From: Pseudobdellovibrionaceae bacterium | Lineage (GTDB): Bacteria; Bdellovibrionota; Bdellovibrionia; Bdellovibrionales; Bdellovibrionaceae | Direction: 5' to 3' | DNA: 64,000 nucleotides | Assembly: GCA_019637955.1 (NCBI GenBank) | Contig: JAHBUS010000006.1 | Span: forward strand, 98,750-162,749 | In this document: one piece after another, positions 1-64,000 of the stretch | Layout of the letters: every line of letters begins with the position of its first letter | Position numbering within the stretch: the first letter of the stretch is position 1 | Translations under genes and position numbers: made by a program | The notes under the pieces: model-generated | Seen by the model: the letters and a program-made list of their open reading frames with translations, nothing else | Database searches by the model: none | Told to the model about the DNA's origin: nothing

Positions 1-741
1 GAAGTCCGCCAAAGAATTCCTCATCTCGATGGACGGGATCATCTCGAAAAAGTTCTGTCCGAGGTGCACGCGCCCTACTGCATGATTTTACACGACGATG
101 ATATCGCTCTTCCGGAGATGGTGCAGACTCTCATCGAAATCTTGGATTCAAACCCAGAGTGTGTTGCCGCGAGTGCGAATGCCTACATTCTTGAAGATCA
201 GAACAAAACGAGGAGGCTCTTAGCAAAAGGGCTTCGGAAAAAGCGAGTCATCCGCCATGTCCCAGATTTGGCTCGAAGCTATCTGACGGAAGATTCCGAT
301 GTTTCTCCATTTCCGGGATACCTCTACCGGTCCAAGCATGCGACTGAGGTACGCGCCTCGATTCGCGCCGTCGGGCGCGTTAGCGATGTGAGCTTTCTTT
401 GCAGCCTTCTGGGACGTGGAGCTTTTATCCAGCTCCCACAACCCCTAATGTTTTACCGTCTTCATTCGGGTCAAGACTCACAAAGTATCGCGCTTCGAAA
501 TAAATCGACCTTAATTCATTGGCTTATTAAGCAAAACATTCTCATGCGAGACGAGCCTTTGCTTGTCTATGCCCGCCTGCGCAACCTTGTGCGTTCACCT
601 AAATTTCCGTCGGCGGCCGATAATGTGCGTCGGAACCGACGTCGTTCCATCTATCTTCAGTCGCTAGTACTTTTTTTGAGATCTCCACATCTCTTATTGC
701 GTTTGATTCGCAATAAGCTTCGAAAGCTCGTCGCGGGCTAG
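1..741 (+). CDS. Glycosyltransferase family 2 (5' end cut by window)
   Basis: The reading frame is open from base 1, so the true start lies upstream. The remaining ~246 residues contain HDDD (bases ~91-102), the metal/nucleotide-sugar DxD region of GT-A family 2 enzymes, followed by a helical, basic C-terminal half without obvious membrane segments. Such enzymes transfer a sugar from a nucleotide donor to a growing surface glycan at the cytoplasmic face. It heads the polysaccharide locus and is followed 83 bases later by the split transketolase. Donor and acceptor cannot be read from sequence. The family call is good; the specificity is unknown. Confidence 0.75.
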   Translation, partial: EVRQRIPHLDGRDHLEKVLSEVHAPYCMILHDDDIALPEMVQTLIEILDSNPECVAASANAYILEDQNKTRRLLAKGLRKKRVIRHVPDLARSYLTEDSDVSPFPGYLYRSKHATEVRASIRAVGRVSDVSFLCSLLGRGAFIQLPQPLMFYRLHSGQDSQSIALRNKSTLIHWLIKQNILMRDEPLLVYARLRNLVRSPKFPSAADNVRRNRRRSIYLQSLVLFLRSPHLLLRLIRNKLRKLVAG

Positions 742-824
742 CGGCGGCGCGCAAAAATGAGGCGTTCCCACGAGTTACCTTCTCGCGTCTTAACTTCTAT
801 TGTACATTCCGGCGATCGCAGCGA

Positions 825-1637
825 GTGGGGATCAGATTGGAAACGAAAGAATACTCGAAGAAAATTAAAAAAAATGCGCTGGAACTTGTTTTCAGGAAGA
901 GGGCCTCTCATATCGGGGGTTCTCTTTCAGTCGCCGATATTCTCGCCGTTCTCTTTTCTCGGGTGGCGAAGCTTGACCCCAAGACCCCGAAAGCTCCAGA
1001 TCGTGACCGCCTTTTTTTCAGCAAAGGGCATTGCTGCTCAATTTTCTACGCTTGCCTCTTTGAGTCAGGGTTCATTAGCAAAGAGGAATTTGAAGGATAT
1101 GCCGATAATGGTAGTCGACTCACGGCACACGTGAGTCATAAGGTTCCCGGCGTCGAACTTTCCACGGGAAGCTTGGGACATGCTTTTCCTGTCGCCTGCG
1201 GCGTTGCTCTGGCCTTGCTTAAACGCTCATCTCCCGCAAGGGTGTTTTGTATTTTAAGTGACGGCGAGCTCAATGAGGGTTCGAATTGGGAAGCGCTGAT
1301 GTTTGCCGCCCATCACCAACTAAAAAATATTTGCGTTATTGTGGATTGCAATCGCATTCAAAGCCTTGGCTTCACACACGACATCTTAAATCTCGAGCCG
1401 CTCGAGCAAAAACTGGCAGCTTTCAATTTTGATATCGTTCGCATCCCCGGCCATCATCATGATGTTTTGACTCGTGAGCTTGCCAAAGAAACCAATCGCC
1501 CGCGATTAATTGTCGCTGATACGGTCAAAGGTAAAGGCATCAGCTTTATGGAGAACGACAACATTTGGCACTACAAATCCCCTTCTGAGAGCCAATTCGA
1601 GCAAGCTCTGTCAGAACTCGACAAGGAGTACTCATGA
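825..1637 (+). CDS. Transketolase-like protein, N-terminal (TPP-binding) subunit
   Basis: 270 residues covering only the N-terminal half of a transketolase. Visible marks are HIGGS (29-33), SKGH (66-69) and the thiamine-diphosphate motif starting SDGELNEG (145-152) and ending in N176. The C-terminal half is encoded by the next gene, overlapping by 4 bases (ATGA), so the two form a split enzyme. It should move a two-carbon ketol unit. Its position beside CDP-3,6-dideoxyhexose genes suggests a role in making a special surface sugar rather than in the pentose phosphate pathway; that is inference. The start is uncertain: GTG at 825, or TTG at 837. Confidence 0.85.
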   Translation: MGIRLETKEYSKKIKKNALELVFRKRASHIGGSLSVADILAVLFSRVAKLDPKTPKAPDRDRLFFSKGHCCSIFYACLFESGFISKEEFEGYADNGSRLTAHVSHKVPGVELSTGSLGHAFPVACGVALALLKRSSPARVFCILSDGELNEGSNWEALMFAAHHQLKNICVIVDCNRIQSLGFTHDILNLEPLEQKLAAFNFDIVRIPGHHHDVLTRELAKETNRPRLIVADTVKGKGISFMENDNIWHYKSPSESQFEQALSELDKEYS

Positions 1638-2530
1638 GGAACACCTTCATTCATGAACTCGAGAAGGCTGCCGAAATCGACTCTAAAATTTTTCTTCTGG
1701 TTGGCGACCTCGGATTCTCGGTGGTCGAGAATTTTCAGACTAAATTTCCAGATCGATTCTTAAATGTTGGAATCGCAGAGCAAAACATGATCGGCATCGC
1801 GGCGGGCCTTTCCATGGAGGGCTTCAACGTCTACGTCTACTCGATCGGTAATTTTGCAACCTTACGCTGTCTTGAGCAAATCCGTTACGATGTTTGTTAT
1901 CATCGACAGAACGTGAAGGTCGTGGCCGTCGGCGCTGGCTTTGCTTATGGCTCTCTAGGCGCCTCTCACCACGCAACTGAAGATCTTGCTATTATGCGGT
2001 CGCTTCCACACATGTTAGTCGCAGCCCCTGGAGACACGCGTGAGACAAAGGCGATCACTCATCTAACGACGCAGCACCAAGGCCCAGCCTATATCCGGCT
2101 AGGGCGTGCCGGAGAAGCGGATGTCCACGGACGTGATATTCAAGTCACCCCCGGAGAACTGATCCAGGTTCGCGCCGGCAAGAAGACATTGATCTTGACG
2201 TCAGGCGGAATTCTATCATGGGCGATGCGCGAAGCCGACGAAAAGACACCAGACGCTGCGATTTACTCGGTTCCTTTTTTGAGCGGCAATCTCAACAAAA
2301 AACAGCTCACTCAGCTTCTGACCGACTTTGACCAGGTCATCACGATGGAAGAGCATCAGCTCAACGGTGGTTTTGGCTCGTTTATTCTCGAGCAAGCCGC
2401 AGACTTGTATTCGAGCGGCGCTCTTAGTCGCTTCCCAAAAATTCGGCGAATCGGAATTCCCAATGAGTTTGCCGAAATTTGTGGTACTCAGGATTATCTC
2501 CGAGACCATTTCGCACTTCGACTGCCTTAA
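1634..2530 (+). CDS. Transketolase-like protein, C-terminal (pyrimidine-binding) subunit
   Basis: 298 residues matching the pyrimidine-binding and C-terminal domains of transketolase. The segment VGIAEQNMIGIAAGL (45-59) carries the conserved Glu (E49) that activates thiamine diphosphate, and a GASHHATED motif follows near residue 110. It pairs with the preceding N-terminal subunit (4-base overlap), and the two are presumably made in equal amounts and form a heterotetramer. The gene converges on rfbG, sharing the TTAA palindrome at 2527-2530 so that each strand uses it as a stop. Split transketolases are known in polysaccharide loci, but their substrates are mostly unproven. Confidence 0.85.
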   Translation: MRNTFIHELEKAAEIDSKIFLLVGDLGFSVVENFQTKFPDRFLNVGIAEQNMIGIAAGLSMEGFNVYVYSIGNFATLRCLEQIRYDVCYHRQNVKVVAVGAGFAYGSLGASHHATEDLAIMRSLPHMLVAAPGDTRETKAITHLTTQHQGPAYIRLGRAGEADVHGRDIQVTPGELIQVRAGKKTLILTSGGILSWAMREADEKTPDAAIYSVPFLSGNLNKKQLTQLLTDFDQVITMEEHQLNGGFGSFILEQAADLYSSGALSRFPKIRRIGIPNEFAEICGTQDYLRDHFALRLP

Positions 2531-3588
2531 GTGTTTCGTTCCCAATCACGGATTTGCATAAGGCTGAATTCCCTCATGTTAGCGCCTTCTGTGGCGGCCT
2601 GATACCAATCAAGCGTTTGCTTCATCGCTCTCGACACATTCCATTTGGGAGCCCAATTCAACATGTTCCAGGCTTTACGGTTGTCCAAGCGCAAAAGTTT
2701 AGCTTCATAAACTGAGCTCTTGCCGTATTCCACCTGCAAACGCTCGTGATAAATCGATTGTGCTAGCTGCACAATTTGTTCAACGGCCACACAGTCGCTT
2801 TCATTCGGACCAAAATTAAAGGCGCCAGCAAAACTCGCCTGTTTAGTGGCCAGCGCTTGGGCCAACAAGAGATATCCCGCGATGGGTTCGATCACGTGCT
2901 GCCAAGGCCGCACGGACTCAGGGTGCCGGATTTGTAAATTTTGACGGCTCTCCACGGCTCGCACGATGTCTGGCACCAGACGATCTGAAGACCAATCTCC
3001 TCCGCCAATGACATTTCCCGCCCGAGCCGAGGCCACCATTGCTCCTTGTTCGTAAAAGCAACGGCGGTAGGAGTCGATAACCAGCTCACAAGCGGCCTTG
3101 CTCGACGAATAAGGGTCCCGTCCGCCCAGGCGGTCTTCTTCATGGAAAAGAGTGTTCGACTCATTGTTTGCGTAGACTTTGTCAGTGGTGATGCACACCA
3201 GAGCCTTGAGATCGCCTAGCAAACGGCAGGCCTCAAGAACATGAACAGTCCCCATGATGTTCGTCGCAAAAGTTCCAACGGGATCACGGTAGCTGTCCCG
3301 CACGAGGGGCTGAGCCGCCAAATGAAAAACAATCTCGGCCTTCGACTGCCGAGCCACATCCTCGACGACCTTGAGATCGCGGATGTCGGCAATGCGACTC
3401 TCGAGGTCATCCCCCAGATGGGTTGCTTCAAAAAAGTTGGGTTTCGTGTTTGGAGTTAAGGCGAGTCCCGTCACCTGGGCTCCCATCGACTGGAGCCAGA
3501 GTCCCAGCCAACCGCCCTTGAAACCCGTGTGCCCCGTCAACAAGACACGACGGTCACGCCAGAAGTCTGCGTTTACCAAATTTTCCAT
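2527..3588 (-). CDS. rfbG: CDP-glucose 4,6-dehydratase
   Basis: 353 residues, a typical length. The NAD-binding Rossmann motif TGHTGFKG is at 18-25, TTDK at 134-137, and the catalytic tyrosine-lysine pair Y160-xxx-K164 in DPYSSSKAA. The enzyme converts CDP-D-glucose to CDP-4-keto-6-deoxy-D-glucose, the second step to 3,6-dideoxyhexoses (paratose, abequose, tyvelose, ascarylose). It lies directly after rfbF, overlapping it by 16 bases, in a three-gene minus-strand operon (SDR, rfbF, rfbG). The call is firm from motifs and neighbours. Confidence 0.95.
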
Positions 3589-4340
3589 GGAGCTTTTCCT
3601 GTCCGCCAGAGATCTTCAAGCATGTTTTTATCCCTTAAAGTATCCATCGGCTGCCAAAAACCCTGGTGGACATAAGCCGACATCTGGCCCTGGGCCGCCA
3701 AAGATTCCATGGGTCCTCGCTCCCACACCGTATCGTCGCCCTGGATTTCATCCAAAACTCGAGGATTTAAGACAAAGAAACCTCCGTTGATCCAAGTATT
3801 CTCGCCATCGGGCTTTTCGACGAAGCCTGTGATCATCTGATCTTTCAAAGAAATGTGACCAAAGCGTCCCGGCGGACGCAGGGCTGTGACCGTTGCCAAG
3901 CGATTTTTGCTTTGATGAAAGCGAACCAATTCGGAGATATTGACGTTCCCAACTCCATCTCCATAGGTCATGCAAAAGTCCTGGTCTCCCAAGAAGGAAC
4001 GTACACGCTTCATACGACCACCTGTCATGGTATCTAAACCCGTGTCGACGATCGTAACCCGCCAATTCTCGGTTCGACTCGAGTGAAGCTCTAGAGAGTT
4101 TTTTTGCAAGTCGAAGGTGATATCGCTCGTATGAAGGAAGTAATTCGCGAAGTACTCCTTGATCATGTAACCCTTGTAGCCACTGCAAATAATGAAATCG
4201 TTGATGCCGTGACTCGAGTAGATTTTCATGATGTGCCACAAAATCGGCAAGCCACCAATTTCGATCATGGGTTTCGGCTTCAGATGACTTTCTTCACTAA
4301 TTCGTGTCCCTAAACCACCCGCCAATATTACGGCCTTCAT
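3573..4340 (-). CDS. rfbF: Glucose-1-phosphate cytidylyltransferase
   Basis: 255 residues. The N-terminus [13 protein letters not shown] with a following KPKPM is the nucleotidyltransferase signature, and YGDGVGNV near 127 supplies the metal-binding Asp. It makes CDP-glucose from CTP and glucose-1-phosphate, the first committed step to CDP-3,6-dideoxyhexoses. It overlaps the upstream SDR gene by 4 bases and rfbG by 16, so the three are translationally coupled. The product class is secure because rfbG and rfbH are adjacent. Confidence 0.95.
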
Positions 4341-5362
4341 ATTGTCCCTTCGGCATGAGCGTAAAAATCAAAAGTGCGTCGCAACGCTTGTGTCAGGTCG
4401 ATCTCAACTTGAAGCCCGAGTTCACCGCGAGCCTTTTCAATGGAGGGAACGTACCGGGAGGGTTCCACTCCTGCAACGGGCTTTTGCTGCACGATGATCT
4501 CCCGGGGTGTCTTACCGCGCTCCTGTGAAACCTCGCGGCACCGCTGAGCCAATTCCAAAATGGAAACGGCCTGATCGGATCCAACGTTGAAAATGGAGCC
4601 GGATTTAGCGCGAAAAAGTATCGTCAACAGCCAGATCACCAGCTCCGTTGGATACATGTAGGATCGAAGGGCGGTACCATCACCTTTGATATGAATCTCG
4701 CACCCCCTTAAACATGCACCCACAAAGTTGCCCGCCGCATACTGACGATCCAGAGGCAAATAAGGTCCGACGAAGGCAAAACTTCGCGAAATGCTGACGC
4801 GCGCATTTCGACGTGCGCCCCAATTCAAAAACGCCTCTTCACTGAGTTTCTTTCCCTGAGCATAGAAATCTGCCACTTCTGAAAAAGGCCCATCTTCTTT
4901 TTGGAGCACGTCTCTCTGAGCGCCATAGACAGCGCCAGAGCTTAGATAGTGAATACTGGAGCACCCGCTCTTTTCGGCCTGCATCAAAAAATTCTGAGTT
5001 CCTCGGAGACTTTGCTCCAGAATGCTCACGGAGTGGTGATCTTGGCGGTCCGCCGATTCGGCCCCATGGAGCATATAGTCAATTTTGGTTCCGTTGAGAT
5101 CGAAATCCGCCAGTTGACCTTTCACCCAATTGAACCCCCTCCACTGATCATCAAACGCGCCCGCTAGAAAACTTTGCGGATCTCGACTCAGAACCGACAC
5201 GTTGAATTGGAAACCCCTGCGGAGCCCTTCACTTAGAAATGTGAGGATCCATCGGCCAAAAAAACCCGTCCCACCAGCCACAAAAAGATGGCGCCCTTGA
5301 AGATCCTGCCAGAGCGGCTGGCACCGGATTTCTTCATTGCTGAAAAAGGTATTTTTAGACAT
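4337..5362 (-). CDS. NAD(P)-dependent epimerase/dehydratase (SDR), candidate CDP-dideoxyhexose C4-reductase
   Basis: 341-residue extended short-chain dehydrogenase/reductase. GGTGFFG (30-36) binds the cofactor, SSGAVYG (141-147) gives the Ser, and Y167-AQG-K171 the catalytic pair. First gene of the operon with rfbF and rfbG, divergent from rfbH. In known CDP-3,6-dideoxyhexose clusters this slot is held by abequose or paratose synthase, which reduces the 4-keto group. If the adjacent split transketolase builds a branched sugar, the SDR could instead reduce a side-chain ketone. It is longer than Salmonella RfbJ/RfbS (~280-300). Family certain, substrate inferred. Confidence 0.8.
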
Positions 5363-5506
5363 GACGGTGATGATGCTCTAAGCACCCAAATCTGTAAAAT
5401 AAATAATCTCCCAGGTTTTTGACCAAGCTTCTAAGTGCTTGTTTTTCAATTGCATTTGAAGAGCACGGCCTCTAATCTCGCCCCTCTAACTCGCCGAAGG
5501 AGTGCC

Positions 5507-6823
5507 GTGGACTCACAACAAGAGCGACGCCAGCAGATCATCGAATTGGCCAGGGCCTTTCACCAACCTCCAGCAAACTCTTTCATCCCCGGGCAAACTT
5601 ACATTCCGGTCACGGCCAAAGTGGTCGATGGCGATGATCTCGCCATGCTCGTCGATGCTTCTTTGGACATGTGGTTAACGGCAGGACGGTATGGACGGGA
5701 ATTTGAGGCTCAGTTCCCCTCTTACTTCGGGCTTAAAACTAAAGCGCTTCTCGTCAGTAGCGGTTCCAGCGCAAATCTTGTGGCCATCTCTGCGCTCTCC
5801 TCTCCCGAACTAACTCAATTCGCTTATGGACCGCTCAAACCAGGTGATGAGGTGATCACCGTGGCCGCAGGTTTCCCGACGACGGTAAATCCCATTATCC
5901 AAAACGGCTGGATTCCCGTTTTCGTCGATGTGGATGAAACCACGATCAACGCCCTCCCTGAGGCCATCGCGGCCGCGCGCACCCCCAAGACACGGGCTGT
6001 AGTTTTGGCACACACTCTCGGAAATCCTTATCGGGCGGACAAAGTCCGTGATTTCTGCCTGAGCGAAAAACTTTATCTCATCGAGGACTGTTGTGACGCG
6101 CTTGGCGCCACAATCATGGGGCAGCAGGTTGGATCTTTCGGCCAGTACGCGACTTGCAGTTTCTATCCAGCCCACCACATCACAATGGGTGAAGGCGGTG
6201 CGGTCCTCTCTGCAAACGCGCGCTATAAGAAGGTCGCCGAAAGCATGCGTGACTGGGGCCGTGACTGCTGGTGTGAGCCCGGCGTAGACAATACCTGTAA
6301 AAAGCGTTTTGGCTGGCAGTTGGGAGAGCTTCCTGATGGCTATGATCACAAGTATACTTATTCTCACATCGGATACAATTTGAAGGTCACAGATATGCAG
6401 GCGGCTTTAGGAGTGTCTCAACTCCAAAAGGCGGCCGCATTCATTGAATCTCGTCGCGGCAATTGGGCCTACTTGCGCCAAGGAATCACCTCCTCGCCAA
6501 AGCTGAGCAGGCACTTCCAACCTGTTCAAGCGACTCAAGGCACAGAGCCAAGCTGGTTTGGGTTCCCCATGTACTGCCGTGAGGGGGTTGATCGCAACAA
6601 GACAGTGCGCCGTCTCGAAGAGCTGAAAGTTGGAACTCGACTTCTTTTTGCGGGCAATATTACCCGTCAGCCCGCTTACAAGAACGCGAACTATCGCGTG
6701 TTCGGTTCGCTAGAGACGACCGATAAAATTATGAACACGATGTTTTGGATCGGAGTTCACCCTGGCCTCGATAAAACTAAAATGAATTACATGCTTGAAG
6801 CACTCGAAAGTCTTTGTCCGTGA
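5507..6823 (+). CDS. rfbH: CDP-4-keto-6-deoxy-D-glucose 3-dehydratase (E1, [2Fe-2S]/PMP enzyme)
   Basis: 438 residues from GTG 5507, preceded by GAAGGAG; the frame is open back to 5435, but that would add 24 residues absent from RfbH of Salmonella (437 aa). The fold is DegT/DnrJ aminotransferase, but the PLP-binding Lys is replaced by His (H223, in YPAHHITMGEGG), as in E1. The iron-sulfur motif is intact: C196-X57-C254-X1-C256-X7-C264. The enzyme removes the C3 hydroxyl using pyridoxamine phosphate and needs an NADH-dependent iron-sulfur reductase (E3, DdhD/AscD), which is not in this window. It is divergent from the SDR-rfbF-rfbG operon. Confidence 0.93.
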   Translation: MDSQQERRQQIIELARAFHQPPANSFIPGQTYIPVTAKVVDGDDLAMLVDASLDMWLTAGRYGREFEAQFPSYFGLKTKALLVSSGSSANLVAISALSSPELTQFAYGPLKPGDEVITVAAGFPTTVNPIIQNGWIPVFVDVDETTINALPEAIAAARTPKTRAVVLAHTLGNPYRADKVRDFCLSEKLYLIEDCCDALGATIMGQQVGSFGQYATCSFYPAHHITMGEGGAVLSANARYKKVAESMRDWGRDCWCEPGVDNTCKKRFGWQLGELPDGYDHKYTYSHIGYNLKVTDMQAALGVSQLQKAAAFIESRRGNWAYLRQGITSSPKLSRHFQPVQATQGTEPSWFGFPMYCREGVDRNKTVRRLEELKVGTRLLFAGNITRQPAYKNANYRVFGSLETTDKIMNTMFWIGVHPGLDKTKMNYMLEALESLCP

Positions 6824-7677
6824 TCATCCTCCGTCTCATGCCAGGTGGCTTGGCCAGTCAGATGAGCCAACAGGCCATTCTTGAAAAGTTTCATCTCCGG
6901 GGCGTTCCGGCCGTTTTCGACCTCCAGGACTTCAAAGCTGGCACGCAACTTTTTAACGGGCTTGAATTGAGGTCAGTTTTCGGAATTGCCGAGGAAGAAG
7001 CTGCTCCGAGCGAAATTTTTCGACTCGGGGACCTCAATCAAAGCGTTTGGAACCGTCTGCGACGAAAAATTTGGGGCCCCAAAAAAACCTGTTTTTTTGA
7101 AGAACCGTTTGATTACAATCCCGCTCTCTTTGACCTACGAGAAGCCTATCTGTTCGGCTACTACAGCCAAAATCGATATTATCATGACATTCGTGACCAC
7201 CTGCTTTCAAAATTTCGTTTTCCAGAATTGGACGCTCTTAATAGAGAAAAATTCACGCCGCTGCTTGCGGAGCCGCTTGTGTCGATTCATGTTCGCCGGG
7301 GTGATTACCTAAACCTTCCTATTTTTCAAAATTGCGTAGGTCCCTCTTACTACGAAAACGCGATTCGCTTGATGAACGAACGTGTGCCCAACGCCCGATA
7401 CGTGGTGTTCTCTGATGATATTCCCTGGTGCCAGGAAAATCTCGTGCTCGGGAAAGATGCGATCTTCGTCGATTGGAATAAAGGCGCGCAAAGTTATCGG
7501 GACATGCAATTGATGTCGCTTTGTCGACACAACATAATTGCAAATTCGGGATTTAGCTATTGGGGTGCCTACCTCGGTACTGGGCACAATCGCATCGTCA
7601 TTGCCCCCCGCAGTTGGTACAACGATCCACGATTCCGCCTTGAGACTACAGTACCGGCAGAATGGGTTGTGATTTAA
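6814..7677 (+). CDS. Glycosyltransferase family 11 (alpha-1,2-fucosyl/colitosyltransferase type)
   Basis: 287 residues. Family 11 marks are the N-terminal GGLASQMSQQA (glycine-rich GDP-sugar loop) and IHVRRGDYL near 158, the HxRRGD motif that contacts the donor. It starts with TTG 6814 (or GTG 6820), overlapping the end of rfbH. GT11 enzymes use GDP-L-fucose, and at least one (WbgN of E. coli O55) uses GDP-L-colitose. As colD and a colC/fcl-type gene are encoded nearby, colitose is the more likely donor here; that is inference. Confidence 0.82.
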   Translation: MSVIILRLMPGGLASQMSQQAILEKFHLRGVPAVFDLQDFKAGTQLFNGLELRSVFGIAEEEAAPSEIFRLGDLNQSVWNRLRRKIWGPKKTCFFEEPFDYNPALFDLREAYLFGYYSQNRYYHDIRDHLLSKFRFPELDALNREKFTPLLAEPLVSIHVRRGDYLNLPIFQNCVGPSYYENAIRLMNERVPNARYVVFSDDIPWCQENLVLGKDAIFVDWNKGAQSYRDMQLMSLCRHNIIANSGFSYWGAYLGTGHNRIVIAPRSWYNDPRFRLETTVPAEWVVI

Positions 7678-7724
7678 ACACCTGATCGGATTATGTTCAC
7701 TCTGCCTAAAGAAAGTGACCAAAC

Positions 7725-8744
7725 ATGAAGAAAGCCTGCCTTTTTGTTAGTCAAGCCTACACCAAGAATAAAATTTTTAGCTATCAGGATATTGCTCTAA
7801 ATCGTGATGATGTCTTGCGTCCGTATCGTCACCTAAAAACTCTTTTTGAAAAAAACGGGTTTTCAATCGACACCCAGGACATATGCTCACCAGAGCAGGC
7901 TGATGTGGTCATCTACTTAGACCTGCAGGACGAAAGCGAGCTCCCAACCTCCGAGAGTTTGAAAAAAAAATGCATCCTTGTGATCAGTGAGTGCGAGGTG
8001 ATCTACCCGCACAACTGGACTGTCGAAACACACGCCCATTTTTCCAGAATTCTAACGTGGAATCCCACTTACTGGGATGGCAGAAAATACTTCGAAACTA
8101 GATTCCCTATTCTGCTTCAAACCGCCTTTTTCAATCGTCATTTCAATCGCAAGAGACTTGTTACATTAATCGCGGGCAACAAACTGTCACGAAGACCCTT
8201 AGAGCTCTACAGCAAGAGACGCGAGGCGATCTGTTGGTTTGAACGGCACCACCCTGAACATTTTGAGTTTTATGGCTTAGGATGGGACCGCTTCGCTTCA
8301 CGTTTCCGCAAAATAACTGCGATTGTTAACCGCCTTGGCCTTAGCAGTTTCCTGCGCCCTCGTTTCAAAAGCTATCAAGGTCCTGTGAAGTCTAAGTTCG
8401 AGGTTCTGAGCCAATACCGTTTCGCGATTTGCTTCGAAAATGCCGAGAAAATTCCTGGTTATATCACGGAAAAAATTTTTGACTGCTTTTCATGTGGGAC
8501 TATTCCGATTTACTGGGGGGCTCCTGATATCCTTGAGCACGTGCCTGCTGAATGCTTTATCGACTTTAGAAATTTCAAGGATTACGAGGATCTCCATCAG
8601 TTTTTGCTGACCATTGACTCGGCCACCCACGCCCGTTACATGGACGCGATCTGGTCGTTTATGCATAGTGAGAAAATAAAGCCTTTTCTCTACCCTACAG
8701 TTAACCAAAATACCCTAGCTGCGGCTCAGGCTATAGTCGGCTAG
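7725..8744 (+). CDS. Glycosyltransferase family 10 (alpha-1,3-fucosyltransferase type)
   Basis: 339 residues. The C-terminal half has the GT10 signature: RFAICFENA, then GYITEKIFDCFSCGTIPIYWG (split here only for reading), which forms the GDP-fucose pocket. The N-terminal half is the variable acceptor domain. The gene looks AT-rich compared with the rest of the window, consistent with recent transfer. It converges on colD, with a shared CTAG (8741-8744) giving both stop codons. With GT11 next door and colitose genes opposite, it may transfer colitose or fucose. Family firm, donor inferred. Confidence 0.85.
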   Translation: MKKACLFVSQAYTKNKIFSYQDIALNRDDVLRPYRHLKTLFEKNGFSIDTQDICSPEQADVVIYLDLQDESELPTSESLKKKCILVISECEVIYPHNWTVETHAHFSRILTWNPTYWDGRKYFETRFPILLQTAFFNRHFNRKRLVTLIAGNKLSRRPLELYSKRREAICWFERHHPEHFEFYGLGWDRFASRFRKITAIVNRLGLSSFLRPRFKSYQGPVKSKFEVLSQYRFAICFENAEKIPGYITEKIFDCFSCGTIPIYWGAPDILEHVPAECFIDFRNFKDYEDLHQFLLTIDSATHARYMDAIWSFMHSEKIKPFLYPTVNQNTLAAAQAIVG

Positions 8745-9913
8745 TCTGTTAGCAGTTTTTTTAACGATCTGATCTTATCATCAATGGGGTGATGATGATT
8801 GCCGATAAATAACCCGTGCTGATCGATCCATTCGGCATTTTTAAGCTCCCCATGAATCTCATGTTCCATCCATTTCAGAACATCGTTCTTCGCGAAGTTG
8901 CCGGCGACGATGGGACGGCAGTCAACCCCAGCACTGGACAAAAGACGAACAAGATCTTTGCGTAACCAGCGAGCGTTTGGTCTGAGCACCAGGCTAAATC
9001 CGAACCAACTCGATTGGCCCATCTCTTTTTGAATGATTAGATCGGGGTGGCCCGCAAACTCCCGGACAAAGACCTCCGCATTTCGACGTCGCTCGTTAAC
9101 GAAGTGAGGGAGTTTTTTTAGCTGCTCTTGTCCAATGGCACCCTCCATCTCAAGTGGGCGGACATTGTAACCTGGGAGAACAAACTTAAAAGATTCCTCA
9201 AAGGCATCGTCGCTCTTTTCGCCGGTCACCTTGTTGAATTTCGGCAAATTGCGAGTCCAGCCGTGTGCACGCAGGCAAAGCAGGATATGGTACAACTCCT
9301 CATCATCGGTCAGGATCGAGCCACCCTCCATCGTCGAAATATGATGGCTAAAGAAGCTTGAGAACGTTCCCATCACACCAAAGGTCCCGCACTCTCGATC
9401 GAGGAATCGAGCTCCCATCGACTCACAGTTGTCCTCGATCAAGATCGCGCCGTGCCGCTGACAAAGGCTTTGGAGCTGCTCAAAATCGTTGGGATTTCCC
9501 AGAAGGTTGACCGCCATGACCAACTTCGTCTTCGGACTAAACGCGGATTCAAGTGCCTTGAGATCATAATTCAAAGTTTCAAGATCAATATCGACGAATT
9601 TTAACTTGAGTCCGTACTGAGCCAACGGGTAGTAGGTCGTGCTCCAGCTGACCGCCGGCACAAGAACTTCATCCCCTCGGCGCAAAGGATTTTCCTTACG
9701 GAAAAACAGGGCGGCCACCATCAGGAGATTTGCTGTTGATCCCGAACTGCACATGAGCGAATACTTACTGCCAAAGTACTTCGCGAAATCAGCTTCATAT
9801 CGCGCTACCTCAGTGCCCATCGTGTAAAACCCAGATTGGACCACCTTTTGAATGGCTTCGATTTCTTTTTCATCCCAACTCGTGGTCGCTAAAGGCAGAT
9901 TAATCTTGTTCAC
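8741..9913 (-). CDS. colD: GDP-4-keto-6-deoxy-D-mannose 3-dehydratase
   Basis: 390 residues, DegT/DnrJ/EryC1/StrS fold. In the position of the PLP Lys it has His (FFSHHISTMEGG; H190), the hallmark of ColD (388 aa in E. coli), which uses pyridoxamine phosphate and glutamate to remove the C3 hydroxyl. The four Cys of the RfbH iron-sulfur motif are absent, so it is not a second RfbH. It gives GDP-4-keto-3,6-dideoxymannose, precursor of GDP-L-colitose. Last gene of a six-gene minus-strand operon, overlapping the preceding reductase gene by 4 bases. Confidence 0.88.
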   Translation of the reverse strand: MNKINLPLATTSWDEKEIEAIQKVVQSGFYTMGTEVARYEADFAKYFGSKYSLMCSSGSTANLLMVAALFFRKENPLRRGDEVLVPAVSWSTTYYPLAQYGLKLKFVDIDLETLNYDLKALESAFSPKTKLVMAVNLLGNPNDFEQLQSLCQRHGAILIEDNCESMGARFLDRECGTFGVMGTFSSFFSHHISTMEGGSILTDDEELYHILLCLRAHGWTRNLPKFNKVTGEKSDDAFEESFKFVLPGYNVRPLEMEGAIGQEQLKKLPHFVNERRRNAEVFVREFAGHPDLIIQKEMGQSSWFGFSLVLRPNARWLRKDLVRLLSSAGVDCRPIVAGNFAKNDVLKWMEHEIHGELKNAEWIDQHGLFIGNHHHPIDDKIRSLKKLLTD

Positions 9914-10836
9914 TCTAAGCCTCGATTCTGATTCAGATAAAACTCGTAAGCTCGGGCCATACCGGTGGCCAGAGTTGTAGGCGCCGTCCAGCCAAACTGA
10001 CGAAGGCGCTGAACATCGGCGAGCTTTTGCTGCATTCCAACGGGCTTGGAAAGATTATGCTGAAAGGCGCCCGTGTATCCCACAACCTTTGCCCCTTCAT
10101 AGTAATACTCGTTGATCTCGAAATCATAGCCAAGACCGACGTTCATCAGGTCCGGCAGCTCATCATATCGAGAGATGGCCTGAATCATAAAATCGGCCAG
10201 GTCCGCTGCGTCCATGAACTCACGGCGGGCAGTACCAGCCCCCCAAATCTCGACCGTTGGCGAAGCTTTCGTCTTCGCTTCGTGGAGCTTGCGCAAAACG
10301 GCGGGCACAAGATGACTCCGTTCAGGGTCAAACTTGTCCCAGCGACCGTAGAGGTTGCAGGGAATCAGTGTTTTATACCGAGTGCCATACTCGCGGTTTA
10401 AATACGCCCCCAAACGCTGAGTCATCACCTTCGCCAGAGCATAGCCCTCATTTGTCGGCTCAAGAGCCCCTTGCAAGACCATGTCTTCTCGCAGAGGATT
10501 GACAGCAGCGCGCGGGTACATACAAGTACTCCCGAGGTTTAAGACCCGCTCGATTCCGGCCTCATAGGCACCCATCAGAATATTACGTCCCAAATCCAGG
10601 TTTTCGATCAAAAACTCAACAGGGCTCTCGATATTTGCTTGAATGCCACCGACCCGACCGGCCGCATGGAGGATCATCTCGGGTTTGTGCTCCTTGAGCC
10701 AACGCACAACTGAGGCCTGGTCTCGCAAATCCAACTCTCGCCGATCCGGCGTCAGCCACTCATGGACCCCTAATCCTGGGCACTCCAAGAGGTTTTGTCC
10801 CACCATGCCGCGAGCGCCGGTCAAAAAAATTCTCAT
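9910..10836 (-). CDS. GDP-L-colitose synthase / GDP-L-fucose synthase-type epimerase-reductase
   Basis: 308-residue SDR. Visible are TGARGMVG (6-13), GSTCMYP (102-108) with the Ser-x-Cys used in C3/C5 epimerisation, Y132-ALA-K136, and [15 protein letters not shown] with the His acid. Fcl makes GDP-L-fucose from GDP-4-keto-6-deoxymannose; ColC does the related C5 epimerisation and 4-keto reduction on the 3-deoxy compound. The two are close relatives. Its place between gmd and colD, with 4-base overlaps on both sides, favours ColC. It may also supply GDP-fucose if it acts before ColD. Confidence 0.82.
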
Positions 10837-11903
10837 CGAACCACTTTCAAACTGGGGAATTTGGTTTCGCGCTCCGCGAGCGTCAGATCCGCCTGCACCA
10901 TCTCTTTCACGAGTTGAGAGAACGACACCTCAGGCTGCCACCCGAGCTTCTGCCGTGCTTTCGACGAGTCGCCAAGCAAGGTCTCAACTTCCGCTGGTCG
11001 GTAATAACGAGGATCCACGGCGACAATATTGCGTCCATCCGGCAAGTAGGCCTTCTCATGGGCGCCATCTCCTTGCCAGGTCAGGGTCCATCCTATCTCC
11101 TGCGCCGCCAAGTTGACGAATTCACGCACGGAGTGCTGCCGCCCCGTGGCGGCGACAAAATCCTCGGGCTGATCCTGCTGAAGCATCATCCACATAAGCC
11201 GAACATAATCCCGCGCATGTCCCCAATCCCTAAGAGCATTCATGTTTCCTAGGTATAGGCACTCTTCAAGTCCATGTTTAATTCTCGCCAGTCCGCGTGT
11301 GATCTTGCGAGTCACAAAAGTCTCTCCCCGCAAAGGCGACTCGTGATTGAACAGAATTCCATTGCAGGCATAGACGCCGTGGGCCTCTCTGTAATTCACG
11401 GTGATCCAGTAGCCATAAAGCTTCGCAACGGCGTAAGGAGATCGCGGATAAAAGGGTGTCGTTTCACGCTGTGGAGTTTCTTGCACAAGACCGTAAAGCT
11501 CAGACGTCGAGGCCTGGTAAAAACGCGTCTTTTTTTGCAACCCCAAGATCCGAATGGCTTCCAGTAAACGCAATGTTCCAAGTGCGTCGGAGTTGGCCGT
11601 ATACTCGGGTTCTTCAAACGAAACCGCCACGTGCGACTGTGCCGCTAAATTGTAGATCTCATCAGGTTGCACTTGTTGAAGAATCCGCAAAAGGCTCGAC
11701 GAATCCGTCATGTCTCCATGGTGCAAAAAAAACCGATTGGTCGACCGGTGAATATCTTCAAAGAGATGATCGATCCGATCCGTATTGAAAAGAGACGTGC
11801 GACGCTTAATGCCGTGAACGTCATATCCTTTTTCGAGTAAAAATTCGGCGAGATAGGCGCCGTCTTGGCCCGTTACTCCTGTTATCAGCGCAACTTTTTT
11901 CAC
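10833..11903 (-). CDS. gmd: GDP-mannose 4,6-dehydratase
   Basis: 356 residues. N-terminal [10 protein letters not shown] (9-18) is the NADP-binding loop characteristic of Gmd, with TSELYG and a YAVAK catalytic pair further on, and KRRTSLFNT near 33-41 as expected for the Gmd tetramer interface. It produces GDP-4-keto-6-deoxy-D-mannose, the branch point to GDP-fucose and GDP-colitose. It lies in the operon between wbpD and the colC/fcl-type gene, with 4-base overlaps. The identification is firm. Confidence 0.95.
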
Positions 11904-12493
11904 TTTGACTCCTGGCCAGCTTTGATGGTCATCACCATTCCGTTTAAAACATAGGTCTCACCTAACGAGGGGCAAACGTACTCAGCCTCTCCGCTTAGAG
12001 GAAGTGGGATTCTTTCACCGAATCGGCTCATCCAACCGATCTGACGGCCCGGAACACCCGCGATTAACGCGTAATCTGGCACATCTTTGGTCACGACACT
12101 CCCGGCGGCGACGAAACAATAGCGACCGAGCGTCACCCCGCAAACCACCGTGGCGTTCGCGCCGATGGTCGAGCCTTTACCTACACGGGTTTCCCTGTAT
12201 TCGGTTTTACGCACGAACTCGGCCCGAGGATTTATAACATTGGTAAAAACCATACTCGGACCGCAGAACACTTGGTCTTCTAGGACAATGTTGTCATAAA
12301 TGGAGACATTGTTTTGAATCTTGCAGCCATTGCCGATGGTGACCCGATTTCCGATGAAAACGTTCTGACCAAGAGAGCAATTTTCACCTATGCGAGCTCC
12401 CGCGCACACATGCGTCCAGTGCCATACCCGCGTCCCGTCGCCGATCTGCGCACCCGCATCAACAAGCGCCGTTTCATGAACCTCAACTCTCAT
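11900..12493 (-). CDS. wbpD: UDP-2-acetamido-3-amino-2,3-dideoxyglucuronate N-acetyltransferase
   Basis: 197 residues, a left-handed beta-helix acetyltransferase built of hexapeptide repeats ([29 protein letters not shown] and on). The central loop [18 protein letters not shown] and the end [21 protein letters not shown] match the WbpD/WlbB group. It acetylates the 3-amino group to finish UDP-GlcNAc(3NAc)A. It overlaps wbpB by 4 bases. The aminotransferase (WbpE) that should make its substrate is not in this window. Confidence 0.85.
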
Positions 12494-13380
12494 CTCGATC
12501 CTCGGATTTTTTCAACGATGGCCAAAGCCGCGTGCGCGTCTTGAAGTCCGTAACCGCGGCCTGCCAAAATATCGGCATAGACACGCTGGTGTAATTCAGT
12601 AAAGCCTTCCGAAAACTCAAACTCCTCACCATCGATTTTAATAGACCGGAACGTGGTCTTTCCCGCGCGAACAGCGTCCCCGGGCAACTGGGAGCGGTCG
12701 ATGGTCAACATCCATCGCACATCCGCGTGCTCGAGACTGACCGTTCCTTCTTCAAGCGTGGGCGTCGATCTCGAAACCTGCAGAGAGGTCATCGGTCCAA
12801 AGATCCATGTCAACATGTCGAAAAAATGCACTCCGATATTGGTTGAGAGTCCGCCAGACTTGCGGACATCGCCCTTCCAAGACTCATGGTACCACTGACC
12901 GCGTGACGTCATGTATGAAAGATCGACCTGGTGGCGCTTTCCACTTGAGCGGCTTACTTTTTCTTTGAGTGCCAAGATGGCGTCATGAACTCGAAGTTGC
13001 AGAACCGTGTACACTCGTTGCCCAGAGTCCCGCTCAACCTGCCCAATCTCGTCGAGTTCGGCCACGGTTAAAACAAGGGGCTTTTCGCAAATCGCGCTCG
13101 CACCCTGACGGAGGGCGAACTTTATGTGAGGCGCATGCAGATAGTTCGGAGAGCAAATCGCGACGTAATCAATTTTATCGGGGCCGTTTTTCAATCCCGA
13201 CACAAAGTCTTCGAAACGCTCAAATTGAGTGAAGAATCGGCAATCTGGAAAGTACCGATCCAAGACACCCACGGAATCATTCACATCAAAGGCGACTACC
13301 AATTTATGGCCGAGAGTCTTAATGGCCTCCAAATGCCTTGGCGCGATGTATCCGCCCACTCCGATCAACGCAAAGTTCAT
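12490..13380 (-). CDS. wbpB: UDP-N-acetylglucosaminuronate 3-dehydrogenase (Gfo/Idh/MocA)
   Basis: 296 residues. The N-terminal Rossmann motif [10 protein letters not shown] (7-16) is the special form seen in WbpB/WlbA, and CEKPLV (98-103) holds the catalytic Lys of the Gfo/Idh/MocA family. It oxidises C3 of UDP-GlcNAcA before transamination, with 2-oxoglutarate used to recycle its tightly bound NAD in studied members. It sits between wbpA (1-base gap) and wbpD (4-base overlap). Slightly shorter than the usual ~315 residues. Confidence 0.85.
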
Positions 13381-13381
13381 A

Positions 13382-14701
13382 TCAAGCCCTTACTAAATTT
13401 GGCGCCGGGTTTCTGTATTTTCCGCGGGTGTCGATCACGAGCTGCGAGTTCCTGAGAACAAGTTCGTAGTCGAACCGGTCATGATCTGTTGCCAGGACGA
13501 CGCAGTCGTAGTTTTTCAAAGAAACCTGATCCACCGGTTGACTCGAAAGATCAAACCGGTGCTCACGCATCTTGGGGAAAACAGGAACATGCGGATCTGA
13601 ATAGGACACAATGGCCCCAGCTTCACGTAGCTTTTCCATCAACTGAACTGATGGAGACTCGCGCATGTCATCAATATTTTTTTTGTAGGAAATGCCCAAA
13701 ATAAGGACTCGCGATTTACGAACAGACTTGCAGCGCTCGTTCAGAGCCTGAACGATCTTGCCCATGACAAAATCAGGCATGCTACCATTCACCTCACCAG
13801 CCAATTCAATGAATCTAGTATGCACGCCGTATTCACGGGCCTTCCAAGTGAGATAGAAAGGGTCGATCGGAATACAGTGCCCACCAATGCCAGGACCTGG
13901 ATGATACGCGACGAATCCGAACGGCTTCGTCGCGGCGGCATCAATCACCTCGTGGATATCAATACCCATTTTATCGCACACAATTTTCAGCTCGTTCACC
14001 AATCCGATATTTACGGCGCGATGAATATTCTCAAGAAGCTTGGTCATCTCCGCGGCCTGCGTTGAACTCACGGGGACAACCTTGTCGATGACGGCTCCGT
14101 ATAGGGCTAGACCTGCATGCAAACAGGCTTCCGTCTGCCCTCCCACTACTTTTGGAATTGTGCGCGTTGAAAAATTGGGGTTTCCCGGATCCTCACGCTC
14201 GGGAGAAAATACGAGAAACGCGTCTTGCCCGATTGCCAAACCCGCGGCCTCCATCCGGGGCCGTAGCTCCTCCTCGGTGGTTCCAGGATAAGTGGTGCTT
14301 TCCAATGAAAGCAGTTGGCCTTTGCGGAGATAGGGCTGGATGGCTTCGACGGTATTTAAAACGAAACTTAAATCAGGCTCCCGGTATTTATTCAACGGTG
14401 TTGGCACGCAAAGGATAATCGCGTCCACCATCGAAATTTCCGAAAACTGAGTGGTCGCGGAAAGGCCGTGAGCCGTAGCATCTTTGACCGCCGCAGACGG
14501 AATGTGCTCGATATAAGTTTCACCAGCCGAAATTTTTCGGACTTTCTCAGAGTCAATATCGAAGCCGACGACACGGTAACCGGCCTCCACAAATCGTAGG
14601 GATAATGGCAAGCCGACATATCCCAAGCCCACAATGCCGACAATAGCCGAACGGTCCGCAATTTTTTGTTTAAATGCGTTCAGCACAACCTCTCCTGACA
14701 C
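13382..14701 (-). CDS. wbpA: UDP-N-acetyl-D-glucosamine 6-dehydrogenase
   Basis: 439 residues (WbpA is 436). Nucleotide-sugar dehydrogenase signatures: GLGYVGLPL (25-33), CVPTPL (98-103), STTYPGTT, and the active-site Cys C276 in [11 protein letters not shown]. It oxidises UDP-GlcNAc at C6 to the uronic acid in two NAD-dependent steps. First gene of the wbpA-wbpB-wbpD-gmd-colC/fcl-colD operon; the 140-base divergent gap upstream (14702-14841) must hold its promoter, but no convincing boxes stand out. UDP-ManNAc dehydrogenase (WecC) is an alternative, less likely with wbpB and wbpD behind it. Confidence 0.9.
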
Positions 14702-14841
14702 TTAGAAAACGTGGGCCATCCTAATGTTTCGACTGTTTGATGTCATGAACCAACTGAACCCGCATTTTTGATTGCCGATACGCCGCATTAGAATCACACC
14801 TTGAATGACCCCTGCCGTATTTTCTGATTGGATCAACGCCT

Positions 14842-16641
14842 ATGATTTTTTTGGATCGCAGCGCTCGTTTTCTAGGCGGGTTTTTGCTCGTACTGAGCCT
14901 GGCGGGTGGCTTTTACTTTCAAGGACATGGCTGGGCATTTGAGATCTCTCAACTTGATCCTTTTGGAGTTCTGCTACTGCTTTTAATGGGATTCTTGGCG
15001 GCTTACCGCCGCACCTTGTCTTGGACAGATAACACTCGCTTTGGCGCATGGGCTTCGACTCTTCTTGAGCGCCCCACCTCAAAATGGCTCCTTCGCGGGA
15101 TCCTCTTCGTTTTTGGCTTTCTCTTCCTCGGGCACTGGATGCGGCATGCCTCGTTTGAAACTCATGTGTTCGACATGAACTGCCTTCACCAGCCGCTATT
15201 TTACCCCTTCGATGAGGTGCTTTTTCATTGCAACACCTGCCGAATGAACACTCAGTTTGCGGAGCACATGGTCTGGACGCTCATTCCGCTTTCGCTGATC
15301 ACGATGCTACTGAAGTCCGACGTTTTGATTTTTGTCGTTCAGAGTCTCGTGGTGGCCGTCCCCCTCTGGATTTTTATTACTCGTGGACCCTTACGTGCCG
15401 AGCGTCTGCATGGCTTCTGGTTCTTCGTTTTGTTTGCCTTGATGAAGCCCTTGCGCGACGGAATGATCTTTGATTTCCGTGAGGACGCCGTTGGCTTTGG
15501 TCTTCTGCTCTTGGCCTTTACGGCATTTGACCACCGTCGGTGGATCTGGGGGATCACGCTCACCTTCCTCGTGATGGCTTCAAAAGAAAACTTTCCCGTC
15601 GTCACCGCACTGATGGGGATTGTATTGCTGGCAGACCGCCACCTTCCCCTGTCCTCGAGGCAGCGCTGGATCTCGGGCACGGCCACCATCGTTCTAAGTC
15701 TGTTGGTATTTAGGATCTACAATCAGGTCTTAATTCCGAAGTACATGGGGCCCTCGGAATCGTTAAACAATGTTCTGCGGTATTTCCCCGGAATGGGGAA
15801 CACGATGAATGAATTTGTTTACAACGCCCTGACTCACCCATGGGACTTTCTCACCCGCTTTGGACCCCGATTTTTGACGGGGCAGGGCCTGAAGTATGTC
15901 GCCATGATTTTAGCCCCCCTTGCAATATGGGGCTGGCGTGACCGGGCCTGGATTTGGACCCTTCCGGGATTGGCCATGGCGGCTCTGAATGTTTTGAGCA
16001 CGCAAAACAATCAAAGCAGTGGTTCTTTTCACTACGACTTCATCGTGATTCCGTTCTTGATGATGGCCGTGAGCCTCGGCATCCGAAGTGCCTCGCGGAC
16101 CCGAAGCTTTTATGAACTCCGCAGCGTGTGGGTCTGGGCCTTGGTCATCGCGGCCTGCGTCGCCAGCCGTGGGCCCGTTTTTGAAGTGACCCACCGATTG
16201 GCTCGCTACTGGGATCGAATCCCGGCCCACCTCGCGGTCAAGACATGGAAGATCGGTCCAGGTCCACTCGCGGCGAATGCTTTTGATCTGTCTCAGTTCA
16301 ATCGAGTCAAAGAGTTGCGTTGGCTTCGAGTGGCTGGCGGTGCCGTTCCTGAGGATCGTGCAGAATTTGCTCGTCAAATGCTCTTGGCAAATCCAGTTAT
16401 CCCAATAACTGAACAGCAGCGAGATATTGGCGATGCAATTCATTTTGTCGTTCGCCTCGATGACCCTTGGGAGAAAGCCGTTTATGACGAAGCCTTGCGC
16501 GCCGGGGGCGTCGTCAAAGGACTTGCTCCGAGAGCCGGTGGCGAACCCTTTATCGCATGGGTCCAAACGCCTGAGCCTCTGCTCGCCATTTGGTGCCGTG
16601 ATCTCTCGGTCTGCCGACAATCTTCAAACCAGGGTCTGTGA
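14842..16641 (+). CDS. Multi-pass membrane protein, DUF2079-like (GT-C fold candidate)
   Basis: 599 residues with about ten hydrophobic helices. The first periplasmic loop contains ETHVFDMNC and, after a helix, HMVW, in the pattern of DUF2079, a family of uncharacterised inner-membrane proteins thought to be GT-C-like. The odd cysteine cluster HCNTCRMNTQ (~131-140) lies in the same loop. The C-terminal ~120 residues are soluble. It is followed at once by a methyltransferase (TGATG junction), so the two are an operon. A role in transferring sugars from a lipid carrier is a guess. Confidence 0.65.
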   Translation: MIFLDRSARFLGGFLLVLSLAGGFYFQGHGWAFEISQLDPFGVLLLLLMGFLAAYRRTLSWTDNTRFGAWASTLLERPTSKWLLRGILFVFGFLFLGHWMRHASFETHVFDMNCLHQPLFYPFDEVLFHCNTCRMNTQFAEHMVWTLIPLSLITMLLKSDVLIFVVQSLVVAVPLWIFITRGPLRAERLHGFWFFVLFALMKPLRDGMIFDFREDAVGFGLLLLAFTAFDHRRWIWGITLTFLVMASKENFPVVTALMGIVLLADRHLPLSSRQRWISGTATIVLSLLVFRIYNQVLIPKYMGPSESLNNVLRYFPGMGNTMNEFVYNALTHPWDFLTRFGPRFLTGQGLKYVAMILAPLAIWGWRDRAWIWTLPGLAMAALNVLSTQNNQSSGSFHYDFIVIPFLMMAVSLGIRSASRTRSFYELRSVWVWALVIAACVASRGPVFEVTHRLARYWDRIPAHLAVKTWKIGPGPLAANAFDLSQFNRVKELRWLRVAGGAVPEDRAEFARQMLLANPVIPITEQQRDIGDAIHFVVRLDDPWEKAVYDEALRAGGVVKGLAPRAGGEPFIAWVQTPEPLLAIWCRDLSVCRQSSNQGL

Positions 16642-17714
16642 TGATCAAACGTTTACTCAAAACCGGCCTCAATTCGCTTCCGCTGCCGATCTCCTCGGCT
16701 CTGTATGCTCGCATCAAGGGCGTGCCTGTTCGAACGACTCACCCGAAATACAAACATATCTTAAAGGCGGCGAGCGCTCTTAAGACCCGAGTTGAAAAGC
16801 TGAACGTCGAAGACTTAAACATATCCGATTACAGCAAAGACTATCTTAAGGACATCCAAACCAACTCGGCCGCATGCCTGACAAAATTTGTCGGCGTGAT
16901 TTCGCATGCCCTTCCCAACGACTTTAGCCCCGAGACCCAATTTTTAGATTATGGTGGCGGAACAGGTCTCATCACCTTCCTAGCTGCAGAGCTGGGGGTG
17001 AACGTCACTTACAATGACCTTTTCGAGACCTCTTGCCGTGATCTTATTCAAATCGCCAAGGCTCTGTCTCCGAACCAATACCCTCATATTGTTGCTGGCG
17101 GAATCGAGGCCGTCGCTCAAGACGCCAAAACCCGCAACGTTTCGTATGATGCCGTTGGTTCCTATGATGTGATTGAACACATCTATGCGCCCACTGAATT
17201 CTACGCGGGAATCGCCTTTGTGGTCAGATCGGGCGCAAAGGTCTACATGGCGACGAGCGCGAACTCTTTTAACGCCAAGACAGTTGCGGAGCTTTCGACC
17301 ATTCAGAACGCGATTGATGGCGGCCCCCATCAGCGCGTTCGCCCAGATGGAACATGTCCGGCCTATTTTGAGTTGCGAAGAAACCACTGCCAAGATTTGA
17401 TTCGCAAACGCGGCATCTCATTGGAACAACGAGAAATTGAAGACCTCGCGGTTCGCACCCGCGGTCTGACCTTGGAAGATATCGGATCAGGACTGGATGA
17501 GTTTTTAAACAATGCCAAAAAAACGGCACAAGATGCCATTTTTCCGAGCAACACGTGCGATCCTCTGACCGGAAACTGGACCGAACATCTGATCGATTAC
17601 CCTCGATTTTTAAGTTCCTTGAGCAAGGTATGGGCGAACAAGACGGTTTATCCCGAGAGTCCTCATCTTCGTCGGACCTCGCATGTGATTGGTATTTCGA
17701 CTCAAAAAGTCTAG
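16641..17714 (+). CDS. SAM-dependent methyltransferase, class I
   Basis: 357 residues from ATG 16641, chosen because it overlaps the previous stop as TGATG with AGGG six bases upstream; GTG 16638 is equally open. Motif I is FLDYGGGTGLITFLAA (~103-118), followed by an acidic residue at the end of strand 2 (YNDLF). A further SYDVIEHIYAP fits motif II. The N-terminal ~90 and C-terminal ~110 residues are extra to the core domain. It probably methylates a sugar or a carrier-linked glycan; the target is unknown. Shares CTAG (17711-17714) with asnB as convergent stop codons. Confidence 0.75.
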   Translation: MIKRLLKTGLNSLPLPISSALYARIKGVPVRTTHPKYKHILKAASALKTRVEKLNVEDLNISDYSKDYLKDIQTNSAACLTKFVGVISHALPNDFSPETQFLDYGGGTGLITFLAAELGVNVTYNDLFETSCRDLIQIAKALSPNQYPHIVAGGIEAVAQDAKTRNVSYDAVGSYDVIEHIYAPTEFYAGIAFVVRSGAKVYMATSANSFNAKTVAELSTIQNAIDGGPHQRVRPDGTCPAYFELRRNHCQDLIRKRGISLEQREIEDLAVRTRGLTLEDIGSGLDEFLNNAKKTAQDAIFPSNTCDPLTGNWTEHLIDYPRFLSSLSKVWANKTVYPESPHLRRTSHVIGISTQKV

Positions 17715-19576
17715 TCGAACTTTTGACGACGGAGCCAGCGGTCCAAAACGATGACGGCCCAAAAAGTCTTTTGCAGGTCTCGCGAACCGGTCAAAAGTTC
17801 TTCCCACATCCTGCGAGCGACTTCGCGATCCAAGAGCTGCAGGTCCCAGATGGGACTGTCGCGCAAAATGGCCTCGATCCGAGGGCGCAATGGCCCGGCC
17901 AACCATTCAAAAACGGGAATCGCAAAGCCATGCTTCGGCCGCTGAAGGATCGCGTTTGGAACTTTGTTTTTCAAGGCCTCTCGAAAAATCCACTTTCCGG
18001 TCTTACCCCGAAGTTTCATTTGATCTGGCAGCCTCAGACCCCAGAGCGCAAAGTCATTAGAAAGCAGAGGGGGGCGCACCTCGAGACCGCAGGCCATCGA
18101 AGCCCGATCCACTTTCGCGAGCACTGAAGCCGGCAAATAAAATTGGAGATCCAACCAAGGCGGGGCGAAGCCGCGATCGAAAGCCAACTTCAACTCACGG
18201 GCGTAATCATTTTTAACCCGCAAGTGAAGGGTTTTACCGCGAAGTTCTTCAAGATCAGGCAAATCTGTTCCGGACATCCAACGCAAGTGACGGACCAAAG
18301 GTTCATCGTCCCAACGACCAAAAAGACGCTTCATTTTCCAACCAAAAGACTGGTAGCCGGGCTTAATCTTCGTGCGTCTAGCGATCGCCTCACCCAAGGC
18401 GATGGCGCCGGGAACTCGACGAAGCCTTTCGCTCGTATTGTGGGCCCAGTAGGTCGGGTAGCCCCAAAAGAGCTCATCGCCGCCATCCCCGCCGGCAACG
18501 ACTTTGACCTTCGTGCGCGCCAAACGACACAGAGTCAGTGTCGGAAGAAAACTGGGATCGGCGAGTGGGGCGTCCATCATGTCCAACGATTCGTCGAGAC
18601 CCGACAACATCATTTGGGGCGTCAGCATCTCGACGCTCAAATCAACCTTGGCAATTTTAGCGACTTCCGCGGCGAATCCGCTTTCGTCAAAACTCTTTTC
18701 TTCGAAGCCGATCGAAAAAGCGGGCAAACCAGAACCGAATTCTTCAGCCGCCGCAAGCGTGACGAGAGTTGAATCGACGCCGCCACTCAGGAGCAACCCC
18801 ACCGGAACATCCGAGACAAAAGCGGTCCGCACGGCCTTCTTGAGTTCGTGCCACAAAGCATCGCCGGCATCGCGCTCGCTGGGAGCAAAGCTCTTCAAAT
18901 TCTGCGTTTCCCATTGATGATATTTTTCAGTTTGCAAACGTCCCGATTTCCAAATTAAAGCCTGCCCCGGCTCCATTTGAAAAATTCCCTCGACGATCGA
19001 GGCACCCGGGTTTCCATCGAAGAAAAGGTACTCTTCGAGGCCCCGAGGTGACAGCTTCAAAGGCGCCTGGCCGAGCTCCAAAAGCGGGCCCAGTTCGGAG
19101 GCGAACGCAAGCCCACCATCAGGCAGTTTTTGGCAATAAAGAGGTTTGATCCCAAAACGGTCGCGCGCCAGAACAACCTTGCCTTGATCGGATCGCCACA
19201 GGGCGAGTCCGAAAAAGCCGTCAAAGTCGTTCAACCCCGAATTACCGTTTTTCAGCCAGTGATGAAGCGCCACCTCAGTGTCGGATTGGGTTTTCCAAGC
19301 GACGCTCGGCAGGCGCCGGCGCAGATCTCTATAGTTGTAGATCTCACCGTTAAAACTCACCATGGCAGAGGTGGAATCGTCGAACAGGGGCTGATGCCCC
19401 CCTTCGAGATCCAAAATCGACAATCGCCGGTGACCGAAATGAATGAACCAGTCCTCGTGCTGAACGACACGCAGACCTGACCCATCAGGGCCACGGCGTT
19501 CGATCCGCTTCAGACATTGCTGGAGTTTGACGTCATCGAGGCGGGTCTTGGAGATGACCCCAAAGATCCCGCACAT
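17711..19576 (-). CDS. asnB: Glutamine-dependent amidotransferase, asparagine synthase B type
   Basis: 620 residues from the internal ATG at 19576, which gives MCGIFGV with the Cys2 glutaminase nucleophile; longer starts would block it. The N-terminal Ntn domain has FNGEIYNYR and the C-terminal half the ATP pyrophosphatase loop SGGVDST. It starts two bases after a GT2 gene. In O-antigen loci AsnB-like proteins (for example WbpS) turn uronic acids into uronamides; with wbpA and a uronate epimerase nearby this is plausible here. Housekeeping asparagine synthesis is the alternative. Confidence 0.85.
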   Translation of the reverse strand: MCGIFGVISKTRLDDVKLQQCLKRIERRGPDGSGLRVVQHEDWFIHFGHRRLSILDLEGGHQPLFDDSTSAMVSFNGEIYNYRDLRRRLPSVAWKTQSDTEVALHHWLKNGNSGLNDFDGFFGLALWRSDQGKVVLARDRFGIKPLYCQKLPDGGLAFASELGPLLELGQAPLKLSPRGLEEYLFFDGNPGASIVEGIFQMEPGQALIWKSGRLQTEKYHQWETQNLKSFAPSERDAGDALWHELKKAVRTAFVSDVPVGLLLSGGVDSTLVTLAAAEEFGSGLPAFSIGFEEKSFDESGFAAEVAKIAKVDLSVEMLTPQMMLSGLDESLDMMDAPLADPSFLPTLTLCRLARTKVKVVAGGDGGDELFWGYPTYWAHNTSERLRRVPGAIALGEAIARRTKIKPGYQSFGWKMKRLFGRWDDEPLVRHLRWMSGTDLPDLEELRGKTLHLRVKNDYARELKLAFDRGFAPPWLDLQFYLPASVLAKVDRASMACGLEVRPPLLSNDFALWGLRLPDQMKLRGKTGKWIFREALKNKVPNAILQRPKHGFAIPVFEWLAGPLRPRIEAILRDSPIWDLQLLDREVARRMWEELLTGSRDLQKTFWAVIVLDRWLRRQKFD

Positions 19577-19577
19577 C

Positions 19578-20537
19578 TTAGGCCCGAATCTCTTCGCGGA
19601 TGGCGTAAGGGCGGCGGTTTTGCGACTCAAAATAAGTTCGCATCAAGACTTCGGCGATGATTCCCATGAACAAAAACTGCGCCGCCGCCGCGACCGAGAA
19701 AGCCGCGATAATGAACAAGGGATTCCGGTGAACAAACACATCTAAGAAAAACTTTTGGTACAGAACAAATCCGCATAAGACCAGACCAACAAACATCGAG
19801 AAGGCCCCCGCGGCGCCAAAAATATAAATGGGCTTGGTCTGAAACCGCTGAAAGAACCAAATGGTCATCAAGTCGAACATGACTTTGAACGTGCGCGAAA
19901 GATTGTACTTTGAGACGCCCGCCACGCGCGGGCGGTGATTCACTTCCATCTCGGCGACGCGAGCGCCAAGCATCTCGACGAGCACACTGATAAACCTGTG
20001 CATTTCCCCGTAGAGGTAGAGGCGGTCCGTGATCTCACGGCGGTACATTTTCAGGCTGCACCCAAGATCACGAAAGCGAGCCCGCGTGACTTTACGGATG
20101 ATAAAATTGGCGATCTTCGAAGGGAAGGTGCGAAGAAAGAAACCGTCTTGACGGTTCTTGCGCCACCCCGTCACGAAATCATAGCCCTCTTCCATCTTCG
20201 CCAGAAGCCTGAGGATATCGCGGGGGTCATTCTGACGGTCGGCATCCATCGTCACCACGTATTGGCCCTGAGCCGAACGGAAGCCTGCATCAAAGGCCGC
20301 CGACTGCCCCGCATTTTTCCAGAAGCGGAAAACTCGAAGTTCCGGGTGGATCTTGGTCGCTTCCTTTAAAACTTGTAAAGAACCGTCGCGGCTTCCGTCA
20401 TCGACGGCCAAAACCTCGTAAGAAAGGCCCGCAGGACGCAAAACGCCGGCAATCTCCAGAAGTAACGGGAGGATATTCTCCTCTTCGTTGTAGATCGGGA
20501 GAACGATGGATAGAACGGGCCGCGTGTTTGCTTGCAT
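19578..20537 (-). CDS. Polyprenyl-phosphate glycosyltransferase (GT2, DPM1/GtrB/ArnC-like)
   Basis: 319 residues from ATG 20537. The GT2 N-terminus reads LSIVLPIYNEEENI, then AVDDGSRDGS, and MDADRQNDPRD with the DxD motif. After ~225 residues two long hydrophobic helices and a basic tail follow, as in GtrB and ArnC, which load a sugar onto undecaprenyl phosphate. Divergent from the epimerase (29-base gap) and directly upstream of asnB. Such a product could serve the DUF2079 protein as a donor; that link is inference. Confidence 0.83.
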   Translation of the reverse strand: MQANTRPVLSIVLPIYNEEENILPLLLEIAGVLRPAGLSYEVLAVDDGSRDGSLQVLKEATKIHPELRVFRFWKNAGQSAAFDAGFRSAQGQYVVTMDADRQNDPRDILRLLAKMEEGYDFVTGWRKNRQDGFFLRTFPSKIANFIIRKVTRARFRDLGCSLKMYRREITDRLYLYGEMHRFISVLVEMLGARVAEMEVNHRPRVAGVSKYNLSRTFKVMFDLMTIWFFQRFQTKPIYIFGAAGAFSMFVGLVLCGFVLYQKFFLDVFVHRNPLFIIAAFSVAAAAQFLFMGIIAEVLMRTYFESQNRRPYAIREEIRA

Positions 20538-20566
20538 CGTGAATTCCCAAGAACTACAGTGGCGCC

Positions 20567-21574
20567 ATGACAGAGTCATGGCGCGCCTTAGCAAAACCCA
20601 GCCGGATCTTGGTCACAGGGGCTGCCGGCTTTGTCGGCTTTCACCTGTGCAAGCAGCTTTTGGCTGACGGCCATACAGTCCTCGGTATCGACAATCTCAA
20701 CGACTACTATGCCGTTCAGCTGAAAAGAGACCGTCTCGAGCAGCTCCAAAAGCTCTCGGGCTTTGCCTTTTCGGAGCTTTCAATTCACACCGAAGACTAC
20801 ACCAAGGCACATGCGGACTTTAAGCCTGATATTTTAGTTCATATGGCCGCGCAGGCCGGGGTTCGTTACTCGATCGACAACCCATGGGTCTATGTCGAAT
20901 CGAATCTCATCGGATTTCAGCGATTGCTCGAGACTTTGCGGGCTTATCCCGTTCGGCATTTTGTCTTTGCCTCGAGCAGCTCCGTTTATGGCAAAAATGC
21001 GCAGGTCCCGTACAAAGTCACCGACCGCACGGACCAACCTGTTTCTCTGTACGCCGCAACCAAAAAGTCAAATGAGCTTATCGGCTCGACCTACGCACAT
21101 TTGTTTAAGATCCCCATGACGGGCCTGCGGTTTTTTACGGTTTATGGGTCTTGGGGCCGCCCCGACATGGCCTATTTCAGCTTCACAAAAAAAATTCTGC
21201 AGGACTCACCGATTCAGGTTTTCAACCACGGGCGACTTAAACGCGACTTCACTCACATTCGTGATATCGTCGAATCGATCCGCCGCCTCATTCACCTGCC
21301 GCCTTCGGGAGAGGTGCCCTACCGACTTTTGAATATTGGCGCGAGCCAACCCGTTGAGCTCATGGATTTTATACGGACGCTTGAGGATCTCCTCGGAAAA
21401 AGAGCGCATTTAGAAATGAAGCCGATGCAGCCCGGAGACGTTCTGCAAACCTATGCCGACACTCGCGAGCTCGAAGAACTCACAGGTCACAAACCACAAA
21501 TTGACCTGCATCAAGGCTTAAGAGAGTTCGCCAGTTGGTACCGCGACACCGACGCGGGTTCGAAATATCTTTAA
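20567..21574 (+). CDS. UDP-glucuronate 4-epimerase-like nucleotide-sugar epimerase
   Basis: 335-residue SDR. The motif TGAAGFVGFHL is followed by GIDNLNDYYAVQLKRDRL, the stretch typical of UDP-glucuronate (and related) 4-epimerases. SSSSVYG and YAATKKSNE give Ser and Tyr-xxx-Lys. RFFTVYGSWGRPDMAYF is also typical of this group. It would make UDP-GalA from UDP-GlcA, or act on another uronic acid of this locus. No UDP-glucose dehydrogenase is seen in the window. Its stop shares TTAA (21571-21574) with the convergent methyltransferase. Confidence 0.85.
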   Translation: MTESWRALAKPSRILVTGAAGFVGFHLCKQLLADGHTVLGIDNLNDYYAVQLKRDRLEQLQKLSGFAFSELSIHTEDYTKAHADFKPDILVHMAAQAGVRYSIDNPWVYVESNLIGFQRLLETLRAYPVRHFVFASSSSVYGKNAQVPYKVTDRTDQPVSLYAATKKSNELIGSTYAHLFKIPMTGLRFFTVYGSWGRPDMAYFSFTKKILQDSPIQVFNHGRLKRDFTHIRDIVESIRRLIHLPPSGEVPYRLLNIGASQPVELMDFIRTLEDLLGKRAHLEMKPMQPGDVLQTYADTRELEELTGHKPQIDLHQGLREFASWYRDTDAGSKYL

Positions 21575-22398
21575 TAGGCCTCCGCACGAGCCAGGATCCA
21601 CGAGTAAAAAACCACCGAATCCGGATCGTTCTTCACGACTTGGAATTCACTTTTCATCTCTTCGACGGTCTCTGCACTCACTCGCCCCGACTTGATCAGC
21701 TCGGGTGCCCCGCTAAGCATCAGATCTGTCCAGTAATCGATGAACGCCGCACGTTTTTTAGGCAGGCGGTTGTCGTACTGGTGAGTCAGAACTTTGGTGC
21801 TAATATTTTGATAGCCCGCCTTCATCAAATAGTTGGCGAGCTTGCCACCGACGAAGGGGTCTCCTTTGAGCTCCCACTGTTGGTCATTGAATTCAAACCA
21901 GTACTTCAGTGTCGCCGGCGAATACGGATGCAGGTAGAACGTGGCGTTCAAGACTTCGTTGCAATAAATCACGCCGCCCGACTTGAGCACTCGGCGCACT
22001 TCTGACAAGACGCCAACGGGATTCTGCAAATGTTCGAGCAGCCAGCAAATAAAGGCGCCATCGAACTCGTCGCCTTTGAACGGAAGATTCATGGCATCGC
22101 CCTGATGAAGCCGAACTCGGCCCTGAGCAATCGGCCCTGATAACGTCTGCCGGGCACGCTCGATTTGTTTGTCTGAAGCATCGACACAGTCGATATGGGC
22201 CTGCGGGAAACGCTCCAGCAAGATCTGGGTTTGGGCGCCGACGCCCGACCCAACCTCGACGATTTTTTTGGCGCCGCTAAAGTCGATATTTGAGAAAATG
22301 ATCTCTTCGTGGACACGGGCTTGATGAAGCAGGCGGTCCTGCTCTTCTTTGGAAAAACCATGGATGTAGCCGTCAGCAAGACTCGTTTTTTCGCTCAT
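21571..22398 (-). CDS. SAM-dependent methyltransferase (Methyltransf_11 type)
   Basis: 275 residues. Motif I is VEVGSGVGAQTQILL (~46-60), followed by DCVDASDKQ with the ribose-binding Asp, and DGAFICWLLEHLQNP as motif IV-V. The rest resembles class I small-molecule methyltransferases. It faces the epimerase with a 4-base overlap and is divergent from the flippase-like gene at 22484. Substrate unknown; a sugar or lipid of the envelope fits the neighbourhood. Confidence 0.75.
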   Translation of the reverse strand: MSEKTSLADGYIHGFSKEEQDRLLHQARVHEEIIFSNIDFSGAKKIVEVGSGVGAQTQILLERFPQAHIDCVDASDKQIERARQTLSGPIAQGRVRLHQGDAMNLPFKGDEFDGAFICWLLEHLQNPVGVLSEVRRVLKSGGVIYCNEVLNATFYLHPYSPATLKYWFEFNDQQWELKGDPFVGGKLANYLMKAGYQNISTKVLTHQYDNRLPKKRAAFIDYWTDLMLSGAPELIKSGRVSAETVEEMKSEFQVVKNDPDSVVFYSWILARAEAY

Positions 22399-22483
22399 AT
22401 GGGTCTCAATCTACGCCATAACGCAAAATGACAACAAGCGGAATGATGACGGGACAACCAAGGCGTGGGACTTTAAACGCCGC

Positions 22484-23488
22484 ATGCCGTCCTCCTTGCG
22501 CAACCTGACCGTTCAAACCCTCAAAGTGGCTCTCGCCGCTGGCCTTTTGTATTACCTGTTCTCCTCGGGCCGGGTGAATTTGGAGTCACTGAAAACGCTT
22601 CTCACCCCTCCCGTCTTGATCGCGGGCCTGGCAACCGTCGGCGTGGTTCTTTACTTTGCCTCGGAGCGCTGGCGCATGCTTTTGAAGCAGCAGGGCCTTC
22701 CTTGCACGCGTGGACAGGCCTACCGCCTGACGTTGATCGGCACGTTTTTCAACTTCTTCGTGCCTGGAGGCGTTGGCGGCGACGTCGTGAAGGCCATTTT
22801 GATCGCGCAAAATCACCCCGAGCAGCGGGGTAAAGCCGTCCTGACGGTCCTCGCTGATCGGATCCTGGGATTGTTTACGATGTCCGTTTTGGCGCTTGTC
22901 GCTTTTAGCTTCGAACCCGCCCTGCTCACTCGAGAAAAGAGCTTTCAGGTCATTTTCATCGGGCTTCTCGTTATCACGCTGGGCTTTGTGGTCGCCTTCT
23001 GGCTGCTACTTTCGGCCAAGGCCGACCGCCTTCGCGCCGCGGTCGAAAATATTTTGAAGCGCGTCCCGAAGCTCCACAAGCTCTGGCTCTTTGCCCAGAC
23101 TTACCGTCTGAGTTGGAAGCAGCTGTTGGGCCTCGCGTCCTTGAGCTTCGGCGCTCAACTCACGCAGGTCTTGCTGTTTATCGTGGTCGCGACCGCTCAG
23201 ACCGAAACCGTTCCCGAACTGAGTGTCTTTCTCTTTGCGGTCCCCGTCGGATTTATGGTGACGGCCGTGCCCATTGCGCCGGCCGGTATCGGCATCGGGC
23301 AGGCCGCGTTCTTCTACCTCTTCACCAAAGCCATTGGATCCGAGTCGGATCTCGGTGTTCTAGGCATCACCGCCTTTCAAGCCTTTCAGCTCTGCTTTGG
23401 CCTGATCGGCGCGGTCTTCTTTGTCCTGCTCAAACGACAGAATCCGAAGCTCAATCTCGACGACCCCGAACCCACCCCTAGAGCATAA
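22484..23488 (+). CDS. Lysylphosphatidylglycerol synthase TM-region / UPF0104 flippase-like membrane protein
   Basis: 334 residues with about eight hydrophobic segments. The sequence GTFFNFFVPGGVGGDVVKA (~86-104) and the later VPIAPAGIGIGQAAF are the conserved cores of the LPG_synthase_TM (UPF0104) family. MprF flips lysyl-PG with this domain; stand-alone members are thought to move lipids. No aminoacyl-transferase domain is present. It closes the surface glycan region and precedes metF by 72 bases. Confidence 0.8.
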   Translation: MPSSLRNLTVQTLKVALAAGLLYYLFSSGRVNLESLKTLLTPPVLIAGLATVGVVLYFASERWRMLLKQQGLPCTRGQAYRLTLIGTFFNFFVPGGVGGDVVKAILIAQNHPEQRGKAVLTVLADRILGLFTMSVLALVAFSFEPALLTREKSFQVIFIGLLVITLGFVVAFWLLLSAKADRLRAAVENILKRVPKLHKLWLFAQTYRLSWKQLLGLASLSFGAQLTQVLLFIVVATAQTETVPELSVFLFAVPVGFMVTAVPIAPAGIGIGQAAFFYLFTKAIGSESDLGVLGITAFQAFQLCFGLIGAVFFVLLKRQNPKLNLDDPEPTPRA

Positions 23489-23560
23489 ACTCCAAAGCGC
23501 TCGCCAAGTTTGAACCCCCGAAACCTTGCCCCTGAAAGCCTTCTGCATTAGCTTCACGCC

Positions 23561-24504
23561 ATGCACGTAACTGATCATCTCGCCAAGGCCCGAGGCCCCC
23601 TTTACAGCTTTGAAATCGTTCCGCCGCCCCGGGGCCGCAGCATCAAGGACATCATCGACGTCGTCGAAAAGCTGCAGCCTCTTGAGCCGCCGTGGATCGA
23701 CGTCACCTCGCACTCCTCGAGCGCGCATTACCGCGAAAAGCATGACGGCTCGATCGAGCGCAAAACATTTCGCAAGCGCCCAGGCACGCTCGGCATTTGC
23801 GGCATCATCCAAAATCGCTTTCGCATCGACACCGTCGCGCACATTCTCTGCCTGGGCTTCTCGCGCGAAGAGACCGAAGACGCGCTCATCGAGATGAACT
23901 TTTTGGGCATTCACAACGCCCTCGCCCTTCGCGGCGATGCCCCGAACTATCAAAAACCCACGCGCAAAGACCGCACCGAAAATCAGTACGCCTGCGACCT
24001 CGTTCAGCAGATCAGTGACATGAAGGGCGGCAAATTCCTCGAAGACCTCGAGGGCTCGCAGCCTCTCGACTATTGCGTGGGGATTGCCGGGTATCCCGAA
24101 AAACATTTTGAGGCCGCTTCGCTCAAGGTCGACATTCAAAACCTCAAGAAAAAAGTCGATGCGGGCGCGCAGTACATCGTGACCCAAATGTTTTACGACA
24201 ACGATAAGTACTTCCGCTACGTCGAGGCCTGTCGGGCCGCGGGCATCACCGTGCCGATCATCCCCGGCCTTAAAATCCTGCGCTCGGCCGGTCAGCTCAA
24301 GACTTTGCCCAAAGCATTTCACATCGATCTTCCCGACGCGCTCGTCGATGAAGTTCATGAAAACCCCACGCATGCGGCCGAGATCGGCAAACGCTGGACC
24401 CTCAAGCAGTGCGAAGAGCTCCTCAACAAAGGAGTTCCCGCTTTGCACTACTATGTTCTCAACGACTCCGATCACGTGGTTGACGTGGTGAAGAAGCTCA
24501 AAAA

Positions 24505-24508
<4 letters not shown>
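23561..24508 (+). CDS. metF: 5,10-methylenetetrahydrofolate reductase
   Basis: 315 residues. FEIVPP (~17-22) carries the catalytic Glu, with LALRGD near 125 and [10 protein letters not shown] as flavin/folate-binding segments, and [10 protein letters not shown] (as [10 protein letters not shown]) near the end of the barrel. It reduces methylene-THF to 5-methyl-THF with FAD, supplying MetH. It overlaps metH by 4 bases (ATGA), so the two are coupled. The 72 bases upstream are too short for a SAM or cobalamin riboswitch. Confidence 0.95.
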
Positions 24509-28119
<3,611 letters not shown>

Positions 28120-28216
28120 ACGCCGACCAGGGGCCCTCGAATTTTTCAATCCGGAACGCGGTTTTTGAGATTTTCGTGAGATTCTTAGGCGCGCTTTCAA
28201 GTCATCAGGCGTTTTG

Positions 28217-28246
28217 CAAAAAGAAAAGGCGCCGGTTCGGCGCCTC
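28217..28246 (-). terminator. Rho-independent terminator (minus strand)
   Basis: Seven-base-pair GC stem GGCGCCG/CGGCGCC (28228-28234 and 28238-28244) with a three-base loop. Read on the minus strand it is followed by TTTTCTTTTT. It would end the predicted small RNA and any readthrough from the amidohydrolase gene. Confidence 0.8.
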
Positions 28247-28308
28247 GTGTTCCGTTCTTGAGGATCTCCCTAGAAAGGAGACTCGCAGATGAGAAACAAC
28301 CCCAACTG
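28219..28308 (-). ncRNA. Predicted FliA-dependent small RNA with anti-Shine-Dalgarno loop
   Basis: From a start expected near 28308 (set by the upstream FliA-like boxes) to the terminator is ~90 nucleotides with no good reading frame. Three hairpins can be drawn: AACAAC/GTTGTT at the 5' end, TCTCC/GGAGA in the middle, and the GC terminator. The middle hairpin presents CTCCTTTCTA (complement of 28271-28280), identical to the 3' tail of most 16S rRNAs. The RNA could pair with Shine-Dalgarno sequences of mRNAs. Promoter and fold are seen by eye only. Confidence 0.45.
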
Positions 28309-28405
28309 TTGTTCTTATCGGCGAGATGTCGAAATCTTTAAGTTTCTTTTGTGGATCCATTTGGTTCTACTCAAGTTTCTTTTTCTGATTTCGCATTTCG
28401 CGTAG
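28289..28405 (+). CDS. Possible small hydrophobic protein (38 aa)
   Basis: ATG 28289 is preceded by TAGAAAGGAG (28271-28280), a ten-base perfect complement of the 16S rRNA tail, with an eight-base spacer. The product begins MRNNPNCCSYRRD and has a hydrophobic C-terminal half (FLLWIHLVLLKFLFLI), like many small membrane proteins. Against it: no promoter is seen on this strand, and the same DNA is explained by a minus-strand small RNA. I cannot name a family. Confidence 0.25.
   Translation: MRNNPNCCSYRRDVEIFKFLLWIHLVLLKFLFLISHFA
28315..28340 (-). promoter_or_regulatory. FliA/sigma28-like promoter (minus strand)
   Basis: On the minus strand TAAAGATT (28340-28333), a 10-base spacer, then a perfect GCCGATAA (28322-28315). 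The E. coli FliA consensus is TAAAGTTT-N11-GCCGATAA, so this is 15 of 16 box matches with a spacer one base short. It points at the predicted small RNA. Confidence 0.5.
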
Positions 28406-28483
28406 TTAACTTCAAGACTATGGGCTTAAGACTCTCGTCTCTGTGGTGCGCGGACTCTTCAACCGGGGACCTTTAAGACGAAT

Positions 28484-28500
28484 GGCGCCGAACCGGCGCC
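28484..28500. repeat. Second copy of the GGCGCC hairpin, inverted relative to 28228-28244
   Basis: The 17-base sequence here is the exact reverse complement of 28228-28244. It forms the same stem with loop AAC. It lacks a T-run on either strand, so it is not a clear terminator. The two copies lie 239 bases apart and bracket the small RNA/small ORF. Confidence 0.6.
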
Positions 28501-28556
28501 TGAGCAGTGTCTCAAAAGAAGACTCACTTCCGATTCGGTGACGATAAGCGTTGCCG

Positions 28557-29465
28557 CTACTTCACCGAGCAGGTGTGTTTGCCTTCGAGCTCCTTGAGCT
28601 TGAAGACCTTGATGGCGTTCTCGTAGAACACCTGGCACCACGCCTCGCGCGGGATCGCCTTTTTATAAGCCTCCAGATAATCCTTCATCCCCGTGAGTGG
28701 CCAGTCAGTGCCATAGAGGTACTTGGAAGGATCTTCCATGTAGCCGTAGCTCCAACGGATCGGGTCGATCAGGTAGCGGTCCAGACCGGCTGAGCTGATC
28801 TCCTTCAAATTGCCGATCAAAAGCGCTGAGGCCTCGATGTAGACATTGGGGTTCTTGTAAGCGACTTCGGCCGCCGTTTGAATCCACGGATTTCCCAAGT
28901 GCGCGATCACGAAATTGACCTTGCGGTTGTCCACCGCGACTTCGTCGATGGTCATGGGATCCGAAAACTTCAACTTCCCGTCCGCGGAATAAGTGTCGCC
29001 GGTGTGAAAGACGACGGGAACATCGTACTTTTCCGCCAACTGATAAACGGGTTTGAAGTATTTGTCGTAGGCGTATTTGTAAGAGTAACCCAGGTAGATC
29101 TTGATGCAGCGGAAATCACCCGACTTCAAACCCTTTTCCAGGCGCTTCAGGTCACGGCTCTCTTCAATGCCATAACAGTGAAACACGTTTTTCGCTTTCA
29201 TGTCGGCGTTGAAGCCGCGCTCATCATCGCCCACGTGTGAGATGGCCGCCACGATGCCGGCTTCTTTCCACTCTTTTTCATACTGCTCGCGGGTCACCGG
29301 CAATTTACTCGAACGCTCGATGCGTCCGTCAAAACGGGTGTGCGTGTGCACGTCGATCACGGGCAAGACATCGGCCTCTTTCGATGCGTTTGAGGCACCT
29401 TTTTGCGCCCACAAAAGACCGCAAACTCCAAAGACCACCACGGCACCCAAAACGTATTTCAGCAT
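28557..29465 (-). CDS. Amidohydrolase family protein (Amidohydro_2), exported or membrane-anchored
   Basis: 302 residues. The first ~20 residues (YVLGAVVVFGVCGLLW) are a signal peptide or anchor. The metal-binding motif IDVHTHTRFD (~37-46) follows, then VVFHTGD, FVIAHLGNPW and YLYGTDWPL near the end, the His and Asp ligands of a TIM-barrel metal hydrolase. Members hydrolyse or decarboxylate small cyclic or carboxylic substrates; an exported one is unusual. Substrate unknown. Divergent from TIGR03546. Confidence 0.75.
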   Translation of the reverse strand: MLKYVLGAVVVFGVCGLLWAQKGASNASKEADVLPVIDVHTHTRFDGRIERSSKLPVTREQYEKEWKEAGIVAAISHVGDDERGFNADMKAKNVFHCYGIEESRDLKRLEKGLKSGDFRCIKIYLGYSYKYAYDKYFKPVYQLAEKYDVPVVFHTGDTYSADGKLKFSDPMTIDEVAVDNRKVNFVIAHLGNPWIQTAAEVAYKNPNVYIEASALLIGNLKEISSAGLDRYLIDPIRWSYGYMEDPSKYLYGTDWPLTGMKDYLEAYKKAIPREAWCQVFYENAIKVFKLKELEGKHTCSVK

Positions 29466-29603
29466 GGCAAAATCCCCCTCTGGGAACCCGGTCTACAGCT
29501 CAGGAAACGTTTTTTCAATATCGCAACGTGACAGAACCGTTTCCTGGAGTCCCATCCACCTGGCTTTTCGGCTAACCTACCCACTCACAAGCGAGGGACT
29601 TCG

Positions 29604-30128
29604 ATGACGTTGATCTTGAAGCAAATTTTCGCGTTTTTCCGCATGCTCAACAGCGAGACGGGCTCCAACCAATTGGCTTGGGGACTGGCGCTGGGGCTCG
29701 TGCTCGGATTTTCGCCGTTCTTGTCACTGCAGACCTTTTTGGTTCTTCTGATTTGCATTTTCTTAAGGGTGCAAATGGGCGCCGCCTTTCTATCGGCGTT
29801 CTTCTTCAAGTTCGTCGCCTTCTTGCTGGATCCGCTCACGGATTTCTTGGGACGCAAAGTCTTGGAGAGCGAAGCGCTCCGTCCGGCTTTTGTTGAGCTC
29901 TACAACATGCCGATCGTACCGTTGACCCGCTTTAACAACTCGATCGTCATGGGGAGCGGCCTGTTGGGTTTCGTGCTCGCGATCCCGATGTTCTTTATTT
30001 TCAAACGTCTGATCCAGCAGTACCGCGTCACCGTGGTCGCCCGCTACAAAGGCACCAAAATCTGGAAGGCCTTCGCCGCGACCTCGTTCTACAAATGGTA
30101 CAACAAATATGAGGAGCTCTACGGATGA
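29604..30128 (+). CDS. TIGR03546 family membrane protein
   Basis: 174 residues with three to four hydrophobic segments (about 22-45, 50-72 and 112-135) and a basic, aromatic C-terminal tail. The N-terminal part (QLAWGLALGLVLGFSP) resembles the DUF2062/TIGR03546 group. It overlaps the next gene by 4 bases; the pair TIGR03546-TIGR03545 is a recurring two-gene unit of unknown function in bacteria with outer membranes. Good family match from memory, no function known. Confidence 0.75.
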   Translation: MTLILKQIFAFFRMLNSETGSNQLAWGLALGLVLGFSPFLSLQTFLVLLICIFLRVQMGAAFLSAFFFKFVAFLLDPLTDFLGRKVLESEALRPAFVELYNMPIVPLTRFNNSIVMGSGLLGFVLAIPMFFIFKRLIQQYRVTVVARYKGTKIWKAFAATSFYKWYNKYEELYG

Positions 30129-32098
30129 CAACAACTTCAGGCGCCCCCACTCCTCCCGTCAAAAAGCCCAAGAAAAAAGGCCCGATCCGGACGGAAGCGG
30201 CCGTTCCGCTTTTGATCGTGATTGTCCTCACCTGGGCGTATTTCCATTTTCTCTTCGACCGCCACTTGCGCAGCGGCCTTGAGTATCTCGGTTACCAGGT
30301 CATCGGCGCGCAGGTCGACATCGCGAACCTGGAGACCAGCTTTTGGAAGGGCAGCTTCCGCCTACAGGGTCTGCAAATCACCAACTCGCAAAAACCCGAC
30401 CGCAACATGGTCGCGATCGGCGACATCCGTTTCGACGTTTTGTGGGATGGTCTTTTGCGTGCGCGTTTCGTCGTGGATGAAATGGCCGTTGAGCAGATCC
30501 AGATCGACGTCCCCCGAAAATCTCCGGGCCGCGTGAAGCCGCCAGAGCCCATCAAGCCCGAAGAAAAGGGCCCCAGCGCGATGGAGAAGCTCAAAGACAA
30601 GGCCCTTCAGCAAACCGAGCAAACCTACAATCAAAACGTGTTGGGAGATTTGGCCGCCATTTTAGGCGGCGGCTCCAGCGCCGATCAGATGGCCAAGATC
30701 GAAGGCACCCTTCAGTCCAAAGAGCGCCTCAAGCAGCTCGAGGCCTCTTACGCCGAGAAGTCCAAGGTCTGGCAAGAAAAGATCAACGCCCTCCCCAAGC
30801 CCAAAGAGATCGATGCCCTGGGCGCAAAGATCAAAGCGATCAAAACCAGCAACTTCAAATCGCCGCAGGAGCTGGTCGAGTCTCTCAATCAGCTCAAAGC
30901 CGTCGCCGAAGAAGCGGACCAAAAGTACAAGCAATTGCAAGAAACCGGGAACACCCTCAATTCGGATTTGAATCAATTCAATCAAGGTCTCAAAGAACTT
31001 GATGCTTTGGTCAAAAAAGACATCGCCGAGCTCGAGACGCGTTTTAAAATTCCGAAGCTCGATGCCAAGAATCTGGCGCAATCGATCTTTCGTCCCTACA
31101 TCGAGCCCTACCTGAACCGCTTCACCGAGTACCGCGGGATGGCCGAGAAATACATGCCCCCGAATCTCATGAAAAAGGGCAAACCGGATGAGGCCGAAAT
31201 TCAAATTCAGCCGCGGCCCCGTGCCGATGGCGTCACTTACGAATTTGGAAAACCGCGCGCCTATCCGATTTTTTGGGTCAAAAAAATCAGCATCAGCTCC
31301 AAAGCCAGTCCCACGCTGGGAACCGGCGATTTGGCGGGGCTGGTGACCGACGTCACGTCCAACCAGATCTTGATCGGCAAGCCCACCACCGCGAGCCTGA
31401 AAGGTGACTTTCCGTCGATGTCGATTTCGGGTTTTGAATTTAAAGGGATTTTCGACAACCTCAAAGCGGACAGCAAAATTTCGTACGACATGAAAGTGGC
31501 GCAGTACCCGCTGGTCGGCCGACCCCTCATTCAATCGTCGGACGTGAGCATCGCGTTTGAAAAGGCCAATGCCTCGATCGAATCCAAAGGTCAGCTCGTG
31601 GCCCTGCGCGAATTCGAATTCACGCTCGGCAATTATATCAAGCAGGTCGACTACCAGATCCAGGCCAAGAACGAAGTCGTCGATGAGATCTTGAAAAACG
31701 TTTTCAAGTCGCTCCCCGTCCTCACGCTTGATGTGAAGGGTGAAGGGCGTCTCCCGGGCCTGGGCCTGGCGATCAACTCGAACTTGGGGCCTGAGCTTCA
31801 GCGCGGTTTCGAAAACGAAGTGAAGCGCAAAATCGACGAGGCGAAGCTCAAGATTCAAAATTACATCAACGAGCAGGTCGGAAAAGAAAAAGCCAAACTC
31901 GAAGCCGAATTCAACAAGGTCAAAGGCCAAGTGGACGGCGAAGTCAAAAAGCTGCAGGCGCAGCTCGATTCAAAAAAGCAGGAAGCCGAGGGCAAGATGA
32001 ACTCGGCCAAAAAAGACGAAGAGAACAAAGCTAAAAAAGGCGTCGAAAACGAGGCCAAAAAAGCCGCCGAAGAACTGAAAAAGAAGCTCGGCTTCTAA
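30125..32098 (+). CDS. TIGR03545 family protein, large single-pass envelope protein
   Basis: 657 residues. One transmembrane helix (~25-45, LLIVIVLTWAYFHFLF) anchors a large periplasmic part. Directly after it, a beta segment (FWKGSFRLQGLQI) resembles the start of AsmA/DUF748-type proteins that bridge or shape the outer membrane. Residues ~190-310 are coiled coil, and the last ~90 residues are a Lys/Glu/Ala-rich helix. It partners TIGR03546. A role in envelope lipid transport is possible, but not shown. A strong terminator follows. Confidence 0.75.
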   Translation: MTTTSGAPTPPVKKPKKKGPIRTEAAVPLLIVIVLTWAYFHFLFDRHLRSGLEYLGYQVIGAQVDIANLETSFWKGSFRLQGLQITNSQKPDRNMVAIGDIRFDVLWDGLLRARFVVDEMAVEQIQIDVPRKSPGRVKPPEPIKPEEKGPSAMEKLKDKALQQTEQTYNQNVLGDLAAILGGGSSADQMAKIEGTLQSKERLKQLEASYAEKSKVWQEKINALPKPKEIDALGAKIKAIKTSNFKSPQELVESLNQLKAVAEEADQKYKQLQETGNTLNSDLNQFNQGLKELDALVKKDIAELETRFKIPKLDAKNLAQSIFRPYIEPYLNRFTEYRGMAEKYMPPNLMKKGKPDEAEIQIQPRPRADGVTYEFGKPRAYPIFWVKKISISSKASPTLGTGDLAGLVTDVTSNQILIGKPTTASLKGDFPSMSISGFEFKGIFDNLKADSKISYDMKVAQYPLVGRPLIQSSDVSIAFEKANASIESKGQLVALREFEFTLGNYIKQVDYQIQAKNEVVDEILKNVFKSLPVLTLDVKGEGRLPGLGLAINSNLGPELQRGFENEVKRKIDEAKLKIQNYINEQVGKEKAKLEAEFNKVKGQVDGEVKKLQAQLDSKKQEAEGKMNSAKKDEENKAKKGVENEAKKAAEELKKKLGF

Positions 32099-32123
32099 TC
32101 TCGAGACGGATTCTGATCTCACA

Positions 32124-32155
32124 AACGCCCGGAAAATCCGGGCGTTTTCTTTTTT
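32124..32155 (+). terminator. Rho-independent terminator after the TIGR03546/03545 pair
   Basis: Stem AACGCCCGG (32124-32132) pairs with CCGGGCGTT (32138-32146), loop AAAAT, then TTCTTTTTT. It starts 26 bases after the stop codon. Confidence 0.9.
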
Positions 32156-32440
32156 GAAACACCCCACGAATTGATTTGAGACGAAATCGCACTTGCGCTT
32201 TCGCCCAGCCCTAGGTCGAGGTATTCTGACTCCACGTTCAAGGGGGTCTCGGTGAAAAGTAAAAGAGCAGGACACGCGAGAGTGCTTGCCGATCCCACGT
32301 ACCAGTAGGGAGCGGGACGACAAAGCGAGAAAGCTTCAACCACCGCGAAAGAGCCGAACCAAAAACCAAAGTAGACTTAACCCCGCTTCACGGCGGACAC
32401 GTAAAGGAGGCCTTGCGAATATCTAATGAGTGCTGATTCC

Positions 32441-32535
32441 TTCCTTTGCCAAAGGCAAACCTCGGGAAACCGGGGGACGCAAAGCTAAAGGGACTTCCCG
32501 GTGCAACACCGGATGTCAGCCAGATGCCAGAGGGA
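32441..32535 (+). promoter_or_regulatory. c-di-GMP-I (GEMM-I) riboswitch aptamer
   Basis: Hallmarks in order: AAAGGCAAACC (32451-32461), a GAAA tetraloop on a CGG/CCG stem (32465-32468), GGGACGCAAAGC (32473-32484), then the P2/P3 stem CCGGTGCAACACCGG (32498-32512), and GTCAGCCAGATGCC (32515-32528), which carries the tetraloop receptor side and ligand-binding C. The base aligned with G20 of the Vibrio Vc2 aptamer is G (32455 region), the c-di-GMP type, not the A of cGAMP-sensing variants. The terminal helix CCTTTGCC/GCCAGAGG is imperfect. Confidence 0.85.
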
Positions 32536-32657
32536 TAAGAGTTTAACTCTTCAGATCGCAAAGGCGTGAGCAAGCGCAATCGTTGCGGGGCTCATACGGA
32601 CTGGAAGGACAGTTATGAATTCGTTTTTTTCCGAAAAATACAGGTTTCATTCCCCTT

Positions 32658-32700
32658 AGCCGGTGATTTAAGAGGACCTTGAATCACCGGCTTTCTTTGT
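32658..32700 (+). terminator. Intrinsic terminator of the riboswitch RNA
   Basis: An 11-base-pair stem AGCCGGTGATT (32658-32668) with AATCACCGGCT (32682-32692), a 13-base loop and the tail TTCTTTGT. There is no T-run on the other strand, so it serves plus-strand transcription only. Confidence 0.88.
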
Positions 32701-32715
32701 CAGGGGAAGCCGGGC

Positions 32716-34734
32716 TTATTCGCCCGCTTCAGCGGCAGGAATCAAGAGACGAGCGCCGACCAGAACTTTCGAACCAGAGGCCATCTGGTTTTTCTTTTTC
32801 AAAGTATTCAAACTCACACCGTACTTCGCCGCGATCGCGGTGAGATTTTCGCCGCGGCGAACGACGTGCACTTTGTGCGGAGCGCGGCGGACGGCCACCT
32901 TTTTATTCGGCAGCTTCGTGGGAACGCGCGACTTCATCTTGGCCACGCTGGCGGGATCGCGTTTGAGCGTCACCTTGTAGTTGGTCGATGCGGGCATGCG
33001 CGAGCCGCTATCGAAGTTGGCGGGGTCGATGCCTTTATCTTGAATGTCCGAAGGGATCACCAAACGGGCACCGACTCTCAATGTCGAGCGGTTTGAAAGC
33101 TTATTCGCCTTGCGCAGGGCTTGAATGGTCACGCCGTATTTTTTTGCGATGGTGGTGAGGTTCTCTCCGGGGCGCACGACATGGTTGGGAGCGGCATTGC
33201 CTTCGGCAGAAGATGCGCTCGCAGCGGGAGCTTCAGCCGCGCTCTCAGAGCTGGCGACCTCAACGGGTCCCGACGTTTGGGCCGCCACGTTGGCCTTGTT
33301 CTCGTTGGGATCTTTGGGAAGGCCGTCATCCTTGGGAACGCGCAGGCGCATGCCCACCTTCAAAACGCCGCCCTTACCCAACTTGTTCATCTTGCGAAGT
33401 TCGTTGATCGAAGAGTCGTAATCGTCCGCGATCGCAGAGAGCGTGTCTCCGGGCTGAACGATGTAGTAAACCACGCCGTTCTTGGTGACTTCGGGATTGG
33501 TTGTCGCCTTTTCTTCATCGGTGGGCTGTTTGGGTTTCTCGATTGGCTTGGCGGCCGCGACTTTCACCGCCGCTTTGCGGGTCGAACGGTCAGGAACTTG
33601 GATGCGCTGGCCGATGCGCAGCTTGCGGCCCGGCTTGATGTCGTTGATATCGCGAAGATTCGCGACCGTCGTGCGGTACTTGCGTGCGACGGTGTAGAGG
33701 CTGTCACCCGCGCGGATTTTGTAGGTCGACGTGTCGCCGGCATCGGCGATCAGCTCAACGCGGTCCACGTAGGATTGAGCGGCCGCGCTCATCGCCACTT
33801 GGGTCTGACCCACGGGGATGCGCAGTTCAAGCACGCCGTTTGACTTGGCGGGAGCCACTTCGCCTTTGAATTTGGGATTGAGCTGTTTGAACTCTTCGTA
33901 CTCGACACCCATGCGGCTCGCCATCACGCGAAGGTTCACGGCTTTCGACACTTTCACCATGTCGAACTCGATCGGCTTTTCGTACTCGATATCGGTGAAG
34001 CCGTACTTCGCGGGGTTCTTACCGATCATTTTGGCGGCGATGAATTTGGGAACGTAATTGATCGTCTCTTTCGGGAAGCGTTTCTTGCGAGCCAGCTCCC
34101 AGAAATCGCGGGTGTAGTGGTTCATCACTTCGCGCTTCACGCGGTTTTCGCCGACGTTGTAAGACGCCATCGCCAAATACCAAGAACCGAACACGCTGTA
34201 GAGGCCCTTGAAGTATTCGGCGGCGGCTTGAGTCGCAAGAACGGGGTCACGGCGCTCGTCCACCAGGCCACTGATTTCCAGGCCGTAACGTTTTCCCGTT
34301 CCTTTGATGAATTGCCAGTAACCAACGGCCGCCGCGCGCGAGGTCGCGCGCGAACTAAAGCCCGACTCGATCAACGCGATGTAGATCAAATCCTCGGGCA
34401 GACCGTTTTGTTTTAAAATTCGTTTCATGAGCGAGCTGTAACGCGAGCTCCGTGCGAGGTAACGCTCCATGTGAGGACGGCCGCGGCCTTGGAAGTAATT
34501 GATCCATTGCTGCACGAGCGCGTTCATTTCGGTGGGCGTGGATTCGAGCTCTTGATCGACGACTTGCGGAGGCTCCGGGTCGCTCAAGCGGAAGGACTCA
34601 ACTTCGGCCACGGTGCCGGCGGGGATTTGTGCGTCGCTGACGGTGCGTTTATGTGCACAACTGGCAAGCAACACAAACGACAGCAAAAGCACAAAACGGC
34701 GGCCCATGGGGCTCATAGCTCCTGTACGGTTCAT
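32716..34734 (-). CDS. mltD: Membrane-bound lytic murein transglycosylase D-like lipoprotein with four LysM domains
   Basis: 672 residues. A lipoprotein signal ends in the lipobox VLLASC (Cys26). The SLT domain (~100-260) has ALIESGFSSRA with the catalytic Glu E123 and GYWQFIKGTGKRYGL. Four LysM repeats follow (about 340-390, 420-465, 515-560 and 620-668), each with a GD/GEx-L-x-IA core, plus a weak fifth-like stretch near 275-315. The enzyme cleaves glycan strands of peptidoglycan to anhydro-muropeptides at the outer membrane. E. coli MltD has two LysM; four is more. Starts are possible at Met1, 7 or 10. Confidence 0.92.
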   Translation of the reverse strand: MNRTGAMSPMGRRFVLLLSFVLLASCAHKRTVSDAQIPAGTVAEVESFRLSDPEPPQVVDQELESTPTEMNALVQQWINYFQGRGRPHMERYLARSSRYSSLMKRILKQNGLPEDLIYIALIESGFSSRATSRAAAVGYWQFIKGTGKRYGLEISGLVDERRDPVLATQAAAEYFKGLYSVFGSWYLAMASYNVGENRVKREVMNHYTRDFWELARKKRFPKETINYVPKFIAAKMIGKNPAKYGFTDIEYEKPIEFDMVKVSKAVNLRVMASRMGVEYEEFKQLNPKFKGEVAPAKSNGVLELRIPVGQTQVAMSAAAQSYVDRVELIADAGDTSTYKIRAGDSLYTVARKYRTTVANLRDINDIKPGRKLRIGQRIQVPDRSTRKAAVKVAAAKPIEKPKQPTDEEKATTNPEVTKNGVVYYIVQPGDTLSAIADDYDSSINELRKMNKLGKGGVLKVGMRLRVPKDDGLPKDPNENKANVAAQTSGPVEVASSESAAEAPAASASSAEGNAAPNHVVRPGENLTTIAKKYGVTIQALRKANKLSNRSTLRVGARLVIPSDIQDKGIDPANFDSGSRMPASTNYKVTLKRDPASVAKMKSRVPTKLPNKKVAVRRAPHKVHVVRRGENLTAIAAKYGVSLNTLKKKNQMASGSKVLVGARLLIPAAEAGE

Positions 34735-34791
34735 CCGATTTCCTCCCGTAAAAACCCAGTTTAGGCCAGGAAGGAGCAGGGGGCAAACAAT

Positions 34792-37068
34792 CTAGCGCGA
34801 CGTTGTCACAGATCCTGTATTTCCCTCTGTGGACTTGGGACTCAAGACGAGGTCGCTCCAGACGTTCATCTCCACCGCGACTCGACGTTGATCGAGGAGA
34901 CGGTACAGAAGCGTATTTCGCAGGATGGCTTTCACGTAGAAACTGGTTTCATACCAAGGGAGTTCCTCCATCCACAATTCATCCATCGGCGATTGCGGGG
35001 GCTTGGTCATCGACTCACGTAAATCCGCCCGCATTTTGACGAACTGACCCATTCTTCCGGGCCCCGCGTTGTAGGCGGCCAGTCCCAAGGGAACGGAACC
35101 TTGAAACTGACGGATCATCTGCGCGAGGTAGCTCGTGCCCATCGGAATGTTGCGGTCGATTTGAAACACGTCGTCCGGAATCTCGAGAGCGCCCAGCTTG
35201 AGCGTCTGCGCCACTTCGCGCGCGGTTGGCGGAATCAATTGCATCAGGCCCATGGCATTGGACGTGCTCACCGCCCGGGTGTTAAACGCGCTCTCTTGGC
35301 GGATCAACGACCAGACCAAAATCGGCTGCAAATTGTTCTTCTTGGCCTCGGCCTCGACCACGGGCTGGAAATCCTTGGGAAGCCCCAGCGACATCAAATC
35401 TTTGGTGCGAAAGTCGATCGATTGATCGCTGGCTTGATTCAAGAGCTTGATCACCAACGGATAAGCCTGCGCATCGTTCAAACTTTGCGCGAGCAAAGCC
35501 TTCATGCGCCCGTCCTCGGGCATCGGAAACTCGTTCGCCTCTTGCAGAGCTTCCCAGCGCCAACCGGCGGCGGTCAGCGTGCGCAAACGGTCCCACGCTT
35601 TTTTCTGAGGCGCGGTGAACTTAAAATTGGCCTTTAAAGTCTCGGCGGTCTCCAGCGGATAGGGCCACTCCAGTTGCCCTTGCAACGACTCCGCTTTGAG
35701 CTTCAAACCAAAATAAGAAAATGGAAATTTCGAAAGGATGACTTCGGCCTCTTTGGCCGCACGGACGGATTTGGAGTTTTGCAACGCACGCACGAGCCAG
35801 TAACGTGCCGAGAGCTCGTAACGGTCTTGGCCTTTGAGCGAAAGCAGGCGTTCAAAAATCGCGACCGCGCTCGGCGCTTGATTCTGGCGCAAATGCACGA
35901 GACCTAAGCGGAACAAAACTTCGCCGATCTCGTCGCCCGCCGAATGCTGTTCGGCGTACGCCTCGAAGTAGCGCTGCGCGCGTTTCTCTTCACCCATAAA
36001 TTGGGCGGAGCGGCCCGCGACGTAATTCAAAATGCCGCCCCAAGCGCTGGTCCCCGTTTTATCCAGGGCCTTATCGGCGAGACGCAAGCTTCCCGCAAAA
36101 TCGCCACGACGGTGAAGCCGGCGCGCCCAATCGCCCAATCGCGACCACTCGGCACGCTCGATCAAATTCAGGGCGCGGTCACGCAGCACGGTCCACTTTT
36201 CTTCGCCGTTCATCGCCTGTTCATAGAAGAGAAAATAAACGTCGAGCACTTTGTCGTGCGCCCATTTGGCCGAGCGCCCGTGCGGAAACTTGTTCAAGTA
36301 AGAAACGCAGTCTTCCACCAAAGCGAGAAGATCGTTGTTTTTTTGTGAGCTTTCAAATCGCTCTTCAAATTTTCGCTCGGCGTCCGAAACAAACTCCGAA
36401 ACCAGAGGCGCGGCCGGGGCCGCAGTCACCACGGCGCTCTCTTTTTTGGGTCCGACCGCCAGCAGGGCTTGAGCGTACTTGTCGCGAACCGCACGGTTTT
36501 CGCGCTGAGCGAGCGACTGCTCATAAAAAGTTTTGGCCGCTTCGGCATCTCGGAGCGAGTTGGCCCAATCGCCATAAAGCGCGAGGGCGCGGGCCTTGGA
36601 CTCTCGGTCCTCGCCGCCTTCCAGGAGCTCGAGCTGCTTGCCAATCTCCGCACCCGCCGCGGGCTTACCGCTCTCGCGCTCAAGCACTTGAAAACGCGTC
36701 CGGATCGCCTCTTGCCTCAGACTTTTGCTCCAAGCATCCCCCGAAGAGCGAAGCCCCGGAGCCGCATCAAAAGCGGCCAGCGCGGCTTTTGAAAGCGCGG
36801 TGCCGTTGGTTTTGGCTTCGGCTTTGCGCGCACAGCGAAGCCAGCTCATGAGCACCCAACCTTTGACGTTGGTGTTTTGCGCATAGGTCTGCGCGCCCAG
36901 GCGCGCGCACTCGGGCCACTTTTCAAGATCTTCGGCCGCGCGCAGCTGCGAGAGTTTCGACGTGGTTTTTTTGATCGGACTCGGAAGAGCGACCGTGGCG
37001 ACTTGCGCCGACGCGAACGAGCCGCCGAGAAGCGCGGCGGTAGCCAAAACGGATTTCATTTTCTTCAT
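34792..37068 (-). CDS. slt: Soluble lytic murein transglycosylase (Slt70 type)
   Basis: 758 residues from ATG 37068, which begins MKKMKSVLATAALLGGSFAS, a signal peptide; the frame runs on upstream to 37779 but that part is only the antisense of the next gene. The long helical superhelix (~30-560, TPR-like) is followed by the SLT domain with the catalytic Glu in IRQESAFN, then MGLMQLIPPTA and a NIPMGTSYL/LAAYNAGPGR C-terminus. It degrades peptidoglycan exolytically in the periplasm. It overlaps the upstream membrane protein gene by 4 bases, so they form an operon. Confidence 0.92.
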   Translation of the reverse strand: MKKMKSVLATAALLGGSFASAQVATVALPSPIKKTTSKLSQLRAAEDLEKWPECARLGAQTYAQNTNVKGWVLMSWLRCARKAEAKTNGTALSKAALAAFDAAPGLRSSGDAWSKSLRQEAIRTRFQVLERESGKPAAGAEIGKQLELLEGGEDRESKARALALYGDWANSLRDAEAAKTFYEQSLAQRENRAVRDKYAQALLAVGPKKESAVVTAAPAAPLVSEFVSDAERKFEERFESSQKNNDLLALVEDCVSYLNKFPHGRSAKWAHDKVLDVYFLFYEQAMNGEEKWTVLRDRALNLIERAEWSRLGDWARRLHRRGDFAGSLRLADKALDKTGTSAWGGILNYVAGRSAQFMGEEKRAQRYFEAYAEQHSAGDEIGEVLFRLGLVHLRQNQAPSAVAIFERLLSLKGQDRYELSARYWLVRALQNSKSVRAAKEAEVILSKFPFSYFGLKLKAESLQGQLEWPYPLETAETLKANFKFTAPQKKAWDRLRTLTAAGWRWEALQEANEFPMPEDGRMKALLAQSLNDAQAYPLVIKLLNQASDQSIDFRTKDLMSLGLPKDFQPVVEAEAKKNNLQPILVWSLIRQESAFNTRAVSTSNAMGLMQLIPPTAREVAQTLKLGALEIPDDVFQIDRNIPMGTSYLAQMIRQFQGSVPLGLAAYNAGPGRMGQFVKMRADLRESMTKPPQSPMDELWMEELPWYETSFYVKAILRNTLLYRLLDQRRVAVEMNVWSDLVLSPKSTEGNTGSVTTSR

Positions 37069-38720
37069 GGCGAGACTCTCCACAAATGCCAAGACCCGAG
37101 GGATCTTTCTTCGGACCAACCCAACTTGCGCCACTCTTCGAGCGGCGGCGAATCGCTTAAAGACGTATTGTCCTTCCAAACGATCCATTTGACACCCAAT
37201 TCCCGGGCCGAGGCTTGGGCATCTGGACGAGCCGACAGGATCGAGCTGAGTTTCGCGGTTTGACTTTCGACAGGCTGACCGTGCGACCACGCATGTCCGG
37301 GGTAACCCATGACGAGACTTTGGCCAAGGCCCAGCAGCGGGTGTTGATGATCGACGCTCGCGGCGACGATCTCCTCGGGACGGCGACCTTCGAAAAGTTT
37401 TTGCAAAATCAAGCGGTCGGTGACGGGCTGAATGTCGAAACGTCCCGTGAAAGACGGCATCCCGCTCAGCCACTGAAGCAGTCCCGGCCAGAACAGGATC
37501 AGCGACAAAATCAACGCCGGCGCGCCCTTCCAACGGAAGGTGCGATGACTCCAGAACGTCCACAACAGATAAACCCAGAGCAGCACCTTGATTTGATCCC
37601 AAGCCCATGGCGCCAAACGCACGCTCAGCGCAAAGGCCGTGATCACCCAGGCCGCCGTCAGATCGCGCCAATTTTTTTGTTGAATCCAAACCCAGCTCAC
37701 CCAGAACGGCAGCAGAATCCAAGCGGTGAAGTTGAGCAGCCAAGCCTGGGGCGTTTTCAGGGTCCAGAAAAATTCCCAACCCAAAGCGGATTCAACTTTC
37801 CCGAAGCTCACCGAGCGCAAAACAAAGAACAGCGCCAAGCTCGCTCCTGCCACCAACGGCCATTGAAAACGGCGCCGGAAACAGAAGGTCACCAACATCC
37901 ACAAGCTTAAGATCGCGAACGTGTGCAAATGAAAAAATGGAAGCACGCCCCAGATCCACGCAAAAGTGAGGGAGATTTTAAAATCGTCTTCGGTCAGATA
38001 GCGATGCCATTTGCGAATCAAGTAAAGTCCCGCCGGGAGCGCGAACATCATCCCCCGCTGCGTGAGAAACACGGCGAAGAACAGGTTCTTCCACGCCAGC
38101 GTCGAGCTCGGCCCCAGGCTCTGCTGCCAATCGAAGGCCAGAACGACACCGCCGCTAAAGAAGAACGCGCAGACCAGCAGCACGCCGCCCAGACGCCAGA
38201 GCGCCATCCAGAGCGTCAACAGGCAAAGAGCGCCGGTGATAAAGAACGCCGCCGTGAGCGAAAGCCCCGCGCGCACCAGCACGGCCTCCCAAAGATCCAT
38301 CGCGTAGGCGTAGTGCAATCGCGGCCCCGCGAAGGTGGGATCCATGGGCGGAAAGGCGGCTCCCCGTCTGAAAAATTCAACCAGCTGCAAATGAAACGGC
38401 AGATCCCCCAAGTTGTTCGGATTGGCGGTGCCGATCGTTCCGTTTGCGACCGAGAACAAGTTTAAAAGGCAGTAAAGACCGCCCGTCAGCACCACCAAAA
38501 AAATCATTTGGCTCGGCAGATCCGCACGGCGCCAGAAACGCGCGAACCAACCGCGCCATGCGCGCACCGACACGCCGCCCGAAACGAGCGCCCCGCCCAA
38601 AAGAGAAATCCAGGTTACCCAGCCGTTCAGACCTTCACCCGACATCCACGTGTGAAAACTTGAAAGCACCGCCGCGAGAACGACGGTCACCGACACCATC
38701 ATGAGCCAAGCGCGAGTCAT
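37065..38720 (-). CDS. Multi-pass membrane protein, GT-C-like
   Basis: 551 residues from ATG 38720, which overlaps the preceding stop as ATGA; longer starts are possible but would add a non-hydrophobic leader. About twelve hydrophobic helices. The first large loop contains GDLPFHLQLVEFF and AGPRLHYAYAMDLWE, the acidic/aromatic pattern of GT-C glycosyltransferases and related proteins. The last ~120 residues are soluble. Coupled with an Agl23-like gene upstream and slt downstream. No specific family is recognised with certainty. Confidence 0.65.
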   Translation of the reverse strand: MTRAWLMMVSVTVVLAAVLSSFHTWMSGEGLNGWVTWISLLGGALVSGGVSVRAWRGWFARFWRRADLPSQMIFLVVLTGGLYCLLNLFSVANGTIGTANPNNLGDLPFHLQLVEFFRRGAAFPPMDPTFAGPRLHYAYAMDLWEAVLVRAGLSLTAAFFITGALCLLTLWMALWRLGGVLLVCAFFFSGGVVLAFDWQQSLGPSSTLAWKNLFFAVFLTQRGMMFALPAGLYLIRKWHRYLTEDDFKISLTFAWIWGVLPFFHLHTFAILSLWMLVTFCFRRRFQWPLVAGASLALFFVLRSVSFGKVESALGWEFFWTLKTPQAWLLNFTAWILLPFWVSWVWIQQKNWRDLTAAWVITAFALSVRLAPWAWDQIKVLLWVYLLWTFWSHRTFRWKGAPALILSLILFWPGLLQWLSGMPSFTGRFDIQPVTDRLILQKLFEGRRPEEIVAASVDHQHPLLGLGQSLVMGYPGHAWSHGQPVESQTAKLSSILSARPDAQASARELGVKWIVWKDNTSLSDSPPLEEWRKLGWSEERSLGSWHLWRVSP

Positions 38721-40144
38721 GGTCCCACCTCCTGACAGGTCGGCATCGGGCATTCGAAGACGGACTTGCGCAAGTAAGCGACCGAAACCGCGCGCGCATC
38801 GCGCACGAGAAAGCGCACTTTCCAATAGCCGCCTTGCAGAACACCCTCGGTCTTGGCCTCATCCGTTGTTTCCACGATGTAAAGATCCTGATTCGGAAAG
38901 ACCGTTGTCGAAGCGACCAACGAAGCTTGATTGGTGAACATTTGCAGCCAATACGGAAAGGGCCAGGGCTCGTTGGTCCCCCATTGCACTTTGGCGAGGC
39001 GGATCTCGGGACGCTGCTCGGCTTGGCGCTGAAGTGATTCGACGAAGTATTTTGCTTCGTAATCGCCTTGAACGTAGATGTACGGATGAGGAGACGTGTA
39101 TTTTTCAAAATTCAAGGCGACGTAATGCGAGGCCGACATCACCCCCAGGGCGAGCAACAGCAGCTGACTCCCCGAGCGGAGCATAAAATTCTGCCGCGAC
39201 AGCACCACGATCGCCGCGAGCCAAATCGGCAGCTGCATCGAGATCAAACACCAGGGCGTTTTGTAGGGAATCAAACCGTAGATGACCACGATCAAAAGCG
39301 CCCACGCGCAAACGCCGCGCTGCCAACCGGACTTGAACAAGCCCCAAACCGTGAGGGCCAAGGCGAAGACGGTGGCCGGTTCGAAATCCCACATCAGCTT
39401 GAGAAAGTACGAAAACTCTTTTTGATGCCCATTGCCCGCGGTCCCCGTTTTCATCCACGGCAAAAACGCCACGAAGAAATCCCGAAGCCCCCCGGGATTG
39501 CGGCCGAAGCCGGAATAGAACAGGGCCCAAATCACCACGCAAATCCCGACGTGAATCAAGAGCGAGCGGCGCTCGGCGCGCAGAGCCTCCCAGCGTTCAC
39601 GGCGCAAGAACAGCGGCAGGCTCACCAGCACGCCCGCCGCCAGCGCGAGCGCGAAGGTCTCCTTCAAAAGAAGGGCGCCCAGAAGTCCGTAGAGAAAAAC
39701 GCGCAGCGCCCCCGGCCGCCTCAGACACCAAAAATCAATCCAGGCCGTGGCCGCCATGAGCGTAAAAAAGACGAAGGCCGACTCATGAATGGCCGAGCGC
39801 GAGAAGAACAAAAATCCCGGACTCAACGCCAGCGCCAGCGCCCACCAACCCGCGAGCTGAAAGCGGCGGCGCGACCAGTGCCAGAGCCAAAGCATGGTGA
39901 ACACCGAAAAAAGCGTGGTGACGAAGCGAAAGGTCTCAACCCCCCAGCCACCCAAGAGCTCGCCCAGTTGAAAGAGATAAAAAAGCAAAGGACCGTGGTA
40001 GTTGCTGGGGTCGTACGTGAAGGCTCCCTGCGCCCAGGTTTGCGCCACGAACCAGCCGTTAATCGCCTCGTCGTGGTGCACGGGCTTTAACCCTAAGTTC
40101 CAAAAACGCGAGAGCATCAGGATCCAAAACAGAAGATTGAACAT
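38717..40144 (-). CDS. GT-C-like membrane protein, TIGR03663 (Agl23-like) family
   Basis: 475 residues. The N-terminal helix is followed by PVHHDEAINGW (~21-31) and TYDPSNYHGPLLFYLF (~43-58), the signature of TIGR03663, the proteins called flippase activity-associated Agl23, related to GT39 mannosyltransferases. About nine more hydrophobic helices and a soluble C-terminal ~130 residues. First gene of a three-gene operon (Agl23-like, GT-C-like, slt). It probably transfers sugars from a lipid carrier on the periplasmic side; this is inference from fold. Confidence 0.75.
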   Translation of the reverse strand: MFNLLFWILMLSRFWNLGLKPVHHDEAINGWFVAQTWAQGAFTYDPSNYHGPLLFYLFQLGELLGGWGVETFRFVTTLFSVFTMLWLWHWSRRRFQLAGWWALALALSPGFLFFSRSAIHESAFVFFTLMAATAWIDFWCLRRPGALRVFLYGLLGALLLKETFALALAAGVLVSLPLFLRRERWEALRAERRSLLIHVGICVVIWALFYSGFGRNPGGLRDFFVAFLPWMKTGTAGNGHQKEFSYFLKLMWDFEPATVFALALTVWGLFKSGWQRGVCAWALLIVVIYGLIPYKTPWCLISMQLPIWLAAIVVLSRQNFMLRSGSQLLLLALGVMSASHYVALNFEKYTSPHPYIYVQGDYEAKYFVESLQRQAEQRPEIRLAKVQWGTNEPWPFPYWLQMFTNQASLVASTTVFPNQDLYIVETTDEAKTEGVLQGGYWKVRFLVRDARAVSVAYLRKSVFECPMPTCQEVGP

Positions 40145-40210
40145 TGCCTTCGATCAAAGCAAACTGCCTTTGGTTTCTCAAGAACTCAAACGCCCCGAAA
40201 GGGAGAAAAC

Positions 40211-40885
40211 TTGAAACTCTCGCTGATTTTCCCCCTCTCTCAAGAAAAGGACGGTGCGACTGAGAAACTGCGCGACATCGCCAGTTTTTGGGCGCGTTTT
40301 CCGATCGAGGTTGAAGTTCTCTTGGTTCTGGATCCCTCACGCGGGGAAACCCTGCAAGATTGGCAAAATCTGATCACCGCCGCAGGCGTACAGCCGCGCT
40401 TGCAGTTTCGTCTCGAGATGAATTCAAAAAAGCTCGGCCGCGGCGCTTCGGTGCAAAAAGGGCTCGATCTGGCGACGGGCGAAATCCTCGCGGTGAACTC
40501 CTTTGATCTCTCGATTCCGCTGGGCGATGTCTTCTCGGCCTTGCAGGAGTTTATCATGCACCGCGATCAAGACTTTGTGGTGATCGGCAATCGCCGGGGC
40601 CCCAAGAAAAAACGACGCGGGCTGTCCACTTCCAAACGCATGCTCTTTGAAAATATCGAGCATGACAAAGCCGCCTCGCTGCAGGTTCCTGATCCGACCT
40701 GCCCGTTTTTGATGCTGAAGAAAAAGACGTGGCTCGCGCTTCAGCCGCTGCGCTTGCGTCGGTGGTTCTACTCTCCGGGCCTCGTGCTCGCGGCCCGGCA
40801 CAAGCAAATTGAGGTTCGCGTGGTGGATGTGCAGTGCTTGGATCATCCCAGCACCCGGCTGTCGCTCTGGGACCTTTTTCGCTAG
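40211..40885 (+). CDS. Small glycosyltransferase family 2-like protein
   Basis: 224 residues, TTG start at 40211 with GGAG six bases before it. The N-terminus KLSLIFPLSQEKDG and the stretch KLGRGASVQKGLDLATGEILAVNSFDLSIP match the polyprenyl-phosphate glycosyltransferase branch of GT2 (in DPM synthases: KxGxGxAxxxGxxxAxGxxxxxxDaD), with the last DxD reduced to SFD. No membrane helices. It may have low or no activity. It is divergent from the Agl23-like gene, which would use lipid-linked sugars. Confidence 0.65.
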   Translation: MKLSLIFPLSQEKDGATEKLRDIASFWARFPIEVEVLLVLDPSRGETLQDWQNLITAAGVQPRLQFRLEMNSKKLGRGASVQKGLDLATGEILAVNSFDLSIPLGDVFSALQEFIMHRDQDFVVIGNRRGPKKKRRGLSTSKRMLFENIEHDKAASLQVPDPTCPFLMLKKKTWLALQPLRLRRWFYSPGLVLAARHKQIEVRVVDVQCLDHPSTRLSLWDLFR

Positions 40886-40888
40886 ATT

Positions 40889-42799
40889 CTATTGACCGTC
40901 GCGCTCATCGACGTGGTCGATGGCTTGATTCAAAAGCTTCTCCGCCGCGCTCATCTCTTTCGCAAGAGTCGAGGACTCTTTGCGATCGCCCACCGCATCT
41001 TCGGGAGCGAAGCTCAGAAACTGAAACAGATCGAGCGTCTTTTCAAAATTGGCGCCCAATTCACGGCGCAGACTCGGCGGCGATTTCTCGAGCAAGATGC
41101 GCAGCTCCTTCGAAGCGCCGCCCTCACCCGAGATCCCGCCCAAGACCGTGTAAATCACGTTGGTCGTTTGCACCGAGGCTTCACGCCACTCGCCGGCCTT
41201 TTGCGCCTTCCAGGCTTTTTTCATGCGTGAATTCAAAAGTTCTCTCAGGGTCGCCTTGCGCTTACGCGTGCCGAGTTCGCGGCGCGCCTTCCATCCTAAG
41301 CCCGCCGTGCTGATCAGCGAGGCGGCGGCGATCAGCATCCACGGCAACTGGGCATTGGGGGCGTGCCCCTCGGTTTCAGTGATGATCGAAGGGAACACCG
41401 GTCCGCTCTCGACTTTTTTTGTTTCGCCCTTGGCCGGGGTTCCCGCCGCCATCGACGCGTCGGCCGCGGATTTTTCACCCACGACCTTGACCGTCACGGC
41501 GTCGGTTTTTTTGGTGTAGTACTTGCCGGTTTTGGGATCGAACAGGCTCACCGAGATCGCCGGGATGGTGACCGTTCCGGGCTCGCGCGGAATCAACGAC
41601 ACTTCGAACTCTTTAAAGCTGCGGCCATTTTTGAAGAACTTCGCATCGGACTTGGTGTCGTAAGATTCAAGCCCCGCCGGCAAACTCATCGGCGGAAGCT
41701 CGATCAACTTGGCATTGCCTTCGCCTTCAAAGCGCAGCTTGAGCGCGAAGGGTTGGTTCAAGGGCACTTCGCTGTGCTCCACCAAGGCCTGCACGTCGAA
41801 CTGGCCGACCGCTCCCGAAAAATCTTGCGGCTTGCCTTCGGTCGGCAGCGGCTTGACGTTGATTTTTACGCGGTCGCTCGAACGCGAATAGGTGTAGGGC
41901 TGGCCAAAGCCAAAAGAGCCCAGCGCCGAGGTGGGCAGCTGCACGGTCGCTTTGACTTTGTACTCATCGATCACCGCGTTTCCGGGTTTGATCGGAAACA
42001 GCGCGTGGCTGGCGAGCAAGGCCCGGCGGTAAGCCACGCCGTTGATCACTTCCTGCGTGAAATTCAGCGCCGGAACCTCTTCGATGATCTCTTTCCAGAA
42101 CCCCTTGAGATCCGGAAATTTCAAACGGTCCAGTGCCAGCAGGTTGCCGCGCGAGTAGAGATACCAGTTGGCCGTGATCTGCTCGCCCTCATAGGCCTCG
42201 GTTTTATCCAAATCCAAATGGATAAAGAAGGCTTCATTCGGATTCTTGGGAGCCGCCTTCACCTCGGGAACGCGGCCCACGCCGCCCTGACGCTGCAAAA
42301 GTTGATTGAAAATCGCCTCGGCCTCATCCATCTCGTCTTCGTCGCCCAGACGCCGGCCCTGCGGCATTTGCGTCGCGCCCGAACCCTGACCCGACACGCG
42401 GATCGAAAACGGAACGGTCTTGTAGGCTTTGCCGTCGACGTTGATTTCAAACGCCGGCACGGTCAACAAACCCTGCTTCTGCGGCGCGAGCATGTAGTGG
42501 AACTCGACCTGCTTGAGCGTCTGAAACTCCATGCCGCGCGCGCCTTGCACAAGTTTGCTGCTGGTGGAGCTGGTGGTCCAAGAGTTCACGAGATCAAAAT
42601 CCGGAAACTCGGGCACCTGCGGCTCACCGACTTCGACCGCTTCGTTCGAGGCGACTTGCACGGTGACATCGATGGTGTCGCCCTGGCCCATATCTTTGCG
42701 GTCGGCAAAGGAGCGGACTTTCACATCGGCCCAGGCCGAAAGCGAAACGAAACTCAAACTGACGGCGGCGGCGAGCGCGGCCTTACCAATCTTTGTCAC
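40889..42799 (-). CDS. batD: BatD-like protein (oxygen tolerance family)
   Basis: 636 residues. A signal peptide (AALAAAVSLSFVSLSAWA) is followed by KVRSFADRKDMGQGDTIDVTV, the usual BatD opening. Several beta-sandwich domains fill ~30-460, one transmembrane helix lies near 505-525 and a cytoplasmic helical tail ends the protein. BatD belongs to the Bat (aerotolerance) system with the VWA proteins BatA and BatB; its molecular role is not settled. Last gene of the moxR-bat operon, overlapping batC by 17 bases. Low-complexity Gly/Met/Gln linker near 145-160. Confidence 0.87.
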   Translation of the reverse strand: MTKIGKAALAAAVSLSFVSLSAWADVKVRSFADRKDMGQGDTIDVTVQVASNEAVEVGEPQVPEFPDFDLVNSWTTSSTSSKLVQGARGMEFQTLKQVEFHYMLAPQKQGLLTVPAFEINVDGKAYKTVPFSIRVSGQGSGATQMPQGRRLGDEDEMDEAEAIFNQLLQRQGGVGRVPEVKAAPKNPNEAFFIHLDLDKTEAYEGEQITANWYLYSRGNLLALDRLKFPDLKGFWKEIIEEVPALNFTQEVINGVAYRRALLASHALFPIKPGNAVIDEYKVKATVQLPTSALGSFGFGQPYTYSRSSDRVKINVKPLPTEGKPQDFSGAVGQFDVQALVEHSEVPLNQPFALKLRFEGEGNAKLIELPPMSLPAGLESYDTKSDAKFFKNGRSFKEFEVSLIPREPGTVTIPAISVSLFDPKTGKYYTKKTDAVTVKVVGEKSAADASMAAGTPAKGETKKVESGPVFPSIITETEGHAPNAQLPWMLIAAASLISTAGLGWKARRELGTRKRKATLRELLNSRMKKAWKAQKAGEWREASVQTTNVIYTVLGGISGEGGASKELRILLEKSPPSLRRELGANFEKTLDLFQFLSFAPEDAVGDRKESSTLAKEMSAAEKLLNQAIDHVDERDGQ

Positions 42800-43505
42800 G
42801 GGATTTCTCCTTCACTTCGCGCTTGTTGTACTCGGAACGGATGCGCTGCTCCTGGTTGCGGAGTTCACCCAAAATCTTGTTCACGTCGCTCTGGGTGAGG
42901 TCTTCGCTCTTGAACGGACGCGGCTGAGGCTTGTTCTTGGCGTACTCTTTGGGCTTGTCTTCTTTTTTGTCTTTATCGCCTTCGCCGTCTTTGGGATCTT
43001 TCTGTTGATCCTGACCTTCGCCCTCGCCTTTTTGCTGATCGGGCTTGTTCTGCTGGCCTTGGCCTTTGCCGCCACTTTGCTGCTGATCTTGAATCAGGAG
43101 CTCAATGTTGATCTTGGTTTCGCGCGACTCGGGATTCACTTCGAGGGCCTTGTGGTAGGCCTCAAGCGCCTCGTCCGTGCGCTTGGCCTTTTGCAAAAGC
43201 GCGCCCTGATTAAAGCGCGAAATGAACTGGGTGTCGAAATTCTGCGCCAAGAGATCCGCCGTCTTGTAGGACTTCAGCGCCCGCTCGGCATCTCCCAACG
43301 CTTCAAAAGCCAAACCCATGTTGAGATGGATCTCGGCGGCCTCGGGATCGGCCGAGAGCGCGTCCGAAAATTTGCTCACGGCTTCTTCGGGTTTTTGTTT
43401 TTTCAAAAGCTCGACGCCCTGGCGGTTCCAGTAAATAGCTCGCAGGTCCAGAGCCTCGGCCCGCCATGACAGCATCAAGAAAAGAAGAACGAGCGACGTC
43501 TTCAT
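42783..43505 (-). CDS. batC: BatC-like TPR protein
   Basis: 240 residues. Signal peptide (SLVLLFLMLSWRAEA), then three tetratricopeptide repeats (~22-125) with the W/L/G/A-A-P pattern, then ~65 residues very rich in Gln, Gly, Lys and Asp, and a charged tail. BatC partners BatA and BatB at the inner membrane on the periplasmic side. In between the two VWA genes and batD, with 4-base and 17-base overlaps. Confidence 0.85.
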   Translation of the reverse strand: MKTSLVLLFLMLSWRAEALDLRAIYWNRQGVELLKKQKPEEAVSKFSDALSADPEAAEIHLNMGLAFEALGDAERALKSYKTADLLAQNFDTQFISRFNQGALLQKAKRTDEALEAYHKALEVNPESRETKINIELLIQDQQQSGGKGQGQQNKPDQQKGEGEGQDQQKDPKDGEGDKDKKEDKPKEYAKNKPQPRPFKSEDLTQSDVNKILGELRNQEQRIRSEYNKREVKEKSRDKDW

Positions 43506-44566
43506 GCCGGAGGCACCTCAAAGCGGCCGCGCCACAGGCGGTACGAGCGTTTGCGCTCGCCGAGCAAAAGCTCGATGGCCGCAAAGATCAGCGCGAAGAT
43601 CAAAAGAATCTGAAATTTTTCATCATACTGAGTGGCGACCTGCGATTCGAACTGGGTTTTCTCGAGGCGGTCGATCGCGGACACGAGCCTTGGCAGGTGA
43701 TTGCCGCCAGGAGCCGCGAAGAACGCTTCGCCCTGACCGGCCTGCGCGAGCGCCTGGATCGCTTCGCCATTCACTTTCGTGGTGACCGTTTGATTGCTCG
43801 AATCTTTCTTATAGCCTTTTAGAAATCCGAGCGAGTCGCGTTCAGGGATGGTGCCGCCCTTTTCGGTGCCGTAGACCAGACCAAAAATGCGAATCCCCTT
43901 TTCGGCCAACTTGCGCGCCAGCTCCAGCGCTCCCGGCTCATGATCCTCGCCGTCCGAGGCGACCACGATCACGCGGGTCACGCGCGACGTTTCATCTTGC
44001 CCGATGCCGCCGCGGTTGAAGGCCTCGTCCGCCTCGGCGAGCGCGCCTTGAAAATTGGTTCCTTGCGACGACACCGACAGCGGTGACAGCGAATCCACGT
44101 ACATTTTCAGCGCCGCCGGGTCCGTCGTCAGCGGCGAGAGCAGCGTCGCCGATCCCGCAAAACCGACAAGACCGATTTTATTTCCGCCCATCAAGTCGAT
44201 CAGCCGCGAAAGCTCGGCGCGCATTTGTCCCAAGCGGTTGGGTTTCACGTCTTCGGCCATCATGCTGTCCGAAACGTCCGCCAAAAAAATAACCTCGACG
44301 CCTTCGGATTTGATCTCTTGTTTGCTCTGGCCCGATTGCGGTCGCGCGAGCGCCAAAATCATAAAGAAAAGACATACGCACTGAAAGAACAGCTTCCAGC
44401 GGCGCGCCGACCAGGAGATCGAAGCCGTGAGCAGCGGCGTGACGCGCTCGCCGAGTTGTTTTCCCAAGCGGCGACGGATCAGGCGTCCGGTCACGGTAAA
44501 AATGAGAATCAGCGCCAAGAGACTGAAGAACCAAACAAAGGCGGACGGGTTTTCAAATCGAAACAT
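43502..44566 (-). CDS. batB: BatB-like VWA domain membrane protein
   Basis: 354 residues from ATG 44566, which touches the batA stop (TAATG). Two N-terminal hydrophobic helices (FVWFFSLLALILIF and a second near 52-70), a von Willebrand A domain with the complete metal site DVSDSM (~92-97) and SDGEDH, and a C-terminal helix (LLIFALIFAAIELLL). It has the layout of BatB. VWA domains bind partner proteins through Mg; the partners here are probably BatA and BatC. Confidence 0.88.
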   Translation of the reverse strand: MFRFENPSAFVWFFSLLALILIFTVTGRLIRRRLGKQLGERVTPLLTASISWSARRWKLFFQCVCLFFMILALARPQSGQSKQEIKSEGVEVIFLADVSDSMMAEDVKPNRLGQMRAELSRLIDLMGGNKIGLVGFAGSATLLSPLTTDPAALKMYVDSLSPLSVSSQGTNFQGALAEADEAFNRGGIGQDETSRVTRVIVVASDGEDHEPGALELARKLAEKGIRIFGLVYGTEKGGTIPERDSLGFLKGYKKDSSNQTVTTKVNGEAIQALAQAGQGEAFFAAPGGNHLPRLVSAIDRLEKTQFESQVATQYDEKFQILLIFALIFAAIELLLGERKRSYRLWRGRFEVPPA

Positions 44567-45588
44567 TACGGCACCCTCCTGAGCCACGTGAGGCGCAAGG
44601 CCAGCGCCACCAGGTAGATCACCAGCGCCCAGAACAGGTACGTCATGTAGAGCTCGGTGTAGCGCACGTATTTATTCACGTCGATTTTAGTTTTCTCGAG
44701 ACCATCGATTTCTTTAAAGACGCCCGCGAGCGAATCTTCTTTTGAAGCGCGGAAGTATTTGCCTCCGGTCTGCGAGGCCATGCGGCTTAAAAGATCGTCA
44801 TTCACGGTGCTTTCGAACGGTTGGTAGGTCTTAATTTTATTTCCGAACACGTCGCGGGTGTAGACCGGAATGCGCGTGGGCCCGCTTTTTCCAAGACCGA
44901 TTGAATAAATTTTGACGCCGTACCCGGCCGCGATCGAAAGACCCGTTTCGGGATCGATGGTGCCGGAGTTGTTCTCCCCGTCCGTCATAAAGATCACCAC
45001 GCGCGTCTTCGCGGTCGAGTCTTTGAGGCGCCCCGCCGCGTTCGCGAGCGACACGCCCAGCGCGGTGCCGTCTTTGATGCGCGCCTGCTGCGCGGTCGTG
45101 ATCTCGGCGATGCGCGAGAGAATCAAATCGTAATCCAAAGTCAGCGGTACGAGCGTGAAGGATTCGCCGGCAAAAATGATCACGCCGATCCGGTCGCTCG
45201 AGCGGCCCTTCACGAACGCCGCGATGGTTTCTTTGGCCGCCTCGAGGCGGTTGAGAGGCTTCATGTCCTCGATGAGCATCGAGTCCGAGATGTCGAGGGC
45301 GATCATGATGTCGATCCCCTCGACGTTGCGTTTGACTTGCGTGTCCGCCTTCTGCGGACGTGCGAGCGCCACGATCACGAGCGCGAGCGCCGCGGCTTTC
45401 AAAAATTGCGGCAAGAACATCAAACGCACGCGCAAGGTGGGCTGCAAGGACTCAAACAATTTAAGCGAGGAGTATTGCAGCGACGGCCGCTTCTGACGCT
45501 CGGACCACCAGCTCCAGAGAAGCAGCAGTCCCAGAGGGATCAACAAGAAAAAAGCTTCGGGAGAAGCAAAGACCAAGTTGGACTCCAT
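44566..45588 (-). CDS. batA: BatA-like VWA domain membrane protein
   Basis: 340 residues. N-terminal helices at ~10-27 and ~58-77, VWA domain with DISDSM (~97-102) and MTDGENNSGTI, and a final hydrophobic helix (TYLFWALVIYLVALALRL). This is BatA; it precedes batB directly. The motif is intact, so metal binding is expected. It overlaps the upstream unknown gene by one base. Confidence 0.88.
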   Translation of the reverse strand: MESNLVFASPEAFFLLIPLGLLLLWSWWSERQKRPSLQYSSLKLFESLQPTLRVRLMFLPQFLKAAALALVIVALARPQKADTQVKRNVEGIDIMIALDISDSMLIEDMKPLNRLEAAKETIAAFVKGRSSDRIGVIIFAGESFTLVPLTLDYDLILSRIAEITTAQQARIKDGTALGVSLANAAGRLKDSTAKTRVVIFMTDGENNSGTIDPETGLSIAAGYGVKIYSIGLGKSGPTRIPVYTRDVFGNKIKTYQPFESTVNDDLLSRMASQTGGKYFRASKEDSLAGVFKEIDGLEKTKIDVNKYVRYTELYMTYLFWALVIYLVALALRLTWLRRVP

Positions 45589-46463
45589 CAGACCCGCGCC
45601 CCCTCTTTAACGACGAGGCCAGCGCTCTCGCCGACCCACTCGATCATCTGCGCGATGTCGCGGCCGCGGTGCTCGGCCTGGTGGGCGCGGTCCATCTCGC
45701 GAAGGACTTTGGCGGTGAACTTGCGATTCTTTTCACTGAGTTGATCCTGTTCACGGTTCAGCGCGGTGAGTGCTTTGCCGGTGGGCCAAAGCGCGATCGG
45801 GATCAGGTACACGCGGCTCAAAAAAGTGCGGTACGCTTGATCGAGTTCATTGAGCACCACGGCGGCATCGTCCGCAGGGACGAGGTCGTTGGGCCGGAGT
45901 AAGAAATCGGCTTGGCGCTGGATCTTGCGTATTTTTTGAAACAGTTCGCCCTCGGGACTGGTTCCCGGTGCGGCGCTTAAGATCTGTTGCATCTGACGGC
46001 GGCGCTCCACGCGGCGGAGAATGCGCCAGGTGATCGCGATCCCGATCAGGCTGACCACCATGAGCAGGCCCATCCAGTAATACCAAGGGACCATCAAGTT
46101 CATTGGTCCGAGTGAGCCGTAGGGTTCTTGCACGGGGTTCTGCGGGTCTTGTACGGAACGCACTTCGAATTGCAGCTGGGGGATCACGAGCGACTGCTGC
46201 GAATCGACGATCTGAACGTCTTTCAAGTCGTGTTTGCCGACGCGGTCGCTGAGGACCTCGAGCTGAACTTCGCTTTCGGATTTTCGTTCAAAGCGCAAAA
46301 GCTTGAGCGTGTACTTTTCTTTTTCGTCCAAACGCAGTTCGGCCGCTTTGCCGTCCATCTCGGGGATGGCGCCCGAGCACGACAGCAAAAAGCGTTCGCC
46401 CACGGTCATCGTGGGCTCTTCGGGCTGCTGAATTTTTTGGACCGTACACTGCAAATCGGCCAT
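45588..46463 (-). CDS. Unknown single-pass membrane protein of the moxR-bat operon
   Basis: 291 residues. Residues 1-~125 look like a beta-rich periplasmic domain (no signal peptide visible), a single transmembrane helix lies at ~128-150 (YYWMGLLMVVSLIGIAITW), and the rest is a helical, charged cytoplasmic part. In many moxR-bat operons this position holds a DUF4381-type protein, with which the C-terminal half agrees in layout only. Its junctions with DUF58 and batA are one-base overlaps. It probably works with the VWA proteins. Confidence 0.6.
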   Translation of the reverse strand: MADLQCTVQKIQQPEEPTMTVGERFLLSCSGAIPEMDGKAAELRLDEKEKYTLKLLRFERKSESEVQLEVLSDRVGKHDLKDVQIVDSQQSLVIPQLQFEVRSVQDPQNPVQEPYGSLGPMNLMVPWYYWMGLLMVVSLIGIAITWRILRRVERRRQMQQILSAAPGTSPEGELFQKIRKIQRQADFLLRPNDLVPADDAAVVLNELDQAYRTFLSRVYLIPIALWPTGKALTALNREQDQLSEKNRKFTAKVLREMDRAHQAEHRGRDIAQMIEWVGESAGLVVKEGARV

Positions 46464-47340
46464 CAGCTCCTCGTTTTGCGGCGGCGAAAGTATTCAATCA
46501 AAGGATCGACGAACGAGTTCGACGCATCCAAATCGACGCGGTCGACCTGCGAGTTGCGCAAAAGCCGGTCGCGCTCTTCGGCGCGGCGCTTGGTCGCGCT
46601 CTCAAAGGTTTGGCGGAAGGAGGGTGAGCTCGTGTCGACGGTGACGATCTCGCCCGTCTCGGCATCCTGAAAATCAACGACGCCCAAATCTGGCAGCTCG
46701 CGCTCCAAACGGTCGCGCACGACCAGGGCGATCACGTCGTGCTTGCGTCCCAATTGGCGCAGCATTTGGTCATAGCCCTCGGCGATAAAATCCGAGATCA
46801 CAAAAATCGTGGCGCGCTTTTTCATCACGCCCGTCAAATGGGCGAGCGCCGCGCGCAGGTCGGTCTTTTGGTGCTGAGGCTTGAAATAATACAGATCGCG
46901 CAGAATGCGATGCACGTGACCGCGCCCTTTACCGGGCGGCACGAAGTGCTCCACCTGATCGCTAAAAAGCAAAAGTCCGACTTGATCTTTGTTTTTCACC
47001 GCGCTGAACGCGAGCAGCGCCGAGACGTGCGCCATCACTTCGCCTTTGAAATAGTCGCCCGAACCGAAATCGGTCGAGCCGCTGATATCCACGGCCAAGA
47101 TCACCGAGAGCTCGCGCTCTTCGTCGTATTTTTTGATGTAAGGCTTGCCGGTGCGGGCCGTGAGGGTCCAACTGATCGAGCGGACGTCGTCGCCCGGAAC
47201 GTACTCGCGAAATTCGGCGAAAGTCATCCCCTGGCCCTTAAAGACCGTGTGGTACTCGCCCGCGAAGACGTTGTTGACGATCTTGCGCGTGCGAATCTCG
47301 AGGAGTTTAACCTTCTTGAGAATCTCGGCCGGGACCGACA

Positions 47341-47344
<4 letters not shown>
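46463..47344 (-). CDS. DUF58 domain protein
   Basis: 293 residues. The start region VFAGEYHTVFKGQGMTFAEFREYVPGDDVR carries the DUF58 motif (here shown in two parts: VFAGEYHTVFKGQG, then EYVPGDDVR). A VWA-like fold follows with VDISGSTDFG in place of DxSxS. It is paired with MoxR ATPases nearly everywhere. Soluble and cytoplasmic. It overlaps moxR by 4 bases. The function is thought to be in complex assembly or chaperoning, not established. Confidence 0.88.
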
Positions 47345-48333
<989 letters not shown>

Positions 48334-48500
48334 CTTCGATCCTCCCGACGCGGCCCTTCATAGGCCCAATGATGTGTGGTTTCTTATTTCACAATGAGGG
48401 GCTTTGAGGGGCAAGCAACCAGGCAGTGATGAAAGGCTTTTCATGTCGATTTAATGCCGCGCAAAATCAAAGTTGTCTCCCGGGCGATTTCTGGCAGAGA

Positions 48501-49346
48501 ATGGCCCGCATGAGAATCCTATCGCCCTCGACGCAAGTCTGGCTCTTTTTGATTATCGTTTCATTGGCCTCGTTGATCCTTGGCTACGAGCTCGGCGGAC
48601 GCCTCGGTTTGTTCTTCGGCCTTTTGGCCGCGGTGTTTTTGCACGTGTTCATCTTCGTTTTTGGCGACTCGCGCTTGATGCGCACGATTCACGCGGCTCC
48701 CGTCAAAGGACAAGATCCGTGGGAGCTCAATGAAAAACTCGCCGCGATCAGCTTGCGTCTCGGTTTGCACACCCCAGATTTGTCGTTAGTGGACTCTGAA
48801 TCGGCGCTCGCCTTTTCGGTGGGCCAGCCCTGGAAGCGAGGACATGTGGTTTTGTCGACCGGACTGTTGCAAAAGTTGAGCGGCCCCGAGATCGAGGCGG
48901 TGCTCGCGCATCAGTTGGGACACTTGCACCACATGGACAGCTTTCGCTTTGGTGCCGTCACCGGATCGGCGCGGCTCGTTCTGGGCGTCGCGCATTTTTT
49001 AGACAACCTCTGGATTCCCAACTTTTGGCTCAAGCAAAAACAAGAGCCGTTCTTGGCGGCCCTCTCGCCGATCGCGTGGCTGATCTTGCGTTTTGCGGTG
49101 AACGACAAATCGTACTTCATGAATGATGATTTGGCCGTGCGGCTGGTGCGCGACAAAAAGGCGTACGCCGAAGCGCTTTGGAAACTCGACGGTCTCTCGC
49201 GCTCGCGGCCCTTTCAGCTTCCGCCCTGCACGAGCCACTACTTTATCGTGAACCCGCAAAACAAAATGGCTCGCAGCCGCTGGCTCGAAAGCCATCCGAA
49301 TGTCGAGACCCGCATCCGCCGTTTGATTGGAACTGATTCGATTTAG
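48501..49346 (+). CDS. M48-like membrane protein with inactive metal-protease motif
   Basis: 281 residues from ATG 48501; starts at 48426 or 48429 are possible but add a leader without a hydrophobic helix. Two hydrophobic helices (~12-28, 33-55) and the core of an HtpX/Ste24-type (M48) zinc protease. The HExxH motif reads HQLGH (137-141), so the catalytic Glu is Gln, and the downstream ExxxD-type ligand region is FMNDDLAV, without the usual Glu. It is therefore probably not a protease. Divergent from moxR; a strong relation to stress or envelope quality control is guessed. Confidence 0.7.
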   Translation: MARMRILSPSTQVWLFLIIVSLASLILGYELGGRLGLFFGLLAAVFLHVFIFVFGDSRLMRTIHAAPVKGQDPWELNEKLAAISLRLGLHTPDLSLVDSESALAFSVGQPWKRGHVVLSTGLLQKLSGPEIEAVLAHQLGHLHHMDSFRFGAVTGSARLVLGVAHFLDNLWIPNFWLKQKQEPFLAALSPIAWLILRFAVNDKSYFMNDDLAVRLVRDKKAYAEALWKLDGLSRSRPFQLPPCTSHYFIVNPQNKMARSRWLESHPNVETRIRRLIGTDSI

Positions 49347-49377
49347 ACTTTTGTTCTCTGATTGAAAAGGAGTGCTC

Positions 49378-49650
49378 ATGACGCAAACTGAATCCAACGC
49401 CGCGAACTTTCAGGCCACCTTTTCGGTTCTGTTGACCAGCCTCGCTTCGAGCGCGGTGATGTCGATGGGCCTGGCGCCTGATCCCAACACCGGGCAGACG
49501 CACAAAGACAAGCCCATGGCCCGCTTCAACATTGACCTGCTCATGGTTCTCAAAGAGAAAACCAAGGGCAATCTCACCCAAGATGAAGATGGATTTCTCA
49601 ACGCCTTGCTTTCGGATCTGCAGATGAAATTCGTGCAGATGAAGGACTAA
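49378..49650 (+). CDS. DUF1844 family protein
   Basis: 90 residues from ATG 49378, with AAGGAG five bases upstream (GTG 49372 overlaps the ribosome-binding site). The sequence FSVLLTSLASSAVMSMGL, then RFNIDLLMVLKEKTKGNLT and a C-terminal LQMKF is the full DUF1844 pattern. These small proteins are common in delta-type proteobacteria and Planctomycetes; function unknown. It is four bases ahead of the Deg protease, so they are probably one operon. Confidence 0.88.
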   Translation: MTQTESNAANFQATFSVLLTSLASSAVMSMGLAPDPNTGQTHKDKPMARFNIDLLMVLKEKTKGNLTQDEDGFLNALLSDLQMKFVQMKD

Positions 49651-49654
49651 TCCC

Positions 49655-51058
49655 ATGAAAACCTGGATGCGACTGTCTCTCGCCGTTTTCGCTTTCACGC
49701 TTGCCGTTTCCGCCCATGCGCAAAAACCGCCGATCATCAAGGCCGGCGAGCCGCTCTCGGCGAACGCGTTCGTCGAACTGGCCAAACTCATCAATCCCGC
49801 GGTCGTGAACATTTCGACCTCGATCACGCCCCGCAATCTTCAGCGCGGCGCCCGCGATCCTTTTTACGATATGCTCGAACAGTTCTACGGCTTTCGCATG
49901 ATGCCGCAGCAGCAGCGCCCGCAAACGGCGCTTGGCACCGGTTTCGTGATCCGTGAAGACGGCTTGATCGTGACCAACAATCACGTCATCGCCGGCGCGG
50001 ACAAGATTCAGGTGCAGTTCGAGGAGAAGAGCGACAAAATGTACGATGCCAAGCTGATCGGCAGCGACGACCGCACCGACATCGCGCTCATCAAAATCGA
50101 AGGCAAAAATTTTCCGACCGTGGCCCTCGGTAATTCCAAAGATCTTGAAGTCGGCGAATGGGTGGCCGCGTTCGGCAACCCCTTGGGCCAAGGCCACACG
50201 ATGACCAAAGGGATCATCTCGGCCAAAGGGCGCGACATCGGCGAGATCAACAAGTTTCCCTTGATCCAAACCGACACGCCCATCAATCCCGGCAACTCGG
50301 GCGGCCCGCTCGTCAACTTACGCGGGCAAGTCATCGGCGTGAACTCGGCGATCGCCGCGCGCGCGCAAGGCATCGGGTTTGCGATTCCGATCGACGAAGT
50401 GAAATCGATCCTGCCGCAACTCGAAAAAATCGGCCGTATCCGCAAAGGCTACCTGGGCGCGGGCCTGGCGCCGCTCAACCCGCAGATCGCGATGGAACTG
50501 GGTAAAGACGATCTTGAAGGCGCCGTCATCGCCCAGGTCGACCCGCGAGGACCCGCGCATCAAGCGGGCCTTCGTCCCTACGACGTGGTCACCGAATTCG
50601 GCGGCCGCAAAGTGCGCGGCATCAGCGAGCTGATGGATCAAGTGGCCGACGCCGAAATCGGCAAAGAGATCAAAGTGAAGGTCATGCGCGACGGCAAAGA
50701 CCGCAGCTTCAACGTTAAAATCGGCGAGCGGCCCGAACAAACGCGCCTCGCTCCCGCGCCCAAGCTCGATAAAAATGCCGGCATGGCGAGCGACAGCGAT
50801 TTGGGATTTACGCTGGCGGAGCCCACCGAGCAGATCCGCCGCAATTTTGACCTCGAGGCCGACGTGAACCGCCCCGTGGTGGTCGAAATCGCACCCGGAT
50901 CGAAATCGGCGCGCGCCGGTCTCTTGCCGGGCGACGTGATTTTGGACGTGAACCGCAAAGACGTGAAAAAACCCGCCGATGTTTCGCGCGAGCTCAAAAA
51001 AGGAAAGAACACCCTGCGCATCTCGCGCCAAGGCAGCGTTCTGTTCCTGGTCCTCTAA
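49655..51058 (+). CDS. HtrA/DegP-family periplasmic serine protease
   Basis: 467 residues. Signal peptide (~1-22, cleaved after AHA). Trypsin-like domain with the triad H110 (TNNHVIAG), D142 (RTDIALIK) and S215 (GNSGGPLV). Two PDZ domains follow (~260-350 and ~375-465); the second lacks a recognisable long linker. It degrades or holds unfolded envelope proteins. DegP, DegQ and MucD cannot be told apart by eye. A good terminator lies 25 bases after the stop. Confidence 0.93.
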   Translation: MKTWMRLSLAVFAFTLAVSAHAQKPPIIKAGEPLSANAFVELAKLINPAVVNISTSITPRNLQRGARDPFYDMLEQFYGFRMMPQQQRPQTALGTGFVIREDGLIVTNNHVIAGADKIQVQFEEKSDKMYDAKLIGSDDRTDIALIKIEGKNFPTVALGNSKDLEVGEWVAAFGNPLGQGHTMTKGIISAKGRDIGEINKFPLIQTDTPINPGNSGGPLVNLRGQVIGVNSAIAARAQGIGFAIPIDEVKSILPQLEKIGRIRKGYLGAGLAPLNPQIAMELGKDDLEGAVIAQVDPRGPAHQAGLRPYDVVTEFGGRKVRGISELMDQVADAEIGKEIKVKVMRDGKDRSFNVKIGERPEQTRLAPAPKLDKNAGMASDSDLGFTLAEPTEQIRRNFDLEADVNRPVVVEIAPGSKSARAGLLPGDVILDVNRKDVKKPADVSRELKKGKNTLRISRQGSVLFLVL

Positions 51059-51083
51059 TCTCAACAAACAAAGACCGCACGAC

Positions 51084-51122
51084 AAAGACGACTTATGTTT
51101 CGCACACAAGTCGTCTTTTTTA
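51084..51122 (+). terminator. Rho-independent terminator after the Deg protease gene
   Basis: Stem AAAGACGACTT (51084-51094) with AAGTCGTCTTT (51108-51118), 13-base loop, then a T-rich tail (TTTATTTTG). Confidence 0.9.
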
Positions 51123-51170
51123 TTTTGCTCAAAAAGAACGTCTCACTTTGGGATTTGCCCCAGACCTGAC

Positions 51171-51197
51171 TTCAGTCTGGCCGGACAAAGCCGATAC
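51171..51197 (+). promoter_or_regulatory. Possible FliA-like promoter before spoVG
   Basis: TTCAGTCT, 11 bases, GCCGATAC. The -10 box matches the FliA consensus in seven of eight places, the -35 box in five of eight. The spacer is exact. A short inverted repeat CCAGAC/GTCTGG overlaps the -35 box. Confidence 0.3.
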
Positions 51198-51238
51198 CAA
51201 GAGTGTCAGCATCTTAGATTTCATCAAGTGAGGGCATT

Positions 51239-51565
51239 ATGAAAGTCACCGAGGTCAAAGTCTTCCCCGTCAACGAGGAGCGCCTCAAAGCCTACGTTTC
51301 GATCACTCTGGACGACTGTTTCGTCGTTCGCGATCTGAAGGTGATCCAAGGCACCAGCGGCCTGTTCGTCGCGATGCCCAGTAAAAAACGCAAAGACGGC
51401 CAGTTCCGCGACATCGCCCACCCCCTCAATCAAGAAACCCGCGCCATGATCGAAGACGCCATCTTTGCCGAGTTCGAAAAAGAGCTCAAAGCCATGGGCG
51501 CGTCGCTCGAAAACCTGAAGCGTCAAAAGGCACCCGGCAGTTTCGACGACGGCGACGACTACTAG
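51239..51565 (+). CDS. spoVG: SpoVG family nucleic-acid-binding protein
   Basis: 108 residues. The opening [20 protein letters not shown] and the later [18 protein letters not shown] are the defining SpoVG core; residues ~85-108 are an extra charged tail. In Borrelia, Bacillus and others SpoVG binds DNA and RNA and acts as a global regulator. It stands alone between a terminator and a barrel protein gene. Ribosome site GAGGG is present. Confidence 0.93.
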
Positions 51566-51612
51566 TCTCTTATTCGCTCGACAACCCCGAAGGCTTAAGC
51601 TGAACTGAGCGC

Positions 51613-52671
51613 ATGAAAATCCGTGCTTGGTTCGCGCTCGGTCTTTGCACCTTGGCGCCTCTGTCCAGTTTGGCCATCGAACATCTTTTTGAGGGCGACA
51701 ACGTCACCCCCATCGGCACGATCTCGATTGCCGAGCAGCCCGCGGGCCTGGCCTGGGTCGCGAGCAAGTGGAGCTTCTCCGCTTCGGCCTCATCTTTGAA
51801 CAAAACTTATTACGAAGTTCAAGAGGCGGGGTTCGACAATCAAGACACCCCTTTGAGCATCAAACCCATGTACGTCGCCACCGGCAAAGGCGCTTCGTGG
51901 GGCGGCTGGGTGCTGCACCTGCAAAATTCCGAAATCGATTTTCGCTCCAAGGCGAGCACGTCCAGCGGCGGCATCGACAGCACGGCGGATCTTCGCACCA
52001 AGATCAACGGCCTTGCCGCTACGATCGCCGCCGGCCTCAAACTCTCCGAGAATTGGTCGATCGGTTGGGGCACCCGTCTCGTGCAGCTTCAACAAGAAAC
52101 GCTGGTCATCGGAAAATCGTTCGATGGCACCGACACCACGCTCACCGTTCAGCAGAGCAATTATCAAGCGGTGCTCTACGCGCTCACCATGGGCGCGGTG
52201 ATGGACTATCCGAACGTGCGGTTAGGCCTGAGCTTGCAAGCCCCCAACCAGATGCTCAGCGAAACCGGCGAGATGAATGGCCGGACTCTCACCACCAACG
52301 GCGGCCAGTACGCCGAAAGCAAATCAGACTACACTTTGAATCGCGATCAAGAGTGGCGCGTGAACGCCGGCGTGCGCCTGGGCCGCGAGGGCAGCACCGT
52401 TCTTTTGTCGGATGCTTACACCTCAAGAGGCGATCATCAGCCCACGGTGGGCTGGGAGTACCGCGGTCGAGAGTACATCTGGGCCCTGTCGACGTCGTAC
52501 CGGTACTACCAGGGCGCGACGAATCTCAAATTCGTTGCCGGAATGGTGAGCAAATCCGAAAATTTTGACTGGGGATTTGGCCCCTCTTACGAGGTGGACG
52601 AGCGTTCGGACCAAGGCGCCATCAATTCCAGGAGCTGGAACCTTCTCTACGCCACGGAAATCCGGTACTAG
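51613..52671 (+). CDS. Predicted outer-membrane beta-barrel protein
   Basis: 352 residues. A signal peptide (LGLCTLAPLSSLA) ends near 21. The remainder alternates polar and hydrophobic residues with many Tyr/Trp, Ser/Thr and Gly, and ends in an aromatic residue (EIRY), as expected for barrel insertion. Layout suggests 10-14 strands, like FadL/OmpP1- or porin-type proteins, but no family is recognised. It lies 48 bases after spoVG and may be co-transcribed. Confidence 0.6.
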   Translation: MKIRAWFALGLCTLAPLSSLAIEHLFEGDNVTPIGTISIAEQPAGLAWVASKWSFSASASSLNKTYYEVQEAGFDNQDTPLSIKPMYVATGKGASWGGWVLHLQNSEIDFRSKASTSSGGIDSTADLRTKINGLAATIAAGLKLSENWSIGWGTRLVQLQQETLVIGKSFDGTDTTLTVQQSNYQAVLYALTMGAVMDYPNVRLGLSLQAPNQMLSETGEMNGRTLTTNGGQYAESKSDYTLNRDQEWRVNAGVRLGREGSTVLLSDAYTSRGDHQPTVGWEYRGREYIWALSTSYRYYQGATNLKFVAGMVSKSENFDWGFGPSYEVDERSDQGAINSRSWNLLYATEIRY

Positions 52672-52706
52672 CCGCCATTTTGCGCCGCGACACAGGGCGG
52701 CTGACC

Positions 52707-52735
52707 TTGCCACTCGAGCCAGAATTCTCTAATTT
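52707..52735 (+). promoter_or_regulatory. Sigma70-type promoter of tRNA-Gln
   Basis: TTGCCA (52707-52712), exactly 17 bases, then TAATTT (52730-52735); the tRNA starts 20 bases after the -10 box. Confidence 0.6.
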
Positions 52736-52754
52736 GTGGCTTCGTTCCAACGGT

Positions 52755-52830
52755 TGGGGTGTCGACAAGTTGGTAAGTCTGCAGATTTTGATTCTGCCAT
52801 TCGTAGGTTCGAGTCCTACCACCCCATCCA
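52755..52830 (+). tRNA. tRNA-Gln (anticodon UUG)
   Basis: 76 nucleotides. Acceptor stem TGGGGTG/CACCCCA, D arm with AAGTTGGTAAG, anticodon stem GCAGA/TCTGC around loop TTTTGAT (anticodon TTG), T arm GTAGG-TTCGAGT-CCTAC, discriminator T and an encoded CCA. Very close to E. coli tRNA-Gln in layout. It reads CAA (and CAG by wobble). Confidence 0.95.
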
Positions 52831-52836
52831 ATTTTA

Positions 52837-52866
52837 AACCCGCTCGCAAGGCGGGTTTTTTGTTTT
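52837..52866 (+). terminator. Rho-independent terminator of tRNA-Gln
   Basis: Stem AACCCGC (52837-52843) with GCGGGTT (52851-52857), loop of seven, then TTTTTTGTTTTG. Confidence 0.92.
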
Positions 52867-52991
52867 GAGCCGGCGGCCGCCCAGCTAAAGTCCGAGTACC
52901 TGAATCGTCGTTCGATCCCGGGACGACAAGCCCCCGACTTTCCCAATCTGCGTCACCATCATGGAGTCCCCTCCACCTACGTCCGGGACGG

Positions 52992-53018
52992 TCAAGTTTT
53001 GGTTAAAATTTCCGATAA
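52992..53018 (+). promoter_or_regulatory. FliA/sigma28 promoter of cheW-mcp
   Basis: TCAAGTTT, 11 bases, TCCGATAA. Each box differs from the consensus TAAAGTTT-N11-GCCGATAA at one position. The cheW start codon follows 26 bases later. It places the operon under flagellar-sigma control. Confidence 0.75.
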
Positions 53019-53043
53019 AAATGGCAGTAGAGGAAACACTGTC

Positions 53044-53520
53044 ATGAGCCAAACTGGAAAGTCCCAAGACCGCTATCTGACCTTCTCTCTCGGAACTGAC
53101 CGCTACGGAATCCCGCTTCTCTCCGTCAAAGAAGTTCTCGCCATGCCCGAGATCAAGTCGGTGCCCGAAACGCCCGCGTACTTTCTGGGATTGATGAATC
53201 TGCGTGGCCAGATCGTGCCGGTTATCGACATGCGCACGAAGCTGGGACTGAAGCCGATCGCGCGAAATGAAGCCACCGTGATCATTTCGGATTGCGGCGA
53301 CTCGGTGATCGGAGTCGTTGTCGACTCGGTCGACTCCGTCATCGCTCCGAACGCCGAAGACATTTCGGCCGCTCCCGAAATGGCCAATCGTAAGAACGCA
53401 GCCTACCTCAAAGGCGTGTGCCGCCAGGGCGAAGCCCTGCTGCTGTTCTTGGATCTGCCGGCCCTTTTAAATATTGAAGAAAAAAACGCGATTCAAACCA
53501 AAACAAAGCTCGCTGCATAA
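53044..53520 (+). CDS. cheW: CheW chemotaxis coupling protein
   Basis: 158 residues from ATG 53044, with GAGGAAA just upstream; a longer frame from 52999 would begin inside the promoter. CheW core: [20 protein letters not shown], then [16 protein letters not shown]. It links receptors to the CheA kinase. It stands with its receptor gene (13-base gap) in a FliA-controlled operon facing the large cheA operon, which has its own cheW at 60175. Confidence 0.93.
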
Positions 53521-53533
53521 AAAGAAGGCGAAT

Positions 53534-55297
53534 ATGTTGAGTAAATTTTCGTTCAAAACAAAGCTGTTATTCCTCTGTCTGCTTTTGTCCTCCGTCGGAG
53601 GGGTGGTGGGGGTCTCCAATTACTTCGCTTCAAAAAGCGTGATCACGGATTATGAAGACGTCGCTTTGAGAAACATGCCCAACATTCACAATACGGACTC
53701 GATGTTCTTGGAGTTCCGTCGGATGCGCATCAACCTCGCGATGCTGGCTGTTCCCGGCCTTCCCAAAGAAGCCATGGATGAAGCCCTCAGTAACATCGCG
53801 GGCTCTGAAGAGGCCTACGAAAAATTCAACAAAGACTACCTTGCGATCGAGTTCTTCCCCGGTGAAAAAGAAAAATACGACAAGGTGGATGCCGACTGGG
53901 AAAGTTTTAAAGTCCTCACCGCAAAAATGGTCGGTCTCTACAAATCTGGAAAACCTGAAGACCGCGACCAGATGGTGAAGCTCCTCTACACAGACTCCGC
54001 CAATCTCGCGAAAGATTATACGGACAAAATCAAAGACCTCGTTGTCTTCCACACGCAAATGGCCGACAACCGGGTCAAAGAAGCCCGCGAGGACTCCTCG
54101 CGATCAAACACCATTTCGTTCCTGATCATCGCTTTGGGCGTGACCGGCGGCATGGGCGTTGGGTACCTCTTCTCGGCGAGCATCAGCAAAGGCCTGCAAG
54201 AAGTCTCCAACGGTCTCGCCGATGGCGCGGCCGTGGTTGAAACAGTCGCGCAGCAAATCGCGTCGGCCAGCGACAGCCTCTCGGCCAGCACGACCCAGCA
54301 GGCCGCGGCTCTGCAAGAGACCACCGCCGCCATCGAAGAGACCAGCGCGATGATTGCGAAAAATGCCGAAAACGCCAAGATCTCGAGCGACGTCTCGGAA
54401 CAGAGCCAGGCAACGGCGTCTCGCGGACAGCAAGCCGTGACCGACATGCTCCAGTCGATCGAGGAAATCTCGCACTCGAACAACGAAATCATGCAGCAAA
54501 TCGAAGAGTCGAACCGTGAGATTTCGGAGATCGTCAAAGTGATCGCCGAGATCGGCAACAAAACGAAAGTGATCAACGACATCGTCTTCCAAACAAAACT
54601 CCTTTCGTTCAACGCTTCGGTTGAAGCGGCCCGCGCCGGCGAACACGGCAAAGGCTTCGCGGTCGTCGCCGAAGAGGTGGGAAATCTCGCTCAGATGAGC
54701 GGAAATTCGGCCAAAGAAATTTCGGAGATGCTTGAAGGTTCGATTAAAAAAGTCGAACTCATCGTCCAGAACACGCAGTCTCGCGTCGGCTCGTTGGTTC
54801 AGGCCGGCAAAGAAAAAGTCAACACCGGGACCGTGACGGCCAAACGTTGCAGCGAAATCCTCGAGGAGATCGTGACCAACGTCTCGCGCGTGGGATCGCT
54901 CGTTTCCGAAATCTCGGTCGCAAGCCAAGAGCAGTCCAAAGGCGTTTCCGAGATCAACAAAGCCATGTCCGAACTCGACAACGTCGCTCAGCAAAACAGC
55001 GCGGCTTCTCAACAAACCGCGACTTCGGCTGAAGATCTCAAGTCTCAGGTCGCCGGCGTTCGCCAAATGGTGCTGCGTCTGAATGAGGTTTTGATGGGAG
55101 AGGGATCCAAGCTTCCGGTTCGCACGCCCGCACCGCCCGCGGAGGTTCGCGAAAACCGCAAGGTCGTGGCGTTTAAACCCAAAGCTGCAAAACCCAAAAA
55201 AGTTTCGCACGCCCAAGCCAGTGAGCCCATGCCCATGAAAAAGGTGTCGGGCCTCGAAGTGCCCCGCGGCGACGACTCGGGATTTGACGAAGCTTAA
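53534..55297 (+). CDS. Methyl-accepting chemotaxis protein
   Basis: 587 residues from ATG 53534 (AGAAGG upstream). Transmembrane helix 1 at ~10-30, a periplasmic four-helix-bundle-like sensor (~31-195), helix 2 at ~197-217, a short linker without a clear HAMP domain, and a long cytoplasmic coiled-coil signalling domain (~240-530) with the tip [20 protein letters not shown] and [11 protein letters not shown]. The basic Pro/Lys-rich tail has no CheR-binding pentapeptide. The ligand is not known. Confidence 0.92.
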
Positions 55298-55300
55298 CCG

Positions 55301-56656
55301 TTAATCTTTTAGAGCTTTTAAGAGAAGAGCCACTTTGCCCAGTTCAAGTGGCTCTTTTCCGTTGAGGGCTCCTTCTTTCATGAGCTCGAGCGCGCCGATC
55401 ACGGTGCGTTTCTCTCTCCCCGACCCATCGATCGATGTCAGCTCCTGGAACCGGTAGGCGATGTGAAACATCGGCGTCAGCGGGTGAAGCTTGTCTTTCG
55501 TGAGGCCGCTCGGAAAACCCGTCCCGTCGGGGCGTTCGCGGTGTTGCAAAATGATATCGTTCACCGCCGCCGGAAGCGCGACCTTCTTATTCTTAATCAT
55601 GGCCGAAGAGGCCGCCGGATAGCTGCGGTAAAGCCTCTGCTGCTCGTCCGAAAGCGCTGAGGGGTCTTGGCCCAAAACGTAGCCGCCCACCTTGGAGAGC
55701 CCGATATTGTGCAGCAAACCCGCAAGGGCGAGCGCTTCGATATCGGCGGCCGGGAGCTTCGCCAAATGCCCAAAGGCCGCCGCGAAATGCGCCAAGCTCA
55801 AAGCTTCATCGTAAAAACTGCGCTCATGACCCGCCCGTTTCAGAATGAGATCGCGCCACCACGAGACGGGCCGCTCGCCCAAAAGCCCCAAATCACCCAC
55901 GATTTTGCGCGTGTTCTCAAAAATGTTCTTTCCGCTCTGGTAACTCGAAGAGGCGTCGAAAAACTCCGCCATGGACTCAAAGAAAATGCGCTTGGCGCGA
56001 ATGGCGCCGATGGTTCCCGAAAAGCCCGCAGCGCCTTCGGCGGGTTTTTGCATCTTTTCCAGATGCGTGAGCACCGCTCCCCGGTCTGTTTTCTTGAAGT
56101 AAACGCTTTGACCGAGGTGCGAGGCCTTCTCGTGGATCTGTTCGCTCAGTTGATCGCCCTTACGGCGCAGTTGAATCGTCTTGCCATTGTGGGGCAAATG
56201 GACAAACACCGGGAATTCGAGCGCCACTCCTCCCGGAAGATCTTGCGCTTCGATGGATTGCAAGGCCGTCAGCGGAACATCCGAACCGAAATCCCAGTGC
56301 GTTTCTTCCAAGAGAAGATCGACGATAAACTCGGCGTCAAAATGGGCATGCATCAAATAGTTGGCGCCGTTTTTTTTGAGAACGTCGACATCGGGAACGG
56401 TGTCCGCTTGGTGCAAAACGATGATCACGGCTTTCTCAAAGGCCATTCGCACCGACTGGGTCCACTCGAGCGTCGTGAGATCGGCACCTCGCGCATCAAT
56501 CAAGCAAGCCGCCGGGGCGCCCAGGTTCTCGGATGCGAGCAACTCATCAGGCGTTTTTAAATGCACGAAGCTGTCCTGACCAAAGAAGCTCAACGTATGA
56601 GCGATCTTTTGAAAGTAGGCGGTCTCGGGTGTGCAAATGAGGATTGTGGGCTTCAT
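55301..56656 (-). CDS. Degenerate HD-GYP protein with N-terminal receiver-like domain
   Basis: 451 residues from ATG 56656. Residues 1-~120 resemble a response-regulator receiver but the final Lys is lost (YLMHAHF); a PilZ-like or unknown middle part (~125-225) follows; the C-terminal ~170 residues align by eye to HD-GYP. The metal ligands are damaged: HD is HN (316-317), the HPxxG motif is YPAAS, and HHERxDGxGYP is QHRERPDGTGFP (371-382). It probably binds or senses rather than hydrolyses c-di-GMP. Set apart from the cheX operon by a terminator. Confidence 0.7.
   Translation of the reverse strand: MKPTILICTPETAYFQKIAHTLSFFGQDSFVHLKTPDELLASENLGAPAACLIDARGADLTTLEWTQSVRMAFEKAVIIVLHQADTVPDVDVLKKNGANYLMHAHFDAEFIVDLLLEETHWDFGSDVPLTALQSIEAQDLPGGVALEFPVFVHLPHNGKTIQLRRKGDQLSEQIHEKASHLGQSVYFKKTDRGAVLTHLEKMQKPAEGAAGFSGTIGAIRAKRIFFESMAEFFDASSSYQSGKNIFENTRKIVGDLGLLGERPVSWWRDLILKRAGHERSFYDEALSLAHFAAAFGHLAKLPAADIEALALAGLLHNIGLSKVGGYVLGQDPSALSDEQQRLYRSYPAASSAMIKNKKVALPAAVNDIILQHRERPDGTGFPSGLTKDKLHPLTPMFHIAYRFQELTSIDGSGREKRTVIGALELMKEGALNGKEPLELGKVALLLKALKD
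55325..55360 (+). terminator. Terminator of cheW-mcp, inside the 3' end of the facing gene
   Basis: Stem AAGAGCCACTT (55325-55335) with AAGTGGCTCTT (55346-55356), ten-base loop, then TTTCC. It lies within the coding region of the convergent gene at 55301-56656 since the stop codons are only three bases apart. Confidence 0.75.
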
Positions 56657-56762
56657 GATCGCAGGTCCTATTTTAGACCCGTTTCCACCAGGGCCGCGGC
56701 CCGACGACAAAAAACTGGATGAAAGTCTCCGCAATAACTTTGTTTCAAGAGACCAGGGCCTT

Positions 56763-56796
56763 AAAAACACAAAGAGGCGCCGTGAGCGCCTCTTTG
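56763..56796 (-). terminator. Terminator of the cheA-cheX operon
   Basis: Perfect ten-base-pair stem AAAGAGGCGC/GCGCCTCTTT (56771-56780, 56786-56795), five-base loop; on the minus strand it is followed by GTGTTTTTAA. Confidence 0.85.
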
Positions 56797-56821
56797 AAAC
56801 TGAACATTCGTGCGGCTGCGA

Positions 56822-57337
56822 CTACCCGGCGACCCGATCCTGCTTGAGTCGATTTACAACCAGCAGCAAGGCCAGCTGTTTGTCTTTGCCAATCTGCAAG
56901 CGGAACGGAAGCTCGAGGCACTTCGCATTTTGCACCAGGAACTGATTGATGTCCCGGCTGATCTGCGGACGCGACATGGGAAATTGATAACCCTTGTTCA
57001 CCAAGTGGGCTTTGGCCACACCGTAAACGATGTTGGTCAATTCTCCCACCGCATCTTCGACGTCACTGGTGATCGCTCCGGGATTTTCACCCAGCATGTG
57101 TTCGTAAACCTTCAAGAGAAAGTCCTTCTCGAACGCGACGATCATCGACCCCTCAACCTCGTGCGAGTCGAACTTCATCAAACCACCGATGTCATAAACG
57201 ACCTCTGAGTTCTCAAAGAGGCGGGGCGCGACCAAGTTGACGGGTTCGCTGAAGTAGCCGCCAAAGGTTTGCTGAACCGCTTCGATGAAGCTCTTTCCGA
57301 CATCCTCATCAAAAAACGAACGTTTTTTGTCTGTCAT
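56822..57337 (-). CDS. cheX: CheX-like CheY-P phosphatase
   Basis: 171 residues. The CheX/CheC/FliY phosphatase motif D-x3-E-x2-N is present as DAVGELTN (~91-98); the rest has the alternating alpha/beta layout of CheX. Only one motif, as in CheX (two in CheC). It would remove phosphate from CheY-P and shorten the tumble signal. It overlaps cheY by one base. Last gene of the cheA operon. Confidence 0.82.
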   Translation of the reverse strand: MTDKKRSFFDEDVGKSFIEAVQQTFGGYFSEPVNLVAPRLFENSEVVYDIGGLMKFDSHEVEGSMIVAFEKDFLLKVYEHMLGENPGAITSDVEDAVGELTNIVYGVAKAHLVNKGYQFPMSRPQISRDINQFLVQNAKCLELPFRLQIGKDKQLALLLVVNRLKQDRVAG

Positions 57338-57753
57338 TAGGCAGCCTTATTCGGAAAATGGCGCGCGTACACGAGCTTCAATTTGGCTTGAAAATCGGCG
57401 GGCGTAAAAGGTTTGACGATGTAGTTCGAGACGCCGGCTTTTGCGGCCTCGAGAACTTGGCCTTGCTCGTTCTCGGCGGTCACCAAGATAAACGGAAGCG
57501 GCTTGAAGCGCTCATCCGAACGGACTTTCACCAAAAGCTGCAAGCCGGTCATATTGGGCATGTTCCAGTCGGACACGATGCACGTGAATGGGCGGTTTTC
57601 GGCATGGGCTTTTTCAATCAAGGCAAAGGCCGCGACGCCATCTTCGGCTTCTTCAAAGTTGGTGTACCCCATGGTCTGCAGAACTTTCTTAACGATGGAA
57701 CGCATCGTTTTAAAGTCGTCGACAACGAGAAACCGAGAATTTGGATCAAACAT
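57337..57753 (-). CDS. cheY: CheY-like response regulator
   Basis: 138 residues, receiver domain only. Acidic pair DD (~12-13), phospho-acceptor Asp in VSDWNMPNMTG, Thr in LVTAE and Lys in IVKPF are all present. CheY-P binds the flagellar switch. It is between the cheR/cheB fusion (12-base gap) and cheX. Confidence 0.93.
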   Translation of the reverse strand: MFDPNSRFLVVDDFKTMRSIVKKVLQTMGYTNFEEAEDGVAAFALIEKAHAENRPFTCIVSDWNMPNMTGLQLLVKVRSDERFKPLPFILVTAENEQGQVLEAAKAGVSNYIVKPFTPADFQAKLKLVYARHFPNKAA

Positions 57754-57765
57754 GCAAGTCCTCCC

Positions 57766-60168
57766 CTAGGCTGCTTTATTTTTCTTTGATGATTCAGAAA
57801 CCAATTTTAGAATCGTCTCCGCCACTTCCCCGAGGGGTTTGACGAATTCCACGGCGCCCATTTTAGCCGCCTCACGAGGCATGCCGTAGACCACCGAGGT
57901 CTGCTCATCCTGCCCGATGGTGCGTGCACCTTGATCGCGCAGACGCTTGAGCATCCGGGCCCCATCCCCTCCCATGCCGGTCAGGATCACCCCGACCACA
58001 TTGGGCAGTTTCAAGTCGGCGGCGCTCTTGAACAGATAGTCCACCGAGGGCTTGTGACGATTCACGGGCGCATCGTCAGTGATTTTCACCACGAGTTTGC
58101 CGTCCTTTGAAACGAGGGCCATCTGTTTGCCACCAGGCGCGATGAGCACCAAGTTGGGCTTCACGACGTCTCCGTCTTGCGCCTCGCGCACCTCAAACGG
58201 ACAAAGCTGATTCAATCGGGCCGCAAAGGCGGCCGAGAACACCGGCGGGATGTGTTGCACGATGAGGGTGGGTGGAATCTGATTCGGCAAGCTCTCGAGA
58301 ACAACACGAAGGGCTTCGGTGCCTCCGGTGGAGGCGCCCATCAAGACGATGCTCTCGGTTCCGTGCGGGCCGCGCGAGGCGGCCTTCCGGCGGGCGATCG
58401 ACGAGACCACCACGCGCGCCTCGGAGGCGGTGCGGATGCGTTCACAGATCTCGGGCCCCAGCGTGCGCAGATCTTCGAGCGAGGGTTTCTGGATGTAATC
58501 CACGGCGCCGCTTTCCAAAGCTTGCAGAACCTGCGGACCTTCTTCGCGGCGGATCGAACTGATCATCACCACGGGGATCTTGTAGATCGGGAAGATTTTT
58601 TTCAGCAGCGTCACGCCGTCCATCTCGGGCATGTGGATGTCGAGCGTGATCACATCTGGCTTGTGCTGACGGATCAAAGCCTCGACTTGTGAGGGCCTCT
58701 CGGCCTCGGCCACGACTTCGAGCTGGGGGTCTTGTTTAATCACCTTCGCCAAAAGCTGACGGATGGTCGCCGAATCGTCGACGATCAAAACTTTCTTACG
58801 TCCCCCGGCGGCGGGCTTCGCCTCCGCTTTCGGCGTACTCACGTTGGCTGCGGGAGCCGCCATCGGCGCTTGCACGGCCAGCTTGATTTTGGCTCGGATC
58901 TCATTGCCCGCCTGTCCCAGGTTTTCGAGCGAGGGCTTTTCGACGTAGTCGTAAGCGCCCAGCGCAAGCGCTTTCTGGCCCAAAGCGGGGTCGTCACGAT
59001 TCACTGACGAGAGAATGATCACGGGAGGCCGCGGACGGCCTTTGGTTTGTTCCAAAAATCCCAGACCGTCGAGTTCGGGCATATGCATATCCAGCGTGAT
59101 CGCGTCGAACGTCTGAGTTTGCAAGAGCGAGATCGCCTCTTTTCCATTGGCGGCGGTGGCCGCGACGGTGAATCCCGATTCCGCGGTCAGAATGCGCTTG
59201 AGCAATGAGAGGATCACCGGAGAGTCGTCGACGCACAAAACACGGAACGGGGTTTTTCGTTCCGGGATGAGCGGCGGGGCCGGGCGAGCGGCGGGTGCTT
59301 TCTCCGAGGCCGGACGAGGAAGCGCGTAGACCGAAGCCCCAATGCTGTCGATCGCAAGCCCCAGACCGTTCAAAGTTTCGGAAACGCCCAAGAACAGGAA
59401 CCCTTTGGGGTCCAAATGCTTCATAAACGTCTGGGCGCAGTCTTTGATCTGCGACGGATTAAAATAGATAAAGACGTTGCGGCAGAAGATGACATCAAAG
59501 TTTTTACCGTTCAAAAAAGATCCCGCCGACAGCAGGTTCACCGTTTGGAAACGGCATTTTTGCACAAGGGCCTTGCGCATTTTGGCAAATTCTTGCACGT
59601 CGCCGGTTCCGCGAACCCAGCTGTCGCGCCCGTACATGGCCGGCACTTGCTTGAGCTCTTCGTAGCGGTAAACGCTGTTTTGCGCATGCGCCACCGATTG
59701 GGGATCGACATCCGTGCCCCAGATTTCGAAATCGACGTCGGGAGCGGCGGCTTCCAAATGAAACCGGAAAAACATCGCAAGCGAAAAAGCCTCTTGGCCG
59801 CGGCTGCTCGCCGCCGACCAGATGCGGATTTTCTTGTCTCCCCGCTCGCGTGCCCGCTCGATCAAAGACGGAAGGCCTTTGTTCAGCAAAAACTCGAAGT
59901 GCGAGAACTCCCGGAAGAAATAAGTGTGATGCGTGGTCAAAAGCGACAGAAGGGCTTGGCTTTCGCTCTCCTGGTGATCTTGTAGATACTCGAGATAACC
60001 CTCGAAGGTCGGAATGTTCAAGCGGAGCATGCGCGTTTTCAAACGGTTCTCGACCATCGAAAACTGACGCTCGCCCAGTTGAATTCCGGCCAATTCGGTC
60101 ACGATCGCCGAGACGTTCTCGATGACCTTTTGAATGCTTTCGGGAGATTCTTTAACGGCTGATCTCAT
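57766..60168 (-). CDS. CheR-REC-REC-CheB fusion protein
   Basis: 800 residues, one reading frame. Residues 1-~285: CheR methyltransferase (FCRNVFIYFN at 228-237); its SAM loop is unusual (SAASSRGQEAFS instead of AGCSTGEEPYS). A Pro/Ala linker, then receiver 1 (308-432, Asp360), linker, receiver 2 (458-585, Asp510), and CheB methylesterase (605-797) with S613 (ASTGG), H639 and D735 (GMGGDG). The fusion joins two opposing receptor-modifying enzymes and doubles the regulatory receiver. It lies between cheW and cheY. Confidence 0.93.
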   Translation of the reverse strand: MRSAVKESPESIQKVIENVSAIVTELAGIQLGERQFSMVENRLKTRMLRLNIPTFEGYLEYLQDHQESESQALLSLLTTHHTYFFREFSHFEFLLNKGLPSLIERARERGDKKIRIWSAASSRGQEAFSLAMFFRFHLEAAAPDVDFEIWGTDVDPQSVAHAQNSVYRYEELKQVPAMYGRDSWVRGTGDVQEFAKMRKALVQKCRFQTVNLLSAGSFLNGKNFDVIFCRNVFIYFNPSQIKDCAQTFMKHLDPKGFLFLGVSETLNGLGLAIDSIGASVYALPRPASEKAPAARPAPPLIPERKTPFRVLCVDDSPVILSLLKRILTAESGFTVAATAANGKEAISLLQTQTFDAITLDMHMPELDGLGFLEQTKGRPRPPVIILSSVNRDDPALGQKALALGAYDYVEKPSLENLGQAGNEIRAKIKLAVQAPMAAPAANVSTPKAEAKPAAGGRKKVLIVDDSATIRQLLAKVIKQDPQLEVVAEAERPSQVEALIRQHKPDVITLDIHMPEMDGVTLLKKIFPIYKIPVVMISSIRREEGPQVLQALESGAVDYIQKPSLEDLRTLGPEICERIRTASEARVVVSSIARRKAASRGPHGTESIVLMGASTGGTEALRVVLESLPNQIPPTLIVQHIPPVFSAAFAARLNQLCPFEVREAQDGDVVKPNLVLIAPGGKQMALVSKDGKLVVKITDDAPVNRHKPSVDYLFKSAADLKLPNVVGVILTGMGGDGARMLKRLRDQGARTIGQDEQTSVVYGMPREAAKMGAVEFVKPLGEVAETILKLVSESSKKNKAA

Positions 60169-60174
60169 AGGTCC

Positions 60175-60612
60175 TCAGGCCGCTTTCCCGGCTTGCAGTG
60201 CTTTGGCGACGTCCAAGATCAACACGATCTTGTCGTGGCGACGGAAAACGCCTTGGATGTATTCGGAGGCCCGCGTTGAGTCGATCGCGGGTTTTTCGCT
60301 CATCATCTCGGGGCTCAAGACCTGAACCGAGTTCACTTTGTCCACGACCACGCCGAGCGAATGGCCGTCGATATCCAAGATGATGACCGTGGTTTCAGAT
60401 GTCGATTGTCCTTTCATCCCGAGCTTCACGCGTAGATCCATGACCGAAATGATTTTTCCGCGCAAATTCATGATGCCCGAAAAGTGCGAAGCGGCCTGTG
60501 GGATCGGCGTCATATCCGGAAGACCGATCACTTCCTTCACCAGCAAAAGGGGGATGGCGAATTCGTCGTTACCGAGATGAATGCAGAGATAGCGAGAGTC
60601 GGTGCCCGTCAT
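60175..60612 (-). CDS. cheW: CheW chemotaxis coupling protein
   Basis: 145 residues: YLCIHLGNDEFAIPLLLVKEV, shown as its first part YLCIHLGNDEFAIPLL, then GIMNLRGKIISVMDLRVKLG. A second, distinct CheW beside the FliA-driven one. It overlaps cheA by 4 bases and precedes the cheR/cheB fusion by six bases, so it is made with the CheA kinase. Confidence 0.93.
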   Translation of the reverse strand: MTGTDSRYLCIHLGNDEFAIPLLLVKEVIGLPDMTPIPQAASHFSGIMNLRGKIISVMDLRVKLGMKGQSTSETTVIILDIDGHSLGVVVDKVNSVQVLSPEMMSEKPAIDSTRASEYIQGVFRRHDKIVLILDVAKALQAGKAA

Positions 60613-62438
60613 GCTGCGGCTCCTTCGCCCTTGGGCGGTGTCGGCACTTTGGCTAAGCTGAGTTTGCGGTGGCGCAGATCCAGCGGTTCAATGATCAACG
60701 CCGGTTTGCCATCGCCGAGGATGGTCGAACCGCTCACGCCCTTGTAGTTTTGAAGCTCCGGCCCCAGTTGCTTAACGACCACTTGGAACTGGCCCACGAT
60801 ATCGTCCACCAACATGGCAAAAGGCTGAGGCCCGCTACGGATCACCATCGCGATCATTTTTGTCGCGGGATGCTGCGCACTCAAACCGAAGAAGTCGCCC
60901 AGACGCACGAGCGGAAGGTTTTCTCCTCGAAGCATCAAGATTTGACCCAACTGATGATTGGTCTGCAGCTGCGCCTCGGTGGGTTGCAGCGTTTCGTGAA
61001 CGTGCGCCAGGGGAATGACAAATCGATGCGAGGACTGCGTGACAACCATGCCGTCGATAATGGCGAGGGTCAGAGGCAAGAAAATGCGGAACACCGTGCC
61101 TTCACCGATTTTCGAGTCGATTTCGACTTCACCATTGAGATCCTTGATATTGGTGCGAACGACGTCCATACCGACGCCGCGGCCCGACACGTCGGTGACC
61201 TGCTCTTTGGTTGAAAAGCCCGGTAAGAAGATCAGATTAAACGCTTCTTTTTCAGAGAGCGTGAGTCCGGGCTTGATCAGTCCTTTTTCTTCGGCTTTCT
61301 TTTGCAATTTTGCGCCGTTCAATCCGCCGCCGTCATCGCGAACTTCAATGACGAGTTTTCCTGAGCGGTGCGAGGCGCTCAAAGTGACATGCCCCTTTTC
61401 GCTTTTACCGGCGGCCTTGCGTTTATCGGCCGATTCGATGCCGTGATCCACCGAGTTGCGGATCAAGTGCACAAGGGGGTCGTTGATTTTTTCAAGAACG
61501 GTTTTGTCAATCTCGGTCTCTTCGCCGGTCAATTGAATCGACACGTCTTTGTTCAGGGCCTTCGCGGTGTCGCGCACAATCCGCTGCATTTTTTGAAACG
61601 TCGGTTTAACGGGAACCATGCGAAGTCCCATCGACACGTCTTGCAGTTCTTTACTGAGTTTTCCCATCTGCAAAACGGTCTTACGGACCAAAGACGAATC
61701 CACCGAGGCAATCTGCTCGCGCAGAACGCTTTGCAGGATCACGAGTTCACCCACGGCATTCAAAAGGGTTTCAACTTTGCTCACCGACACCCGCAAGGTC
61801 TCCTCGACCACGGCCGCATGGCCATTCGCGGAGGCGGCCGCCGCCGGCGCGGGAGCCGACGAGGCCACGGGGGCCGGCACCGCCGGTGCAGCGACAGGAG
61901 CCGCTGCGGGCTGAAGAGTTCCCATCAATTCGGCAAGCAAATCGAGATTGGGTTCAATTTCAACGGGCGCGGATGCGTGGGCTTCAAGTGCCGGTTCGAC
62001 GCTCTCGTCTGCGGCCTCTTCGGCCTCCGCCTCGGGTTCGGTCTCAGCCGACCCGCCCACCTGGAAGTTGCGCATTTCAGAGAGAAGACCCGAACCATCA
62101 AAACTAGCATCGAGGTTTTCTTTGAGCCCCTGAACCATGTCCCGCAAGAAGTCGTTACAACGCAGGAGCAAGCTCACGCTGCTGCTGTCGGCGGGGATTT
62201 CGCCATTCTTAATACGCAAGATGAAGGTCTCAAACTCGTGCGTGAAGTCGCCCATCTCGGCAAAGCCAACCGCTTTGGAGCTGCCCTTGAGGTTGTGCGC
62301 CAGACGGAAGATCTTGTTCAAGTTTTCGGCATCGGAAGAACCCGTCTCCAAAGCTAAGAAACACTGCTCGACATCGCTCAGTGATTGATCCGCTTCTTCC
62401 AAGAAACCGATCTTCAGTTCTTTTTCGAAATCTTCCAC
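60609..62438 (-). CDS. cheA: CheA chemotaxis histidine kinase
   Basis: 609 residues from GTG 62438, six bases after GAGGAG; a TTG at 62444 touches that site and is unlikely. The P1 phosphotransfer domain has RLAHNLKGSS with the phospho-His H48. The usual P2 (CheY-binding) domain is missing and an Ala/Pro-rich linker (~165-210) takes its place. P3 dimerisation, P4 ATPase (N box RNSVDHGIE, G1 VRDDGGGL, G2 GRGVGMDVV) and the CheW-like P5 follow. First gene of the cheA-cheW-cheR/B-cheY-cheX operon. Confidence 0.94.
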   Translation of the reverse strand: MEDFEKELKIGFLEEADQSLSDVEQCFLALETGSSDAENLNKIFRLAHNLKGSSKAVGFAEMGDFTHEFETFILRIKNGEIPADSSSVSLLLRCNDFLRDMVQGLKENLDASFDGSGLLSEMRNFQVGGSAETEPEAEAEEAADESVEPALEAHASAPVEIEPNLDLLAELMGTLQPAAAPVAAPAVPAPVASSAPAPAAAASANGHAAVVEETLRVSVSKVETLLNAVGELVILQSVLREQIASVDSSLVRKTVLQMGKLSKELQDVSMGLRMVPVKPTFQKMQRIVRDTAKALNKDVSIQLTGEETEIDKTVLEKINDPLVHLIRNSVDHGIESADKRKAAGKSEKGHVTLSASHRSGKLVIEVRDDGGGLNGAKLQKKAEEKGLIKPGLTLSEKEAFNLIFLPGFSTKEQVTDVSGRGVGMDVVRTNIKDLNGEVEIDSKIGEGTVFRIFLPLTLAIIDGMVVTQSSHRFVIPLAHVHETLQPTEAQLQTNHQLGQILMLRGENLPLVRLGDFFGLSAQHPATKMIAMVIRSGPQPFAMLVDDIVGQFQVVVKQLGPELQNYKGVSGSTILGDGKPALIIEPLDLRHRKLSLAKVPTPPKGEGAAA

Positions 62439-62629
62439 GCTCAACTCCTCAAAAAGGTACCGATATTATTTCGGTCTCAAAGACGCAAAATATAAGGAGA
62501 ATTGAGAGGATTCGACCCTCGACTAAGGCGAAAAGGCCGGCGGATTTTCACAATGAGATTTTGGATCGACAAACGTGCAGAAAAATCCACTTAAGGAACG
62601 CGTGGAGTTCACAAGAGCGAGGCCGAAGT

Positions 62630-64000
62630 CTAGGCCGAGATTTTTTTAAACCAGCTCATCAGCATCATTCGGACCCGCCGAATATCGACCGGCTTGGACA
62701 TGTAGTCGTCCATTCCCGCTTCGAGCGCCCGTTCACGGTCGCCTTTCAAGGCGTTGGCCGTCATCGCGATGATCGGAATCCGGTTGTTCGAAATTTCGGG
62801 ATCCTTGCGGATCGCATCGGTGGCTTCATAGCCATCCATCTCGGGCATCTGGCAGTCCATCAGCACGAGATCGAAGGGCTTTTCTCGAAGCGCCCGCACG
62901 GCTTCTCGGCCATTCATGACCACCTCGGCCGAAATGCCAAAGTTTTCCAAGATCTTCATGATCACGACTTGATTCACCGAATTGTCCTCGGCAACAAGAA
63001 CGCGCCAAGGCTCCTTGCGCGCCGGAAACGGCTGCATCAAATCATCGGTTTTCGAGTCCAAAATTTCTTGGCCGATCGGAAGGGTGACCGTAAACCAAAA
63101 ATCAGATCCCCTCCCCGGTTCGGACTCAACGCCGATCTGCCCGCCCATTTGATGGACAAGGTGCTTGCTGATCGAAAGGCCCAAGCCGGTGCCGCCAAAC
63201 TTGCGCGTGGTGGACGTGTCGGCCTGAACAAATTCTTGGAATAAATTTTTAGCGGACTCCGGCTCAATGCCGATGCCGCTGTCAAAAACGTCGAAGCGAA
63301 GCTGCGCCGACGCTGACTGGCGGTTCAAGCACAAAACACGGAGGCGGATCTCGCCTTGGGCCGTGAACTTGATCGCATTCCCGATAAGATTCATCAAAAT
63401 TTGCCGCAATCGACCCGGATCACCCTTTAAAAACGTGGGAACTTGGGGATCCGTTTCCAAAAGAAGATTCAGCTTCTTTTGTTGAGCCGTGTAAGCGAAC
63501 GACTTGTGGATGTCCTGTAAGAGACTGACCACGTCGAAATCAACGGTCTCCAATTCCATGCGCCCGGCTTCGATTTTCGAAAAATCAAGAACGTCACTCA
63601 CCAAGTGCAAAAGCGCCTCTCCCGACACTTTGATCGCTTTCGCGTACTCGCGCTGAACACCCGGAAGCGGACCGTCCAGCATCAAGCTCGTCATTCCCAA
63701 GATCCCGTTGAGCGGAGTTCTCACCTCGTGACTCATATTCGCCAGAAAGCGCGACTTGGCCTGCGTCGCGGTTTCGGCTTGATCGCGAGACACGGTCAAT
63801 TCGGCTTTGGCCTTTTCGAGAGCCAAAATCGCCTCGTTTTTTTCTTCGAAGGCTTGAGCCTTCCCGAGCGCTGCGGAGAGCAGGCCCGTCACCAGTTTCA
63901 ACGCATTGAACGTCTGCTCGTCAAAAAAATGGGGCTGGGCCGAGTAATTTTTTAAGACCCCAATGGTTTTCCCGCGGTGGAAGAGCGGCGCGACGATCAT
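62630..64000 (-). CDS. Hybrid histidine kinase (5' end cut by window)
   Basis: 456 residues visible; an ATG sits at the window edge, but the sequence starts inside a GAF-like domain, so the real start is probably beyond 64000. Order: end of GAF (1-50), coiled coil, HisKA with SHEVRTPLNG (~90-99), HATPase_c with NLIGNAIKF, DSGIGI and GGTGLGLS, then a receiver (~335-455) with Asp in LMDCQMPEMDG and Lys in SKPVD. No DNA-binding output. Separate from cheA by 185 bases that hold a hairpin CCGAAATAATATCGG. Partner unknown. Confidence 0.9.
   Translation of the reverse strand: MIVAPLFHRGKTIGVLKNYSAQPHFFDEQTFNALKLVTGLLSAALGKAQAFEEKNEAILALEKAKAELTVSRDQAETATQAKSRFLANMSHEVRTPLNGILGMTSLMLDGPLPGVQREYAKAIKVSGEALLHLVSDVLDFSKIEAGRMELETVDFDVVSLLQDIHKSFAYTAQQKKLNLLLETDPQVPTFLKGDPGRLRQILMNLIGNAIKFTAQGEIRLRVLCLNRQSASAQLRFDVFDSGIGIEPESAKNLFQEFVQADTSTTRKFGGTGLGLSISKHLVHQMGGQIGVESEPGRGSDFWFTVTLPIGQEILDSKTDDLMQPFPARKEPWRVLVAEDNSVNQVVIMKILENFGISAEVVMNGREAVRALREKPFDLVLMDCQMPEMDGYEATDAIRKDPEISNNRIPIIAMTANALKGDRERALEAGMDDYMSKPVDIRRVRMMLMSWFKKISA

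Follow-up and report, generated by a model that had tools for sequence, protein, structure and literature searches.

In the window, by which the whole analysed stretch of 64,000 nucleotides is meant, a c-di-GMP-I (GEMM-I) aptamer lies in a gap. On its left a plus-strand gene ends at 32098 and is followed by a terminator of its own (32123–32147); on its right is a convergent gene on the minus strand (32716–34734). The upstream gene (30125–32098) encodes 657 amino acids without a Pfam match and differs from the mrp gene that many relatives carry near the RNA. The minus strand from 32716 to 37779 carries two consecutive lytic-transglycosylase-type genes, the LysM/SLT gene and a longer second one; about 20 loci have a relative of the latter close to the RNA. 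Since the next gene is convergent, a same-strand gene behind the RNA is absent, as the preliminary description had stated. Thus, the regulated downstream gene of a cis-acting riboswitch was not found at the locus, and the arrangement, with an own terminator and without a same-strand gene, is the standalone one of merRNA. The features are as follows (positions in the window):

32222–32227, plus strand: TATTCT, a −10-like box that is conserved among the aligned family members as TAttCT; the −35 region is weak here
32234–32699, plus strand: predicted merRNA transcript of about 465 nt, from the alignment with HD100 merRNA (start 32234–32244) and the end of the 3′-domain match at 32699
32240–32246, plus strand: Shine-Dalgarno sequence AAGGGGG of the leader ORF, whose AAGGGG complements CCCCUU in E7
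32252–32308, plus strand: leader ORF from GTG (32252) to TAG (32308), encoding VKSKRAGHARVLADPTYQ and stop (18 aa)
32403–32410, plus strand: E2, AAAGGAGG, nearly invariant, not followed by an ORF; can pair with E3
32437–32448, plus strand: E3, UUCCUUCCUUUG, 5′ strand shared by P1 and the alternative helix
32444–32531, plus strand: c-di-GMP-I (GEMM-I) aptamer (Rfam match) with G at the position of Vc2 G20
32528–32533, plus strand: E4, CAGAGG, 3′ strand of P1, paired to CCUUUG at 32443–32448
32601–32612, plus strand: E6, CUGGAAGGACAG, of which GGAAGGA (32603–32609) pairs with UCCUUCC of E3
32643–32658, plus strand: E7, GGUUUCAUUCCCCUUA, near-invariant 16-nt core, complementary to the Shine-Dalgarno sequence and start codon of the leader ORF and partly to E6
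32658–32692, plus strand: terminator hairpin (hairpin search and 3′-domain model), followed by UUUCUUUG
32716–34734, minus strand: convergent neighbour, lytic transglycosylase (SLT and four LysM), which in many relatives is a syntenic marker on the downstream side of the RNA

The aptamer announced in the preliminary description was recovered by covariance-model search as a full-length RF01051 match at 32444–32531 (plus strand) with 69.1 bits (gathering threshold 35 bits; E = 1.9e-11 for the 64-kb window), and the genome of 3.77 Mb has no other. At the position of Vc2 G20 the window indeed has G, and not the A of cGAMP-sensing GEMM-I RNAs; cGAMP binding has been obtained by a G20A change (PMC6274999). 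G occupies this position in all readable copies but one, the exception being one f17 copy. The RNA at the locus should therefore bind c-di-GMP, which could be supplied by the five GGDEF domains encoded in the genome. A search of the genome for c-di-GMP-II gave no match, as likewise did its positive control, and weak Rfam matches to Moco-II, mir-1954, AgvB and sR035, all far below threshold, were taken as chance.

The terminator expected after the aptamer was found as a hairpin of 15 pairs with a 5-nt loop (32658–32692), followed by an imperfect U tract, TTTCTTTG. Compared with shuffles, the RNA of the 561-nt gap has a somewhat better fold (z = −2.26). Position 32156, with which the interval of the preliminary description begins, lies upstream of the probable promoter, and the RNA probably extends from about 32234–32244 to about 32699. 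It should be noted that a consensus sigma-70 promoter was not found at the gap.

Orthology with merRNA and distribution in Bdellovibrionota

The merRNA of Bdellovibrio bacteriovorus HD100 is a 445-nt RNA encoded at 1,073,741–1,074,185 on the minus strand, which is about 5000-fold higher in attack phase than in growth phase and then reaches 2.0 million RPKM (PMC3627812). One of our genomes (G073) has its single RF01051 match at 1,073,868–1,073,951 (minus strand), inside the published merRNA interval, and from these coordinates was taken as HD100 or a near-identical strain. From the post-aptamer region of 19 relatives a 3′-domain covariance model was built, the window sequence and the aptamer being excluded. 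This model matches the window at 32524–32699 (E = 9.8e-9), finds the same locus as its single match in the whole genome (E = 5.7e-7) and in HD100 matches inside the published merRNA (E = 1.4e-25); nothing was matched in nine genomes of other families. Because a model free of the aptamer matches the window locus alone in its genome and also the HD100 merRNA, the RNA in the window is almost certainly the merRNA ortholog of this species, and the merRNA-like layout first proposed for it is thus borne out by 3′ domain, aptamer, G20 and standalone position together.

In the aligned gaps of 48 family members conservation reaches far beyond the aptamer. The conserved blocks are TATTCT, AAAGGAGG (E2), UCCUUCCUUUG (E3), CAAAGG (E4), UGGAAGGA (E6) and GGUUUCAUUCCCCUUA (E7), the last of which precedes the terminator and is identical in the window and in HD100. 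The two RNAs thus share a standalone c-di-GMP-I aptamer, a 5′ part of about 230 nt, a terminator without a downstream gene and a similar 3′ tail with an identical 16-nt core; they differ in that the window copy sits in another genus and in the peptide of the leader ORF, which is MRTHEHHDDELK in HD100 and VKSKRAGHARVLADPTYQ in the window. From other riboswitches of RF01051, with which the RNA has aptamer sequence, fold and G20 in common, it differs in lacking a regulated same-strand gene and in the target of the downstream alternative pairing, which is a leader ORF at the 5′ side instead of a gene's expression platform. Rli55 of Listeria, a noncoding RNA containing a B12 riboswitch, is likewise a standalone RNA rather than an mRNA, but acts by sequestration of EutV via ANTAR elements and by ligand-induced early end of transcription, neither of which is seen here (PMC8079631).

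The c-di-GMP-I aptamer was found in 116 of 291 Bdellovibrionota genomes, always in exactly one copy, with the many-genome searches using stricter filters and several of the match-free genomes being incomplete or fragmented. Within the family, 59 of 66 genomes and all 20 genera have the aptamer RNA. A scan of an 85,000-species collection for GGAAGG-N15-45-GGTTTCATTCCCCTTA gave 19 matches, the window's own genome not being among them; 17 fell into Bdellovibrio, Pseudobdellovibrio, Bdellovibrionaceae or Bdellovibrionales, and the other two are contigs of one bin labelled “Proteobacteria.” Across the family and related families a gene for an mrp-type ATPase lies near the RNA in 45 loci and a LysM/SLT gene in 49 (that of the window among them), and these recurring neighbours indicate that the RNA keeps its place across families.

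In a second lineage (families f16, f20, f22 and others) a single-copy RNA is located upstream of a same-strand radical-SAM gene resembling queE. In the loci inspected, hairpins with U tracts lie between the aptamer and the queE-like gene, and therefore the RNA of the second lineage appears to be standalone, too. Second-lineage loci L101, L103, L104, L106–L107, L109, L111, L114, L131 and others have their own 5′ element, P1 competitor and terminator. In 2013, conservation outside the Bdellovibrio lineage was not found (PMC3627812). The distribution across these genomes shows the aptamer RNA to be an ancient feature of Bdellovibrionota rather than one peculiar to Bdellovibrio.

The leader ORF and the alternative helices

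The 5′ part of the RNA, which had been described as a 200-base segment of unknown role, is not featureless noncoding sequence: it holds a conserved leader ORF. A Shine-Dalgarno sequence together with an ORF ending in D..[PYL][KEQ]-stop was found in 50 of the 78 leaders of the class (summed over f1, f2, f7, f9 and f10, the 4 of f5 being left out), with 0.07 expected in dinucleotide shuffles, and in none of 1765 random segments; the pattern was defined after the ORFs had been seen, and the controls were scored by the same rule. When 45 distinct peptide tails were aligned at the stop codon, 42 had D at position −5, 39 had P at −2 and 43 had K or E at −1; these are related sequences, with ORFs selected in part because of a proline close to the end. 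The proline at −2 is encoded by CCA (19), CCG (16), CCC (3) or CCT (1), and all three stop codons occur among the 45 tails. Such synonymous variation, with the residues themselves fixed, is a sign of translation more than of RNA structure. At the level of sequence, a Shine-Dalgarno sequence, a start codon and a conserved peptide with synonymous codon variation were thus all found, as expected of a translated leader ORF.

Two related genera have the nearest matches of the window peptide, VKRRQAGSRCHLADPGYE and VKRRRAGRCHHLADPGYE; a frame starting at ACG, first read by eye, was dropped, the ORF from GTG at 32252 being the one that matched these genera. In other Bdellovibrio the peptide is MKNRIHDHHDEPPK, and in the qaytius group MKRIHDHNDKAPK. 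It ends in ...LDPPPE or ...DPPPK in families f2, f7 and f9 and in DPTYQ, without poly-proline, in the window. The leaders of genus g5 (L047, L054, L059, L063, L076, L077) have a different conserved frame, ...DYQQSYQ(N/Y)DTNY-stop, and this frame, with the end YQ(N/Y)DT(N/T)Y-stop, is without a clear standard start codon; in a few genera no leader ORF of any such type was found. Poly-proline pausing and its effect on coupling have been described for EF-P (PMC5021804). The leader peptides treated there and those of many relatives of the window RNA are alike in that a short ORF with a Shine-Dalgarno sequence has a proline-rich end at the stop codon; they differ in that the ORF lies here inside a standalone RNA without a structural gene downstream.

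The strand E3 can form two mutually exclusive helices. With E4 it forms P1, which is paired in 99.6% of cells (E3:E4). With E6 it forms a competitor of P1 that is more stable than shuffles in 59 of 59 copies (mean −11.5 vs −7.5 kcal/mol), 95.4% of cells being paired in 40 distinct copies and 39–66% when one strand is slid by 1–2 columns. One pair of the E3:E6 helix is C-G in 32 copies, A-U in 7 and U-A in 1, the A-U cells being all in genus g2 and therefore standing for few independent events. Cells changed on both sides number 9 vs 2.1 in shuffles, the compensatory changes being mostly from one genus (7 of 8 at one pair). A third possible partner is E2, for which a pairing of AAAGGAGG with the 5′ strand of P1 had been suggested in the preliminary description: the potential for this pairing is kept in 95.6% of cells in 40 distinct family copies, but covariation goes no further than in the control. 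AAAGGAGG (32403–32410 and relatives) is also a perfect Shine-Dalgarno sequence without a convincing ORF behind it in the copies examined. Its role may be pairing with E3, contact with the ribosome, or both. Direct pairing of E2 with E7 in the family was judged weak by eye.

The 3′ core E7 faces the start of the leader ORF: in the window, CCCCUU is opposite the Shine-Dalgarno sequence AAGGGG and UUUCAU opposite GUGAAA. Over 41 copies this pairing has a mean of −11.8 kcal/mol, compared with −9.4 kcal/mol for shuffled start regions and −8.2 kcal/mol for 149 other gene starts (p = 1.3e-11 vs the leader start). Covariation cannot be shown by this pairing because E7 is nearly invariant. In genera g5 and g6 E7 is kept without a leader ORF of this type with a standard start, so that there it must serve in some other pairing or role. 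In this family the helix of E6 with E7 is a short one of 5–6 pairs. In the second lineage CCCCCUUUG(AAA) faces (UUU)CAAAGGGGG, UGAAGAGG faces CCUCUUCA, and GGGGGUCC faces GGACCUCC, the first two of these facings also appearing in the predicted folds of two examples; it is thus the same chain of exclusive helices (5′ element:E7, E7:E6, E6:E3, E3:E4) written in other letters. When the window RNA is folded in silico, the P1 state comes out 3.5 kcal/mol more stable than the E3:E6 state and 4.3 kcal/mol more stable than the E2:E3 state, both differences being within model error. As modelled, these states would be close enough to each other for the ligand to matter. The conserved alternative pairings suggest a conformational switch rather than a store of c-di-GMP alone.

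Possible functions of the RNA

We tentatively propose, with somewhat less than an even chance of being right, that merRNA is a free-standing, single-copy RNA with its own promoter and terminator in which a c-di-GMP-I aptamer is combined with a translated leader ORF of 18 codons, the state of the aptamer being relayed via the helices to the leader start. E3 would have a choice of two partners: E4, by which P1 is closed as needed for binding of the ligand, or E6 downstream. Without c-di-GMP the E3:E6 helix could form and E7 would be free to cover the Shine-Dalgarno sequence and start codon of the leader. With c-di-GMP P1 would form, and the released E6 would take up part of E7 and thereby free the leader start. 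Ribosomes on the leader would then hold the RNA in a stabilised state with E7 released, and in the many relatives whose peptide ends in D-P-P-P-E/K-stop they would be expected to be slowed there. Thus c-di-GMP and the supply of ribosomes might together determine which conformation is taken by an RNA whose abundance in attack-phase HD100 is extreme.

The discoverers proposed that merRNA stores or buffers c-di-GMP in attack phase, in which case the aptamer would be the sole working part and the rest of the RNA a scaffold or stabiliser. For such a pure sink speak the extreme attack-phase abundance in HD100, the missing downstream gene (PMC3627812) and the strong conservation of the aptamer. It should be considered, however, that the abundance is established for one species only, and that the leader ORF, conserved with synonymous codon changes, the near-invariant 3′ core of 16 nt and the conserved competitor of P1 would all be superfluous in a sink; we regard it as a serious, if unlikely, explanation. 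Rather unlikely in our estimate is an RNA acting in trans, in which E7, by UUUCAU and UCCCCUU, would block translation of other mRNAs whose starts read AAGGGG-spacer-AUGAAA, exported proteins being frequent among their products, with c-di-GMP and the leader as decoy gating its exposure. E7 is complementary to a Shine-Dalgarno sequence plus AUGAAA and is kept even where a standard leader ORF is missing, and each of six genomes has 9–16 AAGGGG-N3-8-AUGAAA start sites, above the reversed control, many of which open proteins beginning with MK and a signal-peptide-like sequence. Such sites are, however, expected at ordinary starts of exported proteins, few target genes recur across genomes (70 ORFs in six genomes), and a long complementary target conserved across 12 genomes is absent: a search of these for TAAGGGGAATGAAACC with at most two mismatches gave the RNA itself and scattered sites without a recurring place. 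A family of secreted proteins (...LGQPAYGGTGCPAGSASV...; L256, L266, L287) has an AAGGGG-AUGAAA start matching the merRNA core in three of the six genomes.

The RNA could also titrate CsrA by its GGA motifs, with a GGA-loop hairpin gated by the aptamer. CsrA is encoded in 65 of the 66 family genomes, and the three copies inspected contain 11–14 GGA each; in some copies there is ACAAGGAUU, which we take to resemble the CsrA consensus. Such a sponge is nevertheless improbable: GGA is weakly enriched over dinucleotide shuffles, with a mean z of 0.74 in f1 and negative values in f16 and f20, so that an excess of GGA beyond composition, as a CsrA-sequestering RNA would have, was not found in these families. 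We give hardly any credence to the RNA being a cis riboswitch or a 3′ UTR or antisense element of a neighbouring gene. The queE-like radical-SAM gene on the same strand in the second lineage would fit a cis element, but terminator-like hairpins with U tracts separate it from the aptamer in the loci inspected; in the window the next gene is convergent and beyond the terminator, and the neighbours vary while the RNA persists.

Few RNAs of attack-phase Bdellovibrio are as abundant as merRNA, whose role has been a matter of conjecture since 2013. Neither the merRNA passages of PMC3627812 nor the other open-access papers found describe the leader ORF, the anti-start-site core, the competitor of P1 or the retention throughout the phylum. 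If true, the union of a riboswitch aptamer with a translated ORF in a single standalone RNA would be an unusual architecture. A wider and quite speculative reading, to which we attach a small probability, is that through much of the phylum merRNA is a regulator with two inputs, c-di-GMP and ribosomes pausing on the leader, which decide whether E7 is locked on its own start site or released against other mRNAs, chiefly those of exported proteins, in attack phase. The comparison of genomes yields parts that can be tested (an encoded peptide, a core facing a start site, a competitor of P1 and natural variants numbering about 120), and with them a “possible c-di-GMP sponge” becomes a specific candidate switch that point mutations can decide upon.
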